From NCBI RefSeq assembly GCF_000744115.1, contig NZ_JQLG01000004.1, positions 1,427,001 to 1,491,000 on the forward strand: a stretch of DNA of 64,000 bases. The letters run 5' to 3'. The position numbers and the translations under genes are program-made. The first letter of the stretch is position 1. Each line of letters starts with the position of its first letter. Source of the DNA: Carnobacterium alterfunditum DSM 5972. GTDB lineage: Bacteria > Bacillota > Bacilli > Lactobacillales > Carnobacteriaceae. Below, piece by piece: positions 1 through 64,000 of the stretch. The notes beneath the pieces were generated by a model, which saw only the letters and a list, made by a program, of their open reading frames with translations, made no database searches and was not told where the DNA came from.

Positions 1-579
1 TCACCAACAACTGGTAAAAGAATTTTACAGCCGGTAGTTGAATTATTAGTGGGAATCCCATCCGTTGTTTATGGATTTATTGGATTGACTGTAATCGTTC
101 CTTTTTTTCGTTCTATTTTTGGAGGTACTGGATTTGGAATTTTATCCGCTACTTTAGTATTATTCGTTATGATCTTGCCAACAGTAACAAGCATGGCGGT
201 AGATGCACTAAATGCTGTACCAAGATATTACCGCGAGGCTTCTCTTGCTATGGGCGCAACAAGATGGCAAACTATTTATAAAGTTGTATTGAGAAGTGCA
301 ACACCGGGCTTGTTGACAGCAGTTGTTTTTGGAATGGCACGTGCTTTTGGAGAAGCCTTAGCTGTACAAATGGTTATCGGGAATGCAGCGTTAATGCCGA
401 CCGATTTAATTACACCAGCTTCAACGCTAACCAGTATTTTGACCATGGGTATGGGAAATACAGTTATGGGTACCTTAGAGAATAATGTTCTTTGGTCTTT
501 AGCTTTGATTTTAATGGTCATGGCACTATTCTTTAATATCTTAACGCGTTGGATCGGTAAGAAAGGGGCTATAAAATAA
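1..579 (+). CDS. pstC: Phosphate ABC transporter permease PstC (5' truncated by window edge)
   Basis: Membrane permease of the high-affinity phosphate transporter PstSCAB. The reading frame is open from base 1, so only the last 192 codons are here; an internal ATG at 49 is not the start because upstream residues continue the PstC pattern (LLVGIPSVVYG). The permease EAA loop is seen as EASLAMGATRWQTIYKVVL, the segment that docks on the PstB ATPase. Several hydrophobic membrane segments follow. The stop overlaps the pstA start by one base, implying translational coupling. The substrate-binding protein gene pstS would be expected upstream, outside the window. Confidence 0.95.
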   Translation, partial: SPTTGKRILQPVVELLVGIPSVVYGFIGLTVIVPFFRSIFGGTGFGILSATLVLFVMILPTVTSMAVDALNAVPRYYREASLAMGATRWQTIYKVVLRSATPGLLTAVVFGMARAFGEALAVQMVIGNAALMPTDLITPASTLTSILTMGMGNTVMGTLENNVLWSLALILMVMALFFNILTRWIGKKGAIK

Positions 580-1463
580 TGGATGCAAAAAAGTGGGATA
601 AATTCGCAGTCGGCGTCTTATACGCCTTATCAATCGTTATCGTTCTTATTTTATTCAGCTTATTAGCCTTTATTTTAGTACGAGGCGTACCGCAAATTTC
701 ATGGGAATTTTTAACCCGGCCAACAAGATCATTTCAAGCCGGGGGTGGGATCGGAATTCAATTATTTAATTCATTTTATCTATTGTTCTTAACGATGTTG
801 ATCAGTACACCTCTAGCTTTAGGTGCGGCTATTTATTTATCAGAATATGCACGACAAAATTGGTTGACAGATGTCATTAGAACGGCGATAGAAGTCTTGA
901 GTTCTTTGCCTTCTGTAGTTGTAGGGCTTTTTGGATTTCTGATTTTTGTTATTCAATTTGGTTTTGGATTTTCGATCCTTTCAGGAGCTCTTGCATTGAC
1001 GATCTTTAATCTACCATTATTGACAAGAACCATTGAAGATTCTCTGCAAGCTATACCAAGCATTCAGAGAGAAGCCGGACTAGCTTTAGGATTGTCTCGT
1101 TGGGAAACAGTCACTCGTATTATTTTACCCGCAGCGTTACCTGGTATTTTAACCGGTATGATCTTAGCAGCTGGGCGTGTTTTTGGTGAAGCAGCCGCTT
1201 TGATTTATACTGCTGGGCAAAGTGCACCTGCACTAGATTTTACCAACTGGAACCCGCAATCGATCACTAGTCCATTAAATATTACGAGACCAGCTGAAAC
1301 CTTGGCGGTCCATATATGGAAGATCAATAGCGAAGGCGTAATGCCGGACGGAGTACAAGTATCGGCAGGAGCTTCAGCTGTTTTGGTCATTGCAGTATTG
1401 CTATTTAATTTAGTTGCCCGTTACTTAGGAAGAAGACTTCAAAAGAAAGCTACTTCTGCTTAA
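579..1463 (+). CDS. pstA: Phosphate ABC transporter permease PstA
   Basis: Second membrane subunit of the Pst phosphate importer, 294 residues, normal for the family. About six hydrophobic segments are visible, beginning near residue 15. The cytoplasmic EAA loop reads EAGLALGLSRWETVTRIIL (roughly residues 165-183), followed by LPAALPG. The ATG overlaps the pstC stop codon. It works with PstC and one or both PstB ATPases encoded next. The assignment over PstC rests on gene order, the shorter length and the PstA-like N-terminus with the long extracytoplasmic loop RGVPQISWEFL. Confidence 0.96.
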   Translation: MDAKKWDKFAVGVLYALSIVIVLILFSLLAFILVRGVPQISWEFLTRPTRSFQAGGGIGIQLFNSFYLLFLTMLISTPLALGAAIYLSEYARQNWLTDVIRTAIEVLSSLPSVVVGLFGFLIFVIQFGFGFSILSGALALTIFNLPLLTRTIEDSLQAIPSIQREAGLALGLSRWETVTRIILPAALPGILTGMILAAGRVFGEAAALIYTAGQSAPALDFTNWNPQSITSPLNITRPAETLAVHIWKINSEGVMPDGVQVSAGASAVLVIAVLLFNLVARYLGRRLQKKATSA

Positions 1464-1514
1464 TAAATAAATAGAGTGCTGTAAGGATTCAGTTAGACAA
1501 GGAGGATTTGAGTA

Positions 1515-2321
1515 ATGCCCAATCAAGCTAAATTAGAAACAAATATTTTAAAGATGTCCCCTAATAAAACGATTGATCTATCTACCGAAGACCTGCACGT
1601 ATGGTATGGAGAGAACGAAGCAATCAAAGGAGTTTCATTAGAATTTGAAGAAAACAAGATCACTTCTCTCATTGGACCCAGCGGATGTGGAAAATCAACT
1701 TACTTGCGTTCTTTAAACCGCATGAATGATGAGATTGAAGCTGCTAAAGTGACAGGAAAAATTATGTATAAAGGTATCGATGTAAATGCTCCAAATATCG
1801 ATGTATACGAAGTACGTAAAAATATTGGAATGGTATTTCAACGCCCTAACCCATTTAGCAAATCGATTTACGAAAATATTGCATTCGCTTTAAAACGGCA
1901 TGGGATCAAAGATAAAAATGCATTAGATGAAGCAGTCGAAACTAGCTTAAAGCAAGCCGCTTTATGGGATCAAGTAAAAGACCAATTAAATAAAAGTGCC
2001 TTAGCATTATCTGGCGGACAACAACAACGTCTATGTATTGCAAGAGCCGTTGCTCTTAAACCAGATATTTTATTATTAGATGAGCCAGCAAGTGCATTAG
2101 ACCCTATTTCTACTAGTCAAGTAGAAGAAACACTGCTGCAATTGAAAGAAAACTATTCTATTGTTATCGTTACTCACAATATGCAGCAAGCTTCAAGAAT
2201 CAGTGACTATACAGCTTTCTTTTATGTTGGAAATGTTATTGAGTACGATGAAACAAGAAAAGTGTTTACTCGTCCAAAAATTCAAGCAACAGAAGATTAT
2301 GTATCCGGTCATTTTGGTTAG
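1515..2321 (+). CDS. pstB1: Phosphate ABC transporter ATPase PstB (first copy)
   Basis: ATP-binding subunit energising phosphate import, 268 residues. Walker A is GPSGCGKST (about residue 54), the signature is LSGGQQQR and Walker B is [12 protein letters not shown]. It carries an N-terminal extension of about 18 residues compared with the second copy. A strong Shine-Dalgarno AAGGAGG lies ahead of the ATG. It is followed 12 bases later by a second pstB. The pst arrangement pstC-pstA-pstB-pstB-phoU with two non-identical ATPases is common in Lactobacillales. Here the Walker B segment has DEPASALD instead of the usual DEPTSALD, which is conservative. Confidence 0.96.
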
Positions 2322-2333
2322 GAGGAAAAAATA

Positions 2334-3098
2334 GTGAGCAACGAAAATTTTATTATCGAATCTAAAGACGTGCATTTATATTATGGAACGAATGAAGCTT
2401 TAAAAGGCGTGTCGCTAAATTTTAAGCCAAAAGAAATCACAGCATTGATTGGCCCTAGTGGTTGTGGGAAATCAACATTTCTAAGAACATTGAATCGAAT
2501 GAATGATTTAATACCAAATGTCACTATTACTGGTAGTGTGATGTTTGAAAATAAAGATATCTACAGTCCTAAAATGGATACTGTTGAACTAAGAAAGAAA
2601 GTTGGGATGGTATTCCAACAGCCTAATCCATTCCCTTTCTCGATATATGAAAATGTTGCTTATGGTTTGAAAATTGCAGGAATGAAAGATAAAGCTAAAA
2701 TGGATGCTATTGTTGAAGAAAGCCTTAAAAAAGCTGCTGTCTGGGAAGATGTTAAAGATAAATTGCATAAAAGTGCTCTTTCCCTTTCAGGTGGACAGCA
2801 ACAACGGGTTTGTATTGCACGAGTATTAGCAATTGAGCCATCTGTTATTTTGCTGGATGAGCCAACAAGTGCTTTAGACCCAGGTTCAAGTGCAAAAATT
2901 GAAAACATGTTATTAGAATTAAAAAAAGAGTACACACTGATAATCGTTACTCATAATATGCAACAAGCTTCAAGAATTTCAGATAATACAGCTTTTTTCT
3001 TAGATGGACGTTTAATTGAGTATGGGAAGACAAGACAAATTTTTACAAGTCCAAAAGAAAAAGAAACTGAAGACTATATTTCTGGACGTTTCGGATAA
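2334..3098 (+). CDS. pstB2: Phosphate ABC transporter ATPase PstB (second copy)
   Basis: Second PstB paralogue, 254 residues, beginning at a GTG codon directly after TAGGAGGAAAAAATA; the Shine-Dalgarno overlaps the stop of the preceding gene. Walker [11 protein letters not shown]-loop [10 protein letters not shown], signature LSGGQQQR and Walker [13 protein letters not shown] are all intact. It is clearly homologous to, but well diverged from, the preceding ATPase, so this is an old duplication and not a recent tandem copy. Whether the two form a heterodimer or alternate is not evident from sequence. Confidence 0.96.
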
Positions 3099-3138
3099 TT
3101 TATTGCATAATTAAGAAAAAGTATTGGAGTGATGGAAA

Positions 3139-3819
3139 TTGAGACGAGTATTCGAAGAAGAACTAAATAGTCTACATGTCCATTTTTTTGAAATGGGTAA
3201 AATGGTCAATGAAGCTATCTATAAATCAGTAAAGGCATTTGTAAACCACGATAAAGAGCTTGCTCAACAAGTAATTGATGGAGATTTGGAAATCAATAAA
3301 CATGAAGTCGAGTTAGAAAAACAATGTTTTGAAATGATTGCTTTACAACAACCAGTCACAACAGACTTAAGAAAAATTGTAACAGTTATGAAAGCTAGTG
3401 CTGATTTAGAAAGAATGGGCGACCATGCAGTTAGTATTGCAAAATCAACTATTCGCGTAAAAGGTACTAAACGTATTTATGAAGTCGAAGCAGAAATTGC
3501 TGAAATGTCTGAAAAAGTTAAAGTGATGGTTCAAGGCGTTTTAGATGCGTATATAAATTTTGATACGAAAAAAGCTAAAGCAGTAGCTTTAAGTGACCGA
3601 GCAGTAGATAAAGATGCAAAAAGAATTAATCATGACTGTATTGAACATATGAAAGCTGATCCGGAAATTGTACTTGGAGGATCCGATTATATGCTTGTAA
3701 CCGGATATCTAGAACGAATTGGTGATTATGTTACTAATATCTCTGAATGGATCGTGTATTTGAATTCTGGCAAAGTAGTCGAATTAAATACTCATAATAA
3801 AAGCACTCCTATAAAATAA
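3139..3819 (+). CDS. phoU: Phosphate signalling protein PhoU
   Basis: Cytoplasmic regulator linking the Pst transporter to phosphate signalling, 226 residues, made of two PhoU repeats, each a three-helix bundle. The metal-binding motifs are seen in each half: DLERMGDHAVSIA (near residue 92) and YLERIGDYVTNISEW (near residue 195). The start is a TTG preceded by TTGGAGTGATGG. It is the last gene of the pst operon; a strong terminator follows immediately. Confidence 0.95.
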   Translation: MRRVFEEELNSLHVHFFEMGKMVNEAIYKSVKAFVNHDKELAQQVIDGDLEINKHEVELEKQCFEMIALQQPVTTDLRKIVTVMKASADLERMGDHAVSIAKSTIRVKGTKRIYEVEAEIAEMSEKVKVMVQGVLDAYINFDTKKAKAVALSDRAVDKDAKRINHDCIEHMKADPEIVLGGSDYMLVTGYLERIGDYVTNISEWIVYLNSGKVVELNTHNKSTPIK

Positions 3820-3826
3820 ATTAAGC

Positions 3827-3861
3827 AAAACGACTAGAATAACTATTCTAGTCGTTTTTTT
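3827..3861 (+). terminator. Terminator of the pst-phoU operon
   Basis: Perfect stem AAAACGACTAGAAT / ATTCTAGTCGTTTT with a 4-base loop and a T run. It begins 8 bases after the phoU stop. Confidence 0.9.
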
Positions 3862-3862
3862 A

Positions 3863-3950
3863 GGTTCTACATCAATTAGCGTGGATATTTAAAAATGAAA
3901 TTTCTTCTCGAACAGGTTCACATGAATAGTCAACTAGGCTTGTGAGATCA
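3863..3950 (+). repeat. Truncated copy of the MITE-like repeat
   Basis: Begins GGTTCTACATCAATTAGCG and continues through AAATTTCTTCTCGAA. It matches the left part of the full-length repeat at 42965-43225 (GGTTTTACATCAAATGGTG ... AAATTTCTTCTGGAA). Similarity fades after about 50 bases but GGCTTGTGAG recurs near 3937. It sits directly after the phoU terminator; the right boundary is approximate. Confidence 0.6.
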
Positions 3951-4021
3951 GGATTCTTTTGCTTTATTTGACATACTATGTTAGGATTATGAAAATTTAT
4001 CAAAGGGAAGGATGAAGTGAA

Positions 4022-4666
4022 ATGGGAATGCACCAATACATTAAAAGTTTAAGTGATTTAGAAAATATTTTTCGCTGTCCCGGAAAGTTTAAATACGAAG
4101 AACACTCTGTCGCAGCACATTCGTTTAAAGTTTCTCAGATTGCTCAATTTTTAGGAACGGTAGAGGAACAAGCTGGATTTGAAGTCGATTGGCGTGCATT
4201 ATATGAAAAAGCGCTTAATCATGATTATACAGAGCTGTTTATAGGGGATATAAAAACACCGGTCAAATATGCTACACCTGAACTAAGAGGATTGTTAGCG
4301 GATGTAGAAGATTCAATGACCGAAAACTTTATAACAAAAGAGATCCCAAAAGAATTTCAAGCCGCTTATTTTGAACGATTGAAAGAAGGAAAAGATGATA
4401 CTTTAGAAGGTCAAATCTTATCTGTTTCAGACAAAATCGATTTGCTGTATGAATCTTTTGGAGAAATCCAAAAAGGTAATCCTGAACGGGTGTTTACAGA
4501 AATATATGAAGAATCCTTAACAACAATTCTAAAATTTAAGCATTTGACGTGTGCAGACTATTTTTTGAAAGAAGTGTTGCCTGATCTATTAAGCAGCAGC
4601 TTTATCAATCAAGATCAGTTGCAAAAAATAACGCAAAGAATCATTTCAGATTCAATAACAAACTAA
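4022..4666 (+). CDS. HD-domain phosphohydrolase, YfbR (5'-deoxynucleotidase)-like
   Basis: Predicted metal-dependent nucleotidase of the HD superfamily, 214 residues. Metal-ligand motifs are visible in order: EEHSVAAHS (His, about residue 27), NHDYTE (the HD pair, about residue 67) and SDKIDLL (Asp, about residue 139). This spacing fits the YfbR-type deoxyribonucleoside 5'-monophosphatases. The start is supported by GGGAAGGATG just upstream. The gene appears monocistronic, with its own weak terminator. Substrate is inferred from the family only; other HD hydrolases have the same core motifs. Confidence 0.75.
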   Translation: MGMHQYIKSLSDLENIFRCPGKFKYEEHSVAAHSFKVSQIAQFLGTVEEQAGFEVDWRALYEKALNHDYTELFIGDIKTPVKYATPELRGLLADVEDSMTENFITKEIPKEFQAAYFERLKEGKDDTLEGQILSVSDKIDLLYESFGEIQKGNPERVFTEIYEESLTTILKFKHLTCADYFLKEVLPDLLSSSFINQDQLQKITQRIISDSITN

Positions 4667-4720
4667 CAGTGAACAAACGTTCGCCAAAACGAATGAGTTG
4701 TGATAAACTAATAAGATAAG

Positions 4721-4751
4721 AATAGGGTGCAAGTTGCTATCCTATTTTTTG
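4721..4751 (+). terminator. Probable terminator after the HD-domain gene
   Basis: AATAGG / CCTATT stem, 14-base loop, then T6. The stem is short, so it is moderately supported. Confidence 0.5.
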
Positions 4752-4818
4752 TGTTCTCGTTAAATTAAATGTATAAATAAATTAGAAAAAAAACTAACCC
4801 AAAAAAGGAAGTAAGTAT

Positions 4819-7662
4819 ATGGCACATGATAAAATTACGGTCAAAGGTGCTCGTTCACATAACCTGAAAAATATTGATGTAACCATACCTAGAGATAAAT
4901 TAGTTGTAGTGACAGGATTATCAGGGTCTGGTAAAAGTTCTTTAGCTTTTGATACTTTATATGCGGAAGGACAAAGACGTTATGTTGAAAGTCTTTCAGC
5001 TTACGCCCGTCAATTTCTTGGTCAAATGGATAAACCAGACGTAGATAGCATAGAAGGACTAAGTCCAGCTATCGCTATCGATCAAAAATCAACTAGCAAA
5101 AACCCACGTTCAACCGTTGGAACGGTTACCGAAATCAATGATTATTTAAGATTGCTCTATGCTCGTATAGGCCATCCTATTTGTCCAAATGATGGCACTG
5201 AAATTTCTAGTCAGTCTGTTGAACAAATGGTAGATCGTATACTGGAGTATCCTGAGCAAACTAAGATCCAATTATTAGCGCCAATTGTCACTGGTAAAAA
5301 AGGACAGCACAAGAAAATTTTTGATAAAATTAAATCTGAAGGCTACGTACGTGTACGTGTAGATAAAGAAATGTATGATATTTCCGATGATATCGAGTTG
5401 GAAAAAAATAAAAAACACGATATTGAAATTGTTATCGATCGAATCGTAGTGAAAGAGGGTATTCGTTCACGCCTATTTGATTCTTTTGAAGCAGCTTTAC
5501 GCTTAGCAGAAGGGTATGCAATTGCCGATATTATAGGACAAGAGGAAGTTCTATTTAGTGAGCACTATTCATGTCCTCACTGCGGATTTAGTGTAGGCGA
5601 ATTAGAACCTCGATTGTTTTCATTTAATTCACCCTTTGGTTCTTGTCCTGATTGTGATGGTTTAGGTGTTAAATTAGAAGTGGATATCGATTTGATTGTT
5701 CCGGATAGAAGTTTATCGTTAAAAGATGGAGCTATTTTGCCCTGGAATCCAATCAGTTCGAACTACTATCCACAGATGTTAAAACAAGCGTGCAAACATT
5801 TTAAAATTGATCAAACGATTCCGTTTGAAGAGTTGCCGCAAAAAGATCAAGAATTAGTTTTGTACGGTTCAAAAGGAGAATTATTCCATTTTCATCATAA
5901 AAATGATTTTGGCGGTATGCGTGATGTAGATATTCCTTTTGAAGGTATACTGACGAACATTGAAAGACGTTACCGTGAAACGAGTAGTGATTATACAAGA
6001 GATCAAATGCGATTGTATATGAATGAGTTAACTTGTCAAACGTGCGGGGGAAAAAGATTAAGTCCAGAAGCGTTATCAGTAAAAGTAGCTGGAAAAGATA
6101 TTGGAGAAGTCTGTGAATATCCTATTGAGAATTCCATTCAATTTTTTGCTGACCTGTCTCTGTCTGAGCAAGAAAAGATGATAGCAAAACCTATCTTGAA
6201 AGAAGTAAATGATCGTTTGTCTTTCTTGAAAAATGTTGGATTAAATTACCTAACACTCAGTCGAACGGCTGGAACGCTGTCAGGGGGAGAAGCTCAACGT
6301 ATTCGTTTAGCAACCCAAATTGGATCTAATCTATCAGGTGTCTTATATATATTAGATGAACCTTCAATTGGACTCCATCAAAGAGATAACAATCGACTCA
6401 TTGAATCGTTAAAAAAAATGCGTGATTTAGGAAATACGCTGATTGTAGTTGAACATGATGAAGACACCATGAGGGCAGCGGATTATTTGATCGACATAGG
6501 TCCAGGTGCTGGTGAAAAAGGTGGCGAAATCATGGCTATTGGAACACCTGAGGAAGTTGCTAATAGTAAGAATTCCTTAACCGGTGCTTATTTATCCGGG
6601 AAAAAATTTATACCTGTTCCAAAAGAGCGAAGAGCAGAGGACAGAGGTGTTATTCGTGTTATCGGAGCAGCTGAAAACAACTTAAAAAATGTGGATGTCG
6701 ATTTTCCACTAGGTCGTTTTATAGCCGTTACGGGTGTTTCGGGATCGGGTAAAAGCTCTTTAGTCAATGCTGTTTTGAAAAAAACATTGTCTCGTGATTT
6801 AAATCGTTCAAAACAAAAACCTGGAAAATATAAATCGATTGAAGGGCATAAAGGATTAGAAAAAGTCATTGATATTGATCAAAGTCCGATCGGGCGTACG
6901 CCTCGAAGTAACCCAGCAACATATACAAGTGTATTTGACGATATCCGCGATTTATTCGCTCAAACGAATGAAGCTAAAATAAGAGGGTATAAAAAAGGAC
7001 GTTTTAGTTTTAATGTAAAAGGCGGACGTTGTGAAGCTTGCAGAGGAGATGGGATTTTAAAGATTGAAATGCATTTCCTTCCTGATGTGTATGTACCATG
7101 TGAAATATGCCATGGTACACGCTACAACTCAGAAACTTTGGAAGTTAGGTACAAAGGTAAAAATGTCTCTGACGTGCTGAATATGACAGTAGAGGAAGCT
7201 GTTGTCTTTTTTGAGAATGTTCCTAAGATCCGTAAAAAGCTTCAGACTATTATCGATGTGGGATTGGGCTATGTGACACTTGGTCAACCTGCCACGACGT
7301 TATCAGGTGGGGAAGCACAACGAATGAAGCTAGCTAGTGAATTACGTAAAAGTTCAAATGGGGATAATTTCTATATCTTGGATGAACCTACGACAGGTTT
7401 GCACACAGATGACATCGCACGTTTACTAGTGGTGTTAAACCGATTAGTAGAAGCCGGTAATACGGTCTTAGTCATTGAACATAATTTAGATGTGATCAAA
7501 ACGGCTGACTACGTGATCGATTTAGGACCAGAGGGTGGTGCTGGAGGTGGTACTATCGTCGCTACAGGCACACCGGAAGAAGTAGCAAAGGTGAAAAAAA
7601 GCTATACTGGTAAGTACCTAGATGAAATCTTAAAAAAAGATAAAAAAAGAGAAAAAATGTGA
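4819..7662 (+). CDS. uvrA: Excinuclease ABC subunit A
   Basis: Damage-recognition ATPase of nucleotide excision repair, 947 residues, full length. It has two ABC ATPase modules: Walker [10 protein letters not shown] near residue 31 and GVSGSGKSS near residue 640; signatures [11 protein letters not shown] and [11 protein letters not shown]; Walker [14 protein letters not shown] and [13 protein letters not shown]. Cysteine clusters CPHC/CPDC and CEAC/CEIC supply the zinc fingers. The ATG follows AAAAAAGGAAG. uvrB is not immediately upstream in this window, unlike in many Firmicutes. A strong terminator follows. Confidence 0.98.
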
Positions 7663-7690
7663 CCTTATGTTATAAAATTAAAAAATCTCA

Positions 7691-7740
7691 AAAAAGATAA
7701 ACCAAGCTGTTTCATTACAGTTTGGTTTATCTTTTTTTTA
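7691..7740 (+). terminator. uvrA terminator
   Basis: Long stem AAAAAGATAAACCAA / TTGGTTTATCTTTTT with a 16-base loop and an eight-base T run. Confidence 0.9.
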
Positions 7741-7742
7741 AG

Positions 7743-7830
7743 GGCTATAATTTTTGTGCTGCATAAGCAAACCCGCCCATTTAGGGAAAAATCTTATTTC
7801 GTAGTACTAACACTATTTGCTGAACGAACC
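7743..7830 (-). repeat. Internally deleted copy of the MITE-like repeat
   Basis: Reads GGCTATAATTTTTG at one end, then AAGCAAACCCGCCCAT and CACTATTTGC ... GAACC at the other. These match both ends of the 55747-56005 copy (GGCTGTATAATTTTTAG; AAGCAAACCCGTCCAT; CACTATTTGTTATAGAACC) with the middle ~170 bases missing. Orientation matches the 55.7-kb copy. Confidence 0.6.
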
Positions 7831-8062
7831 TAATGTAAAGTGTTTCTTTTTTAAAATGTTTTGTTTCATGTTAAACTAAATGTGAAAAGTTGGCCTCCCA
7901 TTGAGACTATATAACGACCAGAAAATCGTACTTAAGTCCTATGACAAACTTCTTTAGATGACGCATAATGACGATAAGAACAAAGGACATTCTAAAAAAA
8001 CAGCAGCTAACCATTATCTATCACTACTAAATAACTTAGAAGAATTTAAGGAGGAATTGACC
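7831..8062 (+). other. Leader region of the liaXYZ operon
   Basis: No gene is called here, and the space since uvrA is otherwise filled by the uvrA terminator and a repeat. It must hold the liaX promoter. AAGTCCTATGAC at about 7933 loosely resembles a LiaR/CesR-type stress box but is not convincing. An in-frame ATG at 7958 lacks a ribosome site, whereas AAGGAGGA at 8049 serves the ATG at 8063. Confidence 0.4.
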
Positions 8063-9655
8063 ATGAAACAAAGAGAAAGAATACTTGAGCTAGTTAAGCA
8101 AGGAATTATCTCCACTGAAGAAGCTTTAATTTTATTAGAGAATGCAGCAAAAAAAGAAGGCAAAGAAGCAATCAAGAAAGAACAAGCGTATACTCAAACT
8201 GAAGAACAAAAAACTACTTCAACTGTTCCATCTGAAAATCCAGAAGAAACTCAATTTGAAGAGTCAAATAATATTCCTGAATTCCCAAAATCAGAAGAAG
8301 ATGTTCAAAATGGAGGTTTTTCGAAAGAAGAACAAAAAGATCGCGAGCAGCTTGAAAAGATTTTAGAGAGGTTATCCAACGAAGCATCCTCTTACTCTGT
8401 TAAATTAGATGAAAAAAACTTGGAAATTGCTGCAATCAAAAGCAAACTTAGATTGATCCAAGAAAAGTTAATGGTGCTTGAAACAAAAGAAGATCTAGAA
8501 GAGTTAAATGCTGAAAAGTTACCAGAAATGAAGCAAATGAAAAACGAAGTCAATGAATTAAAAGCGCAACTAGAAGATTTAGAAGAAGATAAAGCGGAAT
8601 TGGAAAATCAGTTGAAAACGGTGAAGAGAAAACAATGGGGAACACAAAAAAAACAAATTTCAGAAAAATTCGAGATACCTGAAGATTGGAAAGAAACAAT
8701 GGACGAAACGTTGAACCAGGTAACGGGTAGAGTAGTAGACACTGGAAATCAATTTGGTAAGTTCATGAAAAATACCTTCTCAACCGTAATGGAAAGTATG
8801 GATTGGAAAGATGTAAATGTTCGTATTCCTGGTCTAGCTTCAACTAAGTTCACTCATGAATTTAATTATCCTGAAAGTTCTGCATCCATTCTAGATGTAA
8901 AGGTTGCAAACGGAAATGTATTATTTAAAAGTTGGGACAGTCAAGATATCAAAGTAGAAGCAGAGATTAAAATCTACGGCAAGTTAGATACAGCAACTCC
9001 TTTAGAAGCTTTTGAAAAACGAAGCACTGTTGAAGTAACGGACGAAAAAATGTTATTCCATGTTCCGAATAAACGGATACGTTGTGACGTAACCTTCTAC
9101 CTTCCTGAAAGAATCTACGATCATACAGCAATCAATTTATTGAATGGAAATGTGAAATTTGAAGATTTTGAAGGAAAAGATTTTTATGTTAAATGTACGA
9201 ATGGAAATGTATTTTTCCAAAATCTTACAGCTACAATGTTGGAAACAGATGGCGTCAATGGAACTGTTACAGTAGTTGATAGCACGGTGAGAGATTTAAT
9301 GGTGAAAAGTGTAAACGGTGGAATCGTGGTACAAGGTGAAATCAAGAGCGGAAATCTGTCAACAGTTAATGGAACGGTAAAAGTTACGTTAGAAGGCGAG
9401 AACTTGACCCGTATGACAGCTTCTTCGGTCAATGGAAGTGTGAAAGTAGCTTTCCCTAAAAATTATAGTATCGAAGGCGAAGCAAAAAGTAATTTAGGAA
9501 CCATTCAAACCCGTGTTGAAAATCTTGAGACTCTGAAAGAAAGAAAAGACCGTATAAGCCAACTGCTAGAGTTTAGAAGAATAACAGATACACAACTATT
9601 AATGTTAAAATTAGAAACAACAACAGGAAATATCTTATTGAAAGAAGCAGAATAA
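8063..9655 (+). CDS. liaX: LiaX-like daptomycin/envelope-stress sensing protein
   Basis: Probable orthologue of enterococcal LiaX, 530 residues (LiaX is about the same size). The N-terminus MKQRERILELVKQGIISTEE is the helical SHOCT/DUF1700-like opening. A charged coiled coil follows (roughly 90-190), then a C-terminal DUF4097 beta-repeat region with recurring NGNV/NGTV/NGSV turns from about residue 280 on. In enterococci LiaX is cell-surface exposed and modulates LiaFSR signalling against antimicrobial peptides; that role is transferred by homology. The start was chosen at 8063 because AAGGAGGAATTGACC precedes it; an upstream in-frame ATG at 7958 would add 35 residues without a ribosome site. 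It forms an operon with the next two genes. Confidence 0.8.
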   Translation: MKQRERILELVKQGIISTEEALILLENAAKKEGKEAIKKEQAYTQTEEQKTTSTVPSENPEETQFEESNNIPEFPKSEEDVQNGGFSKEEQKDREQLEKILERLSNEASSYSVKLDEKNLEIAAIKSKLRLIQEKLMVLETKEDLEELNAEKLPEMKQMKNEVNELKAQLEDLEEDKAELENQLKTVKRKQWGTQKKQISEKFEIPEDWKETMDETLNQVTGRVVDTGNQFGKFMKNTFSTVMESMDWKDVNVRIPGLASTKFTHEFNYPESSASILDVKVANGNVLFKSWDSQDIKVEAEIKIYGKLDTATPLEAFEKRSTVEVTDEKMLFHVPNKRIRCDVTFYLPERIYDHTAINLLNGNVKFEDFEGKDFYVKCTNGNVFFQNLTATMLETDGVNGTVTVVDSTVRDLMVKSVNGGIVVQGEIKSGNLSTVNGTVKVTLEGENLTRMTASSVNGSVKVAFPKNYSIEGEAKSNLGTIQTRVENLETLKERKDRISQLLEFRRITDTQLLMLKLETTTGNILLKEAE

Positions 9656-9684
9656 AATCCAAAAAATAAGTGAGGCGAAGAGAC

Positions 9685-9990
9685 ATGAAAAAATTAACAA
9701 AATCAAGAGATAATAAAATGGTGAGTGGGGTACTAGCTGGAATTGCTGAATATTTTGGTTTCGACCCAACATTACTCCGCATTATTTATGGTGCAGCAAC
9801 TTTGATTGGCGCGGGCTCACCTTTTATTCTTTATATCGTTCTGGCTATAGTAATGCCTGAAGCACCTATGTCTAACGATCCGAAAGATCCTACTGCTCAT
9901 GGATTTAACCAAGGAAATAAGCAACCAGAAAAACCAGCATCACGCAAAGAAGCTGATAAAGTTGAAGAGGAAGACTGGAGTGACTTTTAG
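9685..9990 (+). CDS. liaY: PspC-domain membrane protein (LiaY-like)
   Basis: 101 residues. The PspC domain fills the N-terminus: MKKLTKSRDNKMVSGVLAG, then IAEYFGFDPTLLRIIY and a membrane segment ending in LYIVLAIVMPEAPM, followed by a polar acidic tail. PspC proteins are inner-membrane envelope-stress components. The ATG at 9685 is preferred over a GTG at 9670 that would overlap the Shine-Dalgarno GTGAGGCG. Its stop overlaps the next start by one base. Order liaX-liaY-liaZ matches enterococci and the yvlBCD set of Bacillus. Confidence 0.8.
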   Translation: MKKLTKSRDNKMVSGVLAGIAEYFGFDPTLLRIIYGAATLIGAGSPFILYIVLAIVMPEAPMSNDPKDPTAHGFNQGNKQPEKPASRKEADKVEEEDWSDF

Positions 9991-10337
9991 TGAGATTTCT
10001 GCAAAAAATTATTGTTAATGCAGTGCTCTTCTTGGCCTTAGCCGGTTTTTTGCAAAATATGTTCTATGTGGAAAACATTTGGGTATCGTTAGGGGCTAGT
10101 ATTGTACTGGCACTACTGAATATGGCTGTGAAACCGGTGTTGTTCATCTTGTCATTGCCCATTACGATATTAACTCTGGGATTGTTTACTATCGTTATAA
10201 ATGCAGGAATGTTGAGTTTAACATCTGCCATCGTAGGGAGCGGTTTTGAATTTTCATCGTTTGGAGCAACTATGCTGATTGCTATGATAGTGTCATTAGT
10301 CAACATGTTGATAAATAACCAATTAAGACAACCTTAA
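9990..10337 (+). CDS. liaZ: Phage-holin-IV-family membrane protein (LiaZ/YvlD-like)
   Basis: 115 residues with four hydrophobic segments, the pattern of the Mycobacteriophage D29 holin-like/YvlD family (NMAVKPVLFILSLPITILTL is characteristic). Despite the family name this is a chromosomal envelope-stress protein, not a lysis holin. The GTG start overlaps the preceding stop (TAGTG), so translation is coupled. A terminator follows. The function of LiaZ is poorly defined; the call rests on gene order and topology. Confidence 0.75.
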   Translation: MRFLQKIIVNAVLFLALAGFLQNMFYVENIWVSLGASIVLALLNMAVKPVLFILSLPITILTLGLFTIVINAGMLSLTSAIVGSGFEFSSFGATMLIAMIVSLVNMLINNQLRQP

Positions 10338-10342
10338 TAAGC

Positions 10343-10380
10343 AAAAAAGGATTGGGACAATTTTGTCTTGATTCTTTTTT
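10343..10380 (+). terminator. liaXYZ operon terminator
   Basis: Thirteen-pair stem AAGGATTGGGACA / TGTCTTGATTCTT including several G-U pairs, then T6. The TTGGGACA core resembles hairpins common after operons in lactic acid bacteria. Confidence 0.75.
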
Positions 10381-10440
10381 ATTACCTAAAATAAAAACAA
10401 ATATTCTTAACGCATTTTATTTTTTTGAATAGGTTTTCTT

Positions 10441-10470
10441 TTGATTTCCTTTAAACGGAAACATTAAAAT
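10441..10470 (+). promoter_or_regulatory. Probable hprK operon promoter
   Basis: TTGATT and TAAAAT hexamers separated by 18 bases, about 95 bases upstream of hprK and after the liaXYZ terminator. Confidence 0.4.
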
Positions 10471-10565
10471 GGTAAAATGGAAATCATGCAGTAGTTTAAA
10501 GCGAAAAAAATCAAATAATAAAAAGTGAAATAAAAAAAAGAATTTAAAACAAAGGAGAAAAAAAC

Positions 10566-11501
10566 ATGAACAAAAGTGTAACTGTAAAAAAAGTAGTAGA
10601 CTCGCTGGGTTTGAAAATACATAACGGAGAGGAATTTCTTGATCGTGAAATTTTAACAGAGGATATTTCACGACCAGGTTTAGAACTTACTGGATATTTT
10701 AATTATTATCCTCAAAATCGTATTCAATTATTCGGCAAAACAGAAATATCATTTTCTGAACAAATGACCAGTGATGAACGTCTGATCGTAATGCAAAAAA
10801 TGTGTCAGCCGGATACCCCTGCTTTTCTTGTTTCAAGAGGTTTAACACCTCCAAAAGAATTGATCCAAGCAACTACTGAAAAAGGTATTCCTTTACTTGG
10901 TTCTAAGCAATCCACTACAAGGTTATCGAGTAATCTAACAAATTTTCTAGAAGCACAGTTGGCTGAACGAATATCTATGCATGGTGTATTAGTAGATATA
11001 TACGGAATGGGTGTCATGATCATTGGAGACAGCGGCGTCGGTAAAAGTGAAACAGCCTTAGAATTGATTCAAAGAGGACACCGTTTAGTAGCAGATGACC
11101 GTGTTGAAATGTACATGATGGATGATAGGAAAATTGTAGGAGAACCACCTGAAATTTTGAGTCATTTACTTGAAATTCGCGGAATCGGTATTATAGATGT
11201 TGTGAATTTGTTTGGTGTTGGTTCAATTCGGTTAAATAAGGTAGTTAATTTAGTAGTTAACCTAGAATTATGGGATAAAGAAAGAACGTACGATAGACTT
11301 GGCAGCGGAGATGAAAAGGAACGAATTTTAGATGTGGATGTTCCAAAAATTTCAATCCCTGTTAAAACGGGACGAAATTTAGCTGTTATTATTGAAAGTG
11401 CAGCTATGAACACAAGAGCAAAAAATATGGGGTATAATGCCACTGAAACATTTGAACGGAATTTAGAAAATTTAATCAAAAAAAATTCACTTGAGCAGTA
11501 A
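10566..11501 (+). CDS. hprK: HPr kinase/phosphorylase
   Basis: Bifunctional enzyme that phosphorylates HPr on Ser46 (and removes it), the master switch of carbon catabolite repression. 311 residues, normal length. The P-loop GDSGVGKSETALEL lies near residue 153 and the family signature LEIRGIGIIDVVNLFG near residue 202. AAAGGAGA precedes the ATG. It opens the hprK-lgt-gpsA-galU run, a gene order widely kept in Firmicutes. Partner HPr is not in the window. Confidence 0.97.
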   Translation: MNKSVTVKKVVDSLGLKIHNGEEFLDREILTEDISRPGLELTGYFNYYPQNRIQLFGKTEISFSEQMTSDERLIVMQKMCQPDTPAFLVSRGLTPPKELIQATTEKGIPLLGSKQSTTRLSSNLTNFLEAQLAERISMHGVLVDIYGMGVMIIGDSGVGKSETALELIQRGHRLVADDRVEMYMMDDRKIVGEPPEILSHLLEIRGIGIIDVVNLFGVGSIRLNKVVNLVVNLELWDKERTYDRLGSGDEKERILDVDVPKISIPVKTGRNLAVIIESAAMNTRAKNMGYNATETFERNLENLIKKNSLEQ

Positions 11502-11517
11502 GAATGGAGATTAAAAG

Positions 11518-12378
11518 ATGAACAGTTTTTTAGGGATTATTGATCCGATAGCCTTTTCACTTGGACCTTTGGAAATTTATTGGTACGGAGTCATTATAGC
11601 TTTAAGTATATTTTCAGCTATTTTTCTAAGCACACGCGAAGCAGAAAAAAGAGGGATCGAAGGAGATCATGTCGTGGATATGGCTCTTTGGGCCTTGCCA
11701 ATCGCTTTTATTGGAGCACGATTGTATTATGTGTTGTTTGAATTAGGTTATTATCTTGAAAATCCCGGCCAGATCTTGGCGATTTGGAACGGTGGTATAG
11801 CGATTTATGGCGGCTTGATTGCTGGCGGATTAACGGTGTACTGGTATACAAAAAAGAAAAGCATTCCAATATGGCTGATGCTAGATATTTTGGCGCCTAA
11901 CGTTTTGCTTGCTCAAGCTATTGGCCGCTGGGGAAATTTTATGAACCAAGAAGCACATGGTGGAGAAATAACTAGATCATTTTTAGAAAAATTATTTTTA
12001 CCTGAGTTTATTATCAATCAAATGGAAATCAACGGCGTTTACTATCACCCTACTTTTCTCTACGAATCATTATGGAGCTTAGCAGGCTTTATTTTGATTA
12101 TTGTATTGCGCAATAAAAACCATTTACTGCGACAAGGTGAAGTTACATTGAGTTACGTACTGTGGTATTCATTTGGACGTTTCTTTATTGAAGGTCTTAG
12201 AACAGACAGTTTATGGATCTTCGATCTAATTCGTGTGTCTCAAGCCTTATCATTAGTCTTCTTTGTAGCAGCGATATATCTATGGATCCATAGAAGAGGA
12301 GATTATCCGCCGGTCCCGTATTACACAGATGGAATGAAGCAACAAAAAAAGAATAAGCTTTCAAAAAAAAGCAAGTAA
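11518..12378 (+). CDS. lgt: Prolipoprotein diacylglyceryl transferase
   Basis: Membrane enzyme that transfers diacylglycerol from phosphatidylglycerol to the lipobox cysteine of prelipoproteins, the first lipoprotein maturation step. 286 residues with about seven membrane segments. The Lgt signature GRWGNFMNQEAHGG is present near residue 138, and a conserved Tyr-rich early segment is seen (IYWYGVIIALS). It lies 16 bases after hprK. A likely substrate, MetQ, is encoded at the end of this window. The lysine-rich cytoplasmic tail after residue 270 is unremarkable. Confidence 0.96.
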   Translation: MNSFLGIIDPIAFSLGPLEIYWYGVIIALSIFSAIFLSTREAEKRGIEGDHVVDMALWALPIAFIGARLYYVLFELGYYLENPGQILAIWNGGIAIYGGLIAGGLTVYWYTKKKSIPIWLMLDILAPNVLLAQAIGRWGNFMNQEAHGGEITRSFLEKLFLPEFIINQMEINGVYYHPTFLYESLWSLAGFILIIVLRNKNHLLRQGEVTLSYVLWYSFGRFFIEGLRTDSLWIFDLIRVSQALSLVFFVAAIYLWIHRRGDYPPVPYYTDGMKQQKKNKLSKKSK

Positions 12379-12402
12379 TTGAGGTAAAGGAGCCTAAATA
12401 AG

Positions 12403-13407
12403 ATGTCAAAGAAGGTAGCTGTTTTAGGAGCAGGTTCTTGGGGAACGGCTTTAGCAATGGTGTTAGAAGAAAATGGAAATGATGTTTGCTTATGGAGCCA
12501 TAAAGCGAAACAAGCAGATGAAATCAATTTTAAACACACTAACAAACTTTATTTGCCCTCTGCTGTTTTAGCAGCGAATATTAGAGCAACTTCTCATATT
12601 GAGGAAGCGATCAAGGATGCAGAGGTCATAGTTTTTGTGATCCCAACAAAAGCGATTCGTGAGGTGGCAAAAACCGTAGCGCCCCTTTTAACTAAGCCAA
12701 CGGTCATTGTTCATGCAAGTAAAGGTTTGGAGCAAGAGAGTCATAAACGTATTTCAGAAATTTTAGAAGAAGAAATCCCGGAAAGTAAACGACAAGCAGT
12801 TGTAGCTTTATCCGGTCCTAGTCACGCTGAAGAAGTAGCAGTCAAGGATTTAACAACAATTACAGCAGCTTCAACAAATGAAAAGGCTGCTAAGGTAGTA
12901 CAGGACTTATTCATGAATGATTACTTTAGGGTATATACAAATAACGATATTATTGGGGTTGAACTAGGTGCTGCTTTGAAAAACATCATTGCAGTAGGAG
13001 CTGGAGCATTGCAAGGATTAGGCTATGGCGATAATGCAAAAGCTGCTTTGATGACTAGAGGATTGGCTGAAATAAGCCGTTTAGGGGTCGCTTTTGGAGC
13101 AGATCCTATGACTTTTATAGGGTTAAGCGGTTTAGGAGACTTGATCGTTACTTGTACAAGTGTTCATTCTAGAAACTGGCGAGCTGGTCACATGTTAGGC
13201 AAAGGCAACAGTTTGAAGGAAGTTCTTGAAAGTATGGGGATGGTTGTAGAAGGAATTGCAACGACAAAAGCAGCCTATGAATTAGCCAAGCAAAAAGAAA
13301 TTGAAATGCCAATTACTGCAGCAATTTACGAAGTATTGTATAATGGAGCTAACGTGGAAGACATCATCGTTTCTTTAATGAAACGGGATGGTAAATCGGA
13401 AGCATGA
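12403..13407 (+). CDS. gpsA: Glycerol-3-phosphate dehydrogenase [NAD(P)+]
   Basis: Makes sn-glycerol-3-phosphate from dihydroxyacetone phosphate for phospholipid synthesis. 334 residues. The Rossmann motif [10 protein letters not shown] is at residue 8; the catalytic region has [15 protein letters not shown] (Lys near 190) and [10 protein letters not shown]. The start follows GTAAAGGAGCC. It is in line with hprK and lgt and precedes galU, consistent with an envelope-lipid context. Confidence 0.97.
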
Positions 13408-13453
13408 AAAGTTAAAGAATAAAATAATCTAATCAATTGGAGGTATACAACAT

Positions 13454-14335
13454 ATGCAAAAAGTACGTAAAGCGGTTATCCCGGCAGCAGGATTAGGAAC
13501 AAGATTTTTACCAGCAACAAAAGCAATGGCTAAAGAAATGTTACCGATCGTAGATAAACCAACGATTCAATTTATCGTCGAAGAAGCAATCAATTCAGGG
13601 ATTGAAGATATTTTGATTGTAACGGGAAAAAGTAAACGACCTATTGAAGATCACTTTGACTCTAATCCAGAACTGGAAGCTAATTTAAAATCTAAAGGTA
13701 AAATGGAACTATTAGAATTAGTTGAAGAAACAACGGGCTTGAATTTGTTTTTTGTCCGCCAATCGTATCCAAAAGGTTTGGGCGATGCTGTCTTGCAAGC
13801 TAAAGCATTTGTTGGAAATGAGCCATTCGTCGTTATGCTTGGAGATGACTTAATGGAAGACGAGGTCCCATTAACGAAACAATTGATCAATGGGTATGAC
13901 AAAACGCATGCATCCAATATTGCAGTTATGAAAGTACCGCATGAAGAAACATCTAAATATGGGATCATTGATGTTGAAGGGCAAGTAGATGAAACAACGT
14001 ATAATGTGCGTCGTTTTGTTGAAAAACCAAAACCGGAAGATGCGCCAAGTGATTTAGCGATTATTGGTCGTTATTTATTAACTCCTGAAATTTTTGATAT
14101 TTTAGAAACACAAGAACCAGGAGCTGGAAATGAAATCCAATTAACAGATGCGATCGATACCTTAAATAAAACACAACGTGTATTTGCTCATGAGTTCAAA
14201 GGGATTCGTTACGATGTTGGAGATAAATTTGGGTTTTTAAAAACAAGTATTCAATATGGCTTAAAACATCCAGAAATTAAAGATTCGTTAAATGAATACA
14301 TTATTGAATTAGGTAAAAAATTAGAAAAAGAATAA
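13454..14335 (+). CDS. galU: UTP-glucose-1-phosphate uridylyltransferase
   Basis: Makes UDP-glucose from glucose-1-phosphate and UTP, feeding glycolipid, teichoic acid and polysaccharide synthesis. 293 residues. The nucleotidyltransferase motif [20 protein letters not shown] starts near residue 13, with [11 protein letters not shown] further on. ATTGGAGG lies ahead of the ATG. It receives glucose-1-phosphate from phosphoglucomutase, encoded at 16239. A terminator closes the operon. Confidence 0.96.
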
Positions 14336-14352
14336 AATTAAATAGAACAGTA

Positions 14353-14387
14353 TAAAAGATGAATGCAACATAGTTCATCTTTTTTTG
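14353..14387 (+). terminator. galU terminator
   Basis: AAAAGATGAA / TTCATCTTTT stem, 10-base loop, T7. Confidence 0.85.
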
Positions 14388-14407
14388 TCCAATGGGATGA
14401 ACAAGAA

Positions 14408-14437
14408 TTGTTAAAAAAGTTGTCTATATGCTATAAT
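14408..14437 (+). promoter_or_regulatory. Promoter of the TPR gene
   Basis: TTGTTA, 18-base spacer, extended -10 TGCTATAAT. The -10 overlaps an in-frame ATG at 14436, which rules that codon out as the start of the following gene. Confidence 0.6.
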
Positions 14438-14471
14438 GGAATGCAAATGTTACTTTAGAGGAGGGTTGCAC

Positions 14472-14903
14472 ATGACTGAAATAGAAAATCAAAAAGCGAC
14501 GATCATAGAAGTAATTCCGACAAGTGAATTCTATTTTCAACGCGGAATAACCGCATTTCAAAAAAATGAAATGGATCGTGCAAAGAAATACTTCTTACGA
14601 GCGGTAACGTTATCTAAAAATGAAGAGGAAAGTATTTTTGCCTCTTGTCAGTTAGCTATCTGTTGTCAACATACCGGCGATTATAATGAATCAATTGAAA
14701 TTTTAGATGAATTAATTGAAAAAAACGGCGATATTTTTGCGGAGGCTTATTATTTTCAAGCAAATAATTATGCCTTTAAAGATGATTTAGAACAGTCATT
14801 GATATTGGTAGAACAGTATCTTGCACTTGATCCAGAGGGTGATTTTGTTGAAGAAGCATCAGAGCTGCAAGAAACACTCAAAATGGAATTGAATGAAATT
14901 TAA
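14472..14903 (+). CDS. Tetratricopeptide-repeat protein
   Basis: 143 residues, soluble and acidic, with two to three TPR-like helix pairs: FYFQRGITAFQKNEMDRAKK, then ASCQLAICCQHTGDYNESIE and AYYFQANNYAFKDDLEQSLI. TPR units mediate protein-protein contacts; no catalytic domain is seen. The ATG at 14472 is chosen because AGAGGAGGG precedes it and the upstream ATG lies in the promoter. It sits between galU and trxB with its own promoter. Partner unknown. Confidence 0.75.
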   Translation: MTEIENQKATIIEVIPTSEFYFQRGITAFQKNEMDRAKKYFLRAVTLSKNEEESIFASCQLAICCQHTGDYNESIEILDELIEKNGDIFAEAYYFQANNYAFKDDLEQSLILVEQYLALDPEGDFVEEASELQETLKMELNEI

Positions 14904-15007
14904 TGGACTGATCTAATTACTTTTAATTTGTAAGTGAAAAGGATGGCAGTTTTGTTCTAAAAGGTGTACACTGATTGAAATGATTAAGGAAAAAGAGGGA
15001 TCTTATT

Positions 15008-15973
15008 ATGGAAACAGAAGAAAAAATCTATGATGTAGTCGTGATTGGAAGCGGCCCAGCTGGAATGACAGCTGCTCTATATGCTTCAAGATCTAATTTA
15101 TCAACGCTTATGTTGGAACGCGGATTACCTGGTGGACAAATGAACAATACGGCAGAAATAGAAAATTATCCTGGATTCAATAGTATTTTAGGACCAGAAT
15201 TATCTGAAAAAATGTTCGAGGGTTCAAAACAATTTGGAACAGAATATGCTTATGCAGATGTTCAAGAAATCCAACAAGGGATAGAATACAAAACTATTAT
15301 TGCTGGAAAAAAAACCTTTAAAACACGTTCAATTGTTATAGCAACGGGTGCAGAATATCGTAAATTAGGTATCAGTGGCGAGAATGAGTACAATGGCCGT
15401 GGAGTGTCTTATTGTGCCGTTTGTGATGGAGCTTTCTTCCGTAACAAAGAATTAGTAGTCATTGGCGGAGGAGACTCTGCTGTTCAAGAAGGAACGTATT
15501 TAACTCAATTTGCAAAAAAAGTAACGATCGTTCACCGTCGTGATGAGTTAAGAGCCCAAAAAATTCTGCAAGACAGGGCATTTAAAAACGAAAAAATTGA
15601 TTTTATCTGGGATTCTATTGTAGAAAGTATTTATGGTGATGACAATAAAGTAACGGGTGTCAAAATTAGAAATGTTCATACAAATGAAGTGCAAGAATTT
15701 GCTGCAGATGGCGCATTTGTTTATGTTGGTATTCTGCCAAATACGGATAAATTCAGAGACTTAGGAATCACAGACGAAGAAGGTTGGATTCCAACAAATG
15801 AAACGATGGAATCTTTACAAACTGGGATTTTTGCAGTAGGAGATGTCCGTTTAACACCTTTACGTCAGGTTGCAACAGCGGTTGGCGATGGCAGCTTGGC
15901 CGGTAATGCCGTTTTTCATTATGTTGAAAAATTGAAAGAAAGTTTAGAAGGAAAAGTAATCAATCAAAAATAA
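15008..15973 (+). CDS. trxB: Thioredoxin-disulfide reductase
   Basis: Flavoenzyme that reduces thioredoxin with NADPH. 321 residues. FAD-binding GSGPAGMTAALYA near residue 13, redox-active CAVC near residue 137, NADPH-binding GGGDSAVQEG near residue 155, and the C-terminal FAD motif FAVGDVRLTPLRQ. AAAGAGGGA precedes the ATG. It stands alone with a terminator behind it, and serves the thiol systems represented here by the glutathione peroxidase-like and DsbA-like proteins. Confidence 0.97.
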   Translation: METEEKIYDVVVIGSGPAGMTAALYASRSNLSTLMLERGLPGGQMNNTAEIENYPGFNSILGPELSEKMFEGSKQFGTEYAYADVQEIQQGIEYKTIIAGKKTFKTRSIVIATGAEYRKLGISGENEYNGRGVSYCAVCDGAFFRNKELVVIGGGDSAVQEGTYLTQFAKKVTIVHRRDELRAQKILQDRAFKNEKIDFIWDSIVESIYGDDNKVTGVKIRNVHTNEVQEFAADGAFVYVGILPNTDKFRDLGITDEEGWIPTNETMESLQTGIFAVGDVRLTPLRQVATAVGDGSLAGNAVFHYVEKLKESLEGKVINQK

Positions 15974-16017
15974 AAAGCAAGTAGAGTTCACGGTCAATAA
16001 AAGTGAATAAGTTTCAA

Positions 16018-16051
16018 AAAAAGAAATAAGAGAAATCTTATTTCTTTTTTT
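16018..16051 (+). terminator. trxB terminator
   Basis: AAAAAGAAATAAGA / TCTTATTTCTTTTT stem with a very short loop and a T run. Confidence 0.8.
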
Positions 16052-16169
16052 GATTAGAAATAAAGGACAAAAATGTCTTTTTTTCTACCGAAATCATTCC
16101 ATAGCAAACTAAGAAAATAATTGAAGAATCAATTAGATTGAAATGTGTGTAAGCAAGAAGAAGAAGTGG

Positions 16170-16194
16170 TATACTTACATGGTAAGCGTTAACG
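16170..16194 (+). promoter_or_regulatory. Probable pgcA promoter with a cre-like site
   Basis: A good -10 (TATACT, 16170-16175) is followed by GGTAAGCGTTAACG. That matches the CcpA site TGNAANCGNNNNCA at the core but misses both end bases. At the start of transcription it would act as a roadblock. CcpA control is an inference. Confidence 0.35.
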
Positions 16195-16238
16195 AAAAGC
16201 AAAAAATACACTACTAATTGAGTAAAGGGTGAATTAAA

Positions 16239-17966
16239 ATGAGCTGGAGAGAGACTTATCAACTTTGGGAAAATTTTAACGACTTAGAAACCGAATTAAA
16301 AAATGAATTAAAATCTTTAAAGGATGATTCGGATACATTAGAAGATGCATTCTATGCTCCTCTAGAATTTGGAACTGCGGGAATGCGCGGTATTATTGGT
16401 GCCGGTGTCAACCGTATGAATGCTTATACTGTTAGACAAGCAACGGAAGGATTGGCTCTTTTCATGGATAGCCTCGGAGAAGAAACAAAAAAACGCGGAG
16501 TTGCCATCGCGTATGATTCAAGACATAAATCACCAGAATTTGCTATAGAAGCTGCAAAGACACTGGGAGCACATGGAATCCCAGCTTTTGTTTTTGAGAG
16601 TCTTCGACCAACACCAGAACTATCCTTTGCTGTTCGTCATCTAAATGCATTTGCAGGTATCATGGTTACAGCAAGTCACAACCCAGCAGAATATAATGGG
16701 TATAAAGTGTACGGAGAAGATGGTGGTCAGATGCCTCCTAAAGAAGCGGATGCTTTAACAGCATATGTTCGCAGCGTCAAAAATATGCTTGAAATCAAAG
16801 TATTATCGAGAGAAGATCTTGAAGCTCAAGGATTGCTTACGATTATTGGTGAAGAGGTAGATAGCGAGTACTTAGAAAATATAAAAAGTGTTACCGTTAA
16901 TCCAGAACTAGTGAAAGAAATGAGCAAAGAGATGAAATTAGTCTATACGCCGCTTCATGGAACTGGAAAAATGATAGGCGAAAGAGCTTTGAAAAATGCC
17001 GGTTTTGAATCTATATATCTTGTTCCAGAACAAGCTGAAGCAGACCCTGATTTTCCAACTGTTAAATCGCCTAATCCTGAGGAACCAGGTGCATTTGAAT
17101 ACGCGATTAAATTAGGTAAAGAAATAGACGCTGACGTATTAGTGGCGACAGACCCAGATGCTGATCGTTTGGGGATAGCAGTTAAGACATCTGAAGGCCA
17201 TTACGAAGTATTGACCGGAAATCAGATTGCGAGCTTGATGTTGCATTATTTATTGACTGCACATAAAGAGGCTGGAACATTACCGGGAAATGGTGTCGTA
17301 CTTAAATCAATCGTTTCAAGTGAATTGCCTACACAAATTGCCGAAAGTTTTAATGTTCAAATGGTAGATGTGTTAACAGGTTTTAAATTTATTGCTGAAA
17401 AAATCAAGCAATATGAATCGGATGGAAGCAAAACCTTTTTATTCGGTTTTGAAGAAAGCTACGGTTACCTTGTATCACCATTTGTACGTGATAAAGACGC
17501 CATTCAAGCTCTTGTATTGATTGCAGAAGTGGCTGCTTATTACAAAAAAAGCGGAGATACGTTATATGACGGATTAAAAAGAATTCTTTATGATTATGGC
17601 TACTTTAAAGAAAAAACGATTTCAATCAGCATGCAAGGAATCACCGGAGCTGAAAAAATAAAAGCACTAATGGTAAAATTCCGTGAAGAATCACCAAAAG
17701 AATTTGCAGGCATTGCGGTAGAATGTGTAGAAGATTTTTCAATCGGCAAACGCACGCTGCAAGATGGCACGATAGAAGAAATCGATTTACCTGCAGCAGA
17801 TGTGTTGAAATACAAATTGGTAGATAACAGTTGGATCGCTGTTCGACCTTCTGGAACTGAACCAAAAATCAAATTTTATATTGGGGCATTTGATGACTCA
17901 GGTGTCGAAATTGAACGTAAAGTTGTTCTGCTAGAAGAAAGTATTAATTCATTCGTAAACGAATAA
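16239..17966 (+). CDS. pgcA: Alpha-phosphoglucomutase (phosphohexomutase family)
   Basis: Interconverts glucose-6-phosphate and glucose-1-phosphate, linking glycolysis to UDP-glucose (galU). 575 residues, the size of Firmicute PgcA/YhxB. The phosphoserine loop is TASHNPAEYNGYK near residue 144, the metal loop DPDADRLG near residue 304, the sugar loop GFEESYGYL, and the phosphate loop RPSGTEPKIKFY near the C-terminus. AGTAAAGGGTG precedes the ATG. A phosphomannomutase activity cannot be excluded. Confidence 0.93.
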   Translation: MSWRETYQLWENFNDLETELKNELKSLKDDSDTLEDAFYAPLEFGTAGMRGIIGAGVNRMNAYTVRQATEGLALFMDSLGEETKKRGVAIAYDSRHKSPEFAIEAAKTLGAHGIPAFVFESLRPTPELSFAVRHLNAFAGIMVTASHNPAEYNGYKVYGEDGGQMPPKEADALTAYVRSVKNMLEIKVLSREDLEAQGLLTIIGEEVDSEYLENIKSVTVNPELVKEMSKEMKLVYTPLHGTGKMIGERALKNAGFESIYLVPEQAEADPDFPTVKSPNPEEPGAFEYAIKLGKEIDADVLVATDPDADRLGIAVKTSEGHYEVLTGNQIASLMLHYLLTAHKEAGTLPGNGVVLKSIVSSELPTQIAESFNVQMVDVLTGFKFIAEKIKQYESDGSKTFLFGFEESYGYLVSPFVRDKDAIQALVLIAEVAAYYKKSGDTLYDGLKRILYDYGYFKEKTISISMQGITGAEKIKALMVKFREESPKEFAGIAVECVEDFSIGKRTLQDGTIEEIDLPAADVLKYKLVDNSWIAVRPSGTEPKIKFYIGAFDDSGVEIERKVVLLEESINSFVNE

Positions 17967-18025
17967 AAGGGCTAAGGTGATTCTAGATAAAATCAACGTG
18001 GCTAGGACATAAATAGTTAAGAATA

Positions 18026-18068
18026 AAGAATCTGTTTATCAGGAAACTGATGAACAGATCCTTTTTTT
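18026..18068 (+). terminator. pgcA terminator
   Basis: Stem AAGAATCTGTTTATCAG / CTGATGAACAGATCCTT, short loop, T7. Confidence 0.85.
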
Positions 18069-18093
18069 GTTATATATCGATTGTTTGAAAAAT

Positions 18094-18160
18094 GGTTTCT
18101 ATGTCAAATGGTGTGGACATCTTATAAAGAAATTTCTTCTGGAATAACGGATCTGCTTGT
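18094..18160 (+). repeat. Truncated copy of the MITE-like repeat
   Basis: GGTTTCTATGTCAAATGGTG through AAATTTCTTCTGGAATAACGG and TGCTTGTGTAG follows the left part of the 42965 copy. The right half is not recognisable. The rest of the gap between pgcA and rapZ (about 18160-18270) shows nothing else. Confidence 0.6.
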
Positions 18161-18270
18161 GTAGAGACAGGGATAAGAAATGTATGAGAGCCATCTTATT
18201 GAGTAAACGATTAGCGAAGGACGAAGATTTATTGAAAAGGTCAAGATGACTATACATGGAACACCCGGAG

Positions 18271-18279
18271 TGTTATAAT
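18271..18279 (+). promoter_or_regulatory. Extended -10 promoter of the rapZ operon
   Basis: TGTTATAAT, a perfect extended -10, 45 bases ahead of rapZ. No good -35 is seen, as usual for extended -10 promoters. Confidence 0.5.
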
Positions 18280-18323
18280 TAGTAGGATGGAATAAAAAGT
18301 ACCAAAAGAAAGAGGCGAATAAG

Positions 18324-19211
18324 ATGGTAGATAGTCTACAATTAGTCATTCTTACTGGAATGAGTGGAGCAGGCAAAACAGTAGCAATGCAAAGTTTTGA
18401 GGACATGGGTTATTTTTGTGTGGATAACATGCCACCAAGCTTATTACCGAAATTTTGGGAACTAGTTAAAGAATCAGGGAAATTAACAAAAATTGCTTTA
18501 GTGATCGATTTACGTTCGAGAGCTTTTTTTGAAGAAATTGTAAAAGCTTTAGAATCAATGGATAATACATCTCTTGTCACGACAAAAATCGTTTTTTTAG
18601 ATGCTAGTGATGAGGAATTGGTGTCTCGTTATAAAGAAACCCGTCGAACACACCCATTAGCAATGAGTGGGCGCGTTATCGTAGGCATAAAAAAAGAGCG
18701 AGAATTATTAGAAGAAATAAAAGGTCGGGCGCAAATTGTTATCGATACTTCGAAATTAACACCGCGTCAATTAAGAGAAAAAATCAATAGTGATTTTAAA
18801 ACGGCTGATACCGAGTTATTTAGAATTGAAATGGTCTCATTTGGATTTAAATATGGATTACCTATTGATGCAGATGTCGTTATGGATGTTCGCTTTTTAC
18901 CTAACCCTCATTACATCGATAATTTGAGACCGTTGACCGGGGTGGATAAGCCTGTATATGACTACGTGATGAAACAGCCAGAAACGGAAATGTTTTACCG
19001 TAAATTCACAGATTTATTGGAGTATATTTTACCAGGCTACAAAAAAGAAGGTAAAAATAATGTAACGATCGCCATTGGCTGTACAGGTGGGAGACACCGT
19101 TCAGTAGCTTTAGTAGAACGCATTGCACAAAAAATTAAAATTGATGGCTATCCAGTTCATATTACTCATCGAGATAAAGGAAAGGTTAAAGAATCGGTGA
19201 ATCGTTCATGA
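18324..19211 (+). CDS. rapZ: RNase adapter RapZ / nucleotide-binding protein YvcJ
   Basis: GTP/ATP-binding P-loop protein of the RapZ/YvcJ family, 295 residues. Walker [11 protein letters not shown] at about residue 12; the C-terminal UDP-sugar/RNA-binding half ends with [14 protein letters not shown]. In Bacillus YvcJ affects competence; in enterobacteria RapZ controls glmS through small RNAs. Its stop overlaps the next gene by 4 bases. The cluster rapZ-yvcK-whiA is one of the most conserved in Gram-positive bacteria. Confidence 0.95.
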
Positions 19212-20221
19212 TACAAGAAAGAAAAAAAAACAGGCCTAAAATAGTTGTCATTGGCGGAGGTACTGGGTTACCTGTTATTCTGAAGGGCCTTAAATCAAAG
19301 CAAGCAGATCTAACGGCGGTTGTAACAGTAGCGGATGATGGAGGAAGCAGCGGAACACTGAGGAATTATGCCAACATTGTTCCGCCAGGAGATATTCGCA
19401 ATGTTTTAATTTCACTCTCCAATATTCCAATATCACAAAAAGATATTTTTCAGTATCGATTTGATACGCATGATAATTTTTTAGCTGGACATTCAATAGG
19501 GAATTTAATTATTGCTGCAATGTCCGAAATGAGAGGAAGTATTTTTGAAGCAATCCAATTGTTGTCTAAAATGATGATGGTAGATGGCCATGTTTATCCA
19601 GCGGCAGAAGAAGCTTTGATTTTGCATGCTATTTTTGAAGATGGATCTAAAATAGCAGGAGAATCTAAAATTGCAATCGAAAGAAAAAAAATAGAACGAG
19701 TGTATATAACGACAGCAGAAGATGACCACGCAGCCAAAGCTTCTAGAAAAGTGATCGCTGCTATTCATGATGCAGATATGGTTGTATTAGGTCCGGGAAG
19801 CTTATTTACGAGTATCTTACCTAATTTAATGATTGAAGATTTAGGGAAAGCAGTCACAGAAACAAAAGCAAAAGTAGTCTACATTTGTAACATAATGACT
19901 CAATTAGGTGAAACAGAGAATTTTACTGATGCAGATCATGTCAGCGTATTGCATAAGCACTTGGGTGAAAAATTTATTGATACAGTTTTGGTCAATATCG
20001 GTGAAGTACCAGAAAATTATATCGATGCTGAACGCTACAATGAATATTTAGTACAAGTAACACATGATTTTAAAAAACTTGCTGAGGAAGTTCCTTCTAT
20101 TATATCGGATGATTTTCTTGAATTAAGAGATCAAGGAGTTTTCCACAATAGGGAAAAAGTTGTGGATGAATTATTTAAAATAGCTTTCGATAATAGACGC
20201 TTAGAAAGAAAAAATAGTTAG
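19208..20221 (+). CDS. yvcK: Gluconeogenesis factor YvcK (CofD-like, UDP-sugar binding)
   Basis: Member of the CofD/UPF0052 family, 337 residues. Visible motifs are the N-terminal [13 protein letters not shown] and [10 protein letters not shown], and the mid-protein [13 protein letters not shown]. YvcK binds UDP-GlcNAc-type sugars and supports cell-wall precursor supply under gluconeogenic growth. Starts by ATGA overlap with rapZ, so translation is coupled. Confidence 0.94.
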
Positions 20222-20254
20222 TAAATCAATTCAAAAAAGAAAGGAGGCTATTAT

Positions 20255-21211
20255 ATGTCTTATGCTTCAGAGGTGAAGAAAGAATTAACGCAATTAGAAG
20301 TTCACAGAGAGCATGCTAAAGCTGAATTAGCTGCGTTGATTCGTATGAATGGAACAGTTGGTTTGGTCGACAAAAAATTTATTTTAAATATTCAAACTGA
20401 GAATGCAGCAATTGCACGTAGAATTTATGTTTTATTAAAAGATCATTTTGATGTTGAAAGTGAACTGTTGGTTCGCCGGAAGATGAAATTAAAAAAAAAT
20501 AATGTTTATGTCGTACGATTAAAACATGGAACTCAAGAAGTTCTTTCAGATTTATCAATTATGGAGGGAATGTTTTTGCATAGCCATGTTTCAGATGAAG
20601 TGATAGGCAATACACAAAAAGTCAAATCTTATCTACGCGGCGCATTTTTAGCGGGAGGATCGGTCAATAATCCAGAAACGAGTCGTTACCATCTTGAAAT
20701 CTACTCAAGTTACGAGGAACATAATGATGATATCTGTCAAATGATGAATCAATTTAATATGAATGCTCGCACATTAGAAAGACGTAATGGATACATCACC
20801 TATTTGAAAGAAGCAGAAAAGATTGCCGATTTTTTAGCCTTGATTGGGGCAACTAGTGGTATGCTTAAATTTGAAGATGTTCGTATTATCAGAGATATGA
20901 GAAATTCGGTCAATCGTTTAGTTAACTGCGAAAATGCTAATTTAAATAAGACGATCGATGCTGCAGGTAAACAAATCGAAAGCATCAAGTTTATTGATGC
21001 TAGAATTGGATTAGATAAGATTCCAGTAAAATTAAGAGAAATCGCGCTTGTTCGTTTAGAAAATCCAGAAGTAACTTTAAAAGAATTAGGAGAAATGATC
21101 CCGAGCGGAACGATCAGCAAGTCTGGGATCAATCATCGATTACGCAAGTTAAACGAAATGGCAGAAAAATTAAGATCTAAAGACCTCGCGAAAATTGACA
21201 AAAGGAACTGA
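20255..21211 (+). CDS. whiA: DNA-binding protein WhiA
   Basis: Sporulation/cell-division regulator family, 318 residues. It has an N-terminal degenerate LAGLIDADG homing-endonuclease fold (about 1-200, with [15 protein letters not shown]) and a C-terminal helix-turn-helix ([20 protein letters not shown]). In Bacillus WhiA affects division and chromosome segregation. AAAGGAGG precedes the ATG. It is the last gene of the rapZ cluster. No clear terminator is seen behind it. Confidence 0.95.
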
Positions 21212-21397
21212 AAAAATTAAAACAAATGAATCTATTCAGTAAAGCAAAAAAATCTCTTTACGAGAAAATTCATGCGTCGTTAGTCTGGAAGTTCTGCTTG
21301 TCTTTTTATTATAACTGGGCTACACTATAATAGTTGGTATTTTGCTAACATCAGAGAATAATGGACCCTTCATTAGGTTAGCATTATTGTAGTAGTA

Positions 21398-21469
21398 GTC
21401 CCCTTAGTGTAATGGATATCACGTAAGATTCCGATTCTTAAAATGGGGGTTCGATTCCCTCAGGGGGCA
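21398..21469 (+). tRNA. tRNA-Arg (anticodon CCG)
   Basis: The cloverleaf folds by eye. Acceptor GTCCCCT/AGGGGGC; D arm around TTAGTGTAATGGATATCAC; anticodon stem TAAGA/TCTTA with loop TTCCGAT (anticodon CCG, reads CGG); T arm with GTTCGATT. The 3' CCA is not encoded. A -10-like TATAAT lies at 21326, and a nested stem (TGCTAAC...GTTAGCA, about 21345-21382) lies between it and the tRNA. A terminator follows at once, so it is a single-gene unit. Confidence 0.9.
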
Positions 21470-21474
21470 TTTTT

Positions 21475-21508
21475 GTGATTAGAGCAAAACTTCTAATCAC
21501 TTTTTTTT
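21475..21508 (+). terminator. tRNA-Arg terminator
   Basis: GTGATTAGA / TCTAATCAC stem, 8-base loop, T8. Confidence 0.9.
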
Positions 21509-21532
21509 ATCAAAAAAATAACGAACAAAAAA

Positions 21533-21562
21533 ATTGACCTTCATTGACCAATGGAGTAGAAT
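21533..21562 (+). promoter_or_regulatory. clpP promoter with CtsR operator
   Basis: On the minus strand the site reads GGTCAAT-GAA-GGTCAAT, the tandem heptad of the CtsR repressor (consensus GGTCAAA-NAN-GGTCAAA). On the + strand it provides the -35 TTGACC (21534-21539), with 17 bases to TAGAAT (21557-21562). Repressor and polymerase sites overlap, as in other Firmicute clp promoters. Confidence 0.85.
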
Positions 21563-21632
21563 ACAGTTAGTAATGTATTGAGTCGATGTTTAGTCACTTA
21601 AAAGTAGTAAACAATTGAGGAGGAATCAAATT

Positions 21633-22229
21633 ATGAACTTAGTCCCTACAGTAATCGAACAGTCATCAAGAGGTGAACGTGCCTATGATATTTATTCTCG
21701 TCTTTTAAAAGACCGTATTATTATGTTAAGTGGTCCAGTAGATGATGATCTTGCAAATGCTGTAATCGCTCAGCTGTTATTTTTAGATGCACAAGATTCT
21801 GAAAAAGATATTTATATTTACATCAATTCACCAGGAGGCAGTGTAACTGCTGGATTAGCAATTTTCGATACAATGAACTTTATCAAAGCAGATGTCCAAA
21901 CGATAGCAATGGGTATGGCTGCGTCAATGGGAAGTTTCTTATTAACAGCTGGTACAAAAGGTAAACGTTATGCTTTGCCAAATGCTGAAATCATGATCCA
22001 TCAACCATCAGGCGGATCACAAGGACAAGCAACAGAAATTGAAATTGCTGCCCGTCATATTTTGAAGACACGTGAACGTTTGAATAAAATTTTATCAGAA
22101 CGTACAGGACAACCAATTGAAGTTATCCAAAGCGATACAGATAGAGACAATTATATGTCTGCAGAAGATGCAAAAGCATATGGTTTGATTGACGAAATTA
22201 TGGAAAATAGTGCTGCTTTAAGCAAATAA
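21633..22229 (+). CDS. clpP: ATP-dependent Clp protease proteolytic subunit
   Basis: Serine peptidase subunit that pairs with Clp ATPases for protein quality control, 198 residues. The nucleophile is in [11 protein letters not shown], the His in [13 protein letters not shown], and the oxyanion glycine motif in [10 protein letters not shown]. The start is the ATG at 21633 behind GAGGAGG; a TTG 18 bases upstream lies inside the ribosome site. ClpP also degrades tmRNA-tagged proteins, and ssrA and smpB are both in this window. Confidence 0.97.
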
Positions 22230-22271
22230 GCAGAAACAATCTATGTGAGTAAACTAATTGAAGAATAAAAT

Positions 22272-22306
22272 AAAAAAAGATTGGAGCAACGCTCCAATCT
22301 TTTTTT
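22272..22306 (+). terminator. clpP terminator
   Basis: Perfect stem AAAAAAAGATTGGAGC / GCTCCAATCTTTTTTT with a 3-base loop. Confidence 0.92.
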
Positions 22307-22403
22307 ATTGATAGCCTTTTTAAAAAGAATAAGCCAAATCCTTTTAATTGACTTACTATAATCTGTATAATGAAAATAATTAGCGAATAAGGGAGGACTT
22401 TTA

Positions 22404-22940
22404 ATGGATGTCAGCAATATAAAATCGGACAAGGTCAATACAACCACTGGAATTAAGGTTGGAAGTGAAAGTGCTCCAGTTAAAGTAATCGAATTTATTA
22501 ACTTGGCATGCCCGTATTGTAAAATATGGTATGAGGATTCAAAAGATCTATTAACTGAGTATGTCTTTGCAGGTAAAGTACAGCGAATAATCAAACATTT
22601 TGATAAAGAAACAGCGGGGTTGAGAAAAGGAAATGTTCTGCATCAATATTTAGACTACTCTGATCCTGAGAAGGCACTTGAAGAAATAGATTTCTTTTTT
22701 GCTCACCAAAAAGAGTGGGGAAGATTAACGAATTCTGATGAGATCGCAGCATATGCAGTCGAAAAAAGAAACTTAACGCTTCAATCAAATGGAACTAAGG
22801 TTAAAGAAATCGTACAAGAAGCAAACGGAGCAGAGATTGTATTGGTTCCTACAGTTTTTATTGAAGAAGATATTTTTGATGAGAATATCAAACAACAAGA
22901 ACTTAAAGGCTTGATCAAAGCGCGTATTGAACAAGTGTAG
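22404..22940 (+). CDS. DsbA-family thioredoxin-fold oxidoreductase (cytoplasmic)
   Basis: 178 residues of thioredoxin-4/DsbA type. The active site is CPYC (near residue 36, after FINLACPYC). The cis-proline segment VPTVFIEE lies near residue 152 and helices sit between. No signal peptide or membrane anchor is visible, so it probably acts in the cytoplasm, as with Firmicute YjbH/FrnE-type relatives. GGGAGG precedes the ATG. It is monocistronic between clpP and cggR. Substrate unknown. Confidence 0.75.
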   Translation: MDVSNIKSDKVNTTTGIKVGSESAPVKVIEFINLACPYCKIWYEDSKDLLTEYVFAGKVQRIIKHFDKETAGLRKGNVLHQYLDYSDPEKALEEIDFFFAHQKEWGRLTNSDEIAAYAVEKRNLTLQSNGTKVKEIVQEANGAEIVLVPTVFIEEDIFDENIKQQELKGLIKARIEQV

Positions 22941-23029
22941 AAGTTGAGAGCAGTATTTTTTTGTGAAAAAGACATAATTCATTCAAACTTTCTTTGTGTA
23001 ATTTAATGAAAAACTTAGAAACATAATAG

Positions 23030-23058
23030 TTGAAAGATAATCGGATAACTGTTACAAT
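23030..23058 (+). promoter_or_regulatory. Promoter of the cggR-gap glycolytic operon
   Basis: TTGAAA, 17-base spacer, TACAAT. It lies about 175 bases ahead of cggR and 120 bases upstream of the CggR operator, giving a long untranslated leader that also contains a small hairpin (AATAGT/ACTATT, about 23080-23101). Confidence 0.6.
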
Positions 23059-23176
23059 AATTGATGTGAGAGATGGTAATAGTGCTTTTCAGTACTATTG
23101 ATTAATGATAATAAAACAGAACCAGGAAACTGATAGTTTAATTTTCATTTTGATTCTCTTGTTTTTTTAAGTAACA

Positions 23177-23216
23177 AGGGTCGCCAAACGACTAACGCGG
23201 TCACAAAGCGTCCAAC
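23177..23216 (+). promoter_or_regulatory. CggR operator
   Basis: Two 20-base direct repeats: AGGGTC-N6-CGAC-N4 and GCGGTC-N6-CGTC-N4. The architecture is the same as the Bacillus CggR operator (CGGGAC-N6-TGTC-N4, twice). It lies between promoter and cggR start, so bound CggR would block elongation; fructose-1,6-bisphosphate relieves this in known systems. Confidence 0.75.
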
Positions 23217-23233
23217 GTAGAAAGAGGTCGCTC

Positions 23234-24271
23234 ATGCAAAGCGTAGTATCCGTTATTGAAGAAGTCATTCCAGACATCATGTATACACTTCAGAATCGTT
23301 ACCATATTTTGCGCAATGTTTTTTTATTAGGTCCGGTGGGCAGAAGAGTTTTAGCTGATCGTATGGGAATCACAGAACGTGTTTTACGTACAGAATCAGA
23401 AGGCCTTAAGAAGCAAGAGCTAATAAAAACTTCAAAAATGGGAATGGAATTAACTGAAAAAGGCGAAACCGTTTACCACCAATTAGACCAATTAATGGGT
23501 CAATTATTGGGAATGAGAGAGAAAGAAAAACAACTTGCCTCTTATTTGGAAATAGAACAATGTGTGATAATTTCCGGTGATATAGACGATCAGCCCAAAT
23601 TACGTGAGGAAATAGGCCGTGCTGCAATGGAAGCTTTGAACTTTTTGCTTCCGGAAGGCGATAATATTATTGCTGTAATGGGCGGTACAACTATGGCAGA
23701 AGTGGCAAATCAAATGAATGAAACTCTTTCTCGAAAAAGAAAGCTGCTATTTGTTCCAGCTCGAGGCGGCTTAGGAGAATCACTTAATATACAAGCGAAT
23801 TCGATCACTTCTTTGATGGCACAAAGGACAGGCGGCGAAAACCGTGTTCTGTATGTTCCGGAACAAGTAAGTGAAGAAACATATAAACCGCTCTTGCAAG
23901 AACCTGGAATCAAAAAAACGCTTAAGTTAGTAAATGATGCGAATTGTGTTTTGTTTGGTATCGGTGATGCAAAGCTTATGGCGGAACGCAGAGGAATGAA
24001 TGAAGATGTTCTAGCTCTGATTAAAAATAAAGCGGCAGTTGGAGAAGCGTTTGGAGAATTTTACGATCAGTCTGGTGAAGTGGTATATAAAATACCCCGA
24101 ATTGGAATGCAGTCAAAAAACCTGGCAAACATTGCTAGTGTGATTGCTGTAGCTGGTGGAAAATCCAAAGCTAAAGCAATTGAAGCTTACATGAAAAAAG
24201 CACCCGGTCATACGTGGTTGATCACAGATGAAGGTGCTGCTAATGAGATTTTAACAGGGATAACCCTTTAA
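23234..24271 (+). CDS. cggR: Central glycolytic genes regulator CggR (SorC family)
   Basis: Repressor of the downstream gap-pgk-tpiA-gpmI-eno genes, 345 residues. An N-terminal winged HTH is seen (RRVLADRMGITERVLRTE), then a SorC-type sugar-phosphate-binding domain with MGGTTMAEVA and the phosphate-site run FGIGDA. AAAGAGG precedes the ATG. It is autoregulated through the operator just upstream. gap follows after 41 bases without a terminator. Confidence 0.95.
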   Translation: MQSVVSVIEEVIPDIMYTLQNRYHILRNVFLLGPVGRRVLADRMGITERVLRTESEGLKKQELIKTSKMGMELTEKGETVYHQLDQLMGQLLGMREKEKQLASYLEIEQCVIISGDIDDQPKLREEIGRAAMEALNFLLPEGDNIIAVMGGTTMAEVANQMNETLSRKRKLLFVPARGGLGESLNIQANSITSLMAQRTGGENRVLYVPEQVSEETYKPLLQEPGIKKTLKLVNDANCVLFGIGDAKLMAERRGMNEDVLALIKNKAAVGEAFGEFYDQSGEVVYKIPRIGMQSKNLANIASVIAVAGGKSKAKAIEAYMKKAPGHTWLITDEGAANEILTGITL

Positions 24272-24276
24272 AATAA

Positions 24277-25317
<1,041 letters not shown>

Positions 25318-25353
25318 TCTTTAACGAGAGACTTAAATTAGGATAGAAATAGT

Positions 25354-25394
25354 AAAAAGCGGGGAGGCAACGCGCTTCCTCGCTTTTATTTTTT
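25354..25394 (+). terminator. Hairpin between gap and pgk (partial terminator or processing site)
   Basis: AAAAGCG-GGGAGG / CTTCCT-CGCTTTT stem followed by ATTTTTT. As the operon must continue into pgk, this probably gives attenuation or 3' protection of cggR-gap mRNA, unless pgk has its own promoter; none is obvious in the short gap. Confidence 0.6.
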
Positions 25395-25441
25395 CAAAAA
25401 TCAATATTTACAGATAATTGCTCTTCAGAGGAGGAACCTTC

Positions 25442-27415
<1,974 letters not shown>

Positions 27416-27416
<1 letters not shown>

Positions 27417-28945
27417 TGACAAAATCACCAGTAGCCATCATCATTCTTGATGGATTAGGATGTCGTAGTGAAGTCATGGGTAACGCAGTAGCCCAAGCTA
27501 AAAAACCAAATCTTGATCATCTTTTAGAAAAATACCCTCATGGTACATTAAAAGCGTCTGGTTTAGATGTAGGTCTTCCAGAAGGACAAATGGGGAATTC
27601 TGAAGTAGGACATACAAATATTGGAGCTGGACGAATTGTCTACCAAAGCTTAACACGCATTGATAAAGCAATTATGGACGGCGATTTCCAAACAAATCCT
27701 GTTTTAAGCGGTGCAATGGAAAGTACGATCAAACAGCAATCTAATTTGCATTTGTTCGGACTTTTATCAGATGGTGGAGTGCATAGCCATATCAATCATT
27801 TGATTTCATTGATCAAAACAGCTAAAGAAAAAGGTGTGCCAAATATCTATGTACATGCTTTCTTAGATGGCCGTGATGTTGCACCTGACTCTGGTATCAA
27901 CTATGTTAAACAGTTAGAAGAAGCTATCATGGAAATTGGAGCAGGCGAAATTGCGACTGTTTCTGGCCGTTTCTATGCCATGGACCGCGATAAACGTTGG
28001 GAACGTGTAGAAAAAGCTTACAATGCTATAGCTCATGGTGAAGGCGTTAAGGCTTCTAATGCATTAGAAGCTGTACAAGCAAGCTACGACAAAGAAAAAT
28101 TTGACGAGTTTGTTATGCCGACCGTTATTGAAAAAGACGGAAAACCAGTTGCAACTTTACAAGATAATGATTCAATCATTTTCTTTAACTTCCGTCCTGA
28201 CCGTGCGATCCAATTGTCAAATGCTATAACAGATGATGAATGGGAATTCTTTGATCGTGGACAAAGAGCACAAAATCTTAAACTTGTTACAATGACCATG
28301 TATAATCCTAGTATCAAAGCTGAAATAGCTTTCCCACCAATTGCTTTAAAAAATGTTGTCGGGGAAGTTCTTTCAAATAAAGGACTCACTCAATTACGTA
28401 TTGCGGAAACTGAAAAGTATCCACACGTTACATTCTTTATGAATGGCGGACGTAATGAAGAGTTTCCAGGCGAAAATCGTATCTTGATTCCATCTCCAAA
28501 AGTGGAAACATATGATTTAAAACCTGAAATGAGTATTTATGAAGTTACAGATGCATTAGTGGCAGATATTGAAGCCGACAAACACGACGCAATCATCTTA
28601 AACTTTGCAAACCCAGATATGGTTGGACATTCAGGCATGCTTGAACCAACGATCAAAGCGGTCGAAGCTGTTGATGAAAACCTAGGTCGTGTGGTAGATG
28701 CAATCACTGCTAAAGGCGGACATGCAATTATCTTTGCTGACCACGGTAATGCAGAAACAATGCTTACACCTGAAGGCAAACCGCATACTGCACACACTAC
28801 CGTACCAGTCCCTGTAATTGTAACTAAAGAAGGCGCAACATTACGCGAAGGCGGTCGCTTAGCTGATATCGCACCAACAATGTTAGATCTATTAAATATT
28901 GAAAAACCAGTTGAAATGACTGGTGTATCGTTGATTCAAAAATAA
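27416..28945 (+). CDS. gpmI: 2,3-bisphosphoglycerate-independent phosphoglycerate mutase
   Basis: Manganese-dependent, cofactor-independent mutase of the alkaline phosphatase superfamily, 509 residues. Metal and catalytic motifs: [24 protein letters not shown] (Ser nucleophile), [19 protein letters not shown] and [15 protein letters not shown] inside the tpiA 3' end acts as the ribosome site. It is translationally coupled to tpiA. Confidence 0.98.
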
Positions 28946-29067
28946 AATCAAATCAAATCAATAGAACGTCACATTGAAAGACAACCCATGTAAAAGCTGC
29001 AGACTTTGCATGAATTCTTTTAATAAAATAATTTTAAAAATAAATAGTCAAATAAAACTTAAATTGT

Positions 29068-29118
29068 TTGCATTTGACAGCTAAACTCATTAAAATAAGG
29101 CCATGGGCAAAGCCCTGG
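29068..29118 (+). promoter_or_regulatory. eno promoter and leader hairpin
   Basis: TTGCAT, 17-base spacer, TAAAAT (29091-29096), then a compact hairpin CCATGGGC-AAA-GCCCTGG at 29101-29118. This suggests that eno can be transcribed apart from the cggR operon. The hairpin, near the expected transcript 5' end, might stabilise the mRNA. Confidence 0.5.
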
Positions 29119-29155
29119 CACTAAAAATTTTTTACACTAAAAGGAGAGAAATTAA

Positions 29156-30454
<1,299 letters not shown>

Positions 30455-30486
30455 GAATTTAAGTAAACTAAATTTTTAAATAGAGG

Positions 30487-30531
30487 AACACTTCATTAGT
30501 TGAGGCAACGCAACTAATGAAGTGTTTTTAT
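30487..30531 (+). terminator. eno terminator
   Basis: Perfect 15-base stem ACACTTCATTAGTTG / CAACTAATGAAGTGT, 8-base loop, T5. Between here and 30709 I see no gene or recognisable site. Confidence 0.92.
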
Positions 30532-30709
30532 TATTAAAGAACTATGATCTTTGGTATTGTTAGATCAGTTAAACAAATTATAGAATCAGATAGTCTAATG
30601 GCTTTTACGCAAGCAAATTTGTCCGTTTCAGAAAAAAATTAAAGCATTAACACTATTAGTCAACTAACTTTTTATTAAAAGTGAACAAAAAATGGACAAT
30701 GAAATCATC

Positions 30710-30786
30710 TTTTGATACACAAATTTTACTGTATCAAAAATAATGATACAAATTGATTTATTTGTGATAAAATGTAAGCGATTAAG
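30710..30786 (+). promoter_or_regulatory. Operator/promoter region of the LevR-type regulator
   Basis: Perfect 10-base inverted repeat TTTTGATACA / TGTATCAAAA with a 10-base spacer, and a third half-site TGATACA at 30744. An extended -10 TGATAAAAT ends at 30773. TGTAAGCGATTA right after the -10 is a partial cre-like core. The binding protein is unknown. Confidence 0.5.
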
Positions 30787-30809
30787 ACTAAAAGAAAGCA
30801 GGTGACTAA

Positions 30810-33632
30810 ATGAAAAGAAAAGATTTAGTTTATCAGTTTGTTAAAAATCATACTGAAAACCTTACCAGTGATGAAATAGAATTCGGATCAGGGATGACTA
30901 CTATTGAAATTTCTGATGCGTTAAATATTATTCGCAATAATGTGAGCAAAGAGTTGAATCTTTTAGTTCGTGAAGGAAAGATAGTTAAACTTGAAGGAAG
31001 ACCTGTGCGATATGCTGATAGCAGTTGCTTAAAATGGAAACCTTTATCTAAAATCGTAAAATCTTATAAAGATGGAACATTAGTCAAAGAGCAGGTAATG
31101 GACCAACAAAATGACGCTATAAAAAATGATCATAATTTATTTGAATACATGATTGGTTCGAATGGCAGTTTGAAAAATCAAATGGAACAAGCAAAGGCAG
31201 CTATTTTTTATCCGCCTAAAGGATTAAATAGTTTAGTTATCGGTCCAACTGGATCCGGAAAGACCTTTTTTGCTAATGCTATGTATCAATATTCGCAGGA
31301 TAAGGGAATTATTGAGCCAGGTCAATCTATGATCATTTTTAATTGTGCAGACTATTCGCAAAATCCGCAATTACTGATGTCTCATCTCTTTGGACATGCT
31401 AAGGGAGCATATACTGGAGCTACAGAAGCAAAAGATGGATTATTGCTGAAAGCTGATAATAATATGCTGTTTCTAGATGAAATACATCGTTTGCCTCCTG
31501 AAGGACAAGAAATGCTTTTTTATTTTATGGATACCGGAACATTTCAGCCAATGGGTGAAACAGATAAACGCTATTCGGCTAAAGTCAGGATTATTTGTGC
31601 AACAACTGAAGACCCTAATTCGGCATTATTAAAAACTTTCGTAAGACGTATTCCTATTACGATCCAACTGCCAGCATTCAATGATCGACCGGCTAAAGAA
31701 CGCATTCAATTACTCAAATTATTATTGTCCATTGAAGCAAAACGAATCGATAAACGAATCGTTGTAGAAGAAAATGTCGTTAAAGCATTACTTGGAACTG
31801 TTACTTATGGAAACATTGGTCAATTGAAATCAAGTATTCAGCTGGCTTGTGCTAAAGCCTTCTTAAATAGTATGGATAACAATGAAGAGATGCTGATCAA
31901 TATGGAAGGATTAACGGGTGAATTGCAAGAAGGACTGATCAATATTGCGAGGAACCGAGATGAATTGAATGAAATATCCAATTATCTTGAACCCTGCATG
32001 ACCATCCAGCCAAAAGATTCTGTTTATATATTAGACAAAGATTCTTATGAATTGCCGTTTAATTTATACGAGATCATTGGCGATAAAGCGGTGATGCTGA
32101 AAGATGAAGGGTTAACGCAAGAAGACATTGAAAATTTTATTACGACAGATATTAATCTTCATTTGAAATCTTTCTATAAAACCAATCAATTGATCCCAAA
32201 TAATGAACACAATTTAAGAGACATTGTTGAACAAGAAGTCATCACATTAACAAAAGAAGTTTGGAAAATGGCAGAAGAACATTTAGGCTATAATTTTAAA
32301 CAGAACTTTTTATACGCAATGAGCTTGCATCTTAGTTCATTCATTAAACGTTCAAAAGAAGGTTTTGTTCAAATAAAACAAAATAGTGAATTAGATAAAT
32401 TGATTTTAAATTATCAAAAGGAATATGAAGTAGCCATTATTATTAAAAATCATATGAAAGATAACTACCAAATTATTGTTCCAGAAGTAGAGTGCTGGTA
32501 TTTGACGATGCTGCTTGTATCTTTAAAAGAACAAAATAACTTGGGTGATGTTGGGATAGTTGTCGCTGCACACGGCCAATCAACCGCTACGAGTATGGTT
32601 CAAGTGGTATCAAAATTATTAGATGTTAAAAATATTGAAGCTGTTGATATGCCATTAGAAATGAGCCCGCAACAAGCGTATAAATTGGTATCGGAAGCCA
32701 TTCGAAATGTTAATGAAGATAAAGGTGTGTTACTGCTGGTTGATATGGGCTCGCTAACCACGTTTGGTGTAAAAGCTATGCGGGAAACCGATATTCCTAT
32801 ACAAACACTAGATATGGTGACGACTCCGCTTGTATTGGAAGCTGCGCGTAAAACATCCTTAATGGATAACCAATTAGATGAAGTTTATTGGTCTTTGAAA
32901 AATTTTAGAGGATACAGTAACCTTCCAGAAGAGAAATCGTTTAGTTTGACAGCATCTCAACAGCAAAAAATCAATAAACCTAAAGCTATTATTACGATTT
33001 GTTCAACAGGTGAAGGAACAGCTGTACGAATAAAACAACGTGTAGAAAGTGTATTGGAAGATTTTATAGATGAAACGATTGAAATTTTTTCGGTCTCTTT
33101 AGTTGGTATAGAGGAAGAAGTTACAAAAATTTCGCAAAACTATCAAGTGTTGGCGACAGCTGGGGTTGCAAAGACATCCTTGAATGTTCCGCATCTTTCC
33201 TTAGAAGAATTATTTCAGTCTTCAGGAGATGAAAAAGTTAAACAAGTTATTCTAGAGCAGCAATATGCTGAAGGGAATTATGCTGCGTCAATGGACACGA
33301 AACAGCTTTGTGAAGAGTATCTAGCTACTTATTTCACTTTCCTAAATCCACGTAAATTTATTAATATATTATGGGATTACACAGAAATTATCGAAGAAAA
33401 ATTGAATAAAACACTTAGTAATAGTGTTCAAATAGGTTTATTGATGCATATGGCTGGAGTGATCGAACGCGTTTTATTCAGAGATCCGCTCAATCAGCCA
33501 GAAGAAGAGCTTGATAAAACGTCTATTTATTACCAAGCTATCAAAGATGCAAATCTAGTGCTTGAATCAAAATTAAATATGAGTATTCCAGATTCAGAAT
33601 TATTTTATATTGTTAAAATAGTTGATGCATAA
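30810..33632 (+). CDS. LevR/ManR-type sigma-54-dependent PTS operon activator
   Basis: 940-residue transcription activator. In order: N-terminal winged HTH (MTTIEISDALNIIRNNVSKE), AAA+ sigma-54-interaction domain with Walker A GPTGSGKTFF (near 143), GAYTGA (near 198) and Walker B NMLFLDEIHR, a PRD domain (about 460-560), an EIIA-mannose-like domain with VAAHGQSTATSM, an EIIB-like segment with TICSTGEGTA, and a C-terminal PRD. PTS phosphorylation of PRD and EIIA histidines tunes such proteins. No -24/-12 site (TGGCAC-N5-TTGC) was found nearby, so the target, probably a mannose-class PTS, lies elsewhere. Closest known relatives by layout are ManR and LevR. Confidence 0.88.
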   Translation: MKRKDLVYQFVKNHTENLTSDEIEFGSGMTTIEISDALNIIRNNVSKELNLLVREGKIVKLEGRPVRYADSSCLKWKPLSKIVKSYKDGTLVKEQVMDQQNDAIKNDHNLFEYMIGSNGSLKNQMEQAKAAIFYPPKGLNSLVIGPTGSGKTFFANAMYQYSQDKGIIEPGQSMIIFNCADYSQNPQLLMSHLFGHAKGAYTGATEAKDGLLLKADNNMLFLDEIHRLPPEGQEMLFYFMDTGTFQPMGETDKRYSAKVRIICATTEDPNSALLKTFVRRIPITIQLPAFNDRPAKERIQLLKLLLSIEAKRIDKRIVVEENVVKALLGTVTYGNIGQLKSSIQLACAKAFLNSMDNNEEMLINMEGLTGELQEGLINIARNRDELNEISNYLEPCMTIQPKDSVYILDKDSYELPFNLYEIIGDKAVMLKDEGLTQEDIENFITTDINLHLKSFYKTNQLIPNNEHNLRDIVEQEVITLTKEVWKMAEEHLGYNFKQNFLYAMSLHLSSFIKRSKEGFVQIKQNSELDKLILNYQKEYEVAIIIKNHMKDNYQIIVPEVECWYLTMLLVSLKEQNNLGDVGIVVAAHGQSTATSMVQVVSKLLDVKNIEAVDMPLEMSPQQAYKLVSEAIRNVNEDKGVLLLVDMGSLTTFGVKAMRETDIPIQTLDMVTTPLVLEAARKTSLMDNQLDEVYWSLKNFRGYSNLPEEKSFSLTASQQQKINKPKAIITICSTGEGTAVRIKQRVESVLEDFIDETIEIFSVSLVGIEEEVTKISQNYQVLATAGVAKTSLNVPHLSLEELFQSSGDEKVKQVILEQQYAEGNYAASMDTKQLCEEYLATYFTFLNPRKFINILWDYTEIIEEKLNKTLSNSVQIGLLMHMAGVIERVLFRDPLNQPEEELDKTSIYYQAIKDANLVLESKLNMSIPDSELFYIVKIVDA

Positions 33633-33718
33633 AATGAATCAATTTAAAGTGGAAATACGATCAGCCTGCTAAAGTACTTATGATTTTAGAAGATGATGTA
33701 CGAGGAGAATAGATAAGA

Positions 33719-34216
33719 ATGCCTATGGAAATTCGTTTAGTTCGTATCGACGATCGGTTGATTCATGGTCAGGTTGCAACAGTATGGGCGAAAGTGACAA
33801 AAGTAAACCGTATTCTAGTGGTCAGTGATGATGTAGCAAAAGATATATTAAGAAAAACATTACTAAAACAAGCATCCCCCCCAGGTGTCATTGTAAATGT
33901 GATCACTATTGATAAAATGATCTCGATTTTTAATGATCCTAAATTCAATGATTTTAAATCAATGTTGTTGTTTACAAGTCCGCGTGATGCAAGAAGAGTA
34001 GTAGAAGGCGGAGTTAAACTTGATACCATCAATATTGGAGGGATGAGTTTCTCAGACGGTAAAAAAATGATCACAAATGCAGTTGCGGTAAATAGCGAAG
34101 ATATAGAAGACTTGAAATATTTAAATGAACAAGGAATTAAATTAGAAATCCGTAAAGTAGTGGCAGATAATAAGGTATATATGATGGATTTATTGAAAAA
34201 AGAAAAAATGATTTGA
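33719..34216 (+). CDS. Orphan mannose-family PTS EIIB protein
   Basis: 165 residues of the PTS sorbose/mannose IIB subfamily. It opens with IRLVRIDDRLIHGQVATVW, with the phosphorylatable His in RLIHGQV near residue 18. It receives phosphate from an EIIA and passes it to sugar bound by EIIC/EIID. No IIA, IIC or IID gene follows, so it either pairs with a remote transporter or acts as a phosphorylation partner of the upstream regulator. CGAGGAG precedes the ATG. In Listeria manR is also next to a mannose PTS operon, so this may be a reduced version. Confidence 0.82.
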   Translation: MPMEIRLVRIDDRLIHGQVATVWAKVTKVNRILVVSDDVAKDILRKTLLKQASPPGVIVNVITIDKMISIFNDPKFNDFKSMLLFTSPRDARRVVEGGVKLDTINIGGMSFSDGKKMITNAVAVNSEDIEDLKYLNEQGIKLEIRKVVADNKVYMMDLLKKEKMI

Positions 34217-34221
34217 AATTT

Positions 34222-34377
34222 TTAACAGTCAACCATAGTGACGACACCAGCAAAAAGAATCATCTGCAAAATAGAGTCGATTCCGATCAATGTTGTCAGG
34301 TAGATTGGTTGTATATAGCCTTTAAAGCGACTGAAAGAATAAGGAAACTGTAAGATAAGAACTTCACTTATTTTCTA
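34222..34377 (-). pseudogene. Possible remnant of a membrane-protein C-terminus
   Basis: The minus strand is open for about 50 codons with no start codon and encodes a hydrophobic tail (PIYLTTLIGIDSILQMILFA). It could be the end of a decayed transporter gene, or chance. Nothing else is seen in this gap. Confidence 0.2.
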
Positions 34378-34442
34378 GTAATTTACTGAGTTTTATGTTA
34401 GAGTTAGGGGTAGAAGAAACGTTAGACAGGAGGGCAATGAAA

Positions 34443-34679
34443 TTGTACGATACACTTTTAATTGCTGAGCTAATTATTTCAGTTATACTCATCATTGTAG
34501 TAACTATGCAACCTTCAAAAACAAATAATGCTGCTAGTGCATTTACTGGCGGAGCTGAACAATTATTTGGAAAACAAAAAGCACGCGGATTCGAGGCAGT
34601 ATTGCAACGTACTACCGTAGTACTAGGGATCTTATTTTTTGCATTGGCATTGGCTCTTGCTTATATAGCAATTAATTAA
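34443..34679 (+). CDS. secG: Protein-export membrane protein SecG
   Basis: Accessory subunit of the SecYEG translocon, 78 residues with two membrane segments (residues about 3-23 and 55-76) and the motif VVTMQPSKTNNAASAFTGG. The start is assigned to the TTG at 34443, giving MYDTLL..., because GGAGGG lies 8 bases ahead; the ATG at 34437 is only 2 bases from that site. The next genes (esterase, rnr, smpB) follow in the order typical of Lactobacillales. Confidence 0.9.
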   Translation: MYDTLLIAELIISVILIIVVTMQPSKTNNAASAFTGGAEQLFGKQKARGFEAVLQRTTVVLGILFFALALALAYIAIN

Positions 34680-34691
34680 CAAACTTAGTGA

Positions 34692-34722
34692 AGCTACCTG
34701 AATCTTCAGGTGGCTTTTTTTT
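34692..34722 (+). terminator. secG terminator
   Basis: AGCTACCTGA / TCAGGTGGCT stem, 4-base loop, T8. Confidence 0.88.
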
Positions 34723-34866
34723 CTAAAAAAATTAATTTTCTCTACTAGAATTGTGTTAAGCAAAAGGCATTTTATAGTGTTAGCAGTGTTTGAGTATGAA
34801 AAGAATTCATTTTACAGTAAAATGGTAGAATAAGAACTTAAAGGAAATGCGAAAAGGGAGAATAAA

Positions 34867-35619
34867 ATGGCAATAAAATCATTTTTTTTTGAAAAAGGGC
34901 CTAAAGCAGTCATCTTGATGCATGCTTACTCAAGCACTCCCAATGATGTACGGATGCTGGGAAGAGCACTAGAAAAAGAAAATTATACGGTTTATGCACC
35001 ATTATTCAAAGGACATGGAACGACTGAACCAGAAGATATTTTAAATACATCGCCAAAAGATTGGGTCAATGATGCGAAAGAAGCGATCCAGTTCCTACAT
35101 GAAAAAGGCTATAAAGAGATAGCTGTATTCGGATTGTCTATGGGTGGCGTAATAGCAACAAAGTTGCTGGTAGATAAAGAACCGGTACTAGCTGGTGGAA
35201 CGTTTTGTTCACCGGTAATGAATTTCCGTAATGGAAATAATGTGAGAAAAGAATTTTTAGCTTATGTACAGATACTGAAGAAAAAAGCTGGTTATTCTGA
35301 ACTAGAAATAAATGACCTTATGCCGGAAGTCGAAAGAAAATTAGATAACCAATTAGACGAAATAAGTGAACTGACGGAATCAATGGAACCTCACTATAGT
35401 GAGATCAATCATCCTATTTTTATTGCACAGGCTGGTCAAGATGAATTAGTCGATCCACAGATAGCTATTTCATTTAGAAAGTCATTAAAAAAGGCTTCAA
35501 TAGTTGATTTTCATTGGTATGAGAACAGCAAACATGCGGTAACGGTTGGAGTAGATAGAAAAGCTTTGCAAGCAGATGTTAGTAATTTTTTAAAACAGTT
35601 AGATTGGAATGGAGGATAA
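34867..35619 (+). CDS. Carboxylesterase, alpha/beta-hydrolase (Est30-like)
   Basis: 250 residues of the serine esterase family found between secG and rnr in many Firmicutes. The nucleophile elbow is GLSMGG (Ser near residue 93). The oxyanion region is LMHAYSSTPNDVR, the acid is in AGQDELVD and the His in SKHAVTVG near residue 220. GGGAG precedes the ATG. The physiological substrate is not known. It ends 3 bases ahead of rnr, so the two are co-translated. Confidence 0.88.
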   Translation: MAIKSFFFEKGPKAVILMHAYSSTPNDVRMLGRALEKENYTVYAPLFKGHGTTEPEDILNTSPKDWVNDAKEAIQFLHEKGYKEIAVFGLSMGGVIATKLLVDKEPVLAGGTFCSPVMNFRNGNNVRKEFLAYVQILKKKAGYSELEINDLMPEVERKLDNQLDEISELTESMEPHYSEINHPIFIAQAGQDELVDPQIAISFRKSLKKASIVDFHWYENSKHAVTVGVDRKALQADVSNFLKQLDWNGG

Positions 35620-35622
35620 AAA

Positions 35623-37974
35623 ATGAACGACAAAAAAACGTTACAAGAAGCAATTATAGTTTTTATGAGTGAACACAAAAAAATCTCGTTTCAAGTAAGT
35701 GACATCAGTGAAGGAATGGGTATGACAAGTGCGGTCGATTTTAAGATCCTTGTTAGTTCATTAGCTGAAATGGAACGAGAAGGTAAGCTCTTTTTAAATA
35801 AAAAAGGGCATTTTAAGTTGCCAAGTAACGATCCGGTTTTGACTGGTATTTTCAGAGCAAGCGACCGAGGATTTGGATTTGTGGCTATTGAAGATGTAGA
35901 AAAAGATATTTTTATTCCACCTAATATGACCAATTATGCACTAGATGGCGATAAGGTGACAGTCGATATTATCAAACCTGCTGAACCATGGTCAGACAAA
36001 GGCGCTGAAGGAAAAATAAAGGCCATTATTGAACGTAACTTTACACAATTAGTTGGAGAGTTCTACGCTTACAGCGAAGATGGAATCGAAGAGACCGGTT
36101 TATACGGATATATCGATCCACAAGATAAAAAAATTACAGACTTGCGCGTCTTTATTGAGTCAGAAGGTATTAAACCAGTTGACGGTTCAATTGTTGTTGT
36201 AGAAATAACTTTGTACCCAGATGATGAGTTTCCTAGAAGTATGCAAGGAATCGTTAAAAAAGTCGTAGGACATATAAATGATCCAGGAATCGATATCTTA
36301 ACTATCGTGTATAAACACGGAATCCCGACTGAGTTCTCACAAGAAGCTTTGAAACAAGCAGATGAAGTTCCAGAAAAAATCAGCGAGTCTGATCTTGAAG
36401 GTCGTCGTGACTTAAGAGATGAAGTTCTGGTGACGATCGATGGAGCAGATGCAAAAGACTTAGACGATGCGGTAGGCTTGAAAGTATTGGATAATGGAAA
36501 CTATCTATTGGGCGTTCATATAGCAGATGTATCCTATTATGTGACAGAAGATAGTCCTTTAGACAAAGATGCCTTTGAAAGAGGAACCAGTGTATACTTA
36601 ACCGATCGTGTTATACCAATGATTCCACAACGATTATCTAATGGGATTTGTTCGTTAAATCCTCATGTCGATCGTTTGACGATGAGCTGCGAAATGGAAA
36701 TGACACCTGATGGAGAAATTGTCGGACATGACGTTTTCCAAAGTGTGATACGAACAACTGAACGGATGACTTATACTGAAGTAAATGAAATATTAACAGA
36801 TAAAAATCTAGAGACCCGTAAAAAATACAGCAGCTTAGTAGCTATGTTTGAATTAATGGAAACTCTGCATCATACCCTAGAGGTAGATCGTAAAAATCGT
36901 GGGGCCATTGACTTTGATACAAAAGAAGCTAAAATCATTGTCGATCCTACAGGTAAGCCATTGGATATCGTATTGAGAGAACGTGGTGTTGGTGAGCGCT
37001 TGATCGAATCGTTCATGTTGGCAGCAAATGAAACGGTATCTGAACATTTTTCAAAAATGGAAGTTCCATTGATCTATCGTATTCATGAACAACCTGACAG
37101 TGATCGTATGCAAAAATTCATGGAATTTGTTACGGCTTTTGGTATTACCGTTAAAGGGACCAGCAAAGATGTTTCTCCTATGACGTTACAAAAAATTGCC
37201 AATAGTGTCAAAGGAAAACCAGAAGAACAAGTTGTTTCAACGATGATGTTAAGAAGTATGAAACAAGCCAAATATGCTGTGGAACCATTAGGCCATTTCG
37301 GTCTTGGAGCAGAATTTTATTCACATTTCACTTCTCCCATCCGTCGTTATCCAGATTTGATCTTACACCGTTTGATCCGTTCTTATGGAGAAGAAGGTAC
37401 TGGATCTGCTCAGAAAACAAAATGGGAAAATCGATTGCCCGCAATTGCAGAAGATACGTCAAAAGCGGAACGTCGTGCAGTTGATGCTGAAAGAGAAACC
37501 GATGCATTGAAGAAAACTGAATATATGGCTGACAAAGTTGGCGAAATCTATGAAGGAATCATCGGTTCAGTCTTGAAATTTGGTATATTCGTCGAATTGC
37601 CGAATACGGTTGAAGGTCTGGTCCATATTTCAAATATGAAAGATGACTACTTTAACTATATCGAAGAGCAAATGATGCTTGTTGGAGAACGAACGGGTGT
37701 TGTTTACCGAATTGGACAAAAAGTAAAAGTGAAAATAACAAAAGCTGATCCTGAAACTCGTGAGATCGATTTTGAACTTGTTCCAGATCCGGATGCACCT
37801 AAATATGAGGGACCCAAACATCTAGTAAAAGGCAGAGGCCGTGAAAATAGCCAACGTCGCGGAAAAGAAAGCACTTCTTCGTATAAGCCTAAACAAGATG
37901 GAAGCAGTAAAAAGAAAAGCAAACCTTTTTATAAAGATGCAGCTAAAAATAAAAAGTCTAAAAATAAAAATTAA
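35623..37974 (+). CDS. rnr: Ribonuclease R
   Basis: 3'-5' exoribonuclease able to degrade structured RNA, 783 residues. Domain order: N-terminal winged helix, cold-shock domains (GIFRASDRGFGFV), the RNB catalytic domain with metal Asp cluster TIDGADAKDLDDAV (near residue 272), an S1 domain (VGEIYEGIIGSVLKFGIFVE) and a basic Lys-rich tail. GGAGG overlaps the esterase stop. RNase R with SmpB, the next gene, degrades stalled mRNAs in trans-translation. Confidence 0.96.
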   Translation: MNDKKTLQEAIIVFMSEHKKISFQVSDISEGMGMTSAVDFKILVSSLAEMEREGKLFLNKKGHFKLPSNDPVLTGIFRASDRGFGFVAIEDVEKDIFIPPNMTNYALDGDKVTVDIIKPAEPWSDKGAEGKIKAIIERNFTQLVGEFYAYSEDGIEETGLYGYIDPQDKKITDLRVFIESEGIKPVDGSIVVVEITLYPDDEFPRSMQGIVKKVVGHINDPGIDILTIVYKHGIPTEFSQEALKQADEVPEKISESDLEGRRDLRDEVLVTIDGADAKDLDDAVGLKVLDNGNYLLGVHIADVSYYVTEDSPLDKDAFERGTSVYLTDRVIPMIPQRLSNGICSLNPHVDRLTMSCEMEMTPDGEIVGHDVFQSVIRTTERMTYTEVNEILTDKNLETRKKYSSLVAMFELMETLHHTLEVDRKNRGAIDFDTKEAKIIVDPTGKPLDIVLRERGVGERLIESFMLAANETVSEHFSKMEVPLIYRIHEQPDSDRMQKFMEFVTAFGITVKGTSKDVSPMTLQKIANSVKGKPEEQVVSTMMLRSMKQAKYAVEPLGHFGLGAEFYSHFTSPIRRYPDLILHRLIRSYGEEGTGSAQKTKWENRLPAIAEDTSKAERRAVDAERETDALKKTEYMADKVGEIYEGIIGSVLKFGIFVELPNTVEGLVHISNMKDDYFNYIEEQMMLVGERTGVVYRIGQKVKVKITKADPETREIDFELVPDPDAPKYEGPKHLVKGRGRENSQRRGKESTSSYKPKQDGSSKKKSKPFYKDAAKNKKSKNKN

Positions 37975-38006
37975 GTAAGAGCGAATGAATCAGGAGGCGA
38001 TCATTG

Positions 38007-38465
38007 ATGCCAAAAGGTACAGGTAAAGTATTGGCTCAAAATAGAAAAGCAGGCTATGATTTTTCTATATTAGATACCGTAGAAGCTGGGATAGTGTTGC
38101 AGGGAACGGAAATCAAGTCTATCAGAGCGGGTCGGATCAATTTAAAGGATGGCTACGCTAAGATTCAGAATGATGAAATTTATTTGCATAATGTCCATAT
38201 CAGTCCTTATGAGCAAGGAAATCAATTCAATCATGATCCATTAAGAACGCGGAAATTATTGATGCATAAAAAACAAATCATGCGCTTAATGAACGAAACG
38301 AAGTCTAGCGGAAATACATTGATTCCCTTAAAAGTTTATTTAAAAGACGGTTATGCAAAAGTATTGATCGGTCTGGCAAAAGGGAAGAAAAAATACGATA
38401 AACGCGAAGATCTGAAGCGAAAAGATCAAAAACGTGAGTTGGACCGTGCGTTAAGAGCTAGATAA
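38007..38465 (+). CDS. smpB: SsrA-binding protein SmpB
   Basis: Small basic protein that delivers tmRNA to stalled ribosomes, 152 residues. Core motifs [24 protein letters not shown] and [20 protein letters not shown] are present, with the basic C-terminal tail [10 protein letters not shown]-like (here [21 protein letters not shown] in part). The ATG at 38007 lies 9 bases after AGGAGG. Its RNA partner ssrA is at 46241 on the same strand. Confidence 0.97.
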
Positions 38466-38580
38466 ACAGATGAATCAGTGCAAAGACGGTCTCATGGGCG
38501 TTGCTAAAATAGGTAAGGTAAGTTTAGGATAAGAAATGAACTAGCTTCTAAAAAAATAGTAGACGAAAGAAGGTCTATCG

Positions 38581-39054
38581 ATGTCTGTTTACGATTATAA
38601 GGTCAATGAAATCAGTGGCGAAGAAGTGTCCTTATCAAAGTACAAAGGAAAAGTTTTACTAATTGTGAATACAGCAACGGAATGTGGTTTAGCTCCTCAA
38701 TTAGAAGATTTAGAAAAATTGTATCAAACGTATAAAGAACAAGGACTAGTCGTTTTAGGGTTTCCTTCCAATCAATTTATGAATCAAGAACCTCGTGAAG
38801 GAGAAGAAATCGCTAATTTTTGTCAGAAAAATTATGGTGTTTCTTTTCAACTTCATGAAAAAATACTCGTAAATGGAAAAAATGCCGATCCTCTTTACCA
38901 ATACCTAACATCAGAAACGGGTAACAAGAAAATCAAATGGAATTTCACAAAATTTCTAATTGGTCGAGATGGCGAAATCATCAAACGATTTGGTTCAACA
39001 ACACAACCTAAAAAAATGGAAACCGATATAGCTGAAGCAGTAGCAAACGGCTAA
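38581..39054 (+). CDS. Glutathione peroxidase-like thiol peroxidase
   Basis: 157 residues, GPx family. The active site is NTATECGLAPQLEDLEKLY with Cys near residue 36 in place of selenocysteine; further motifs are FPSNQFMNQEPR and IKWNFTKFLIGRDG. Bacterial Cys-GPx enzymes generally use thioredoxin, which TrxB would recycle. A weak AGAAGG site precedes the ATG. It is monocistronic with a strong terminator. Confidence 0.92.
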   Translation: MSVYDYKVNEISGEEVSLSKYKGKVLLIVNTATECGLAPQLEDLEKLYQTYKEQGLVVLGFPSNQFMNQEPREGEEIANFCQKNYGVSFQLHEKILVNGKNADPLYQYLTSETGNKKIKWNFTKFLIGRDGEIIKRFGSTTQPKKMETDIAEAVANG

Positions 39055-39062
39055 CCTTGCTA

Positions 39063-39098
39063 AAAGGGTCTTAGACAAACAGTCTAAGGCCCTTTTTC
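39063..39098 (+). terminator. Glutathione peroxidase gene terminator
   Basis: AAAGGGTCTTAGAC / GTCTAAGGCCCTTT stem, short loop, T5. Confidence 0.88.
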
Positions 39099-39187
39099 TG
39101 ATTAGCAACGTGTTGAAAAAGAATTAGATCCTCATGAAATAGAAAATTTTCAAATAACATTCAGAAAAAAACAATCTATAAGAAACA

Positions 39188-39196
39188 TGGTATAAT
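39188..39196 (+). promoter_or_regulatory. Extended -10 promoter of fbp
   Basis: TGGTATAAT about 34 bases upstream of the fbp ATG. No convincing -35. Confidence 0.5.
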
Positions 39197-39229
39197 GATG
39201 TGGTATAGATAATAAAGGGGTGAGTAAAC

Positions 39230-41203
39230 ATGGACGCAACTAAAAAATATTTGAATTTATTAGCTAAAGACTACCCAACCATTGGAGATACAACGGCTGA
39301 AATTATTAACTTAGAGGCTATTATGAACCTGCCTAAGGGTACAGAACATTTTGTTAGCGACGTTCATGGAGAATATGAAGCCTTCCAACATGTGCTTAGG
39401 AATGGATCAGGCAATATAAAAGAAAAAATAAAAGAGATCTTTCATGATCGTTTAAGCCAAAAAGAAATGAATAGCTTAGCAACATTGATTTATTATCCTG
39501 AAGATAAAATTCGGTTGATCAGTAATGAATTTGAGGACCTAGAAGAAACAAATGAATGGTACAGGATCACGTTGTCTAGATTAATTGGATTATGTGTCTA
39601 TATTGCTTCAAAGTATACGCGATCCAAAGTACGAAAGGCTTTGCCCGATGAATTTGCTTATATTATTGAAGAGTTGTTAGCAAAAGATGGCGACGGTTAC
39701 ACAAATAAAGAAGATTACTATAGTGAGATTATTGACAGTATTATTTCGTTGGATAGAGGAGCTGAGTTTATTACAGCTATATCTTACTTGATTCAACGTC
39801 TTGTCGTCGATCAGCTGCATGTAGTAGGAGATATTTATGATAGGGGTCCTTATCCAGATAAAATCATTGATACACTGATGGCGCATCATTCTGTTGATGT
39901 CCAATGGGGAAACCATGATATATTATGGATGGGCGCGGCCAGCGGTTCAGCTGTTTGTATTGCAAATGTACTGCGCATAAGTGCTCGCTATGATAATTTA
40001 GAAATTATAGAAGATGCTTATGGGGTTTCATTACGTCAATTACTCACATTTGCAGAAATGACTTATCCCGAAGATTTAGAAAGTTGTTTTTATCCTAAAG
40101 TGGACTCGGAAAAAAAAGATTATTTTGAAGATGAAATACGCCAAATCACTAAAATGCATCAAGCGATTTCTGTGATTCAGTTTAAACTTGAGGGTGATAT
40201 CATTAACAGGCATCCTGAGTTTAAATTAGATCATCGTTTAGTATTAAATAGCATCGATTATGAAAATGGGACGATTTCAATCAAAGGAAAAGATTATCCA
40301 TTGTTAAATACCAATTTTCCAACAATCGATCCAGCTAATCCTTATAAATTAACCTCAGAAGAAGAATTAGTTGTCGAAAAATTAGTCACAGCCTTTAAAA
40401 ATTGTGGCCGCTTACAACAACACATTTCTTATTTGTATAGCAAAGGCAATATGTATCTCACATATAATGATAATTTATTGTTCCACGGCTGTATGCCGCT
40501 AACAGAAACCGGCGAATTTCTGGGAATGGACATTCAAGGAAAGCAATATGCTGGTAAAAATTTACTGGATAAATTTGAAGAAGTACTAAGAAAAGGGTAT
40601 CTAAATAAAGGACATAAAGACAATGACAAGTACTTAGACTACGTTTGGTATTTATGGACGGGTCCAGTTTCTTCACTTTTTGGAAAAGATCAAATGACGA
40701 CATTCGAACGCTATTACGTTGCAGACAAGGCCACCCATGAGGAAAAGAAAAATGCTTATTATGCCATGCGTAATGATGAAAAAACGTGTGAAATGATATT
40801 GAGTGAGTTCGGGCAGAATCCGCTTAAAGGGCATATCATTAATGGACACACACCCGTAAAAGAAAAGCGCGGTGAAGATCCTATTAAAGCAAATGGCCGT
40901 ATGATTGTGATCGACGGCGGTTTCTCAAAAGCTTATCAAGGAACGACGGGATTAGCAGGATATACACTTTTATACAACTCTTATGGAATGGTTTTAGTTT
41001 CGCATCAGCCGTTCACTTCTGTAAAGGATGCCATTAAAAACGAAATAGATATCATGTCTACAAGAAGAGTGATCGACAGGGAGTTGGATCGTAAAAAAGT
41101 AAGAGAAACGGGTGTGGGCAGAGAATTGGCTGAGCAAGTCAGCGATTTGAAGGAGTTGTTAAAAGCTTACCGCAATGGGGATATTGTCGAAGAAACGAAA
41201 TAA
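39230..41203 (+). CDS. fbp: Fructose-1,6-bisphosphatase, class III
   Basis: Gluconeogenic phosphatase of the Firmicute-specific class III, 657 residues, normal size. Metallophosphatase motifs: [16 protein letters not shown] near residue 43, [13 protein letters not shown] near residue 200, [11 protein letters not shown] near 226 and [11 protein letters not shown] toward the C-terminus. AAAGGGGTG precedes the ATG. It reverses the phosphofructokinase step and is functionally opposed to the gap cluster. It is monocistronic. Confidence 0.96.
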
Positions 41204-41352
41204 GATTTGACAGCTATCAAGTGAAATTTAGAGATATTAACGAAATGTTTACCTAAAGATAAACGGATATTCATAAAAATCATCTTTTTTTTGGTACAAT
41301 AAGAAGCGTAGGGAAATTATAGATATTACTAAGATATAGGAGGCGATTTTCC

Positions 41353-42033
41353 ATGAAAGAAGGCTGTACTTTTTATTTTATCCGTCATGGACAAACTTAT
41401 TTCAATCATTACAGAAGAATACAAGGGTGGTCTAATACCCCTTTAACACCACAAGGTCGTGAAGATGTTCGCAGCAGCGCAAGAGGCTTAGCAGATGTTG
41501 AATTTGATGCAGCATATACAAGTGACCTAAGTCGTACGATTGAAACAGCTAACATTATTTTAGAAGAAAATAAAAAAGGAAAAGAAATGACGTTGCAATC
41601 GATGCCGGAATTTCGTGAAGTTTTCTTTGGTTCATTTGAAGGCAGCAATGTAGATGAAACCTGGGAAAAAGTGAATGAACAAATGGGATATCCAAGTGTT
41701 GCTGAGATGTGGGCAGAAACGTCTATTCCTGAACAAATGAATGCTTTTAAAAAAGCAGATCCTTATCACGATGCGGAGGATTTTTTAACATTTTGGTTAA
41801 GAGTAGAACAGGGATTGATCAAATTAATCAACAAACACCGTGATACAGGAGAGAAAGTCATGATCGTTGCTCACGGAAATACGATTCGCTATTTATTAAA
41901 TAATTTAGTTCCAGAACTTGAAAATCCACAACCATTATTAAATGCAAGTGTCTCAGCTGTTAGATACCAAAATGGAAAATACCATTTAGAGCTGTACAAT
42001 GGAGTAGGTCATTTTAAGACTTTAGAAGACTAA
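41353..42033 (+). CDS. Histidine phosphatase family protein (phosphoglycerate mutase-like)
   Basis: 226 residues. The catalytic RHG motif is at the N-terminus (YFIRHGQTYFN, phospho-His near residue 13) with the second His in IVAHGNTIRYLL near residue 174. Family members are phosphatases acting on small phosphorylated molecules; cofactor-dependent phosphoglycerate mutase is unlikely as length and motifs differ and gpmI is present. AGGAGGCGA precedes the ATG. Substrate unknown. Confidence 0.85.
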   Translation: MKEGCTFYFIRHGQTYFNHYRRIQGWSNTPLTPQGREDVRSSARGLADVEFDAAYTSDLSRTIETANIILEENKKGKEMTLQSMPEFREVFFGSFEGSNVDETWEKVNEQMGYPSVAEMWAETSIPEQMNAFKKADPYHDAEDFLTFWLRVEQGLIKLINKHRDTGEKVMIVAHGNTIRYLLNNLVPELENPQPLLNASVSAVRYQNGKYHLELYNGVGHFKTLED

Positions 42034-42090
42034 TTCAATAATGCTGTAAATGAGGTTCAAAAAAAATACTGTTATAAAAGGGAGATTAAT

Positions 42091-42873
42091 ATGATACTGC
42101 CAAAAGCTTTAGTTTTTTTTGATTTAGACGGAACGTTGTTAAATGGTAGATCTGAAGTAGACCAAGAAGTGACCGCTGCTTTAGAAAAATTGAAAGAAAA
42201 TGGCGGGATTCCATTTATCGCAACGGGAAGAAGTCCACTTGAGATCCAACATGTACTAGACACGACACCGATTGAATCTTTTATCACGCTTAATGGTCAG
42301 TACATTATGTACGAAGGCAAAGAAATCTACCGCAGTCAAATACCGCAAGAGACGTTGATCCGTTTGAAAGCAGCAGCTGATGAATTAAGGTTAGCCGTTT
42401 CTTTTTATACGAGTGATAAAATACGTGTCACTTCTACTTCGAAAGAGGTAGATAAAGCGTATGATTTTATTCATGCAAAATCACCGTTAGTTGATGCGGA
42501 AATTCATTTGAATGAAGAAGTATTGATGGCATTGATCCTGACAACAGATAACGCTGATGTTGAGTGGTTTAAAGAAGCATTTCCAGAATTGTCTTTCTAT
42601 CGAAATACGCCTTACAGCATAGATGTGATCACGAAAGGCAATTCAAAAGCCACAGGCATCCAAGAGTTGGTCAAACTAATGCAGTTTGATGAAATCCCTA
42701 TCTATGCGTTTGGAGATGGTCCGAATGATTTAGAAATGGTGACGCATGCTGACCATGGTGTGGCAATGGAGAATGGGACCGATATCTTGAAGAATGCTGC
42801 TGATTATATAACTTCTAGTCATATCGAAGGCGGAATTGTTGAAGGATTAGAATTTTACGATTTAATTAAATAG
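42091..42873 (+). CDS. Cof-type HAD-superfamily phosphatase
   Basis: 260 residues, Cof/IIB subfamily. HAD motif I FFDLDGTLLNG at residue 9, motif II FIATGR near 37, Lys in TKGNSKATGI near 190, motif IV FGDGPNDLEMV near 210. These enzymes dephosphorylate sugar phosphates, flavins or pyridoxal phosphate; the substrate cannot be told from sequence. AGGGAG precedes the ATG. No terminator directly behind; the hairpin at 43229 may serve. Confidence 0.88.
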   Translation: MILPKALVFFDLDGTLLNGRSEVDQEVTAALEKLKENGGIPFIATGRSPLEIQHVLDTTPIESFITLNGQYIMYEGKEIYRSQIPQETLIRLKAAADELRLAVSFYTSDKIRVTSTSKEVDKAYDFIHAKSPLVDAEIHLNEEVLMALILTTDNADVEWFKEAFPELSFYRNTPYSIDVITKGNSKATGIQELVKLMQFDEIPIYAFGDGPNDLEMVTHADHGVAMENGTDILKNAADYITSSHIEGGIVEGLEFYDLIK

Positions 42874-42964
42874 ATTTTTTCGCTTAATAGGTTATTTTAT
42901 AAAAGGTGTTGGATAATTGATTAACTGGATCAGCGACACTGAAAATTTTAGCCCTATATAAATA

Positions 42965-43225
42965 GGTTTTACATCAAATGGTGTGTATATTTAAAAAATA
43001 AATTTCTTCTGGAATGGACGGGTTTGCTTGTGGAGCCATTGGACCGTCTGTAAGCCTGTAGTCTTACAGACTTTCAAGCTTCAAACAAAACCTAATCGCT
43101 GAAGCGCCAACGTTTTGTAATTCTCATTGAATCTTATACATGGCTACAAGCAACCCTATTCCTCCAGAAATTTGGGTAAGTAATGCCATTAGATTAAGTC
43201 TATCAACACTGAAAATTATAGAACC
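42965..43225 (+). repeat. Full-length MITE-like repeat (copy A)
   Basis: 261 bases. Ends are inverted: GGTTTTACATCAAATGGTGT on the left and ACACTGAAAATTATAGAACC on the right. Inside, AAATTTCTTCTGGAATGG ... TTGCTTGTGGAGCC is mirrored by GGCTACAAGCAACCC ... CCTCCAGAAATTT, and GTCTGTAAG/CTTACAGAC forms a central hairpin. No coding frame. A further end-like fragment (CGACACTGAAAATTTTAGCCC, in two parts) sits just upstream near 42935. Near-identical to the inverted copy at 55747-56005. Confidence 0.8.
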
Positions 43226-43228
43226 TAA

Positions 43229-43270
43229 AAATAGAGCCAGCAGCATTATTACGCTGAAAGCTCTATTTTT
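43229..43270 (+). terminator. Terminator between HAD gene/repeat and arg genes
   Basis: AATAGAGC / GCTCTATT with an inner CAGC/GCTG stem, then T7. Confidence 0.8.
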
Positions 43271-43298
43271 TTGTCTGAATAAGTTATTTTGTTATAAT
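43271..43298 (+). promoter_or_regulatory. Promoter of the arginine gene remnant operon
   Basis: TTGTCT, 16-base spacer, extended -10 TGTTATAAT. It lies just before the argC-like stub. Confidence 0.6.
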
Positions 43299-43316
43299 GA
43301 GGTTAATTAAAAGGAT

Positions 43317-43435
43317 ATGAAAAAAGTTAAGAATATTTTGGATCAGCTATTGTTGGCGGAACTAAGCAGAGTACCTTAAAGCTTATCGATTTGGTAGAAA
43401 ACAGTCCAATCCATCCTTGGAAAAAGAGGAGATGA
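43317..43435 (+). pseudogene. argC: argC remnant (N-acetyl-gamma-glutamyl-phosphate reductase, N-terminal stub)
   Basis: An ATG at 43317 with AAAGGA opens MKKVKNILDQ. A different frame from about 43340 then reads GSAIVGGTKQSTLKLIDLVE, then NSPIHPW, and stops at 43433. The AIVGGT...LIDLVENSPIHP run resembles the Rossmann N-terminus of ArgC (AIVGGTGYxxLELIRLLENHP). It is about 35 codons instead of about 345 and frameshifted from its start. Its position, between the promoter and argJ, is where argC belongs. Interpretation by motif only. Confidence 0.45.
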
Positions 43436-44674
43436 ATGATGGTGACCCATAAAAAAAAACCCATACAAGCATTCCATGTAGTAGAGGACGGTCATGTAAC
43501 CTCTCCAAAAGGCTTTACTGCTGGAGGCGTACATACTGGTTTGCGAAAGGCAGTCCTTGATTTTGGTTGGATCCACTCGGAGATACCTGCCACGGCAGCA
43601 GGTGTCTACACCTTGAATAGTTTTCAAGCTGCTCCGCTTAAACTGACAAAACGACACGTAGATAAAATACGGAAAATTCAGACGATAGTAGTAAATTCCA
43701 GCAATGCTAATTCTTGTACAGGTGAAGACGGGATGAAAAAAGCTCAAGCAACAGTGGAACTTACAGCTAAAGAAAAAAACATTGATGAGCATTTAGTAGC
43801 TGTTGCTTCAACAGGAATCATTGGTGTTCCATTGCCTTTTGGGCCGATCAAGAAGGGTATCAGCTATTTGAATGATCCGCTTTATCAAAAGGTAACAAAT
43901 TTTGAACGAGCTATTTTAACGACCGATATTGAAACAAAACATGTAGCTGTTGAGCTGGAAATTGACAGTAAGACGATTACTATTGGCGGAGCTGCAAAAG
44001 GGTCGGGAATGATCCACCCTAATATGGCAACCATGCTAGCGTTTATTACAACAGATGCCGCTGTTGACAATGAAAGCCTTGAGTACGCATTGAAATCAGC
44101 GACTAACCGGACATTCAATATGGTCACCGTTGATGGAGACTCAAGTACGAACGATATGGTTCTTGCCTTAGCAAATGGAATACAAGAGAATCTTCTGTTA
44201 ACTAAAACTCATCCGCAATGGAATGAGTTTTTGGCAGGCTTTCAATATGTCTGCGAGAAACTTGCTAAGGCTATTGCACGCGATGGAGAAGGGGCTACTA
44301 AATTAATAGAGGTAGAAGTTTTAGGAGCAAAAACAGTAAAAGCTGCTCAAGCTGTTGCCAAATCAGTTGTTTCTTCAAATTTAGTTAAAGCAGCGATGTA
44401 TGGTTCAGATGCCAATTGGGGAAGAATAATCTCGGCTATTGGATACAGCAATCAAAAAATAGAACCAGAACGTGTAGAAATTTCAATTGGTGATACAATA
44501 GTTGTTGAAAAAGGTGTGGGGATACCTTTTGATGAAGCAGCGGTCATCCTTACTTTAGTTAAAGATGAAGTGAAGCTGTCGATCGACTTGCAGCAAGGCA
44601 GTCGATCTGCAAAAGCATGGGGCTGTGATCTAACCTATGATTACATTCGAATCAATTCATCTTATCGATTATAA
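43436..44674 (+). CDS. argJ: Bifunctional ornithine acetyltransferase/N-acetylglutamate synthase
   Basis: 412 residues. ArgJ recycles the acetyl group in arginine synthesis. The autocleavage site is KGSGMIHPNMATMLAF near residue 185, with the Thr nucleophile; VNSSNANSCTGEDG and the C-terminal NSSYRL-type end are also typical. ATGATG start behind AAGAGGAGATG, next to the argC stub's stop. The gene is intact, but argC and argB are missing around it, so the pathway encoded here cannot be complete. Confidence 0.93.
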   Translation: MMVTHKKKPIQAFHVVEDGHVTSPKGFTAGGVHTGLRKAVLDFGWIHSEIPATAAGVYTLNSFQAAPLKLTKRHVDKIRKIQTIVVNSSNANSCTGEDGMKKAQATVELTAKEKNIDEHLVAVASTGIIGVPLPFGPIKKGISYLNDPLYQKVTNFERAILTTDIETKHVAVELEIDSKTITIGGAAKGSGMIHPNMATMLAFITTDAAVDNESLEYALKSATNRTFNMVTVDGDSSTNDMVLALANGIQENLLLTKTHPQWNEFLAGFQYVCEKLAKAIARDGEGATKLIEVEVLGAKTVKAAQAVAKSVVSSNLVKAAMYGSDANWGRIISAIGYSNQKIEPERVEISIGDTIVVEKGVGIPFDEAAVILTLVKDEVKLSIDLQQGSRSAKAWGCDLTYDYIRINSSYRL

Positions 44675-44708
44675 GATGAGAAAAGGGCTATACTGCCATA
44701 AAAATTGA

Positions 44709-44808
44709 GTAAGCGATTCACTATGTCTACCAACGCTAAAAATGGAAGACCCTTGTCTACAAGGAAATGAAATGGGAATAAAATTAATTTATAAGGAGGA
44801 AGTGGCGT
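44709..44808 (+). pseudogene. Possible argB C-terminal remnant
   Basis: An open frame without a start ends in LPTLKMEDPCLQGNEMGIKL, loosely like the C-terminus of acetylglutamate kinase (LPALFNGMPMGTRI in E. coli ArgB). argB normally lies between argJ and argD. Weak evidence. Confidence 0.2.
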
Positions 44809-46008
44809 ATGTTTAAAGAAAACGATCGATCTGCACTTATGTCAACTTATGCGCGTTTTCCTATCACTATTTTAAAAGGAAAAGGAACCTATGTATGGAA
44901 TGAGAAAAATGAAGCATACCTGGATTTCACTTCGGGTATTGCTACTTGTAATTTAGGCCATGTTCCTGATCAAGTTACCCAAAAATTACACCAACAATTA
45001 GACACCTTGTGGCATTGTTCCAATTTGTACGATATCCCTTCTCAAACAAAACTAGCTGAAGGACTCACCCAGCATTCTATATTTAATCAAGCCTTTTTTT
45101 GCAATAGCGGGGCAGAAGCAAATGAAGCAGCATTAAAAATTGCGCGTAAATATGCAAAAGATCATGGGCATCCAGAGCGGACATCTGTTGTATCCTTCAA
45201 AAATTCATTTCATGGAAGAACCTATGCTACGTTGTCTGTAACGGGACAAGAGAAAGTTCAGATTGGATATGAACCTTTGATGCCCGGAGTACGGTCGCTA
45301 CTCTTTAATGAGGTCGCTGATTTAGGGAAAATCCATAATGGAAAGACAGCAGCAGTGCTGCTAGAGCTTGTGCAAGGTGAGGGTGGAGTCAACCTAGCAC
45401 AAAAAGAGTGGCTCCATTCATTGCAAGATATATGCAATAAGCATGATATCCTTTTAATAGTAGATGAAGTCCAGACGGGAATGGGAAGAACAGGGACATT
45501 ATTTGCTTACGAACAATACGGCATCGAACCCGACGTTATGACGCTAGCTAAAGGATTGGGGTCTGGCTTTCCGATTGGAGCTATGCTAGCTAAAAAATAC
45601 ATTGCTGCATCGTTTACACCAGGAACACATGGCACCACGTTTGGTGGAAACCCATTAGCAGCAACGGCTGGCATGGCTACCTTAACAGAAATGACTAAGC
45701 CTGGATTTATGAAAGATGTACGGCAAAAAGCGGCTTATTTTAAAGAGCAATTGGAACGATTGGCCCGGCAGTTTAGTGTTATCAAGAAAGTAAAAGGACT
45801 GGGATTTCTAATGGGAATCGAAGTAGATATGGAAGCAATAAAATTGGTGACATTATTACAAGAACAGCATGTGTTAACCTTGACAGCTGGACAACAGGTT
45901 TTACGTATTTTACCGCCATTAACGGTCACGATCGAAGAAATAAATGAGTTTATTCAAAAATTGGAAAACGTGTTGCTGGTTATCCAAGAAAAAGATGACC
46001 TGGAATAA
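44809..46008 (+). CDS. argD: Acetylornithine aminotransferase
   Basis: PLP-dependent class III aminotransferase, 399 residues. FCNSGAEANEAALKIARK (near residue 101), LIVDEVQTGMGRTG (near 222) and the PLP lysine in TLAKGLGSGFPIGAM (near 248). AAGGAGGAAG precedes the ATG. It could also act on succinyl-ornithine or GABA-type substrates, but its place behind argJ favours ArgD. No terminator is evident in the 230 bases before ssrA. Confidence 0.9.
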   Translation: MFKENDRSALMSTYARFPITILKGKGTYVWNEKNEAYLDFTSGIATCNLGHVPDQVTQKLHQQLDTLWHCSNLYDIPSQTKLAEGLTQHSIFNQAFFCNSGAEANEAALKIARKYAKDHGHPERTSVVSFKNSFHGRTYATLSVTGQEKVQIGYEPLMPGVRSLLFNEVADLGKIHNGKTAAVLLELVQGEGGVNLAQKEWLHSLQDICNKHDILLIVDEVQTGMGRTGTLFAYEQYGIEPDVMTLAKGLGSGFPIGAMLAKKYIAASFTPGTHGTTFGGNPLAATAGMATLTEMTKPGFMKDVRQKAAYFKEQLERLARQFSVIKKVKGLGFLMGIEVDMEAIKLVTLLQEQHVLTLTAGQQVLRILPPLTVTIEEINEFIQKLENVLLVIQEKDDLE

Positions 46009-46159
46009 ATGGATAGCAAGTGAACAAATAACTTATCATGATGAAAAAACAAGAGTTGGTTCAGTGACTGTGTCATGCAAAAAGGCAGGTACTCCTCACA
46101 AGTAAATTTAAAAAAGTGTTTCTTAAGTGAAGCGACGTATTTTATTTTCTAGTAAAATG

Positions 46160-46168
46160 TGTTATAAT
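46160..46168 (+). promoter_or_regulatory. ssrA promoter (extended -10)
   Basis: TGTTATAAT about 73 bases ahead of the mature tmRNA 5' end, which allows for a processed leader. Confidence 0.5.
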
Positions 46169-46240
46169 ACTTGTAGAGAGTTAACTTAAAGATGATTAAT
46201 GCTCAGACAAATCATTCTTTCTGTATACACATCCCATTTA

Positions 46241-46604
46241 GGGGGCGTTACGGAATCGACAGGTATAGGTCGAGCTTGGATCGCGTTTCGTAGGTTACGG
46301 CTACGTAAAAACGTTACAGTTAAATACAACTGATAAAAACAATAATAACTCTTACGCTTTAGCTGCGTAATAACAGCTTAGTGTAGATCCTCTCGGCATC
46401 GCCCATGTGCTCGAGCAAGGGTCCTATAATAAGTGGGATACGCTAAAACTTTCCGTCTGTAAGTTTTAGAAGAGATCATCAGACTAGCGACGTATGATGC
46501 CTGTTGTGCGGCTAATACTGAGCGAAACCTTAATAGCATAACTATGAACGTAGACGTCTAGGTGCCGATATATTTGGACAGGGGTTCGACTCCCCTCGCT
46601 TCCA
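46241..46604 (+). ncRNA. ssrA: Transfer-messenger RNA
   Basis: The 5' end GGGGGCGTTACGGAATCGAC and 3' end GGGGTTCGACTCCCCTCGCT... form the tRNA-like domain; acceptor GGGGGCG pairs with CGCTTCC, discriminator A, CCA not encoded. The tag reading frame is 46332-46370: GAT AAA AAC AAT AAT AAC TCT ... TAA, encoding DKNNNNSYALAA. With the tmRNA-borne alanine this gives a tag ending in the protease signal ALAA. The last 13 bases of the gene lie inside the attachment core of the element that follows; the integrated end preserves the mature sequence. Confidence 0.96.
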
Positions 46605-46606
46605 TC
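46592..46606 (+). other. attL core
   Basis: CCCCTCGCTTCCATC, spanning the last bases of ssrA; repeated exactly at 55659-55673. Confidence 0.85.
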
Positions 46607-46608
46607 TT

Positions 46609-46662
46609 GCTGAATAAAGTCATTTCAACTAACGTTGTTATGGCGGTATATCAGCTTTTTTT
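46609..46662 (+). terminator. Element-supplied ssrA terminator
   Basis: GCTGAATA ... TATATCAGC stem (one bulged base) followed by T7, immediately inside the element. It appears to replace the native terminator displaced to 55688. Confidence 0.6.
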
Positions 46663-46701
46663 ATTGCTTTTTTTCTAATAGATAACAAACAATATCATTC
46701 A

Positions 46702-46725
46702 AGGGGTAGTCAAAGGGGTAGTCAA
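46702..46725 (+). repeat. Tandem 12-bp repeat, probable integrase arm sites (left)
   Basis: AGGGGTAGTCAA twice in tandem. The same pair (second unit AAGGGTAGTCAA) occurs at 55552-55575 in the same orientation, about 100 bases from each att core. Confidence 0.65.
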
Positions 46726-46759
46726 TTTATTATAAAAAACTAATAAGCATAACGTGGGT

Positions 46760-46785
46760 GTCTATTGTTTTTCGATAGGCTTTTT
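46760..46785 (+). terminator. Weak hairpin terminator in the element's left end
   Basis: GTCTAT / ATAGGC with a 9-base loop then T5. Could act in series with the terminator at 46609. Confidence 0.4.
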
Positions 46786-46824
46786 ATTTTGTCTATTTTG
46801 TAGGGTGTGTGTACTGATCTTAGA

Positions 46825-46856
46825 GAAAAAAAGAACCATCACAATTAAGTAATGGT
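46825..46856 (-). terminator. Minus-strand terminator at the end of the satellite operon
   Basis: On the minus strand: ACCATTAC / GTGATGGT stem followed by TCTTTTTTT. It would stop leftward satellite transcription before it runs antisense into ssrA. Confidence 0.6.
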
Positions 46857-46872
46857 AGAGGAGGTTTTTAAT

Positions 46873-46923
46873 ATGAACAAAAGAGCGAACACATACATAG
46901 CAACCGAGCGACTAAGTCACTAA
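46873..46923 (+). CDS. Possible 16-codon small ORF
   Basis: An excellent ribosome site AGAGGAGG lies 8 bases ahead of an ATG that opens MNKRANTYIATERLSH, then TAA. No similarity is recognised. It may be a leader peptide, a small toxin-like or regulatory peptide, or a vestige of a longer gene. The strong ribosome site is the only reason to list it. Confidence 0.3.
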   Translation: MNKRANTYIATERLSH

Positions 46924-47835
46924 ATTTGAAAGAATTACTTTATAAAATAATCATGTCTTTATACCCTCATTATACCATGAGTAGCAGTGTTTGTAAACGA
47001 TAAAGCGAACTATTAAATCATTTTTTTAAATATCGTTCGTGTTTAAACGCGCGTTTTTCAAAGGTTTTCAGCAATACTAAGACATTGCAAAAGGTTGCTG
47101 TATAAGGGTTTTGCCCATTTTACAAAAGTCGTCATAAAAGGCTATTTTTTCGCGGAAAGCCTATATGTGTTCTATCAAGGTATACCAATCAAGTTTAAAG
47201 ACTGGGGTATCAATGTTATTTAGGTATACCAATCATTTAGGTGGATTGATTTTATGCTTATGATTTGCTGAAAGATAGCAGGTGAAATGTCTAATAAATT
47301 ATTACAAATAACTCTGATAATATATTTCTGGTATTCCTACATACATTCCACTGTTGTTATCATATATCATATGCTGTTACTACTCAATAGACATTAGTCA
47401 AAGCAAGGTAGTGAACAGTACTCCATCTTGTTCAGCATTGTCATATGTAATCAGTATGATCCTTATATCCTGTTGTATCTATTCAAGATAAGAAGCGAAC
47501 CCACGACAAAGTATGTTAGTATTATCAATCTATTATCAATCTGTTAAAGAATCCAAACAAGCAATGGTTCAATGTTGAATAGATACTACATGATCTAGCT
47601 TACGTGTGTGCGTGTGTTGGTATTAAGGTATGTATCAAGTGACCTATTCTTGCAGGTATAGTGCTGAATGGTTAGTGGTATTAAGTAGTCGTATCAGCTT
47701 GCTACATTAGGATAATCGTTGGTATATCAGTGTTATCTCTTAATGTCGTTGTCTCTCATGAACGTTTTAAGCTCATTTCAAAAGAGTAGATGAACAAGTA
47801 TGTGTGAATTGATCTGTGATATCTCCTAAGAGTTC
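46924..47835. other. Non-coding left arm of the satellite
   Basis: No convincing coding frame on either strand across about 900 bases. It contains a hairpin with AACGA/TCGTT-type arms near 47010-47040, the palindrome AAACGCGCGTTT near 47046, the iteron-like GGTATACC repeats at 47178-47235, a tandem TTATCAATCT repeat near 47522, and several scattered GGTAT motifs up to 47740. It may hold a cis-acting site (packaging, replication or transfer) or a decayed cargo gene. Confidence 0.5.
47178..47235 (+). repeat. Iteron-like repeats AGGTATACCAATCA
   Basis: Exact 14-base copies at 47178-47191 and 47222-47235, 44 bases apart (two 22-base periods), with a degenerate unit GGGTATCAATG between. GGTATACC is itself palindromic. 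Confidence 0.55.
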
Positions 47836-48210
47836 TTAAATAATAAATATAAGTAGTAATAGCAGTATGCCGACTACAAATACAAGACACCCTAATCCAA
47901 GCATGCTATTTGCAATGCTGTTTGTTGATTTAGAAACATTTCCAAGAGATTTACCACCTTTTTCTAGTGCGTCGCCAATTCGATAGATAGTGCTATTCTT
48001 TTTACCGTTCTCAATATACCAGTGCTTATAACTCTTCATTGTTCTGTGAGTAGGATCTACTGTATATCCTTCATGTTCTAAAAAAACTGCTACTTCTTCA
48101 CCATAAATTATTTCTTTTTCACACTGTTTACATTTTGCTTCACCTCTAACTTGACCACCACAGTTGGAACAATTGACGTCCTCTAACTTTAGTTTTTGTC
48201 CGTATTCCAT
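47836..48210 (-). CDS. Zinc-ribbon protein with C-terminal membrane anchor (satellite accessory gene)
   Basis: 124 residues. An N-terminal zinc ribbon has two CxxC knuckles (NCSNCGG near residue 14; CKQCEKE near 27). A middle part follows with HRTMKSYKHWYIENGKK, and a C-terminal hydrophobic anchor LVFVVGILLLLLIFII reaches the end. AAGGAGGG precedes the ATG. It is the last gene of the leftward operon, at the att-distal position where satellites often carry cargo. I do not recognise the family. A role in host-phage interference is a guess from position and topology. Confidence 0.65.
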   Translation of the reverse strand: MEYGQKLKLEDVNCSNCGGQVRGEAKCKQCEKEIIYGEEVAVFLEHEGYTVDPTHRTMKSYKHWYIENGKKNSTIYRIGDALEKGGKSLGNVSKSTNSIANSMLGLGCLVFVVGILLLLLIFII

Positions 48211-48284
48211 TTAAAACCCTCCTTATACTTTCCATTTTAATGATAGTCTAAAAATGTTATAAATTGCAAGCGTTATCCTAAAGA

Positions 48285-48317
48285 CAAAAAACTACCACTG
48301 CATTAAGCAATGATAGT
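48285..48317 (-). terminator. Terminator after the capsid gene
   Basis: Minus strand: ACTATCATTGC / GCAGTGGTAGT stem with a 5-base loop, then T6. It separates the capsid gene from the zinc-ribbon gene, which may therefore have its own promoter. Confidence 0.75.
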
Positions 48318-48340
48318 CTATTGTCAATTATTCAATATTC

Positions 48341-49591
48341 TTATTTGATACCGTCCACGATCACAAAGGCTTCATCATGAATAGTTGTAGCGTCTGCACG
48401 TAAGTAACCTCGGAAGTCTACTGCAAGATGATTGAAAGCATTGTCCGTTGTACGTGATACTTCGATAATAATTTCAGTTCTCATACCTACAAGTAATTGT
48501 GTCATATCTCCTACAAGTGCAAAGGATAGGTTTGTTGTATCTCCTAAGTTGTTAGGGATTTGAGTTGTAGTCATTTTGTTAGGGATTTTAATGTAACTTG
48601 GTAACGGTTGAATAGGTTGTCCTAAAGTATCTACAAACATATCTAGTTTACCTGCAATAGAAGGATTGAATACAATTGCATTAGGTTCATGATTTTTACC
48701 TTGAATCTTAGTAATAGCTTGTGAGAATGGAACATAATTTGCAATATCTCCACCTTCAATTTTTTCAATGCCTTCAATGTTGTAAATTCCTAATAAATTA
48801 GGATCAACGCCATTCCCTGTTAATACTTGACGGTCAAGCTCTAACGCAAGACTAGCACTAAGTGATTCAATTACTTGTTGATCTAGTCCAGAAGCGTCCT
48901 CTAGTAACTCAACGGAAGCTGTTCCAGAAGCTACAATAGTTTTTGCTTCAAGATTTACTGGTTCAAATGTTGCATTAGATTTTACGATTTCATCTAATTC
49001 GAGTTTAGAGTGAGAAGTAAAGTCACTAACTTGTTTAGCGATTGTCAAAGTTCGGCTATTCATTGGGATCATGCTTGCTAGTTGCATGACAACTGATTTA
49101 GCACGTACTGTTTGAATGATCTTTTCTGATAACTCTTTAGGAATCATCACTTGACCGTTACTGATATTGTTAGAAGCTGCTACACGTTGTTCTGTACCTG
49201 CTCCACTCCAGTTACCTGTTGATAGTCCACGTATCATTTTAGCAAAGGAGAAGTCTTTCAATTCTTCGTCTCGGTTGTTTACTCGGTATTCTTGGTTAGG
49301 TGCTAAAACTCTGTGTTGCACCCCTTTTATATCTTCAATAATTTTTGTCATGTCATCTGCTCCATTTCTATTTTCTGTATTTTCAAGTACTAGTACTGGA
49401 TTTTCTGTATAATTGACAAGTTTGTCTGTTGCTTTGTCTACTTGCTCACGTATTTCTTTAATTCTGTTAGATGATTCTCGCATTTGTTTGATATTCTTTT
49501 CATATTTATAACGATCAAATTTCAATACTTCTTCCTCTAAACTTTCTTTCGATTCTCTTACTTCACGTTTTAACCAGTCTACTGCTGCCAT
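48341..49591 (-). CDS. HK97-family phage major capsid protein
   Basis: About 416 residues (423 if the upstream ATG at 49612 is used). A charged coiled-coil N-terminus of about 120 residues is the delta/scaffolding domain. It is followed by the HK97 fold: QVMIPKELSEKIIQTVRAKS, VMQLASMIPMNSRT, LELDRQVLTGNG, NAIVFNPSIAGKL and a C-terminal end with VDFRGYLRADATTIHDEAF. The ATG at 49591 is preferred because it lies after the upstream gene's stop, though spacing to AAGGGA is a little long. In complete phages it is flanked by portal and protease genes; neither is here. It may build satellite capsids or interfere with helper assembly. Confidence 0.85.
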   Translation of the reverse strand: MAAVDWLKREVRESKESLEEEVLKFDRYKYEKNIKQMRESSNRIKEIREQVDKATDKLVNYTENPVLVLENTENRNGADDMTKIIEDIKGVQHRVLAPNQEYRVNNRDEELKDFSFAKMIRGLSTGNWSGAGTEQRVAASNNISNGQVMIPKELSEKIIQTVRAKSVVMQLASMIPMNSRTLTIAKQVSDFTSHSKLELDEIVKSNATFEPVNLEAKTIVASGTASVELLEDASGLDQQVIESLSASLALELDRQVLTGNGVDPNLLGIYNIEGIEKIEGGDIANYVPFSQAITKIQGKNHEPNAIVFNPSIAGKLDMFVDTLGQPIQPLPSYIKIPNKMTTTQIPNNLGDTTNLSFALVGDMTQLLVGMRTEIIIEVSRTTDNAFNHLAVDFRGYLRADATTIHDEAFVIVDGIK

Positions 49592-49598
49592 AATTTTT

Positions 49599-49991
49599 TT
49601 AATTCCCTTCATTTTCCATTATTTTTTTTAGTTGTTTTGTTGCTTTGACAAGTTTTTCTGTAAATGCTAGTTCGGTCATATTATTCAATGTTGCCACTTT
49701 ACTAAGTAAGGGGAGTTGAGTTTCATATAAACAACCACCAATCCTACTATTAGCTATATAGTAGCTTTCAAGAATCAAGTATGAAATTCTACTCCTATAT
49801 TTTAATATCTTTAAAGATTTTAGCAGTTGTTTTTTGCCCTCTGCTCCATTAAGTCTATCGTATGTAAAGTTTTTAAAATATAACCATTTTTTGAGTAGAA
49901 GATTTGTTTGCTTTAACTTAATATCAGAACCTTCTTGCTTACGTCCAACACGTGTTAAATAAATAGGCTTTTGCTCTTTTTCATATGTCAT
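49599..49991 (-). CDS. Small basic protein of unknown function (satellite)
   Basis: 130 residues (134 from a GTG at 50003). It is Lys/Leu-rich and predicted helical (KLKQTNLLLKKWLYFKNFTY; LLKSLKILKYRSRISYLILE), with no recognised domain. Its stop overlaps the alternative capsid start, so the two genes are translationally linked. In other satellites this slot can hold packaging or capsid-remodelling proteins; nothing in the sequence proves that here. Confidence 0.6.
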   Translation of the reverse strand: MTYEKEQKPIYLTRVGRKQEGSDIKLKQTNLLLKKWLYFKNFTYDRLNGAEGKKQLLKSLKILKYRSRISYLILESYYIANSRIGGCLYETQLPLLSKVATLNNMTELAFTEKLVKATKQLKKIMENEGN

Positions 49992-50017
49992 TTGAATACT
50001 CACTTTCTTATTTTTCG

Positions 50018-50284
50018 GGTAGTTTGGTAGTTATCTTAACTACCCGGGTAGTTATCTAAAACGGCTGTAACCCTTGGGAGAGTAAGGCAGGTAGTTTAGT
50101 AGTTAAGTTTTGCCAAATCATATTATAATATATATTATTTTTTATTATTTTTTCTATAAAGATTATTAAAAAGATAGCTACTTAACTACTCACGTCCTTC
50201 AATCCCTTGGTATGACTGGTTTATTTCGGGTAGTTATCTAGGTAGTTATCTGTTTTAGATAACTACTTAACTACCTGCTCATTA
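50018..50284. other. Candidate satellite replication origin
   Basis: Clusters of the unit GTAGTTA(TCT) flank an A/T-rich stretch. Left cluster (50018-50107): GGGTAGTTTGGTAGTTATC, the perfect palindrome TAACTACCCGGGTAGTTA at 50037-50054, and GGTAGTTTAGTAGTTAAG. Core 50117-50170 is almost pure A/T. Right cluster (50173-50284): GCTACTTAACTACTC, then GGGTAGTTATCTAGGTAGTT and the inverted AACTACTTAACTACC. It adjoins the 3' end of the primase-helicase gene, as the Rep-binding origin does in SaPI-type islands. Confidence 0.7.
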
Positions 50285-52805
50285 ATTGTTCCTTTTCTTT
50301 CCTCAATGCCTTCAATTCTCGTTCGTTGTCGTCTTTATTTAATACCTTAAAATTAGAACGTCCGCTCATTATTGAAGTGTTAGTTGTTTCCATTTCGTTG
50401 ATTTTGCTATCAAGTTTTTCAATATCAATTTGTGTCTCGTTATCATGGTTCACATAACATGTTTTTCTAGCTTTCTTATATGTCTCATCAAAAGCTATTC
50501 CATCATCTAAGAACACATATTCTTCTCGGTCATTATCTTCTTTTAGGAAGTAATCTAAAACGGATATCGCTGTTTGTCCTGTATGGCTCCAATCGTCTGT
50601 TTTCTCAATAAATTGGTTCAATCTTGTAACAAACATGCGTTGTGATAGCTTACTAGGTTTGCCAACTTCTTGCGACCATTTCACAAAATACTTGTAAACA
50701 AAATCTACTCTCAAACGTCCGCTCTTAAATGTTGAAAATACGTTTTCAAAGAAATCTGCAACAATATCATTTTCTAAGGTAAATTCACGCATTAGGTTTT
50801 CGGAAGCTTTTGGTTGAATGAATAGTGTGAAATCTTCAATTTGTAAAGCACACTGCATTATCCAACTTAGAATTTCTGGATCACGTGCATATTCACTTTT
50901 TATTTTTGGGTTGCCTTTACTACCTTTGTAGCTGTTTACAAATGGAACCATCAACATTCTTCTCTTGAAAGCGTCTGTTATATCTGATGTTCGCAAGTGT
51001 CCGTTTACTGATTGAACGACAAGGGGTGTACCTTGATATTTGAACCGTTTTAGTCCTTTAGGGTTTACACTGAACATATCGCCTGTAACGAGCGATTTTA
51101 GCACTCTAGGTTCATCTACAAAGCTTGAAGTGTCATTGTCATCGCCAATCACAATCTGGGCAGTTTCGATTCCTTCGGTCTGATGGTTTTGTTGCATTTC
51201 TTTAACAGTCAAGGGGAGGATATTGTCCTTTCCTACCAAAGAAGAAATAAATTCTTGGAAGGTTCCTTTTCCTGATCGCCCCATACCGCTATCACGTAAC
51301 AGTACAAATTGTTCTCTATTTTTCAATTGAATACTAGCACGAACAATCTGCCATAAAAGTGATTCGAGTTCTTTGTCATCGTTCGACCATTCTTGAAGCA
51401 TGTTGCTGAAAGTCCAACCATCACGCATAGGCTCGCTATCCATTTGAATGTAATTTGTATCAATTTTTGAAGTGAAAACAATTTCTGGATTATATGATTC
51501 TAACTCCATTGTTTCAAAGTTAAACAAACCGTTTCCAACACATATATAGTCACTACCTGCATATTTTTGTTTTATTTCAGATTCGTTTTTTAGATGGAAC
51601 ATGACGTTTTTCGCTAGTCTTTCAGTCAATGTATTTTCTACCCACGAGATAATTTTGAAGAAATAAGATTCTGTTGCTGTATAGATTCCTTCGTCTACTA
51701 AAAACATACTCACTGGATTTTCAATATTTCCAACAATTACAAAATCGAGATAGTCTTGAAGCACGTGTGCGACTTCTAAAGGCGTCAGTCTCGGTTTTTT
51801 AGTTTCAGCGTTATCTCTCTTACCCTGTGAGTACTCACGATCCGCACGTTCTTGGTTACCACGTTCAGTTAATTTGTGTTTTAGTTCTTCAAGAGTATTT
51901 ACATCTTGTTTTTGAACCTGCTTATTGTTATTGAAAAATTCTTTGAAAGAAACATTCAATCTACTGATAGCTTTATCTCTTTTGAAGTGTTCAATATTTT
52001 GATGTTGCCATTCTTGATTGTCACCTGCTAAAATTTGGATACATGTTTCTGCAATGTTCTCGGATATTTCCGCCACCTGTAAAGCATGTTTGACACACAT
52101 ATATGGTTTAAGGTAGTTATCCCTTTCTTGAAGCCACACTTCATTTCGAGTTGCATATTCAACTACAAGATCAATAGCTTCTTTATCCTCAATGTTAGTA
52201 AATGAATATTGTTTATTTTGGTTAGTTGTTTCTTTAATCGCAGTGACTTGTAAAAGTGCGTCAATTGGATAAGATTTTCCTTGATTGACAATGATATTAC
52301 TTTTATAATCATCTAAAGAACCATTGACGATTACTGGTAAACCCATATGCTGTGAATAGGTTTTTGAAGCTGTATCGCAAGGAAAAATACCAATCGTATC
52401 AATCATTGATTGAATAAGAGCCTCGTTCTCATTCTCAACATAGTTCCTTGACGGTTCAACGATCATTCTTAGTCTTGTATTATCGCTAGTATTTGATATA
52501 GTAGGATATATAAGATAGTTGTAAGAACCTAGCTTTTCTTTAACCACCTGCATAAACTCTACAATTGGTAGGGTTACCTTGTCGTAGTCCAATACGATCA
52601 AGGATTTATAAGATAAATTTTCGTTGGAACGTGTACTATTTTTTAGGTCGCCACTTAGAAAATACTTTGCGTTCTTTTTCTTTAGGGTTTCTTTATCTCC
52701 ACTCAAGATATCGGGTTCGTATTGAACCAAGTATTCAAAATCACTTAACAGTGTTTCAACTCGTGTGTATTTTTCGCTTCTTACGCCTGTTGTCAAATTT
52801 ATCAA
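50271..52805 (-). CDS. Primase/SF3 helicase replication protein (phage P4/D5-type)
   Basis: 844 residues. The N-terminal part resembles a primase-polymerase module, with the acidic motif LIVLDYDKV near residue 70 and TISNTSDNTRLRMIVEPSR. A D5-type middle domain follows (about 340-480). The superfamily 3 helicase has Walker A GMGRSGKGTF near 507, Walker B IVIGDDND near 551 and arginine-rich DAFKRRMLMVPF. The start is a TTG with a weak GAAAGAAG site. It would unwind and prime the element's DNA at the adjacent iterons. Replication protein plus origin suggests an inducible replicating satellite. Confidence 0.88.
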   Translation of the reverse strand: MINLTTGVRSEKYTRVETLLSDFEYLVQYEPDILSGDKETLKKKNAKYFLSGDLKNSTRSNENLSYKSLIVLDYDKVTLPIVEFMQVVKEKLGSYNYLIYPTISNTSDNTRLRMIVEPSRNYVENENEALIQSMIDTIGIFPCDTASKTYSQHMGLPVIVNGSLDDYKSNIIVNQGKSYPIDALLQVTAIKETTNQNKQYSFTNIEDKEAIDLVVEYATRNEVWLQERDNYLKPYMCVKHALQVAEISENIAETCIQILAGDNQEWQHQNIEHFKRDKAISRLNVSFKEFFNNNKQVQKQDVNTLEELKHKLTERGNQERADREYSQGKRDNAETKKPRLTPLEVAHVLQDYLDFVIVGNIENPVSMFLVDEGIYTATESYFFKIISWVENTLTERLAKNVMFHLKNESEIKQKYAGSDYICVGNGLFNFETMELESYNPEIVFTSKIDTNYIQMDSEPMRDGWTFSNMLQEWSNDDKELESLLWQIVRASIQLKNREQFVLLRDSGMGRSGKGTFQEFISSLVGKDNILPLTVKEMQQNHQTEGIETAQIVIGDDNDTSSFVDEPRVLKSLVTGDMFSVNPKGLKRFKYQGTPLVVQSVNGHLRTSDITDAFKRRMLMVPFVNSYKGSKGNPKIKSEYARDPEILSWIMQCALQIEDFTLFIQPKASENLMREFTLENDIVADFFENVFSTFKSGRLRVDFVYKYFVKWSQEVGKPSKLSQRMFVTRLNQFIEKTDDWSHTGQTAISVLDYFLKEDNDREEYVFLDDGIAFDETYKKARKTCYVNHDNETQIDIEKLDSKINEMETTNTSIMSGRSNFKVLNKDDNERELKALRKEKEQLMSR

Positions 52806-52900
52806 TTGAAGTCACTTCTTTCAAATTTAGTAGCCTTCACACATTTATACACATATCACATAGTCCTCCTCAAGACAGCGTAACGAGCATATCATTTTCA

Positions 52901-53206
52901 TTATGCTTCTAATTCTTCTAGCGGTGTATCGTCAATTTTTTCTAATAAAGAAAAATAGTTATCAAATGGATATGTTGGTTTTTCCTCTAAAACGTTCAAA
53001 ATCCGAATAACTTCCTCGGTTAAGTCGTCTAAAATCTGATATGAATCATCACTCAATGATTCAGTGGCATCATTCATAAAGTTTGTTAAATCTGCACAAA
53101 CATTTTGAAGATCTAAAGTTTCTTTTCTCAATGCTGTTACAATTTCATTCGTTTGCCCTGCTAGTTCTTGAATAATTTCATCTTTTTCGTTAGCTGTTTT
53201 GTTCAT
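52901..53206 (-). CDS. Acidic coiled protein of unknown function (satellite)
   Basis: 101 residues, very acidic, mostly helical (ELAGQTNEIVTALRKETLDL; LTEEVIRILNVLEEK). No catalytic motif. GGGAG precedes the ATG. It lies between the HTH gene and the replication gene in the leftward operon, where satellites often encode small regulatory or interference proteins. Family not recognised. Confidence 0.6.
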   Translation of the reverse strand: MNKTANEKDEIIQELAGQTNEIVTALRKETLDLQNVCADLTNFMNDATESLSDDSYQILDDLTEEVIRILNVLEEKPTYPFDNYFSLLEKIDDTPLEELEA

Positions 53207-53273
53207 GTTAAAAATCTCCCGTCATATTTTTATTTTTTGTTCTACCCAAGCAACGGACTTCCACGTACCGCTT

Positions 53274-53549
53274 TTATATTTTGTGATCCTGTAAGAATTT
53301 CTCTGCGTCTCTCATATCTATCATTGTTATTTGTTCAACATGGATTACCTTTAATCCTTTGGTTAGCCATTTAGCTAAAGTTCCATATGAGATTCCAATT
53401 TCTTCACAAAAATCTTTTTTCTTAAAATATCTTTTACCACCTTTGTTTTTGCTTTCTTCGGCTACATTTCCAAGCATTGTTTCTAAAAATTTGGCGATTT
53501 GTTCTTGAATTTCTTTCGAGAAAAGACCAAATGTTTGTTGTTCCATCAT
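53274..53549 (-). CDS. Small HTH protein, excisionase/AlpA-like
   Basis: 91 residues. The C-terminal half is a winged-helix DNA-binding motif of MerR/excisionase type: KKKDFCEEIGISYGTLAKWL, then IDMRDAEKFLQDHKI. AAGGAGG lies 6 bases ahead of ATGATG. First gene of the leftward operon, directly opposite the repressor. Likely directs excision or activates the operon; either would fit. Confidence 0.65.
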   Translation of the reverse strand: MMEQQTFGLFSKEIQEQIAKFLETMLGNVAEESKNKGGKRYFKKKDFCEEIGISYGTLAKWLTKGLKVIHVEQITMIDMRDAEKFLQDHKI

Positions 53550-53575
53550 TTTTTTACCTCCTTAATGGTTCGTTT

Positions 53576-53630
53576 GTACCTTTTTTAACTGGTATATACA
53601 TAGTATAAGGTACATACGTTACTTTGTCTA
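53576..53630 (-). promoter_or_regulatory. Leftward satellite promoter with inverted-repeat operator
   Basis: Minus strand: -35 TAGACA (53625-53630), 17-base spacer, -10 TATACT (53602-53607). Half-sites GTACCTT (53576-53582) and AAGGTAC (53607-53613) form a perfect 7-base inverted repeat; one touches the -10, the other covers the expected start. This fits repression by the divergent XRE protein. Confidence 0.6.
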
Positions 53631-53727
53631 CCTGAAAAATTCGATAAATGGGCTTATTTGATAAGTTTTTTTATATTTTCACTGATATATAGGCTTATTT
53701 AATGTTTTTAAGAGTGGAAAGGTTCAT

Positions 53728-53756
53728 TTGTTCTCTTTTTTATGATATATTATATA
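53728..53756 (+). promoter_or_regulatory. Probable repressor promoter
   Basis: TTGTTC, 17 bases, TATATA, 32 bases ahead of the repressor start. Upstream GGCTTATTT occurs twice (53651, 53692). Confidence 0.4.
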
Positions 53757-53787
53757 TGATAATTAACTAAAAGGAGGGGTGAGTGAA

Positions 53788-54186
53788 GTGTTGATAGGTG
53801 AAATGATTAAACAACTAAGGATAGAAAAAGGTTTGAAACAAAAAGAACTAGCTGAAGTAGTTGATATTTCTAGAGAGAGTATAGGTAACTACGAGCGAGG
53901 TACTAGAGCACCTAGTGCTGAAATAGCAAGCAGGATAGCAAATGCATTAGATGTTCCTGTTGGTGTTTTAATAGGGGAAGATGCAGATGTTATATTTTCA
54001 AAATTAATTGAACTAAATGATGGATTAGAAAATGGCTTTTCCTTAAATTATGATCCCATAGACAAGCATGAACAAACCTTGTTACGATCTGTAATTGATT
54101 ATATGAAGCAAAGTAAACAAAGAGAAATGGAAAAGTATTATCAGGGATTAGAACAAGGTAGAAAAGACAACACTGACAAGCCCTAA
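53788..54186 (+). CDS. XRE-family repressor (Stl/CI-like)
   Basis: 132 residues. The N-terminal HTH (IKQLRIEKGLKQKELAEVVD, then SRESIGNYERGTRAPS) is a classic lambda-repressor fold; the short C-terminal part (PIDKHEQTLLRSVIDYMKQS) lacks a LexA/CI peptidase motif. A self-cleaving SOS response is therefore unlikely, and derepression by a helper-phage protein, as with SaPI Stl, is plausible. The GTG at 53788 lies 8 bases after AAGGAGGGG; a GTG at 53779 overlaps that site. Confidence 0.8.
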   Translation: MLIGEMIKQLRIEKGLKQKELAEVVDISRESIGNYERGTRAPSAEIASRIANALDVPVGVLIGEDADVIFSKLIELNDGLENGFSLNYDPIDKHEQTLLRSVIDYMKQSKQREMEKYYQGLEQGRKDNTDKP

Positions 54187-54397
54187 ACAGTGCTTACAGC
54201 ACTCTCAAAGGCTTCAACCAATCTACAACATACTTTTACTTTATATAGAAGAAACATTGTCATAGGCTCTTGAATAACCACCTAAAACATTGTTTACAAT
54301 AAGCAGGGTAACGATATATAATAGGCAAATAGTTACTTAAATACCTTATAGCCCCAAGCAAAAACTTCCACGTTATGCTTCAAAAGGGGAAACAATA

Positions 54398-55549
54398 ATG
54401 GCAAATATTAAAAAGTATATTAAAAAAGATGGTTCTACGGCATATGAATTTAGTTTGTATCTAGGCATGGATCACGTTACTGGTAAAAAGCGTAGAACGA
54501 CAAGGCGAGGTTTTACGTCCTTAAAGGGTGCTAAAACTGCTATGAATAGACTGCAATACAAGGTACAAGAGAACGGGTTTAAGAAGCAAAAGAGTTATAC
54601 CTATAATGAAATCTATCTGTTATGGATTGAGCAGTATAAAAACACTGTCAAAGAAAGTACGCTGCAAAAGACAACTAAGCTATTTGAACATCATATTTTG
54701 CCCTTATTTAGTGATTTAAGGATAGATAAGGTAGACACTGCATATTGTCAAAAGGGTATAAACAAGTGGTTCAAAAAAGGCTTAACAAGCTATAAGATAC
54801 TACTTCGATACACTTCAAAAGTCTTTAAAATGGCGGTCAATATGAACATTATTGAAACAGATCCTACTGCAAAAGTAACGGTTCCTGTTAAAAGAGAAAA
54901 TGAAGTTATTGAAAAGTTACCTCGATTTTACGATAAGGAAGAACTGGAACAATTCTTTTCTTCACTTGCAAAAGAGGGTAACAAAAAAAACCTAGCACTT
55001 TTTAGGGCGTTAGCCTTTAGTGGTGCTAGGATAGGCGAGATTTTAGCCCTTGAATGGCGTGACATAGACTTTAACGCAAGTACCTTATCAGTCAACAAGA
55101 CGCTTACAAGGGGCTTGAACAATCGCTTAATGGTAGACGTTCCCAAAACTAGAAAGTCAATTCGTGTGATAAGTTTAGATCCTATCACTATGCAGGTTTT
55201 GAGAGTATGGAAATTAGAACAAGCTGAAAGCTATTTCAAATTAGGGTTCAATACTGGTAGGATCAAGCAACCTGTGTTTACAAACAGTAAAAATGCTTAT
55301 ATAAACAGCTCCAAAATTTATAGAGATTACAGCAGAGTAGTGAAAAAGTATGACCTTAAGAAAATCAACATACATGGCTTTAGGCACACACATTGCAGTT
55401 TATTATTTGAAGCAGGTGCGAGCTTGAAAGAAGTACAAGACAGATTAGGTCATACAGACGTTCAAACTACTATGAATATCTACGCTCACGTAACGAAAAG
55501 AGCTAAAGATGAGACAGCTTCTAAGTTTGCGGATCATGTCGGTTTTTAA
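54398..55549 (+). CDS. int: Site-specific tyrosine integrase
   Basis: 383 residues. N-terminal arm-binding domain (IKKYIKKDGSTAYEFSLYLG; RRTTRRGFTSLKGAKTA), SAM-like core domain and catalytic domain with Arg in FSGARIGEILALEW (near 211), HGFRHTH (near 330), LGHTDVQTT and Tyr in MNIYAHVTK. AAAAGGGGA precedes the ATG. The gene ends next to paired 12-base repeats and 110 bases from attR, the normal layout. It integrates into ssrA. The 210 bases before it show a small hairpin (CAGTGCTTACAGCACTC) but no gene. Confidence 0.95.
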   Translation: MANIKKYIKKDGSTAYEFSLYLGMDHVTGKKRRTTRRGFTSLKGAKTAMNRLQYKVQENGFKKQKSYTYNEIYLLWIEQYKNTVKESTLQKTTKLFEHHILPLFSDLRIDKVDTAYCQKGINKWFKKGLTSYKILLRYTSKVFKMAVNMNIIETDPTAKVTVPVKRENEVIEKLPRFYDKEELEQFFSSLAKEGNKKNLALFRALAFSGARIGEILALEWRDIDFNASTLSVNKTLTRGLNNRLMVDVPKTRKSIRVISLDPITMQVLRVWKLEQAESYFKLGFNTGRIKQPVFTNSKNAYINSSKIYRDYSRVVKKYDLKKINIHGFRHTHCSLLFEAGASLKEVQDRLGHTDVQTTMNIYAHVTKRAKDETASKFADHVGF

Positions 55550-55551
55550 TT

Positions 55552-55575
55552 AGGGGTAGTCAAAAGGGTAGTCAA
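55552..55575 (+). repeat. Tandem 12-bp repeat, probable integrase arm sites (right)
   Basis: AGGGGTAGTCAA then AAGGGTAGTCAA, beginning just after the integrase stop. Same unit and orientation as at 46702-46725. Confidence 0.65.
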
Positions 55576-55658
55576 TGCAGAAATGAATACAGCAAAAAGG
55601 TTGTGAAACGTTGATTTAAAGGCGTTTATAAGGTGTCTACTGCTATTTAGCATAGAAA

Positions 55659-55673
55659 CCCCTCGCTTCCATC
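55659..55673 (+). other. attR core
   Basis: CCCCTCGCTTCCATC, identical to 46592-46606. The sequence downstream (GAGTCAAACTAAATAAG) is chromosomal. Confidence 0.85.
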
Positions 55674-55687
55674 GAGTCAAACTAAAT

Positions 55688-55746
55688 AAGTTGTTAAAAC
55701 GTTGATACAGGAGTATCTTTAAGGCGTTTTAACGGCTTATTTTTTT
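55688..55746 (+). terminator. Native ssrA terminator, displaced by integration
   Basis: AAGTTGTTAAAACG / CGTTTTAACGGCTT stem enclosing an inner GATAC/GTATC hairpin, then ATTTTTTT. It lies 15 bases past attR, so before integration it would have ended ssrA. A degenerate likeness (GTTGTGAAACGTTGAT ... AAAGGCGTTTATAAGG) occurs inside the element near 55602-55635. Confidence 0.7.
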
Positions 55747-56005
55747 GGCTGTATAATTTTTAGTATTGATAGAATTAATCTAATGGCATTACTTACCCAA
55801 ATTTCTGGAGGAATAGGGTTGCTTGTAGCCATGTATAAGATTCAATGAGAATTACAAAACGTTGGCGCTTCAGCGATTGGGTTTTGTTTGAAGCTTGAAA
55901 GTCTGTAAGACCAAAGGCTTAAAGGCGGTCCAATGGCTCCACAAGCAAACCCGTCCATTCCAGAAGAAATTTTTTTGAAGCATCCACACTATTTGTTATA
56001 GAACC
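55747..56005 (-). repeat. Full-length MITE-like repeat (copy B, inverted)
   Basis: Ends GGCTGTATAATTTTTAG and ACACTATTTGTTATAGAACC; aligns along its whole length, in reverse orientation, with 42965-43225. Long identical runs include TAATGGCATTACTTACCCAA, and GCGCTTCAGCGATT with its flanks. The stretch from here to ald (56006-56257) shows no gene; a minus-strand fragment (ATEKIKEKIAEKLANYVDF then stop, about 56040) may be a remnant tail. Confidence 0.8.
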
Positions 56006-56192
56006 TTTTTTTTGGATACATCTATATCCACGTCTATTCTTAAAAATCCACGTAGTTTGCGAGCTTTTCAGCAATTTTTTCTTTAATCTTTTCAGTCGCA
56101 TGAACTCAGATAGCCATTACCATTTGAATATTTCAGCGGTTAAACGGTGGAAGAATATAGAGTGGGCGCGTCGAAATGTTTGGGTTTTATAT

Positions 56193-56207
56193 TTGTAAGC
56201 GTTACAA
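56193..56207 (+). promoter_or_regulatory. Palindromic cre-like site ahead of ald
   Basis: TTGTAAGCGTTACAA has perfect six-base arms around GCG. It resembles a CcpA site shortened by one base. Located 51 bases upstream of the ald ATG. Confidence 0.35.
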
Positions 56208-56257
56208 TAAAGGGGCAAGATGTTAGAGTTGACGCAAAAAAAAGGAGGATACATATT

Positions 56258-57373
56258 ATGAAAATTGGAATACCAAGGGAAATTAAAAACAATGAAAATC
56301 GAGTTGCTATTTCGCCAGCAGGCGTTAAAAGTCTTGTGAGCAATGGTCATGAAGTTATGATTGAAGTAAATGCAGGTAAAGCAGCTGGATTTCCAGATGA
56401 AGAATATAAATCAGCAGGTGCCGTATTAATTGAAGAAGCTGCACAAGTTTGGAATGCTAAAATGATCATAAAAGTTAAAGAACCGATATCAACAGAGTAC
56501 AAGTATTTTAAAAAAGGAATGATCCTTTTCACGTACTTACATTTAGCTCCAGCATTAGAATTAACTAAAGCATTGTTGGACTCAGGAGTTACTGCTATTG
56601 GTTATGAAACAATGGTTGGAAAAGATGGAACATTGCCTCTTTTAACTCCTATGAGTCAAATTGCCGGCAGAATGGCTGCACAAATTGGAGCCGAATTTCT
56701 TGAGAGCGTAAACCAAGGTAAAGGTATCTTGTTGGGTGGAGTACCAGGAGTACAAAAAGGAAAAGTAACTATCATCGGCGGCGGAGTTTCAGGAACAAAT
56801 GCGGCTAAAATTGCAATCGGTCTTGGAGCAGATGTGACGATTTTAGATGTGAATCCAAAACGTTTAGAAGAGTTGGATGATTTGTTCGAAAATAAAATCA
56901 ATACACTTATGTCAAATGAATTGAATATTGCAAAATCAGTCAAAGAAGCAGATTTAGTTATCGGTGCTGTATTGATCCCAGGTTCAAAAGCTCCAACATT
57001 AGTGACCGAAGAAATGGTCAAACAAATGGAAGCAGGTTCTGTTATCGTTGATATAGCAGTTGACCAGGGTGGTATTATTGAAACAGCTTCCGAAGTGACA
57101 ACACATGATAATCCGGTTTATCTAAAACATGGAGTCGTTCATTATGCTGTTGCAAATATGCCAGGTGCTGTTCCTAAGACTGCTACGTTAGCTTTAACTA
57201 ATGTAACGATTCCTTATGCAGTACAAATCGCAAATAAAGGATTAGTCAAAGCGGCTAAAGAAAATTCAACAATTTATACAGGTATCAACGTTATGGACGG
57301 AAAATTAACTAAAAAAGAAGTTGCACATGCTTTGGATATTCCTTTTCATGAAGCTTTGAACTCATTTAATTAA
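56258..57373 (+). CDS. ald: Alanine dehydrogenase
   Basis: NAD-dependent interconversion of alanine and pyruvate, 371 residues, normal length. N-terminal [20 protein letters not shown], catalytic region INGYETMV-like (here [12 protein letters not shown]), nucleotide-binding [20 protein letters not shown] near residue 174 and [12 protein letters not shown]. The ATG at 56258 lies 9 bases after AAAGGAGG; earlier in-frame starts lack a site. Monocistronic. Confidence 0.95.
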
Positions 57374-57463
57374 TAGAGGCTTTATTATCTGAATAAATAA
57401 ATGAATTTTTTCCCGAAATGCAGTATACTGATTAGAGAAACTAACTGCAAAAGGAGCATTCAA

Positions 57464-57694
57464 ATGTCTAAAGGAAATAAAAAAGTTCAAGTTGAAGTAA
57501 AAGAAACCCCTAATAACAGAGAAGGTTTAACTGAGTTAGAGTTATATGTGAATGGTAAAAAAATTGGTCAATTGCAACAAAAAGAAGGCCAGACAGTTAC
57601 TATAACAACTAATTCAGGAACAGAATCTAAAGCTAGATCTGTCGATGATGGAATAAATAAATTAATCATGGACTATAATTTATACCAAATGTAA
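57464..57694 (+). CDS. DUF2969 family small protein
   Basis: 76 residues, beta-rich, found across Lactobacillales in this size (KVQVEVKETPNNREGLTELE; LYVNGKKIGQL). Function unknown. The ATG at 57464 follows AAAGGAG; a -10-like TATACT lies near 57424. A strong terminator follows, so it is a single-gene unit. Confidence 0.75.
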   Translation: MSKGNKKVQVEVKETPNNREGLTELELYVNGKKIGQLQQKEGQTVTITTNSGTESKARSVDDGINKLIMDYNLYQM

Positions 57695-57697
57695 GTC

Positions 57698-57735
57698 AAA
57701 AAAATCAATCCTGTTTTTCAGGATTGATTTTTTTT
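57698..57735 (+). terminator. Terminator after the DUF2969 gene
   Basis: Stem AAAAAATCAATCCTG / CAGGATTGATTTTTT, 5-base loop. Confidence 0.92.
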
Positions 57736-57827
57736 ATGATTTGGCATTATCTAAAAGCTTCCTAAATGCTTTTTAAATTCAATTATGCTATGCTTTTTTT
57801 ATACATAATGTAAAGGACGTGGCCGCT

Positions 57828-58814
57828 GTGAAGACAAATACCGAACAAGCTTATTTTAAAGATAAATTAAAGTTTTTCCTAGAAGTCATTAAACCTAATT
57901 TGGGACGAGCTGAAGTTTCCTCTAATGCAGCTGAGTTAGCATACTTTACGCTATTATCTTTATTTCCTATTTTATTAGTTATAGCTAATATTATCCCGCT
58001 TTTTCCGATCAAAGCATCAGATATATTGCCGATGTTAGAAACAGGTGTCCCACCAGATATTTACAATGTCCTAGCACCGATACTAGAAAATTATTTAAGT
58101 AGTTCAAGTGGAGGAGCTATTTCTATCGGACTTATCACGTCATTATGGGCTGCTAGTAAAGCTTTTAACGCATTACAAAATGTGTTGAATAGTGTTTATG
58201 GAGTGGAAAAGAGAGAAAATTTCATAATCGTTCGATTAGTATCATTTCTAGTTCAGTTGGCTATCGTAGCTATCGTAGGATCATTGGTTTTTGCCTTTGT
58301 TTTTGGAGAACAAATTCTGTTGCTCATCCAAGATTTTGTGGGGATCGATTTGGGGATCATTCTGCAAGTATTGAGCTATAGATGGTTAGTTTTATTCATT
58401 GTCTTGACGCTCGTGTTAACAATGGTTTACTTTTTAGTACCAAATAACCGTTTGAATATTAAATATGCTTTTCCAGGAGCTGTATTTACTACAATAGGTT
58501 GGTTGGTTCTATCCGAAGCATTTACGCTTTATATTCGATTTGCTGGAGGAGAAGCAGCTGCTAGTGCAACATTTGGGGTGTTTATTGTTTTGATGGTGTG
58601 GCTCTATTTATCGGCGATCATTTTACTATTAGGCGGGCTGATCAATACGATTTACTTTGAATATAAAATAGGTAAATCAGTCAATGAAGCTAAGCTCGAA
58701 AAAGATGAAGCTGAAAAAGACGACAGACCAAAAGAATATCCAGACAATTCAGATTCGATTCAACATAAAAAATTACTGAAAGTGAAAACGGTCGAAAAAC
58801 AAAAGGAAAACTGA
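57828..58814 (+). CDS. YihY/BrkB-family membrane protein
   Basis: 328 residues with six hydrophobic segments. Family motifs: LAYFTLLSLFPILLVIANI near residue 38 and KAFNALQNVLNSVYGVEKRE near 110. Once annotated as RNase BN, now regarded as membrane proteins of unknown role. The polar C-terminal tail is acidic then basic. GTG at 57828 is chosen because it lies 10 bases after AAAGGA; a GTG at 57819 is too close to that site. Confidence 0.85.
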   Translation: MKTNTEQAYFKDKLKFFLEVIKPNLGRAEVSSNAAELAYFTLLSLFPILLVIANIIPLFPIKASDILPMLETGVPPDIYNVLAPILENYLSSSSGGAISIGLITSLWAASKAFNALQNVLNSVYGVEKRENFIIVRLVSFLVQLAIVAIVGSLVFAFVFGEQILLLIQDFVGIDLGIILQVLSYRWLVLFIVLTLVLTMVYFLVPNNRLNIKYAFPGAVFTTIGWLVLSEAFTLYIRFAGGEAAASATFGVFIVLMVWLYLSAIILLLGGLINTIYFEYKIGKSVNEAKLEKDEAEKDDRPKEYPDNSDSIQHKKLLKVKTVEKQKEN

Positions 58815-58848
58815 TTCTTTAATTGGTTTTCCTTTTGTTTAATTTTTT
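58797..58848 (+). terminator. Terminator overlapping the end of the YihY gene
   Basis: Perfect 15-base stem AAACAAAAGGAAAAC / GTTTTCCTTTTGTTT; the left arm lies within the last codons, the stop codon is in the loop, T6 follows. Confidence 0.9.
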
Positions 58849-58980
58849 CTAGAGAGGCAGCACTGTAAGATTTTTCTAAGAAAGACAAGAAGTCTTTTTT
58901 TTAGATCTGATTTCTTATATAATGAATGAAGTTTGATAAAGAAATTTTTGACAGATAGGACACAAGGAGAATTTTAAAAA

Positions 58981-60156
58981 ATGACAGAAAATAAAGAAAC
59001 GAAAATAGATTATGGAATCATTTTATCCGTCTTGTTGCTTGCAATTATTAGTATCGCTACTATCTTTTCAACCACCTATTTAGATGCTGGTGATGGCATT
59101 CGAGCTACGTTAATGCAGGTGGTCTGGTTTGTAGTTGGAACGGTTGCCATTATTGTTATTATGCAGTTTGATTCGGAGCAGCTATGGAAGCTCGCACCGG
59201 TGGCCTATGGTGTAGGGCTCTTTCTCTTAGTGATGGTCTTATTCTTTTATGATCGCCCTACTATGCTGAGTACCGGAGCTAAAAGTTGGTTTAAGTTAGG
59301 CCCAGTGACTTTCCAGCCATCTGAAGTTATGAAAATCGCCTTTATTCTAATGCTCGCTCGTGTAGTCACAAAACATAATGGCGATTACGCAAACCATTAT
59401 CCTAAAACTGATTTCTTATTACTGGGGAAAATCATTTTAACCTCTATCCCTCCATTGATACTGGTCATGTTACAGAATGACTTAGGCTCAACACTTGTAT
59501 TTATTGCCATTATTATTGGTTTAGTGTTGATATCAGGTATTACATGGAAAATCATTCTGCCACTGTTTTCAGGAGTTGGAGCACTCGGAGCGACTTTACT
59601 TATTCTAGTAATATACAATCGTGAATTTTTACTACGATTAGGTTTTAAACCGTATCAATTTTCCCGAATAGACTCTTGGCTGAACCCTTATGGTGATTCA
59701 GGAGATACTTCCTACCAATTGATCCAAAGTATAAAAGCGATAGGCTCAGGTAAAATGTTTGGTAAAGGATTTGGAACTTCAGAAGTATATGTACCGGTTC
59801 GAGAGTCTGATATGATTTTTGCAACAATCGGTGAAAATTTTGGCTTTCTTGGCAGTTGTATTTTGATTTTTATTTACTTTTTACTGATTTACCAAATGAT
59901 CCGTATTTGTTTTGATACGAAAAATGAATTTTATGCCTATATTGCAACGGGTGTTATCATGATGATTTTATTCCATGTATTTGAAAATATCGGTATGAGT
60001 ATTGGGTTGCTTCCATTGACTGGGATACCATTGCCGTTTATTTCCCAAGGTGGAACGGCACTATTAGGAAATATGATGGGTGTTGGACTAGTTATGTCCA
60101 TGAGGTACCATTACCGCAGCTACATGTTCTCTGAAGAAGATGAAGATTTCAAATAA
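58981..60156 (+). CDS. rodA: FtsW/RodA/SpoVE-family peptidoglycan glycosyltransferase
   Basis: SEDS-family membrane polymerase of peptidoglycan, 391 residues, about ten membrane segments. Signatures: GAKSWFKLGPVTFQPSEVMK (near residue 100), LVMLQNDLGSTLVF (near 160), and MSIGLLPLTGIPLPFISQGG toward the C-terminus. The RodA (elongation) assignment over FtsW rests on similarity of the central loop and on standing alone, away from the division cluster. ACAAGGAGA precedes the ATG. Confidence 0.88.
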   Translation: MTENKETKIDYGIILSVLLLAIISIATIFSTTYLDAGDGIRATLMQVVWFVVGTVAIIVIMQFDSEQLWKLAPVAYGVGLFLLVMVLFFYDRPTMLSTGAKSWFKLGPVTFQPSEVMKIAFILMLARVVTKHNGDYANHYPKTDFLLLGKIILTSIPPLILVMLQNDLGSTLVFIAIIIGLVLISGITWKIILPLFSGVGALGATLLILVIYNREFLLRLGFKPYQFSRIDSWLNPYGDSGDTSYQLIQSIKAIGSGKMFGKGFGTSEVYVPVRESDMIFATIGENFGFLGSCILIFIYFLLIYQMIRICFDTKNEFYAYIATGVIMMILFHVFENIGMSIGLLPLTGIPLPFISQGGTALLGNMMGVGLVMSMRYHYRSYMFSEEDEDFK

Positions 60157-60185
60157 AAGAAATGTAATTTTAGAAGTGATCTGAT

Positions 60186-60553
60186 TTGCTCGAACTATAT
60201 CAACACCCTACTTGTTCAACATGTAAAGCAGCAAGGAAATGGTTAGATCAACATGCGATAGAGTATCAGGCGATAAATATGATTGAGACTCCGCCAACAC
60301 AAGAAGCCTTAGCTAATTTAATAAAGCAATCCGATCTTCCTCTGATCCGGTTCTTCAACACTAGCGGGAATAGGTACCGCGAATTAGGCTTGAAATCACG
60401 TGTACCAGATATGGCTGTCAGCGAAGGCGCAGCGGTATTGGCTTCAGACGAGACGGTATGTTGATCAAACGGCCGTTACTGACAGATGGGAAGATAACGA
60501 CTCTCGGATTTAAAGAGGATGTTTATGAAACCATCTGGGGAAACAGAAACTAA
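60186..60553 (+). pseudogene. ArsC/Spx-family protein, frameshifted
   Basis: The first frame (TTG at 60186) gives 92 residues with the ArsC/Spx active site HPTCSTCKAARKWL and stops at 60464. The missing C-terminus continues in another frame from about 60456: GMLIKRPLLTDGKITTLGFK, then EDVYETIWGN, ending at 60553. Between them AGACG is present twice in tandem (60446-60455); removing one copy restores VLASDGMLIKRPL, the expected family sequence. Likely a recent slippage mutation, or a sequencing error. The intact protein would be about 120 residues. It precedes the gcvH-like gene by 20 bases. Confidence 0.85.
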
Positions 60554-60573
60554 AAAAGACAGGAGCGATTAGA

Positions 60574-60924
60574 ATGGAACAACAAATGAGATACAGCGAA
60601 AACGGCTTATGGGTACTAAAAGAAGGCGAAAATTACCGCATCGGATTGTCTGAAAAAGGCCAAGATGATTTAGGTGAAGTCATGTTTGTAGAGTTACCCA
60701 ACACATTAGCTGAAGTAAAAGAAAGTGATGTTTTACTAGGAGTCGAAGGAGCAAAAGCGGTCACTGAATTGCTGTCTCCGCTAACAGGTGTTGTTGTTAA
60801 GTTTCATACTGAGTTGACGGATGATCCTGAAAAATTAAATAGTACAGATAAAAAAGACAATTGGATCATAGAAGTAAAAGACGTAGAACCAGATGCTTTT
60901 AAAAAATTATCAGTTAAGATCTAA
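60574..60924 (+). CDS. gcvH: Glycine cleavage H protein-like lipoyl carrier
   Basis: 116 residues, lipoyl-domain fold. The lipoylated lysine lies in LLGVEGAKAVTELLSPLTG (near residue 66; canonical ESVKAA is EGAKAV here). DLGEVMFVELP opens the domain. No gcvP or gcvT genes are nearby; stand-alone GcvH proteins in Firmicutes act as lipoate relay carriers for other lipoyl enzymes. AGGAGCGA precedes the ATG. Probably co-transcribed with the broken ArsC-like gene. Confidence 0.85.
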   Translation: MEQQMRYSENGLWVLKEGENYRIGLSEKGQDDLGEVMFVELPNTLAEVKESDVLLGVEGAKAVTELLSPLTGVVVKFHTELTDDPEKLNSTDKKDNWIIEVKDVEPDAFKKLSVKI

Positions 60925-60930
60925 AAAAAG

Positions 60931-60959
60931 TTGACAGAAAAAAACAGCTCTGTTAAGAT
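60931..60959 (+). promoter_or_regulatory. metNIQ operon promoter
   Basis: Consensus -35 TTGACA, 17-base spacer, TAAGAT, just after gcvH and before the T-box leader. Confidence 0.75.
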
Positions 60960-60965
60960 ATATTA

Positions 60966-61280
60966 AATATCAATTAACGCGATGATGAGAAGAGTAAGTT
61001 CGTAATAACCATTTGTAGAGAGCCTTGTTTGCTGAAAAAAGGCAATGGAAATTGGACTGAAGATGGTCTTTGAGCAGAATAAGTGAATGCTTTGCATAAA
61101 CCTATTCCGGATGCACCCGATAACGTGCCGCAGTATAAAAAAGTTGAAAAAAACTTAAGTACTGTAAGAGGTTAATTTAGTGATAAATTAACAAATTAAG
61201 GTGGTAACACGAAAATTCGAAACTTTCGTCCTTATAGTAAGCAGTGTGCTTAGTATAGGGACGAAAGTTTTTTTATTTCA
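60966..61280 (+). promoter_or_regulatory. T-box riboswitch leader of metNIQ
   Basis: Conserved T-box AAGGTGGTAACACG (61198-61211), stem I start with GATGATGAGAAGAGTA (near 60981) and an AGAGAGCC element. The terminator stem AACTTTCGTCC / GGGACGAAAGTT with a T7 tail spans 61220-61275; the T-box bases would pair with the terminator's left arm to form the antiterminator. Downstream genes import methionine, so uncharged tRNA-Met is the expected signal. An ATG specifier candidate lies at 61063-61065 but was not proven by folding. Confidence 0.85.
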
Positions 61281-61303
61281 AGAAAATAGGAGGTGTGGCT
61301 GAA

Positions 61304-62344
61304 ATGATTGAATTAAAAAATATAAAAAAAGTGTTTCAAACGAAACAAGGCAGTTTAACAGCTGTAAAAGATATAAATATCTCGATCAAAGATGGTGAGA
61401 TTTATGGGATCGTTGGTTACTCCGGAGCTGGGAAAAGTACATTGGTCAGAATGTTCAATGGCTTAGAAATGCCAACAGAGGGCACAGTTGCTATTGAAGG
61501 GAATGTTATTTCACAATTACAAGGGAAATCGCTTAGGAAAGAACGTCAAAAAATTGGAATGATTTTTCAACATTTCAACCTTTTATGGTCAAGAACAGTA
61601 GAAGAGAATGTTTTATTCCCGCTTGAGTTAGCGAAAATACCTAAAGAAGAACGTGAAGCTAAAGCAAAAGAGTTGATTGGTTTAGTTGGATTAGAAGGAA
61701 GAGAAAAAGCCTACCCTTCACAGTTATCTGGTGGCCAAAAGCAGCGTGTGGGGATCGCAAGAGCACTAGCCAATGATCCAACATTGTTGCTTTGTGATGA
61801 AGCAACAAGTGCGCTTGACCCGCAGACAACGGATGAAGTATTAGATCTACTATTAGATATCAATAAGCGTTTAAACTTAACTATCGTATTGATCACACAT
61901 GAAATGCATGTTATCCGAAAAATTTGTGATCGAGTAGCGGTCATGGATGACGGGAAAATTGTTGAAGAAGGCTCAGTTATTGATGTGTTCAAAAAGCCGC
62001 AACAAGACATTACTAAACGCTTTATTCGTCAAGATGCAAATCCAGACAGTGAAGATACCGACATGATTTTTGAAGAATTGTTGGCAGAATATCCTGAAGG
62101 AAAAATCGTTCACTTAACGTTCCACGGGCATCAAGCTAAGATGCCGATCATGTCAAAAATCGTTCGAGAAGATGGCGTCGATTTAAGCATCATTCAAGGA
62201 AGTATCCACCAGACACAAGAGGGTGCGATTGGCTCACTGTATGTTCAACTAACCGGTGAGAATGAAAAAATCCAGGTAGCTATTGAAGAATTAAGAAAAT
62301 TACAGGTAGAAGTTGAGGTGCTAGAACATGTTGTTGAAACTTAA
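61304..62344 (+). CDS. metN: Methionine ABC transporter ATPase MetN
   Basis: 346 residues. Walker A GYSGAGKSTL near residue 38, signature LSGGQKQRVGIARAL, Walker B LLLCDEATSALDP, then a C-terminal NIL/ACT-like regulatory domain (about 265-346), typical of MetN, which binds methionine for trans-inhibition. The ATG at 61304 follows TAGGAGGTG by 8 bases; a GTG at 61295 overlaps that site. It overlaps metI by 17 bases. Confidence 0.96.
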   Translation: MIELKNIKKVFQTKQGSLTAVKDINISIKDGEIYGIVGYSGAGKSTLVRMFNGLEMPTEGTVAIEGNVISQLQGKSLRKERQKIGMIFQHFNLLWSRTVEENVLFPLELAKIPKEEREAKAKELIGLVGLEGREKAYPSQLSGGQKQRVGIARALANDPTLLLCDEATSALDPQTTDEVLDLLLDINKRLNLTIVLITHEMHVIRKICDRVAVMDDGKIVEEGSVIDVFKKPQQDITKRFIRQDANPDSEDTDMIFEELLAEYPEGKIVHLTFHGHQAKMPIMSKIVREDGVDLSIIQGSIHQTQEGAIGSLYVQLTGENEKIQVAIEELRKLQVEVEVLEHVVET

Positions 62345-63032
62345 TTTTGGGACCAGTGTTTTATCACAGTATCTTGACTTTGCAGAAGTCGATTGGGAAA
62401 AAATGCAACAGGCAACCATAGAAACCATTTTCATGACAATTGGATCTGTTGTGATCATCTTCTTTGCTGGATTGCTACTAGGGCTATTATTGTATGAAAC
62501 AAACGGGAAGAATACACTGTTCGCTAAAATACTATATCGAGTAGTGGCTATATTAGTCAATGTCTTCCGTTCTATTCCTTTTATCATTTTGATCGTACTA
62601 CTTATTCCTATCACTAAAACACTTGTAGGATCCATTATTGGACCAACAGCTGCATTGCCGGCGCTGATCCTTTCGTCAGCACCATTCTTTGCAAGGCTAG
62701 TCGAAATTGGTTTCAGAGAAATCGATAAGGGAGTCGTTGAAGCAGCTGAAGCTATGGGAGCTAGCAAATGGGAAATCATTTATAAAGTTTTGATTCCAGA
62801 AAGTCTACCAGCCATTGTTTCAGGTATCACGGTCACAACGATTTCTTTAGTTGGAGCAACAGCGATGGCGGGAGTTATCGGAGCAGGCGGTTTAGGAAAC
62901 TTAGCCTACCTGGATGGCTTCCAACGTAACCAACCGGCAGTAACTTTGGTCTCAACGTTGATTATTTTAGTGCTCGTATTCATCATTCAAGCTATTGGAG
63001 ATGTGATCGTTAAAAAAGTAGACAAACGTTAA
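62328..63032 (+). CDS. metI: Methionine ABC transporter permease MetI
   Basis: 234 residues, about five membrane segments. The EAA loop reads EAAEAMGASKWEIIYKVLIP (near residue 143) and GATAMAGVIGAGGLGNLAY is characteristic of MetI. Start inside the metN 3' end, ribosome site GAGGTG. Forms the channel with a MetN dimer. Confidence 0.96.
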   Translation: MLLKLNFGTSVLSQYLDFAEVDWEKMQQATIETIFMTIGSVVIIFFAGLLLGLLLYETNGKNTLFAKILYRVVAILVNVFRSIPFIILIVLLIPITKTLVGSIIGPTAALPALILSSAPFFARLVEIGFREIDKGVVEAAEAMGASKWEIIYKVLIPESLPAIVSGITVTTISLVGATAMAGVIGAGGLGNLAYLDGFQRNQPAVTLVSTLIILVLVFIIQAIGDVIVKKVDKR

Positions 63033-63143
63033 AACAGCTAAATGAAAAGCAAGCGATAGTCATTAGCTGATAAAAAGTACCACCGTTTAAATAGGGGATT
63101 TAAATGCAATAAAAAACAGATCGAAAACAAGGGGGATTTAAAG

Positions 63144-63998
63144 ATGAAAAAGAAAACTATTTTATCAGCGTTAGTAACAACGGGCGTGCTATTGACTCTA
63201 ACAGCATGTGGCAGTGAAGGAAGCGATGAAGCAAGCAGTGAAACAGGCGGATCAGCAGCAGAAGAAACAACGATCAAAATTGGAGCAAGTAATGTTCCTC
63301 ATGCTGAGATCCTTGAATTTGTTGAACCGATCCTTGAAGAGGAAGGCATAACATTAGATATCACGACTTACAATGATTATGTTATCCCAAATGTCGCATT
63401 AGATGAAGGTGAAATTGATGCTAACTATTTCCAACATGTTCCATTCTTTGAGGCAGCAGTAAAAGAAAATGGGTATGATTTTGTTAATGCTGGAAGCATT
63501 CATATCGAACCGATAGCTATTTTTTCTCAACGCTACAAAAGTTTAGATGAGGTAAAAGATGGTGCAACGGTCTTGGTCAGTAACAACCAATCAGACTGGG
63601 GACGAATTCTTGCGATTTTTCAAGAAGCCGGCTTAGTAACAGTGAAAGATGGCGTAGATCTTACAACAGCCACATTTGATGATATCGACGAAAATCCTAA
63701 AAACTTAGTCTTTGAATACGATAATGACCCAGCATTGATGACAACATTGTACCAACAAGATGAAGCAGAATTAATTGCGATCAACTCAAACTTTGCAGTA
63801 GATCAAGACATCAGCCCAATTGACGATTCAGTTGCTCTTGAAAGCTCGTCTTCGCCTTATGGTAATATTATTGCCGTTCGTTCAGAAGATGCTGAAGATC
63901 CAGCTATTTTGAAATTGGTAGAAACATTGAAATCTAAAGAAGTACAAGAGTTCATCTTAGAAGAATGGGATGGAGCAGTTGTTCCGGTAACAGAATAA
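63144..63998 (+). CDS. metQ: Methionine-binding lipoprotein MetQ
   Basis: 284 residues, NlpA/MetQ family. Lipoprotein signal with lipobox LTAC (Cys near residue 22) followed by a Ser/Glu-rich linker. Binding-domain motifs: IKIGASNVPHAEILEFVEPI and GEIDANYFQHVPFFE. AAGGGGGA precedes the ATG. Extracellular, anchored after Lgt processing; delivers methionine to MetNI. The stop lies 3 bases before the window end region, so the gene is complete. Confidence 0.96.
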   Translation: MKKKTILSALVTTGVLLTLTACGSEGSDEASSETGGSAAEETTIKIGASNVPHAEILEFVEPILEEEGITLDITTYNDYVIPNVALDEGEIDANYFQHVPFFEAAVKENGYDFVNAGSIHIEPIAIFSQRYKSLDEVKDGATVLVSNNQSDWGRILAIFQEAGLVTVKDGVDLTTATFDDIDENPKNLVFEYDNDPALMTTLYQQDEAELIAINSNFAVDQDISPIDDSVALESSSSPYGNIIAVRSEDAEDPAILKLVETLKSKEVQEFILEEWDGAVVPVTE

Positions 63999-64000
63999 TA

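What the first reader, a model, noticed from the sequence alone, without database searches (positions are those of the whole stretch)
46592..55673. Minimal ssrA-integrated phage satellite that carries its own capsid gene
Seen: integrase, XRE repressor without peptidase domain, divergent HTH protein, primase-SF3 helicase, iteron cluster and an HK97-type capsid protein in only ~9.1 kb, with exact 15-bp att repeats and intact frames. Known: SaPI/PICI satellites share int-repressor-divergent xis/rep-ori order; capsid-forming PICIs encode capsid plus portal, protease and connectors. Here the capsid gene stands alone, without terminase, portal, protease or tail genes. Inference: a satellite type that either builds capsids with helper parts or uses the protein to redirect or poison helper assembly. 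Best candidate in the window for an undescribed system.
Basis: partly seen in the sequence, partly recalled or inferred. Interest (0 to 1): 0.85.

Follow-up and report, generated by a model that had tools for sequence, protein, structure and literature searches.

The report
Phage satellite with one capsid gene
A 9-kilobase DNA parasite of phages sits in a bacterial chromosome and carries a single phage-shell gene; relatives in other bacteria carry the same kind of shell gene, and several also carry what looks like a phage's DNA-packaging signal, which suggests that they bring their own shell and borrow the rest of the virus particle.

Summary
In detail: an intact 9.07-kb element in ssrA with exact 15-bp att repeats, integrase, HTH-only repressor, divergent HTH gene, D5 primase-helicase, iterons and one HK97-type capsid gene; no terminase or portal was found. 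It is not a deletion product: five other Lactobacillales elements have the same order. In those five the capsid gene is fused to a ClpP protease; its shell domain is 88-97% identical among them, under strong purifying selection, and the best conserved part in 4 of 5 pairs compared (a tie with the helicase in the fifth). All five carry, 92-227 nt behind the gene, a site that phage contigs carry between HNH endonuclease and terminase genes: a probable cos site, so a helper's terminase most likely packages them. Their shells are not close to the capsid proteins of the likely helpers. The same capsid family occurs on C. difficile plasmid pCD630, whose capsid N-terminus and HNH segment match local phages. 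Most likely these satellites supply a small shell and borrow portal, terminase and tail; a Ccm-like mixed capsid is the main rival. For the window copy neither cos site nor helper was found. Lone capsid genes in satellites are known (SaPIbov5 Ccm): a new variant of a known kind.

The parts
46241..46604 (+). tmRNA gene ssrA, integration target, kept intact
   Evidence: ARAGORN
46592..46606 (.). attL core CCCCTCGCTTCCATC
   Evidence: exact 15-bp repeat
46702..46726 (+). arm-like repeat at the left end
   Evidence: D1; paired repeats at both ends of four relatives (L009, L011, L012, L014)
46607..47835 (.). about 1.2 kb with no convincing gene; holds short inverted near-copies of the start regions of the 101-aa and primase genes
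47836..48210 (-). 124-aa protein, weak zinc-ribbon hits below cut-off; a hydrophobic C-terminal stretch seen by eye; accessory gene position
48341..49612 (-). HK97-type capsid protein, 423 aa: N-terminal delta-like region of about 120 residues (named by position) and a shell domain, no protease
49599..50003 (-). 134-aa protein of unknown function overlapping the capsid start (GTG start)
50013..50274 (.). iteron cluster (GGTAGTT words), likely replication origin 3' of the primase-helicase gene
50271..52805 (-). primase / D5-type SF3 helicase, 844 aa (TTG start)
52901..53206 (-). 101-aa protein of unknown function
53274..53549 (-). 91-aa HTH protein, xis/regulator-like
   Evidence: matches in L009, L011 and L014
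53779..54186 (+). XRE repressor, HTH only (135 aa)
54398..55549 (+). tyrosine integrase, 383 aa
55552..55576 (+). arm-like repeat at the right end
   Evidence: D1
55659..55673 (.). attR core

Best explanation
It is a phage satellite of PICI-like layout belonging to a family whose one virion gene is a capsid shell protein. Inferred cycle: a helper phage relieves the HTH-only repressor; integrase and the divergent HTH protein excise the element from ssrA; the primase-helicase replicates it from the iterons; the element's shell protein assembles a small head suited to about 9 kb, using its variable N-terminal region to fit the helper's portal (and, in this copy, the helper's protease); the helper's terminase fills it, and helper connectors and tail finish the particle. 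Shown by sequence: family membership, intact genes, no terminase or portal found, conservation of the shell, a probable helper cos site in five of five relatives. Inferred: induction, self-built shell, portal recruitment, and all of this for the window copy.
For: Five relatives with the same order; repeats give 8.4-9.1 kb, with a second choice of 11.2 kb for L014. Identity, L009 vs L011: shell 89%, ClpP 73, integrase 68, helicase 58, delta-like region 48, repressor 38, primase 26; L013 vs L014: shell 89, helicase 56, integrase 35; the shell is highest in 4 of the 5 pairs compared and level with the helicase (89) in L009 vs L014. dN/dS of the shell 0.02-0.05 in the 8 of 10 pairs where dS could be computed, 6 of the 8 with dS above 1. 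Four loci from other classes of the phylum with this capsid gene near an integrase and a primase or helicase gene. Pfam confirms HNH, TerL, portal, ClpP and capsid genes around the site in L207, HNH and TerL in L187, TerL in L099. 5 of 105 genomes of the Enterococcus family carry the stricter pattern outside a satellite, all 5 with an HNH motif upstream. pCD630 has the same capsid family with a phage-like N-terminus and an HNH segment of a C. difficile phage. Satellite shells lie far from the likely helpers' capsid proteins in both trees.
Against: No cos-like site in the window element by profile or by comparison with two prophages of its genus; no phage-record match of its left 3.7 kb, and only short weak matches in 18 genomes of its family (best E 3e-4 outside its own). 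No second PF05065 and no PF04860 match in the host, so the helper is unknown. The N-terminal region of this copy matches no phage or prophage convincingly, nor do those of L009 and L011 in 14 and 22 genomes of their genera outside satellites; the phage-matched N-terminus is seen only in C. difficile. To phage CD2301 the pCD630 protein aligns at 29% over 393 columns, so its shell is divergent, not unrelated. The capsid clade is not purely lone-capsid: L227 (terminase and portal beside the gene) and L228 (a long frame that I take for a tape measure by eye, no Pfam match) fall in or at the base of it. L013's capsid frame stops about 12 codons early. No structure could be predicted.
Confidence: 0.58

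Rival explanations
1. Ccm-like redirection: the satellite protein enters a mixed capsid with the helper's own major capsid protein and shrinks it, as SaPIbov5 Ccm does by filling the pentamers.
For: Direct precedent: Ccm is a lone capsid homologue, 23% identical to the helper protein, and the only SaPI protein needed (PMC8569155, PMC6893505 passages). The window copy has no protease, like Ccm. In pCD630 the N-terminus resembles that of local phages' capsid proteins.
Against: Five of five close relatives fuse their own ClpP protease to the shell, which a minor guest subunit would not obviously need; the shell is the best conserved part in 4 of 5 pairs although primases and integrases change, as expected of self-contacts.
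Confidence: 0.28
2. The protein is an interference or decoy factor that jams helper assembly and is not part of a satellite particle; spread is by other means.
For: No portal or terminase; helper unknown; no cos site found in the window copy.
Against: Relatives carry a probable helper cos site next to the gene; strong conservation with low dN/dS does not look like an arms-race protein.
Confidence: 0.07
3. A prophage that lost its terminase, portal and tail genes.
For: HK97 capsid and phage-type integrase and repressor; clade neighbour L227 has terminase and portal genes.
Against: The same reduced gene set in 6 Lactobacillales elements at three kinds of att site, with different primase genes; no terminase or portal seen in them.
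Confidence: 0.03
4. A host-serving compartment of encapsulin type.
For: HK97 fold alone can form shells (general knowledge).
Against: The gene sits in a mobile element with integrase, repressor, primase and iterons; relatives fuse a phage-type ClpP protease and carry a probable cos site.
Confidence: 0.02

Closest known systems
SaPIbov5 and its Ccm protein (cos-type SaPI)
   Same: Integrated satellite with one lone HK97-type capsid homologue and a helper cos site (here a probable one, in the relatives)
   Different: Ccm joins a mixed capsid with helper protein; here the shell family occurs in Lactobacillales and in C. difficile, is fused to ClpP in 5 of 6 Lactobacillales copies, and has not been shown to act; no Ccm-labelled chain appeared in the profile searches of solved structures (whether Ccm is in that copy was not checked)
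Capsid-forming PICI (cf-PICI)
   Same: Satellite that brings a capsid protein and probably borrows tails
   Different: cf-PICIs encode capsid, protease, portal, connectors, both terminase subunits and HNH (PMC10690885 passage); here only the capsid protein, with protease in relatives
pCD630-like plasmids of C. difficile
   Same: Same capsid family on 16 plasmid records, most of 7.7-8.3 kb; helicase; no terminase or portal seen in pCD630
   Different: Autonomous circles, no integrase annotated on pCD630; N-terminus of the capsid protein and HNH segment match Sherbrookevirus phages
PmCI172 and EcCICFT073 (Gram-negative PICIs)
   Same: Satellites with a capsid-protein homologue (PMC6092414, PMC6893505 passages)
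   Different: Gram-negative, other gene order; in EcCICFT073 deleting the capsid gene did not relieve interference
Streptococcus satellite phages (Javan set)
   Same: The 20 best of 591 phage records matched by the primase-helicase are Javan satellites (30-35% identity over 66-74%)
   Different: No match of the window's capsid protein at E 1e-5 in 50,697 phage records

Membership tests
PICI | site-specific integrase with flanking att repeats | tested here: met
PICI | master repressor divergent from the excision/replication genes | tested here: met
   HTH-only protein on +, HTH and primase genes on -
PICI | primase/replication gene with origin immediately 3' of it | tested here: met
   iterons at 50013-50274; direct repeats at the same place in 5 relatives. 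That it is an origin is inferred
PICI | carries a helper packaging signal (cos/pac) or its own TerS | tested here: inconclusive
   window: none found; relatives: probable cos in 5 of 5
PICI | induced, packaged and transferred by a helper phage | not testable with these tools
   needs lysates
cf-PICI | own portal, terminase subunits, connectors and HNH beside the capsid gene | tested here: not met
Ccm-type capsid redirector | lone HK97-type capsid homologue in a satellite | tested here: met
Ccm-type capsid redirector | joins helper capsids and changes their size | not testable with these tools
   needs particles
Ccm-type capsid redirector | sequence relation to Ccm or its helper's capsid protein | tested here: inconclusive
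   no Ccm-labelled chain among 11 and 32 profile hits; Ccm not compared directly
complete or decayed prophage | terminase, portal, tail and lysis genes present or broken | tested here: not met
   none among the 8 proteins of the element; profiles of terminase and portal silent; lysis and tail genes judged only from the Pfam/PHROG results

The most novel reading that the evidence does not exclude
Shell-only satellites are a distinct, old lineage across Bacillota: a capsid protein separate from that of their helpers, with a strongly conserved shell domain and an exchangeable N-terminal scaffold region that adapts it to whichever helper supplies portal, protease and terminase. The C. difficile reference plasmid pCD630 would be an extrachromosomal member of the same kind.
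Probability: 0.42. Interest if true: 0.82.

Novelty: new variant of a known kind. Interest (0 to 1): 0.66.

Why it matters
It would fill the gap between satellites that bend a helper's capsid and those that build the whole head. It predicts that one shell gene plus a helper's packaging signal is enough for a phage parasite, makes the role of the HK97 delta region as an adaptor testable, and gives a concrete hypothesis (phage satellite) for pCD630, which the 2019 survey counts among plasmids without any known trait (PMC6807378, passages read).

Tried and rejected
Deletion-product reading: rejected, same gene set in five relatives. A shared cos site between the window and prophages of its own genus: none. 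Matching the capsid N-terminus to phages or prophages for the window and for L009/L011: 11 of 395 genomes gave a match at E 0.01, one of them its own and the other ten at E 0.0018 or weaker, which I take as chance; nothing convincing. 'Satellite-only capsid lineage': the first tree put 12 satellite rows on one side of a branch at 99/97 against 20 phage rows, but these phage rows were chosen by hand; one search then gave 80 of 114 further IMG/VR loci, of which I looked at 14 and put 11 in a tree: L227 and L228 fell in or at the base of that group, so I dropped the exclusive claim. For one search I left out five phage rows (L030, L031, L039, L042, tp310-2); that tree also warns of long branches meeting and of an odd letter make-up in pCD630, L016, CD2301 and JD033. 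L015 (same length as pCD630), L017 and L090 (cut contigs) and L018 (weak) were not used in trees. Defence-gene hits for 9 small proteins: only two weak matches, both of the 101-aa protein. The TerL profile is weak: 1 of 5 control loci, and it missed the prophages L088 and L089; the portal profile rang in 4 of 5. The 'HNH' test is a simple motif with a background of 17 of 67. The ends of the elements in L084-L087 were not determined.
Full report
What is there. The element spans 46592-55673, in the 3' end of ssrA (tmRNA 46241-46604), between exact 15-bp repeats with a 25-nt repeat inside each end. On the + strand lie the integrase and an HTH-only repressor; on the - strand an HTH gene, a 101-aa gene, an 844-aa primase/D5 helicase, an iteron cluster, a 134-aa gene, the 423-aa capsid gene and a 124-aa gene. 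Of the 14 GGTAGTT/AACTACC words in the window, 8 are in the 267-nt iteron region. No terminase, portal or tail gene was found in the element.

The capsid gene belongs to a family. Among whole genomes the window's capsid protein matched 1 of 18 of its family and 4 of 395 of its order, its own genome counted in both; a profile matched 2 of 398 of the class and 8 of 398 of the phylum, again with its own. A scan of genome contigs gave 4 relatives, two of them the same contigs as order hits. In all, five other Lactobacillales elements were read: L009 (genome G031, of the same genus as L014's genome), L014 (Vagococcus sp. DIV0080), L011 (Enterococcus ureilyticus), L012 and L013 (Enterococcus spp.). 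Each has integrase and repressor on one strand and, divergently, HTH genes, small genes, a primase, a D5-type helicase, a gap with direct repeats, and the capsid gene. Four lie behind mnmG (named by eye from its sequence) and L013 elsewhere; repeats give 8.4-9.1 kb, and for L014 a longer repeat farther away would give 11.2 kb. In all five the capsid domain (PF05065) is the C-terminal part of a 615-633-aa protein with an N-terminal ClpP protease (PF00574, E 5e-30 or better). L013's frame ends about 12 codons before the family's usual end.

The shell is the core of the element. Between L009 and L011 identity is 89% for the shell, 73 ClpP, 68 integrase, 58 helicase, 48 for the delta-like region, 38 repressor and 26 primase; between L013 and L014 it is 89 for the shell against 56 helicase, 35 integrase and 27 primase. 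The shell is highest in 4 of the 5 pairs computed; in L009 vs L014 helicase and shell are both 89. The window's shell is 45-47% identical to the five, its integrase 38-39, helicase 23-24 and delta-like region 22-30. Shell dN/dS was 0.02-0.05 in the 8 of 10 pairs with computable dS, which exceeds 1 in 6 of the 8. A gene kept as well as or better than the replication genes is not debris.

A probable helper cos site. 92-227 nt behind the capsid gene the five relatives share a site with the core ACCGGTGNNNGGGG. A scan of IMG/VR with GGGRACCGGTGNNNGGGG stopped at 120 contigs. Of these, 38 also match in the flanks at a score of 30 or more; shuffled flanks reached 20 at most. Among the 38, an HNH motif lies upstream in 27 of 29 with enough sequence, and a frame over 500 aa downstream in 19 of 19 with enough sequence; in sites without the flank match the HNH motif appears in 17 of 67. 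Of the 10 contexts printed, L207, L188, L187 and L099 show the run HNH gene, small genes, site, a small gene in the TerS place, a terminase-sized gene, then portal-, ClpP- and capsid-sized genes. Pfam confirms HNH, TerL, portal, ClpP and capsid in L207, HNH and TerL in L187 and TerL in L099 (L207's gene in the TerS place is an HTH_3 protein). The simplest reading is that the satellites carry the cos site of HNH/ClpP-type phages and are packaged by their terminase. The window element has no such site, and a helper for it was not found.

Beyond Lactobacillales. Four loci from other classes of the phylum (L084-L087) have the capsid gene near an integrase (by blastp) and a primase or D5 helicase (Pfam for L085 and L086, by blastp for L087, only a weak zinc-ribbon match for L084), without a portal or terminase ring in the 10-20 kb read; L085 also has a head completion protein (PF05521, 1.2e-22). 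Two further hits, L088 and L089, are prophages with more distant capsid genes. The plasmid collection gave 16 records, all C. difficile. In pCD630 the first 62 residues of the capsid protein are 61% identical to that of phage JD033 over 71 columns, with no blastp alignment beyond; to phage CD2301 the alignment runs on at 29% over 393 columns. An 850-bp segment with the HNH gene is 95.6% identical to the JD033 segment upstream of its terminase, and the helicase is shared at about 66% DNA identity. IMG/VR record L016 keeps two pieces of that segment, 116 nt (87%) and 119 nt (73%), and has a separate ClpP gene 75% identical to JD033's. This looks like a satellite that has fitted a divergent shell with a local N-terminus. 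A 2024 paper (PMC10993401; section 18 read in full, other passages by search) reports particle-protected extrachromosomal elements in C. difficile, one of them 76% covered by pCD-WTSI1; that plasmid has no capsid gene in its annotation, is not among the 16 records, and shares only the helicase with the JD033 stretches compared, so it supports packaging of the plasmid family and not the role of the capsid gene.

Evolution. A tree of 32 shell domains put 12 lone-capsid proteins on one side of a branch (99/97) and 20 hand-chosen phage proteins on the other. After adding 11 IMG/VR contigs found with a wider profile (80 of 114 kept by the tool, 14 inspected), L227 and L228 joined that group (97/95). 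L227 has TerL and portal genes beside the capsid gene, on a contig cut at both ends; L228 has a long frame that looks like a tape measure to me but matched no Pfam family. So the group is mostly, not purely, lone-capsid, and the lone state is probably derived. In both trees the capsid proteins of the likely helpers (JD033, CD2301, L207, L187) and of the two prophages of the window's genus (L037, L041) lie far from the satellites (branch 84/94, where tp310-2 is with them; 100/98), so the shell was not recently taken from them.

Mechanism. A capsid protein under strong constraint, a protease fused to it in five copies, a probable helper cos site beside it and no terminase or portal together suggest that the satellite supplies the shell and the helper the portal, motor, connectors and tail. 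The delta region is the part of HK97-type capsid proteins that serves as scaffold (PMC8569155 passage); it is less conserved than protease and shell here and is phage-like in pCD630, so I propose that it adapts the shell to the helper's portal and protease. That last step is inference. The Ccm model, in which the protein enters a mixed capsid, remains open.

Known or new. Papers: PMC8569155, PMC6893505, PMC6092414, PMC12409344, PMC10690885 and PMC6807378 were read in passages by search, PMC10993401 in one full section and passages, PMC12324425 in outline and abstract, the others only as search listings. They show that satellites with a lone capsid homologue are known (Ccm, PmCI172, EcCICFT073) and that cf-PICIs encode the whole head. 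I saw no description of satellites with a ClpP-capsid fusion or of pCD630 as a satellite in the listings of the ten searches made, which cover openly licensed papers only and whose longer lists were seen in part; the paper that defines the pCD630 family (Smits 2018) is cited there and I did not try to fetch it. Hence a new variant of a known kind.

Noticed in passing
L007 (pCD630) 555-1886 and 1944-2791: The capsid protein of the C. difficile 630 plasmid has a phage-like N-terminus on a divergent shell domain, and the plasmid carries an HNH segment 95.6% identical to phage JD033: it looks like a phage satellite.
   Followed up: partly
L230, L231, L233, L235 (IMG/VR contigs of 8.9-10.4 kb, GC 63-72%): Small contigs with the same wider capsid family; Pfam finds a portal gene in L230, L233 and L235 and TerL in L233 (L231 not scanned, similar to L233); possibly minimal capsid-forming satellites of high-GC hosts.
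   Followed up: partly
window 46860-46934: A 31-nt (87%) and a 16-nt (100%) inverted copy of the start regions of the 101-aa gene (53189-53219) and of the primase gene (52816-52831) lie in the left gene-free region, as if it held a shrunken second copy.
   Followed up: partly
L009/L014 versus L011/L013, primase genes: The primase gene is poorly related between the Vagococcus-type (Prim-Pol in L009) and Enterococcus elements (26-27% identity in the pairs computed) while the shell stays 89% identical: module exchange.
   Followed up: partly
L009 10285-11850, L011 11358-12333, L013 11384-11974, L014 11506-12135: Behind the cos-like site these elements have different small genes with an N-terminal hydrophobic stretch (by eye) and no defence-library match; a cargo or exclusion position.
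   Followed up: partly
G007:C6 (26,382 bases): A short query matched six times at a spacing of about 5,090 bases along this contig, which looks like a concatemer of one small replicon.
   Followed up: no
L039 1483-2982 (G031 prophage): A 499-aa protein beside a portal gene, with the PF05065 match in its C-terminal part, looks like another protease-capsid fusion in an ordinary prophage.
   Followed up: no
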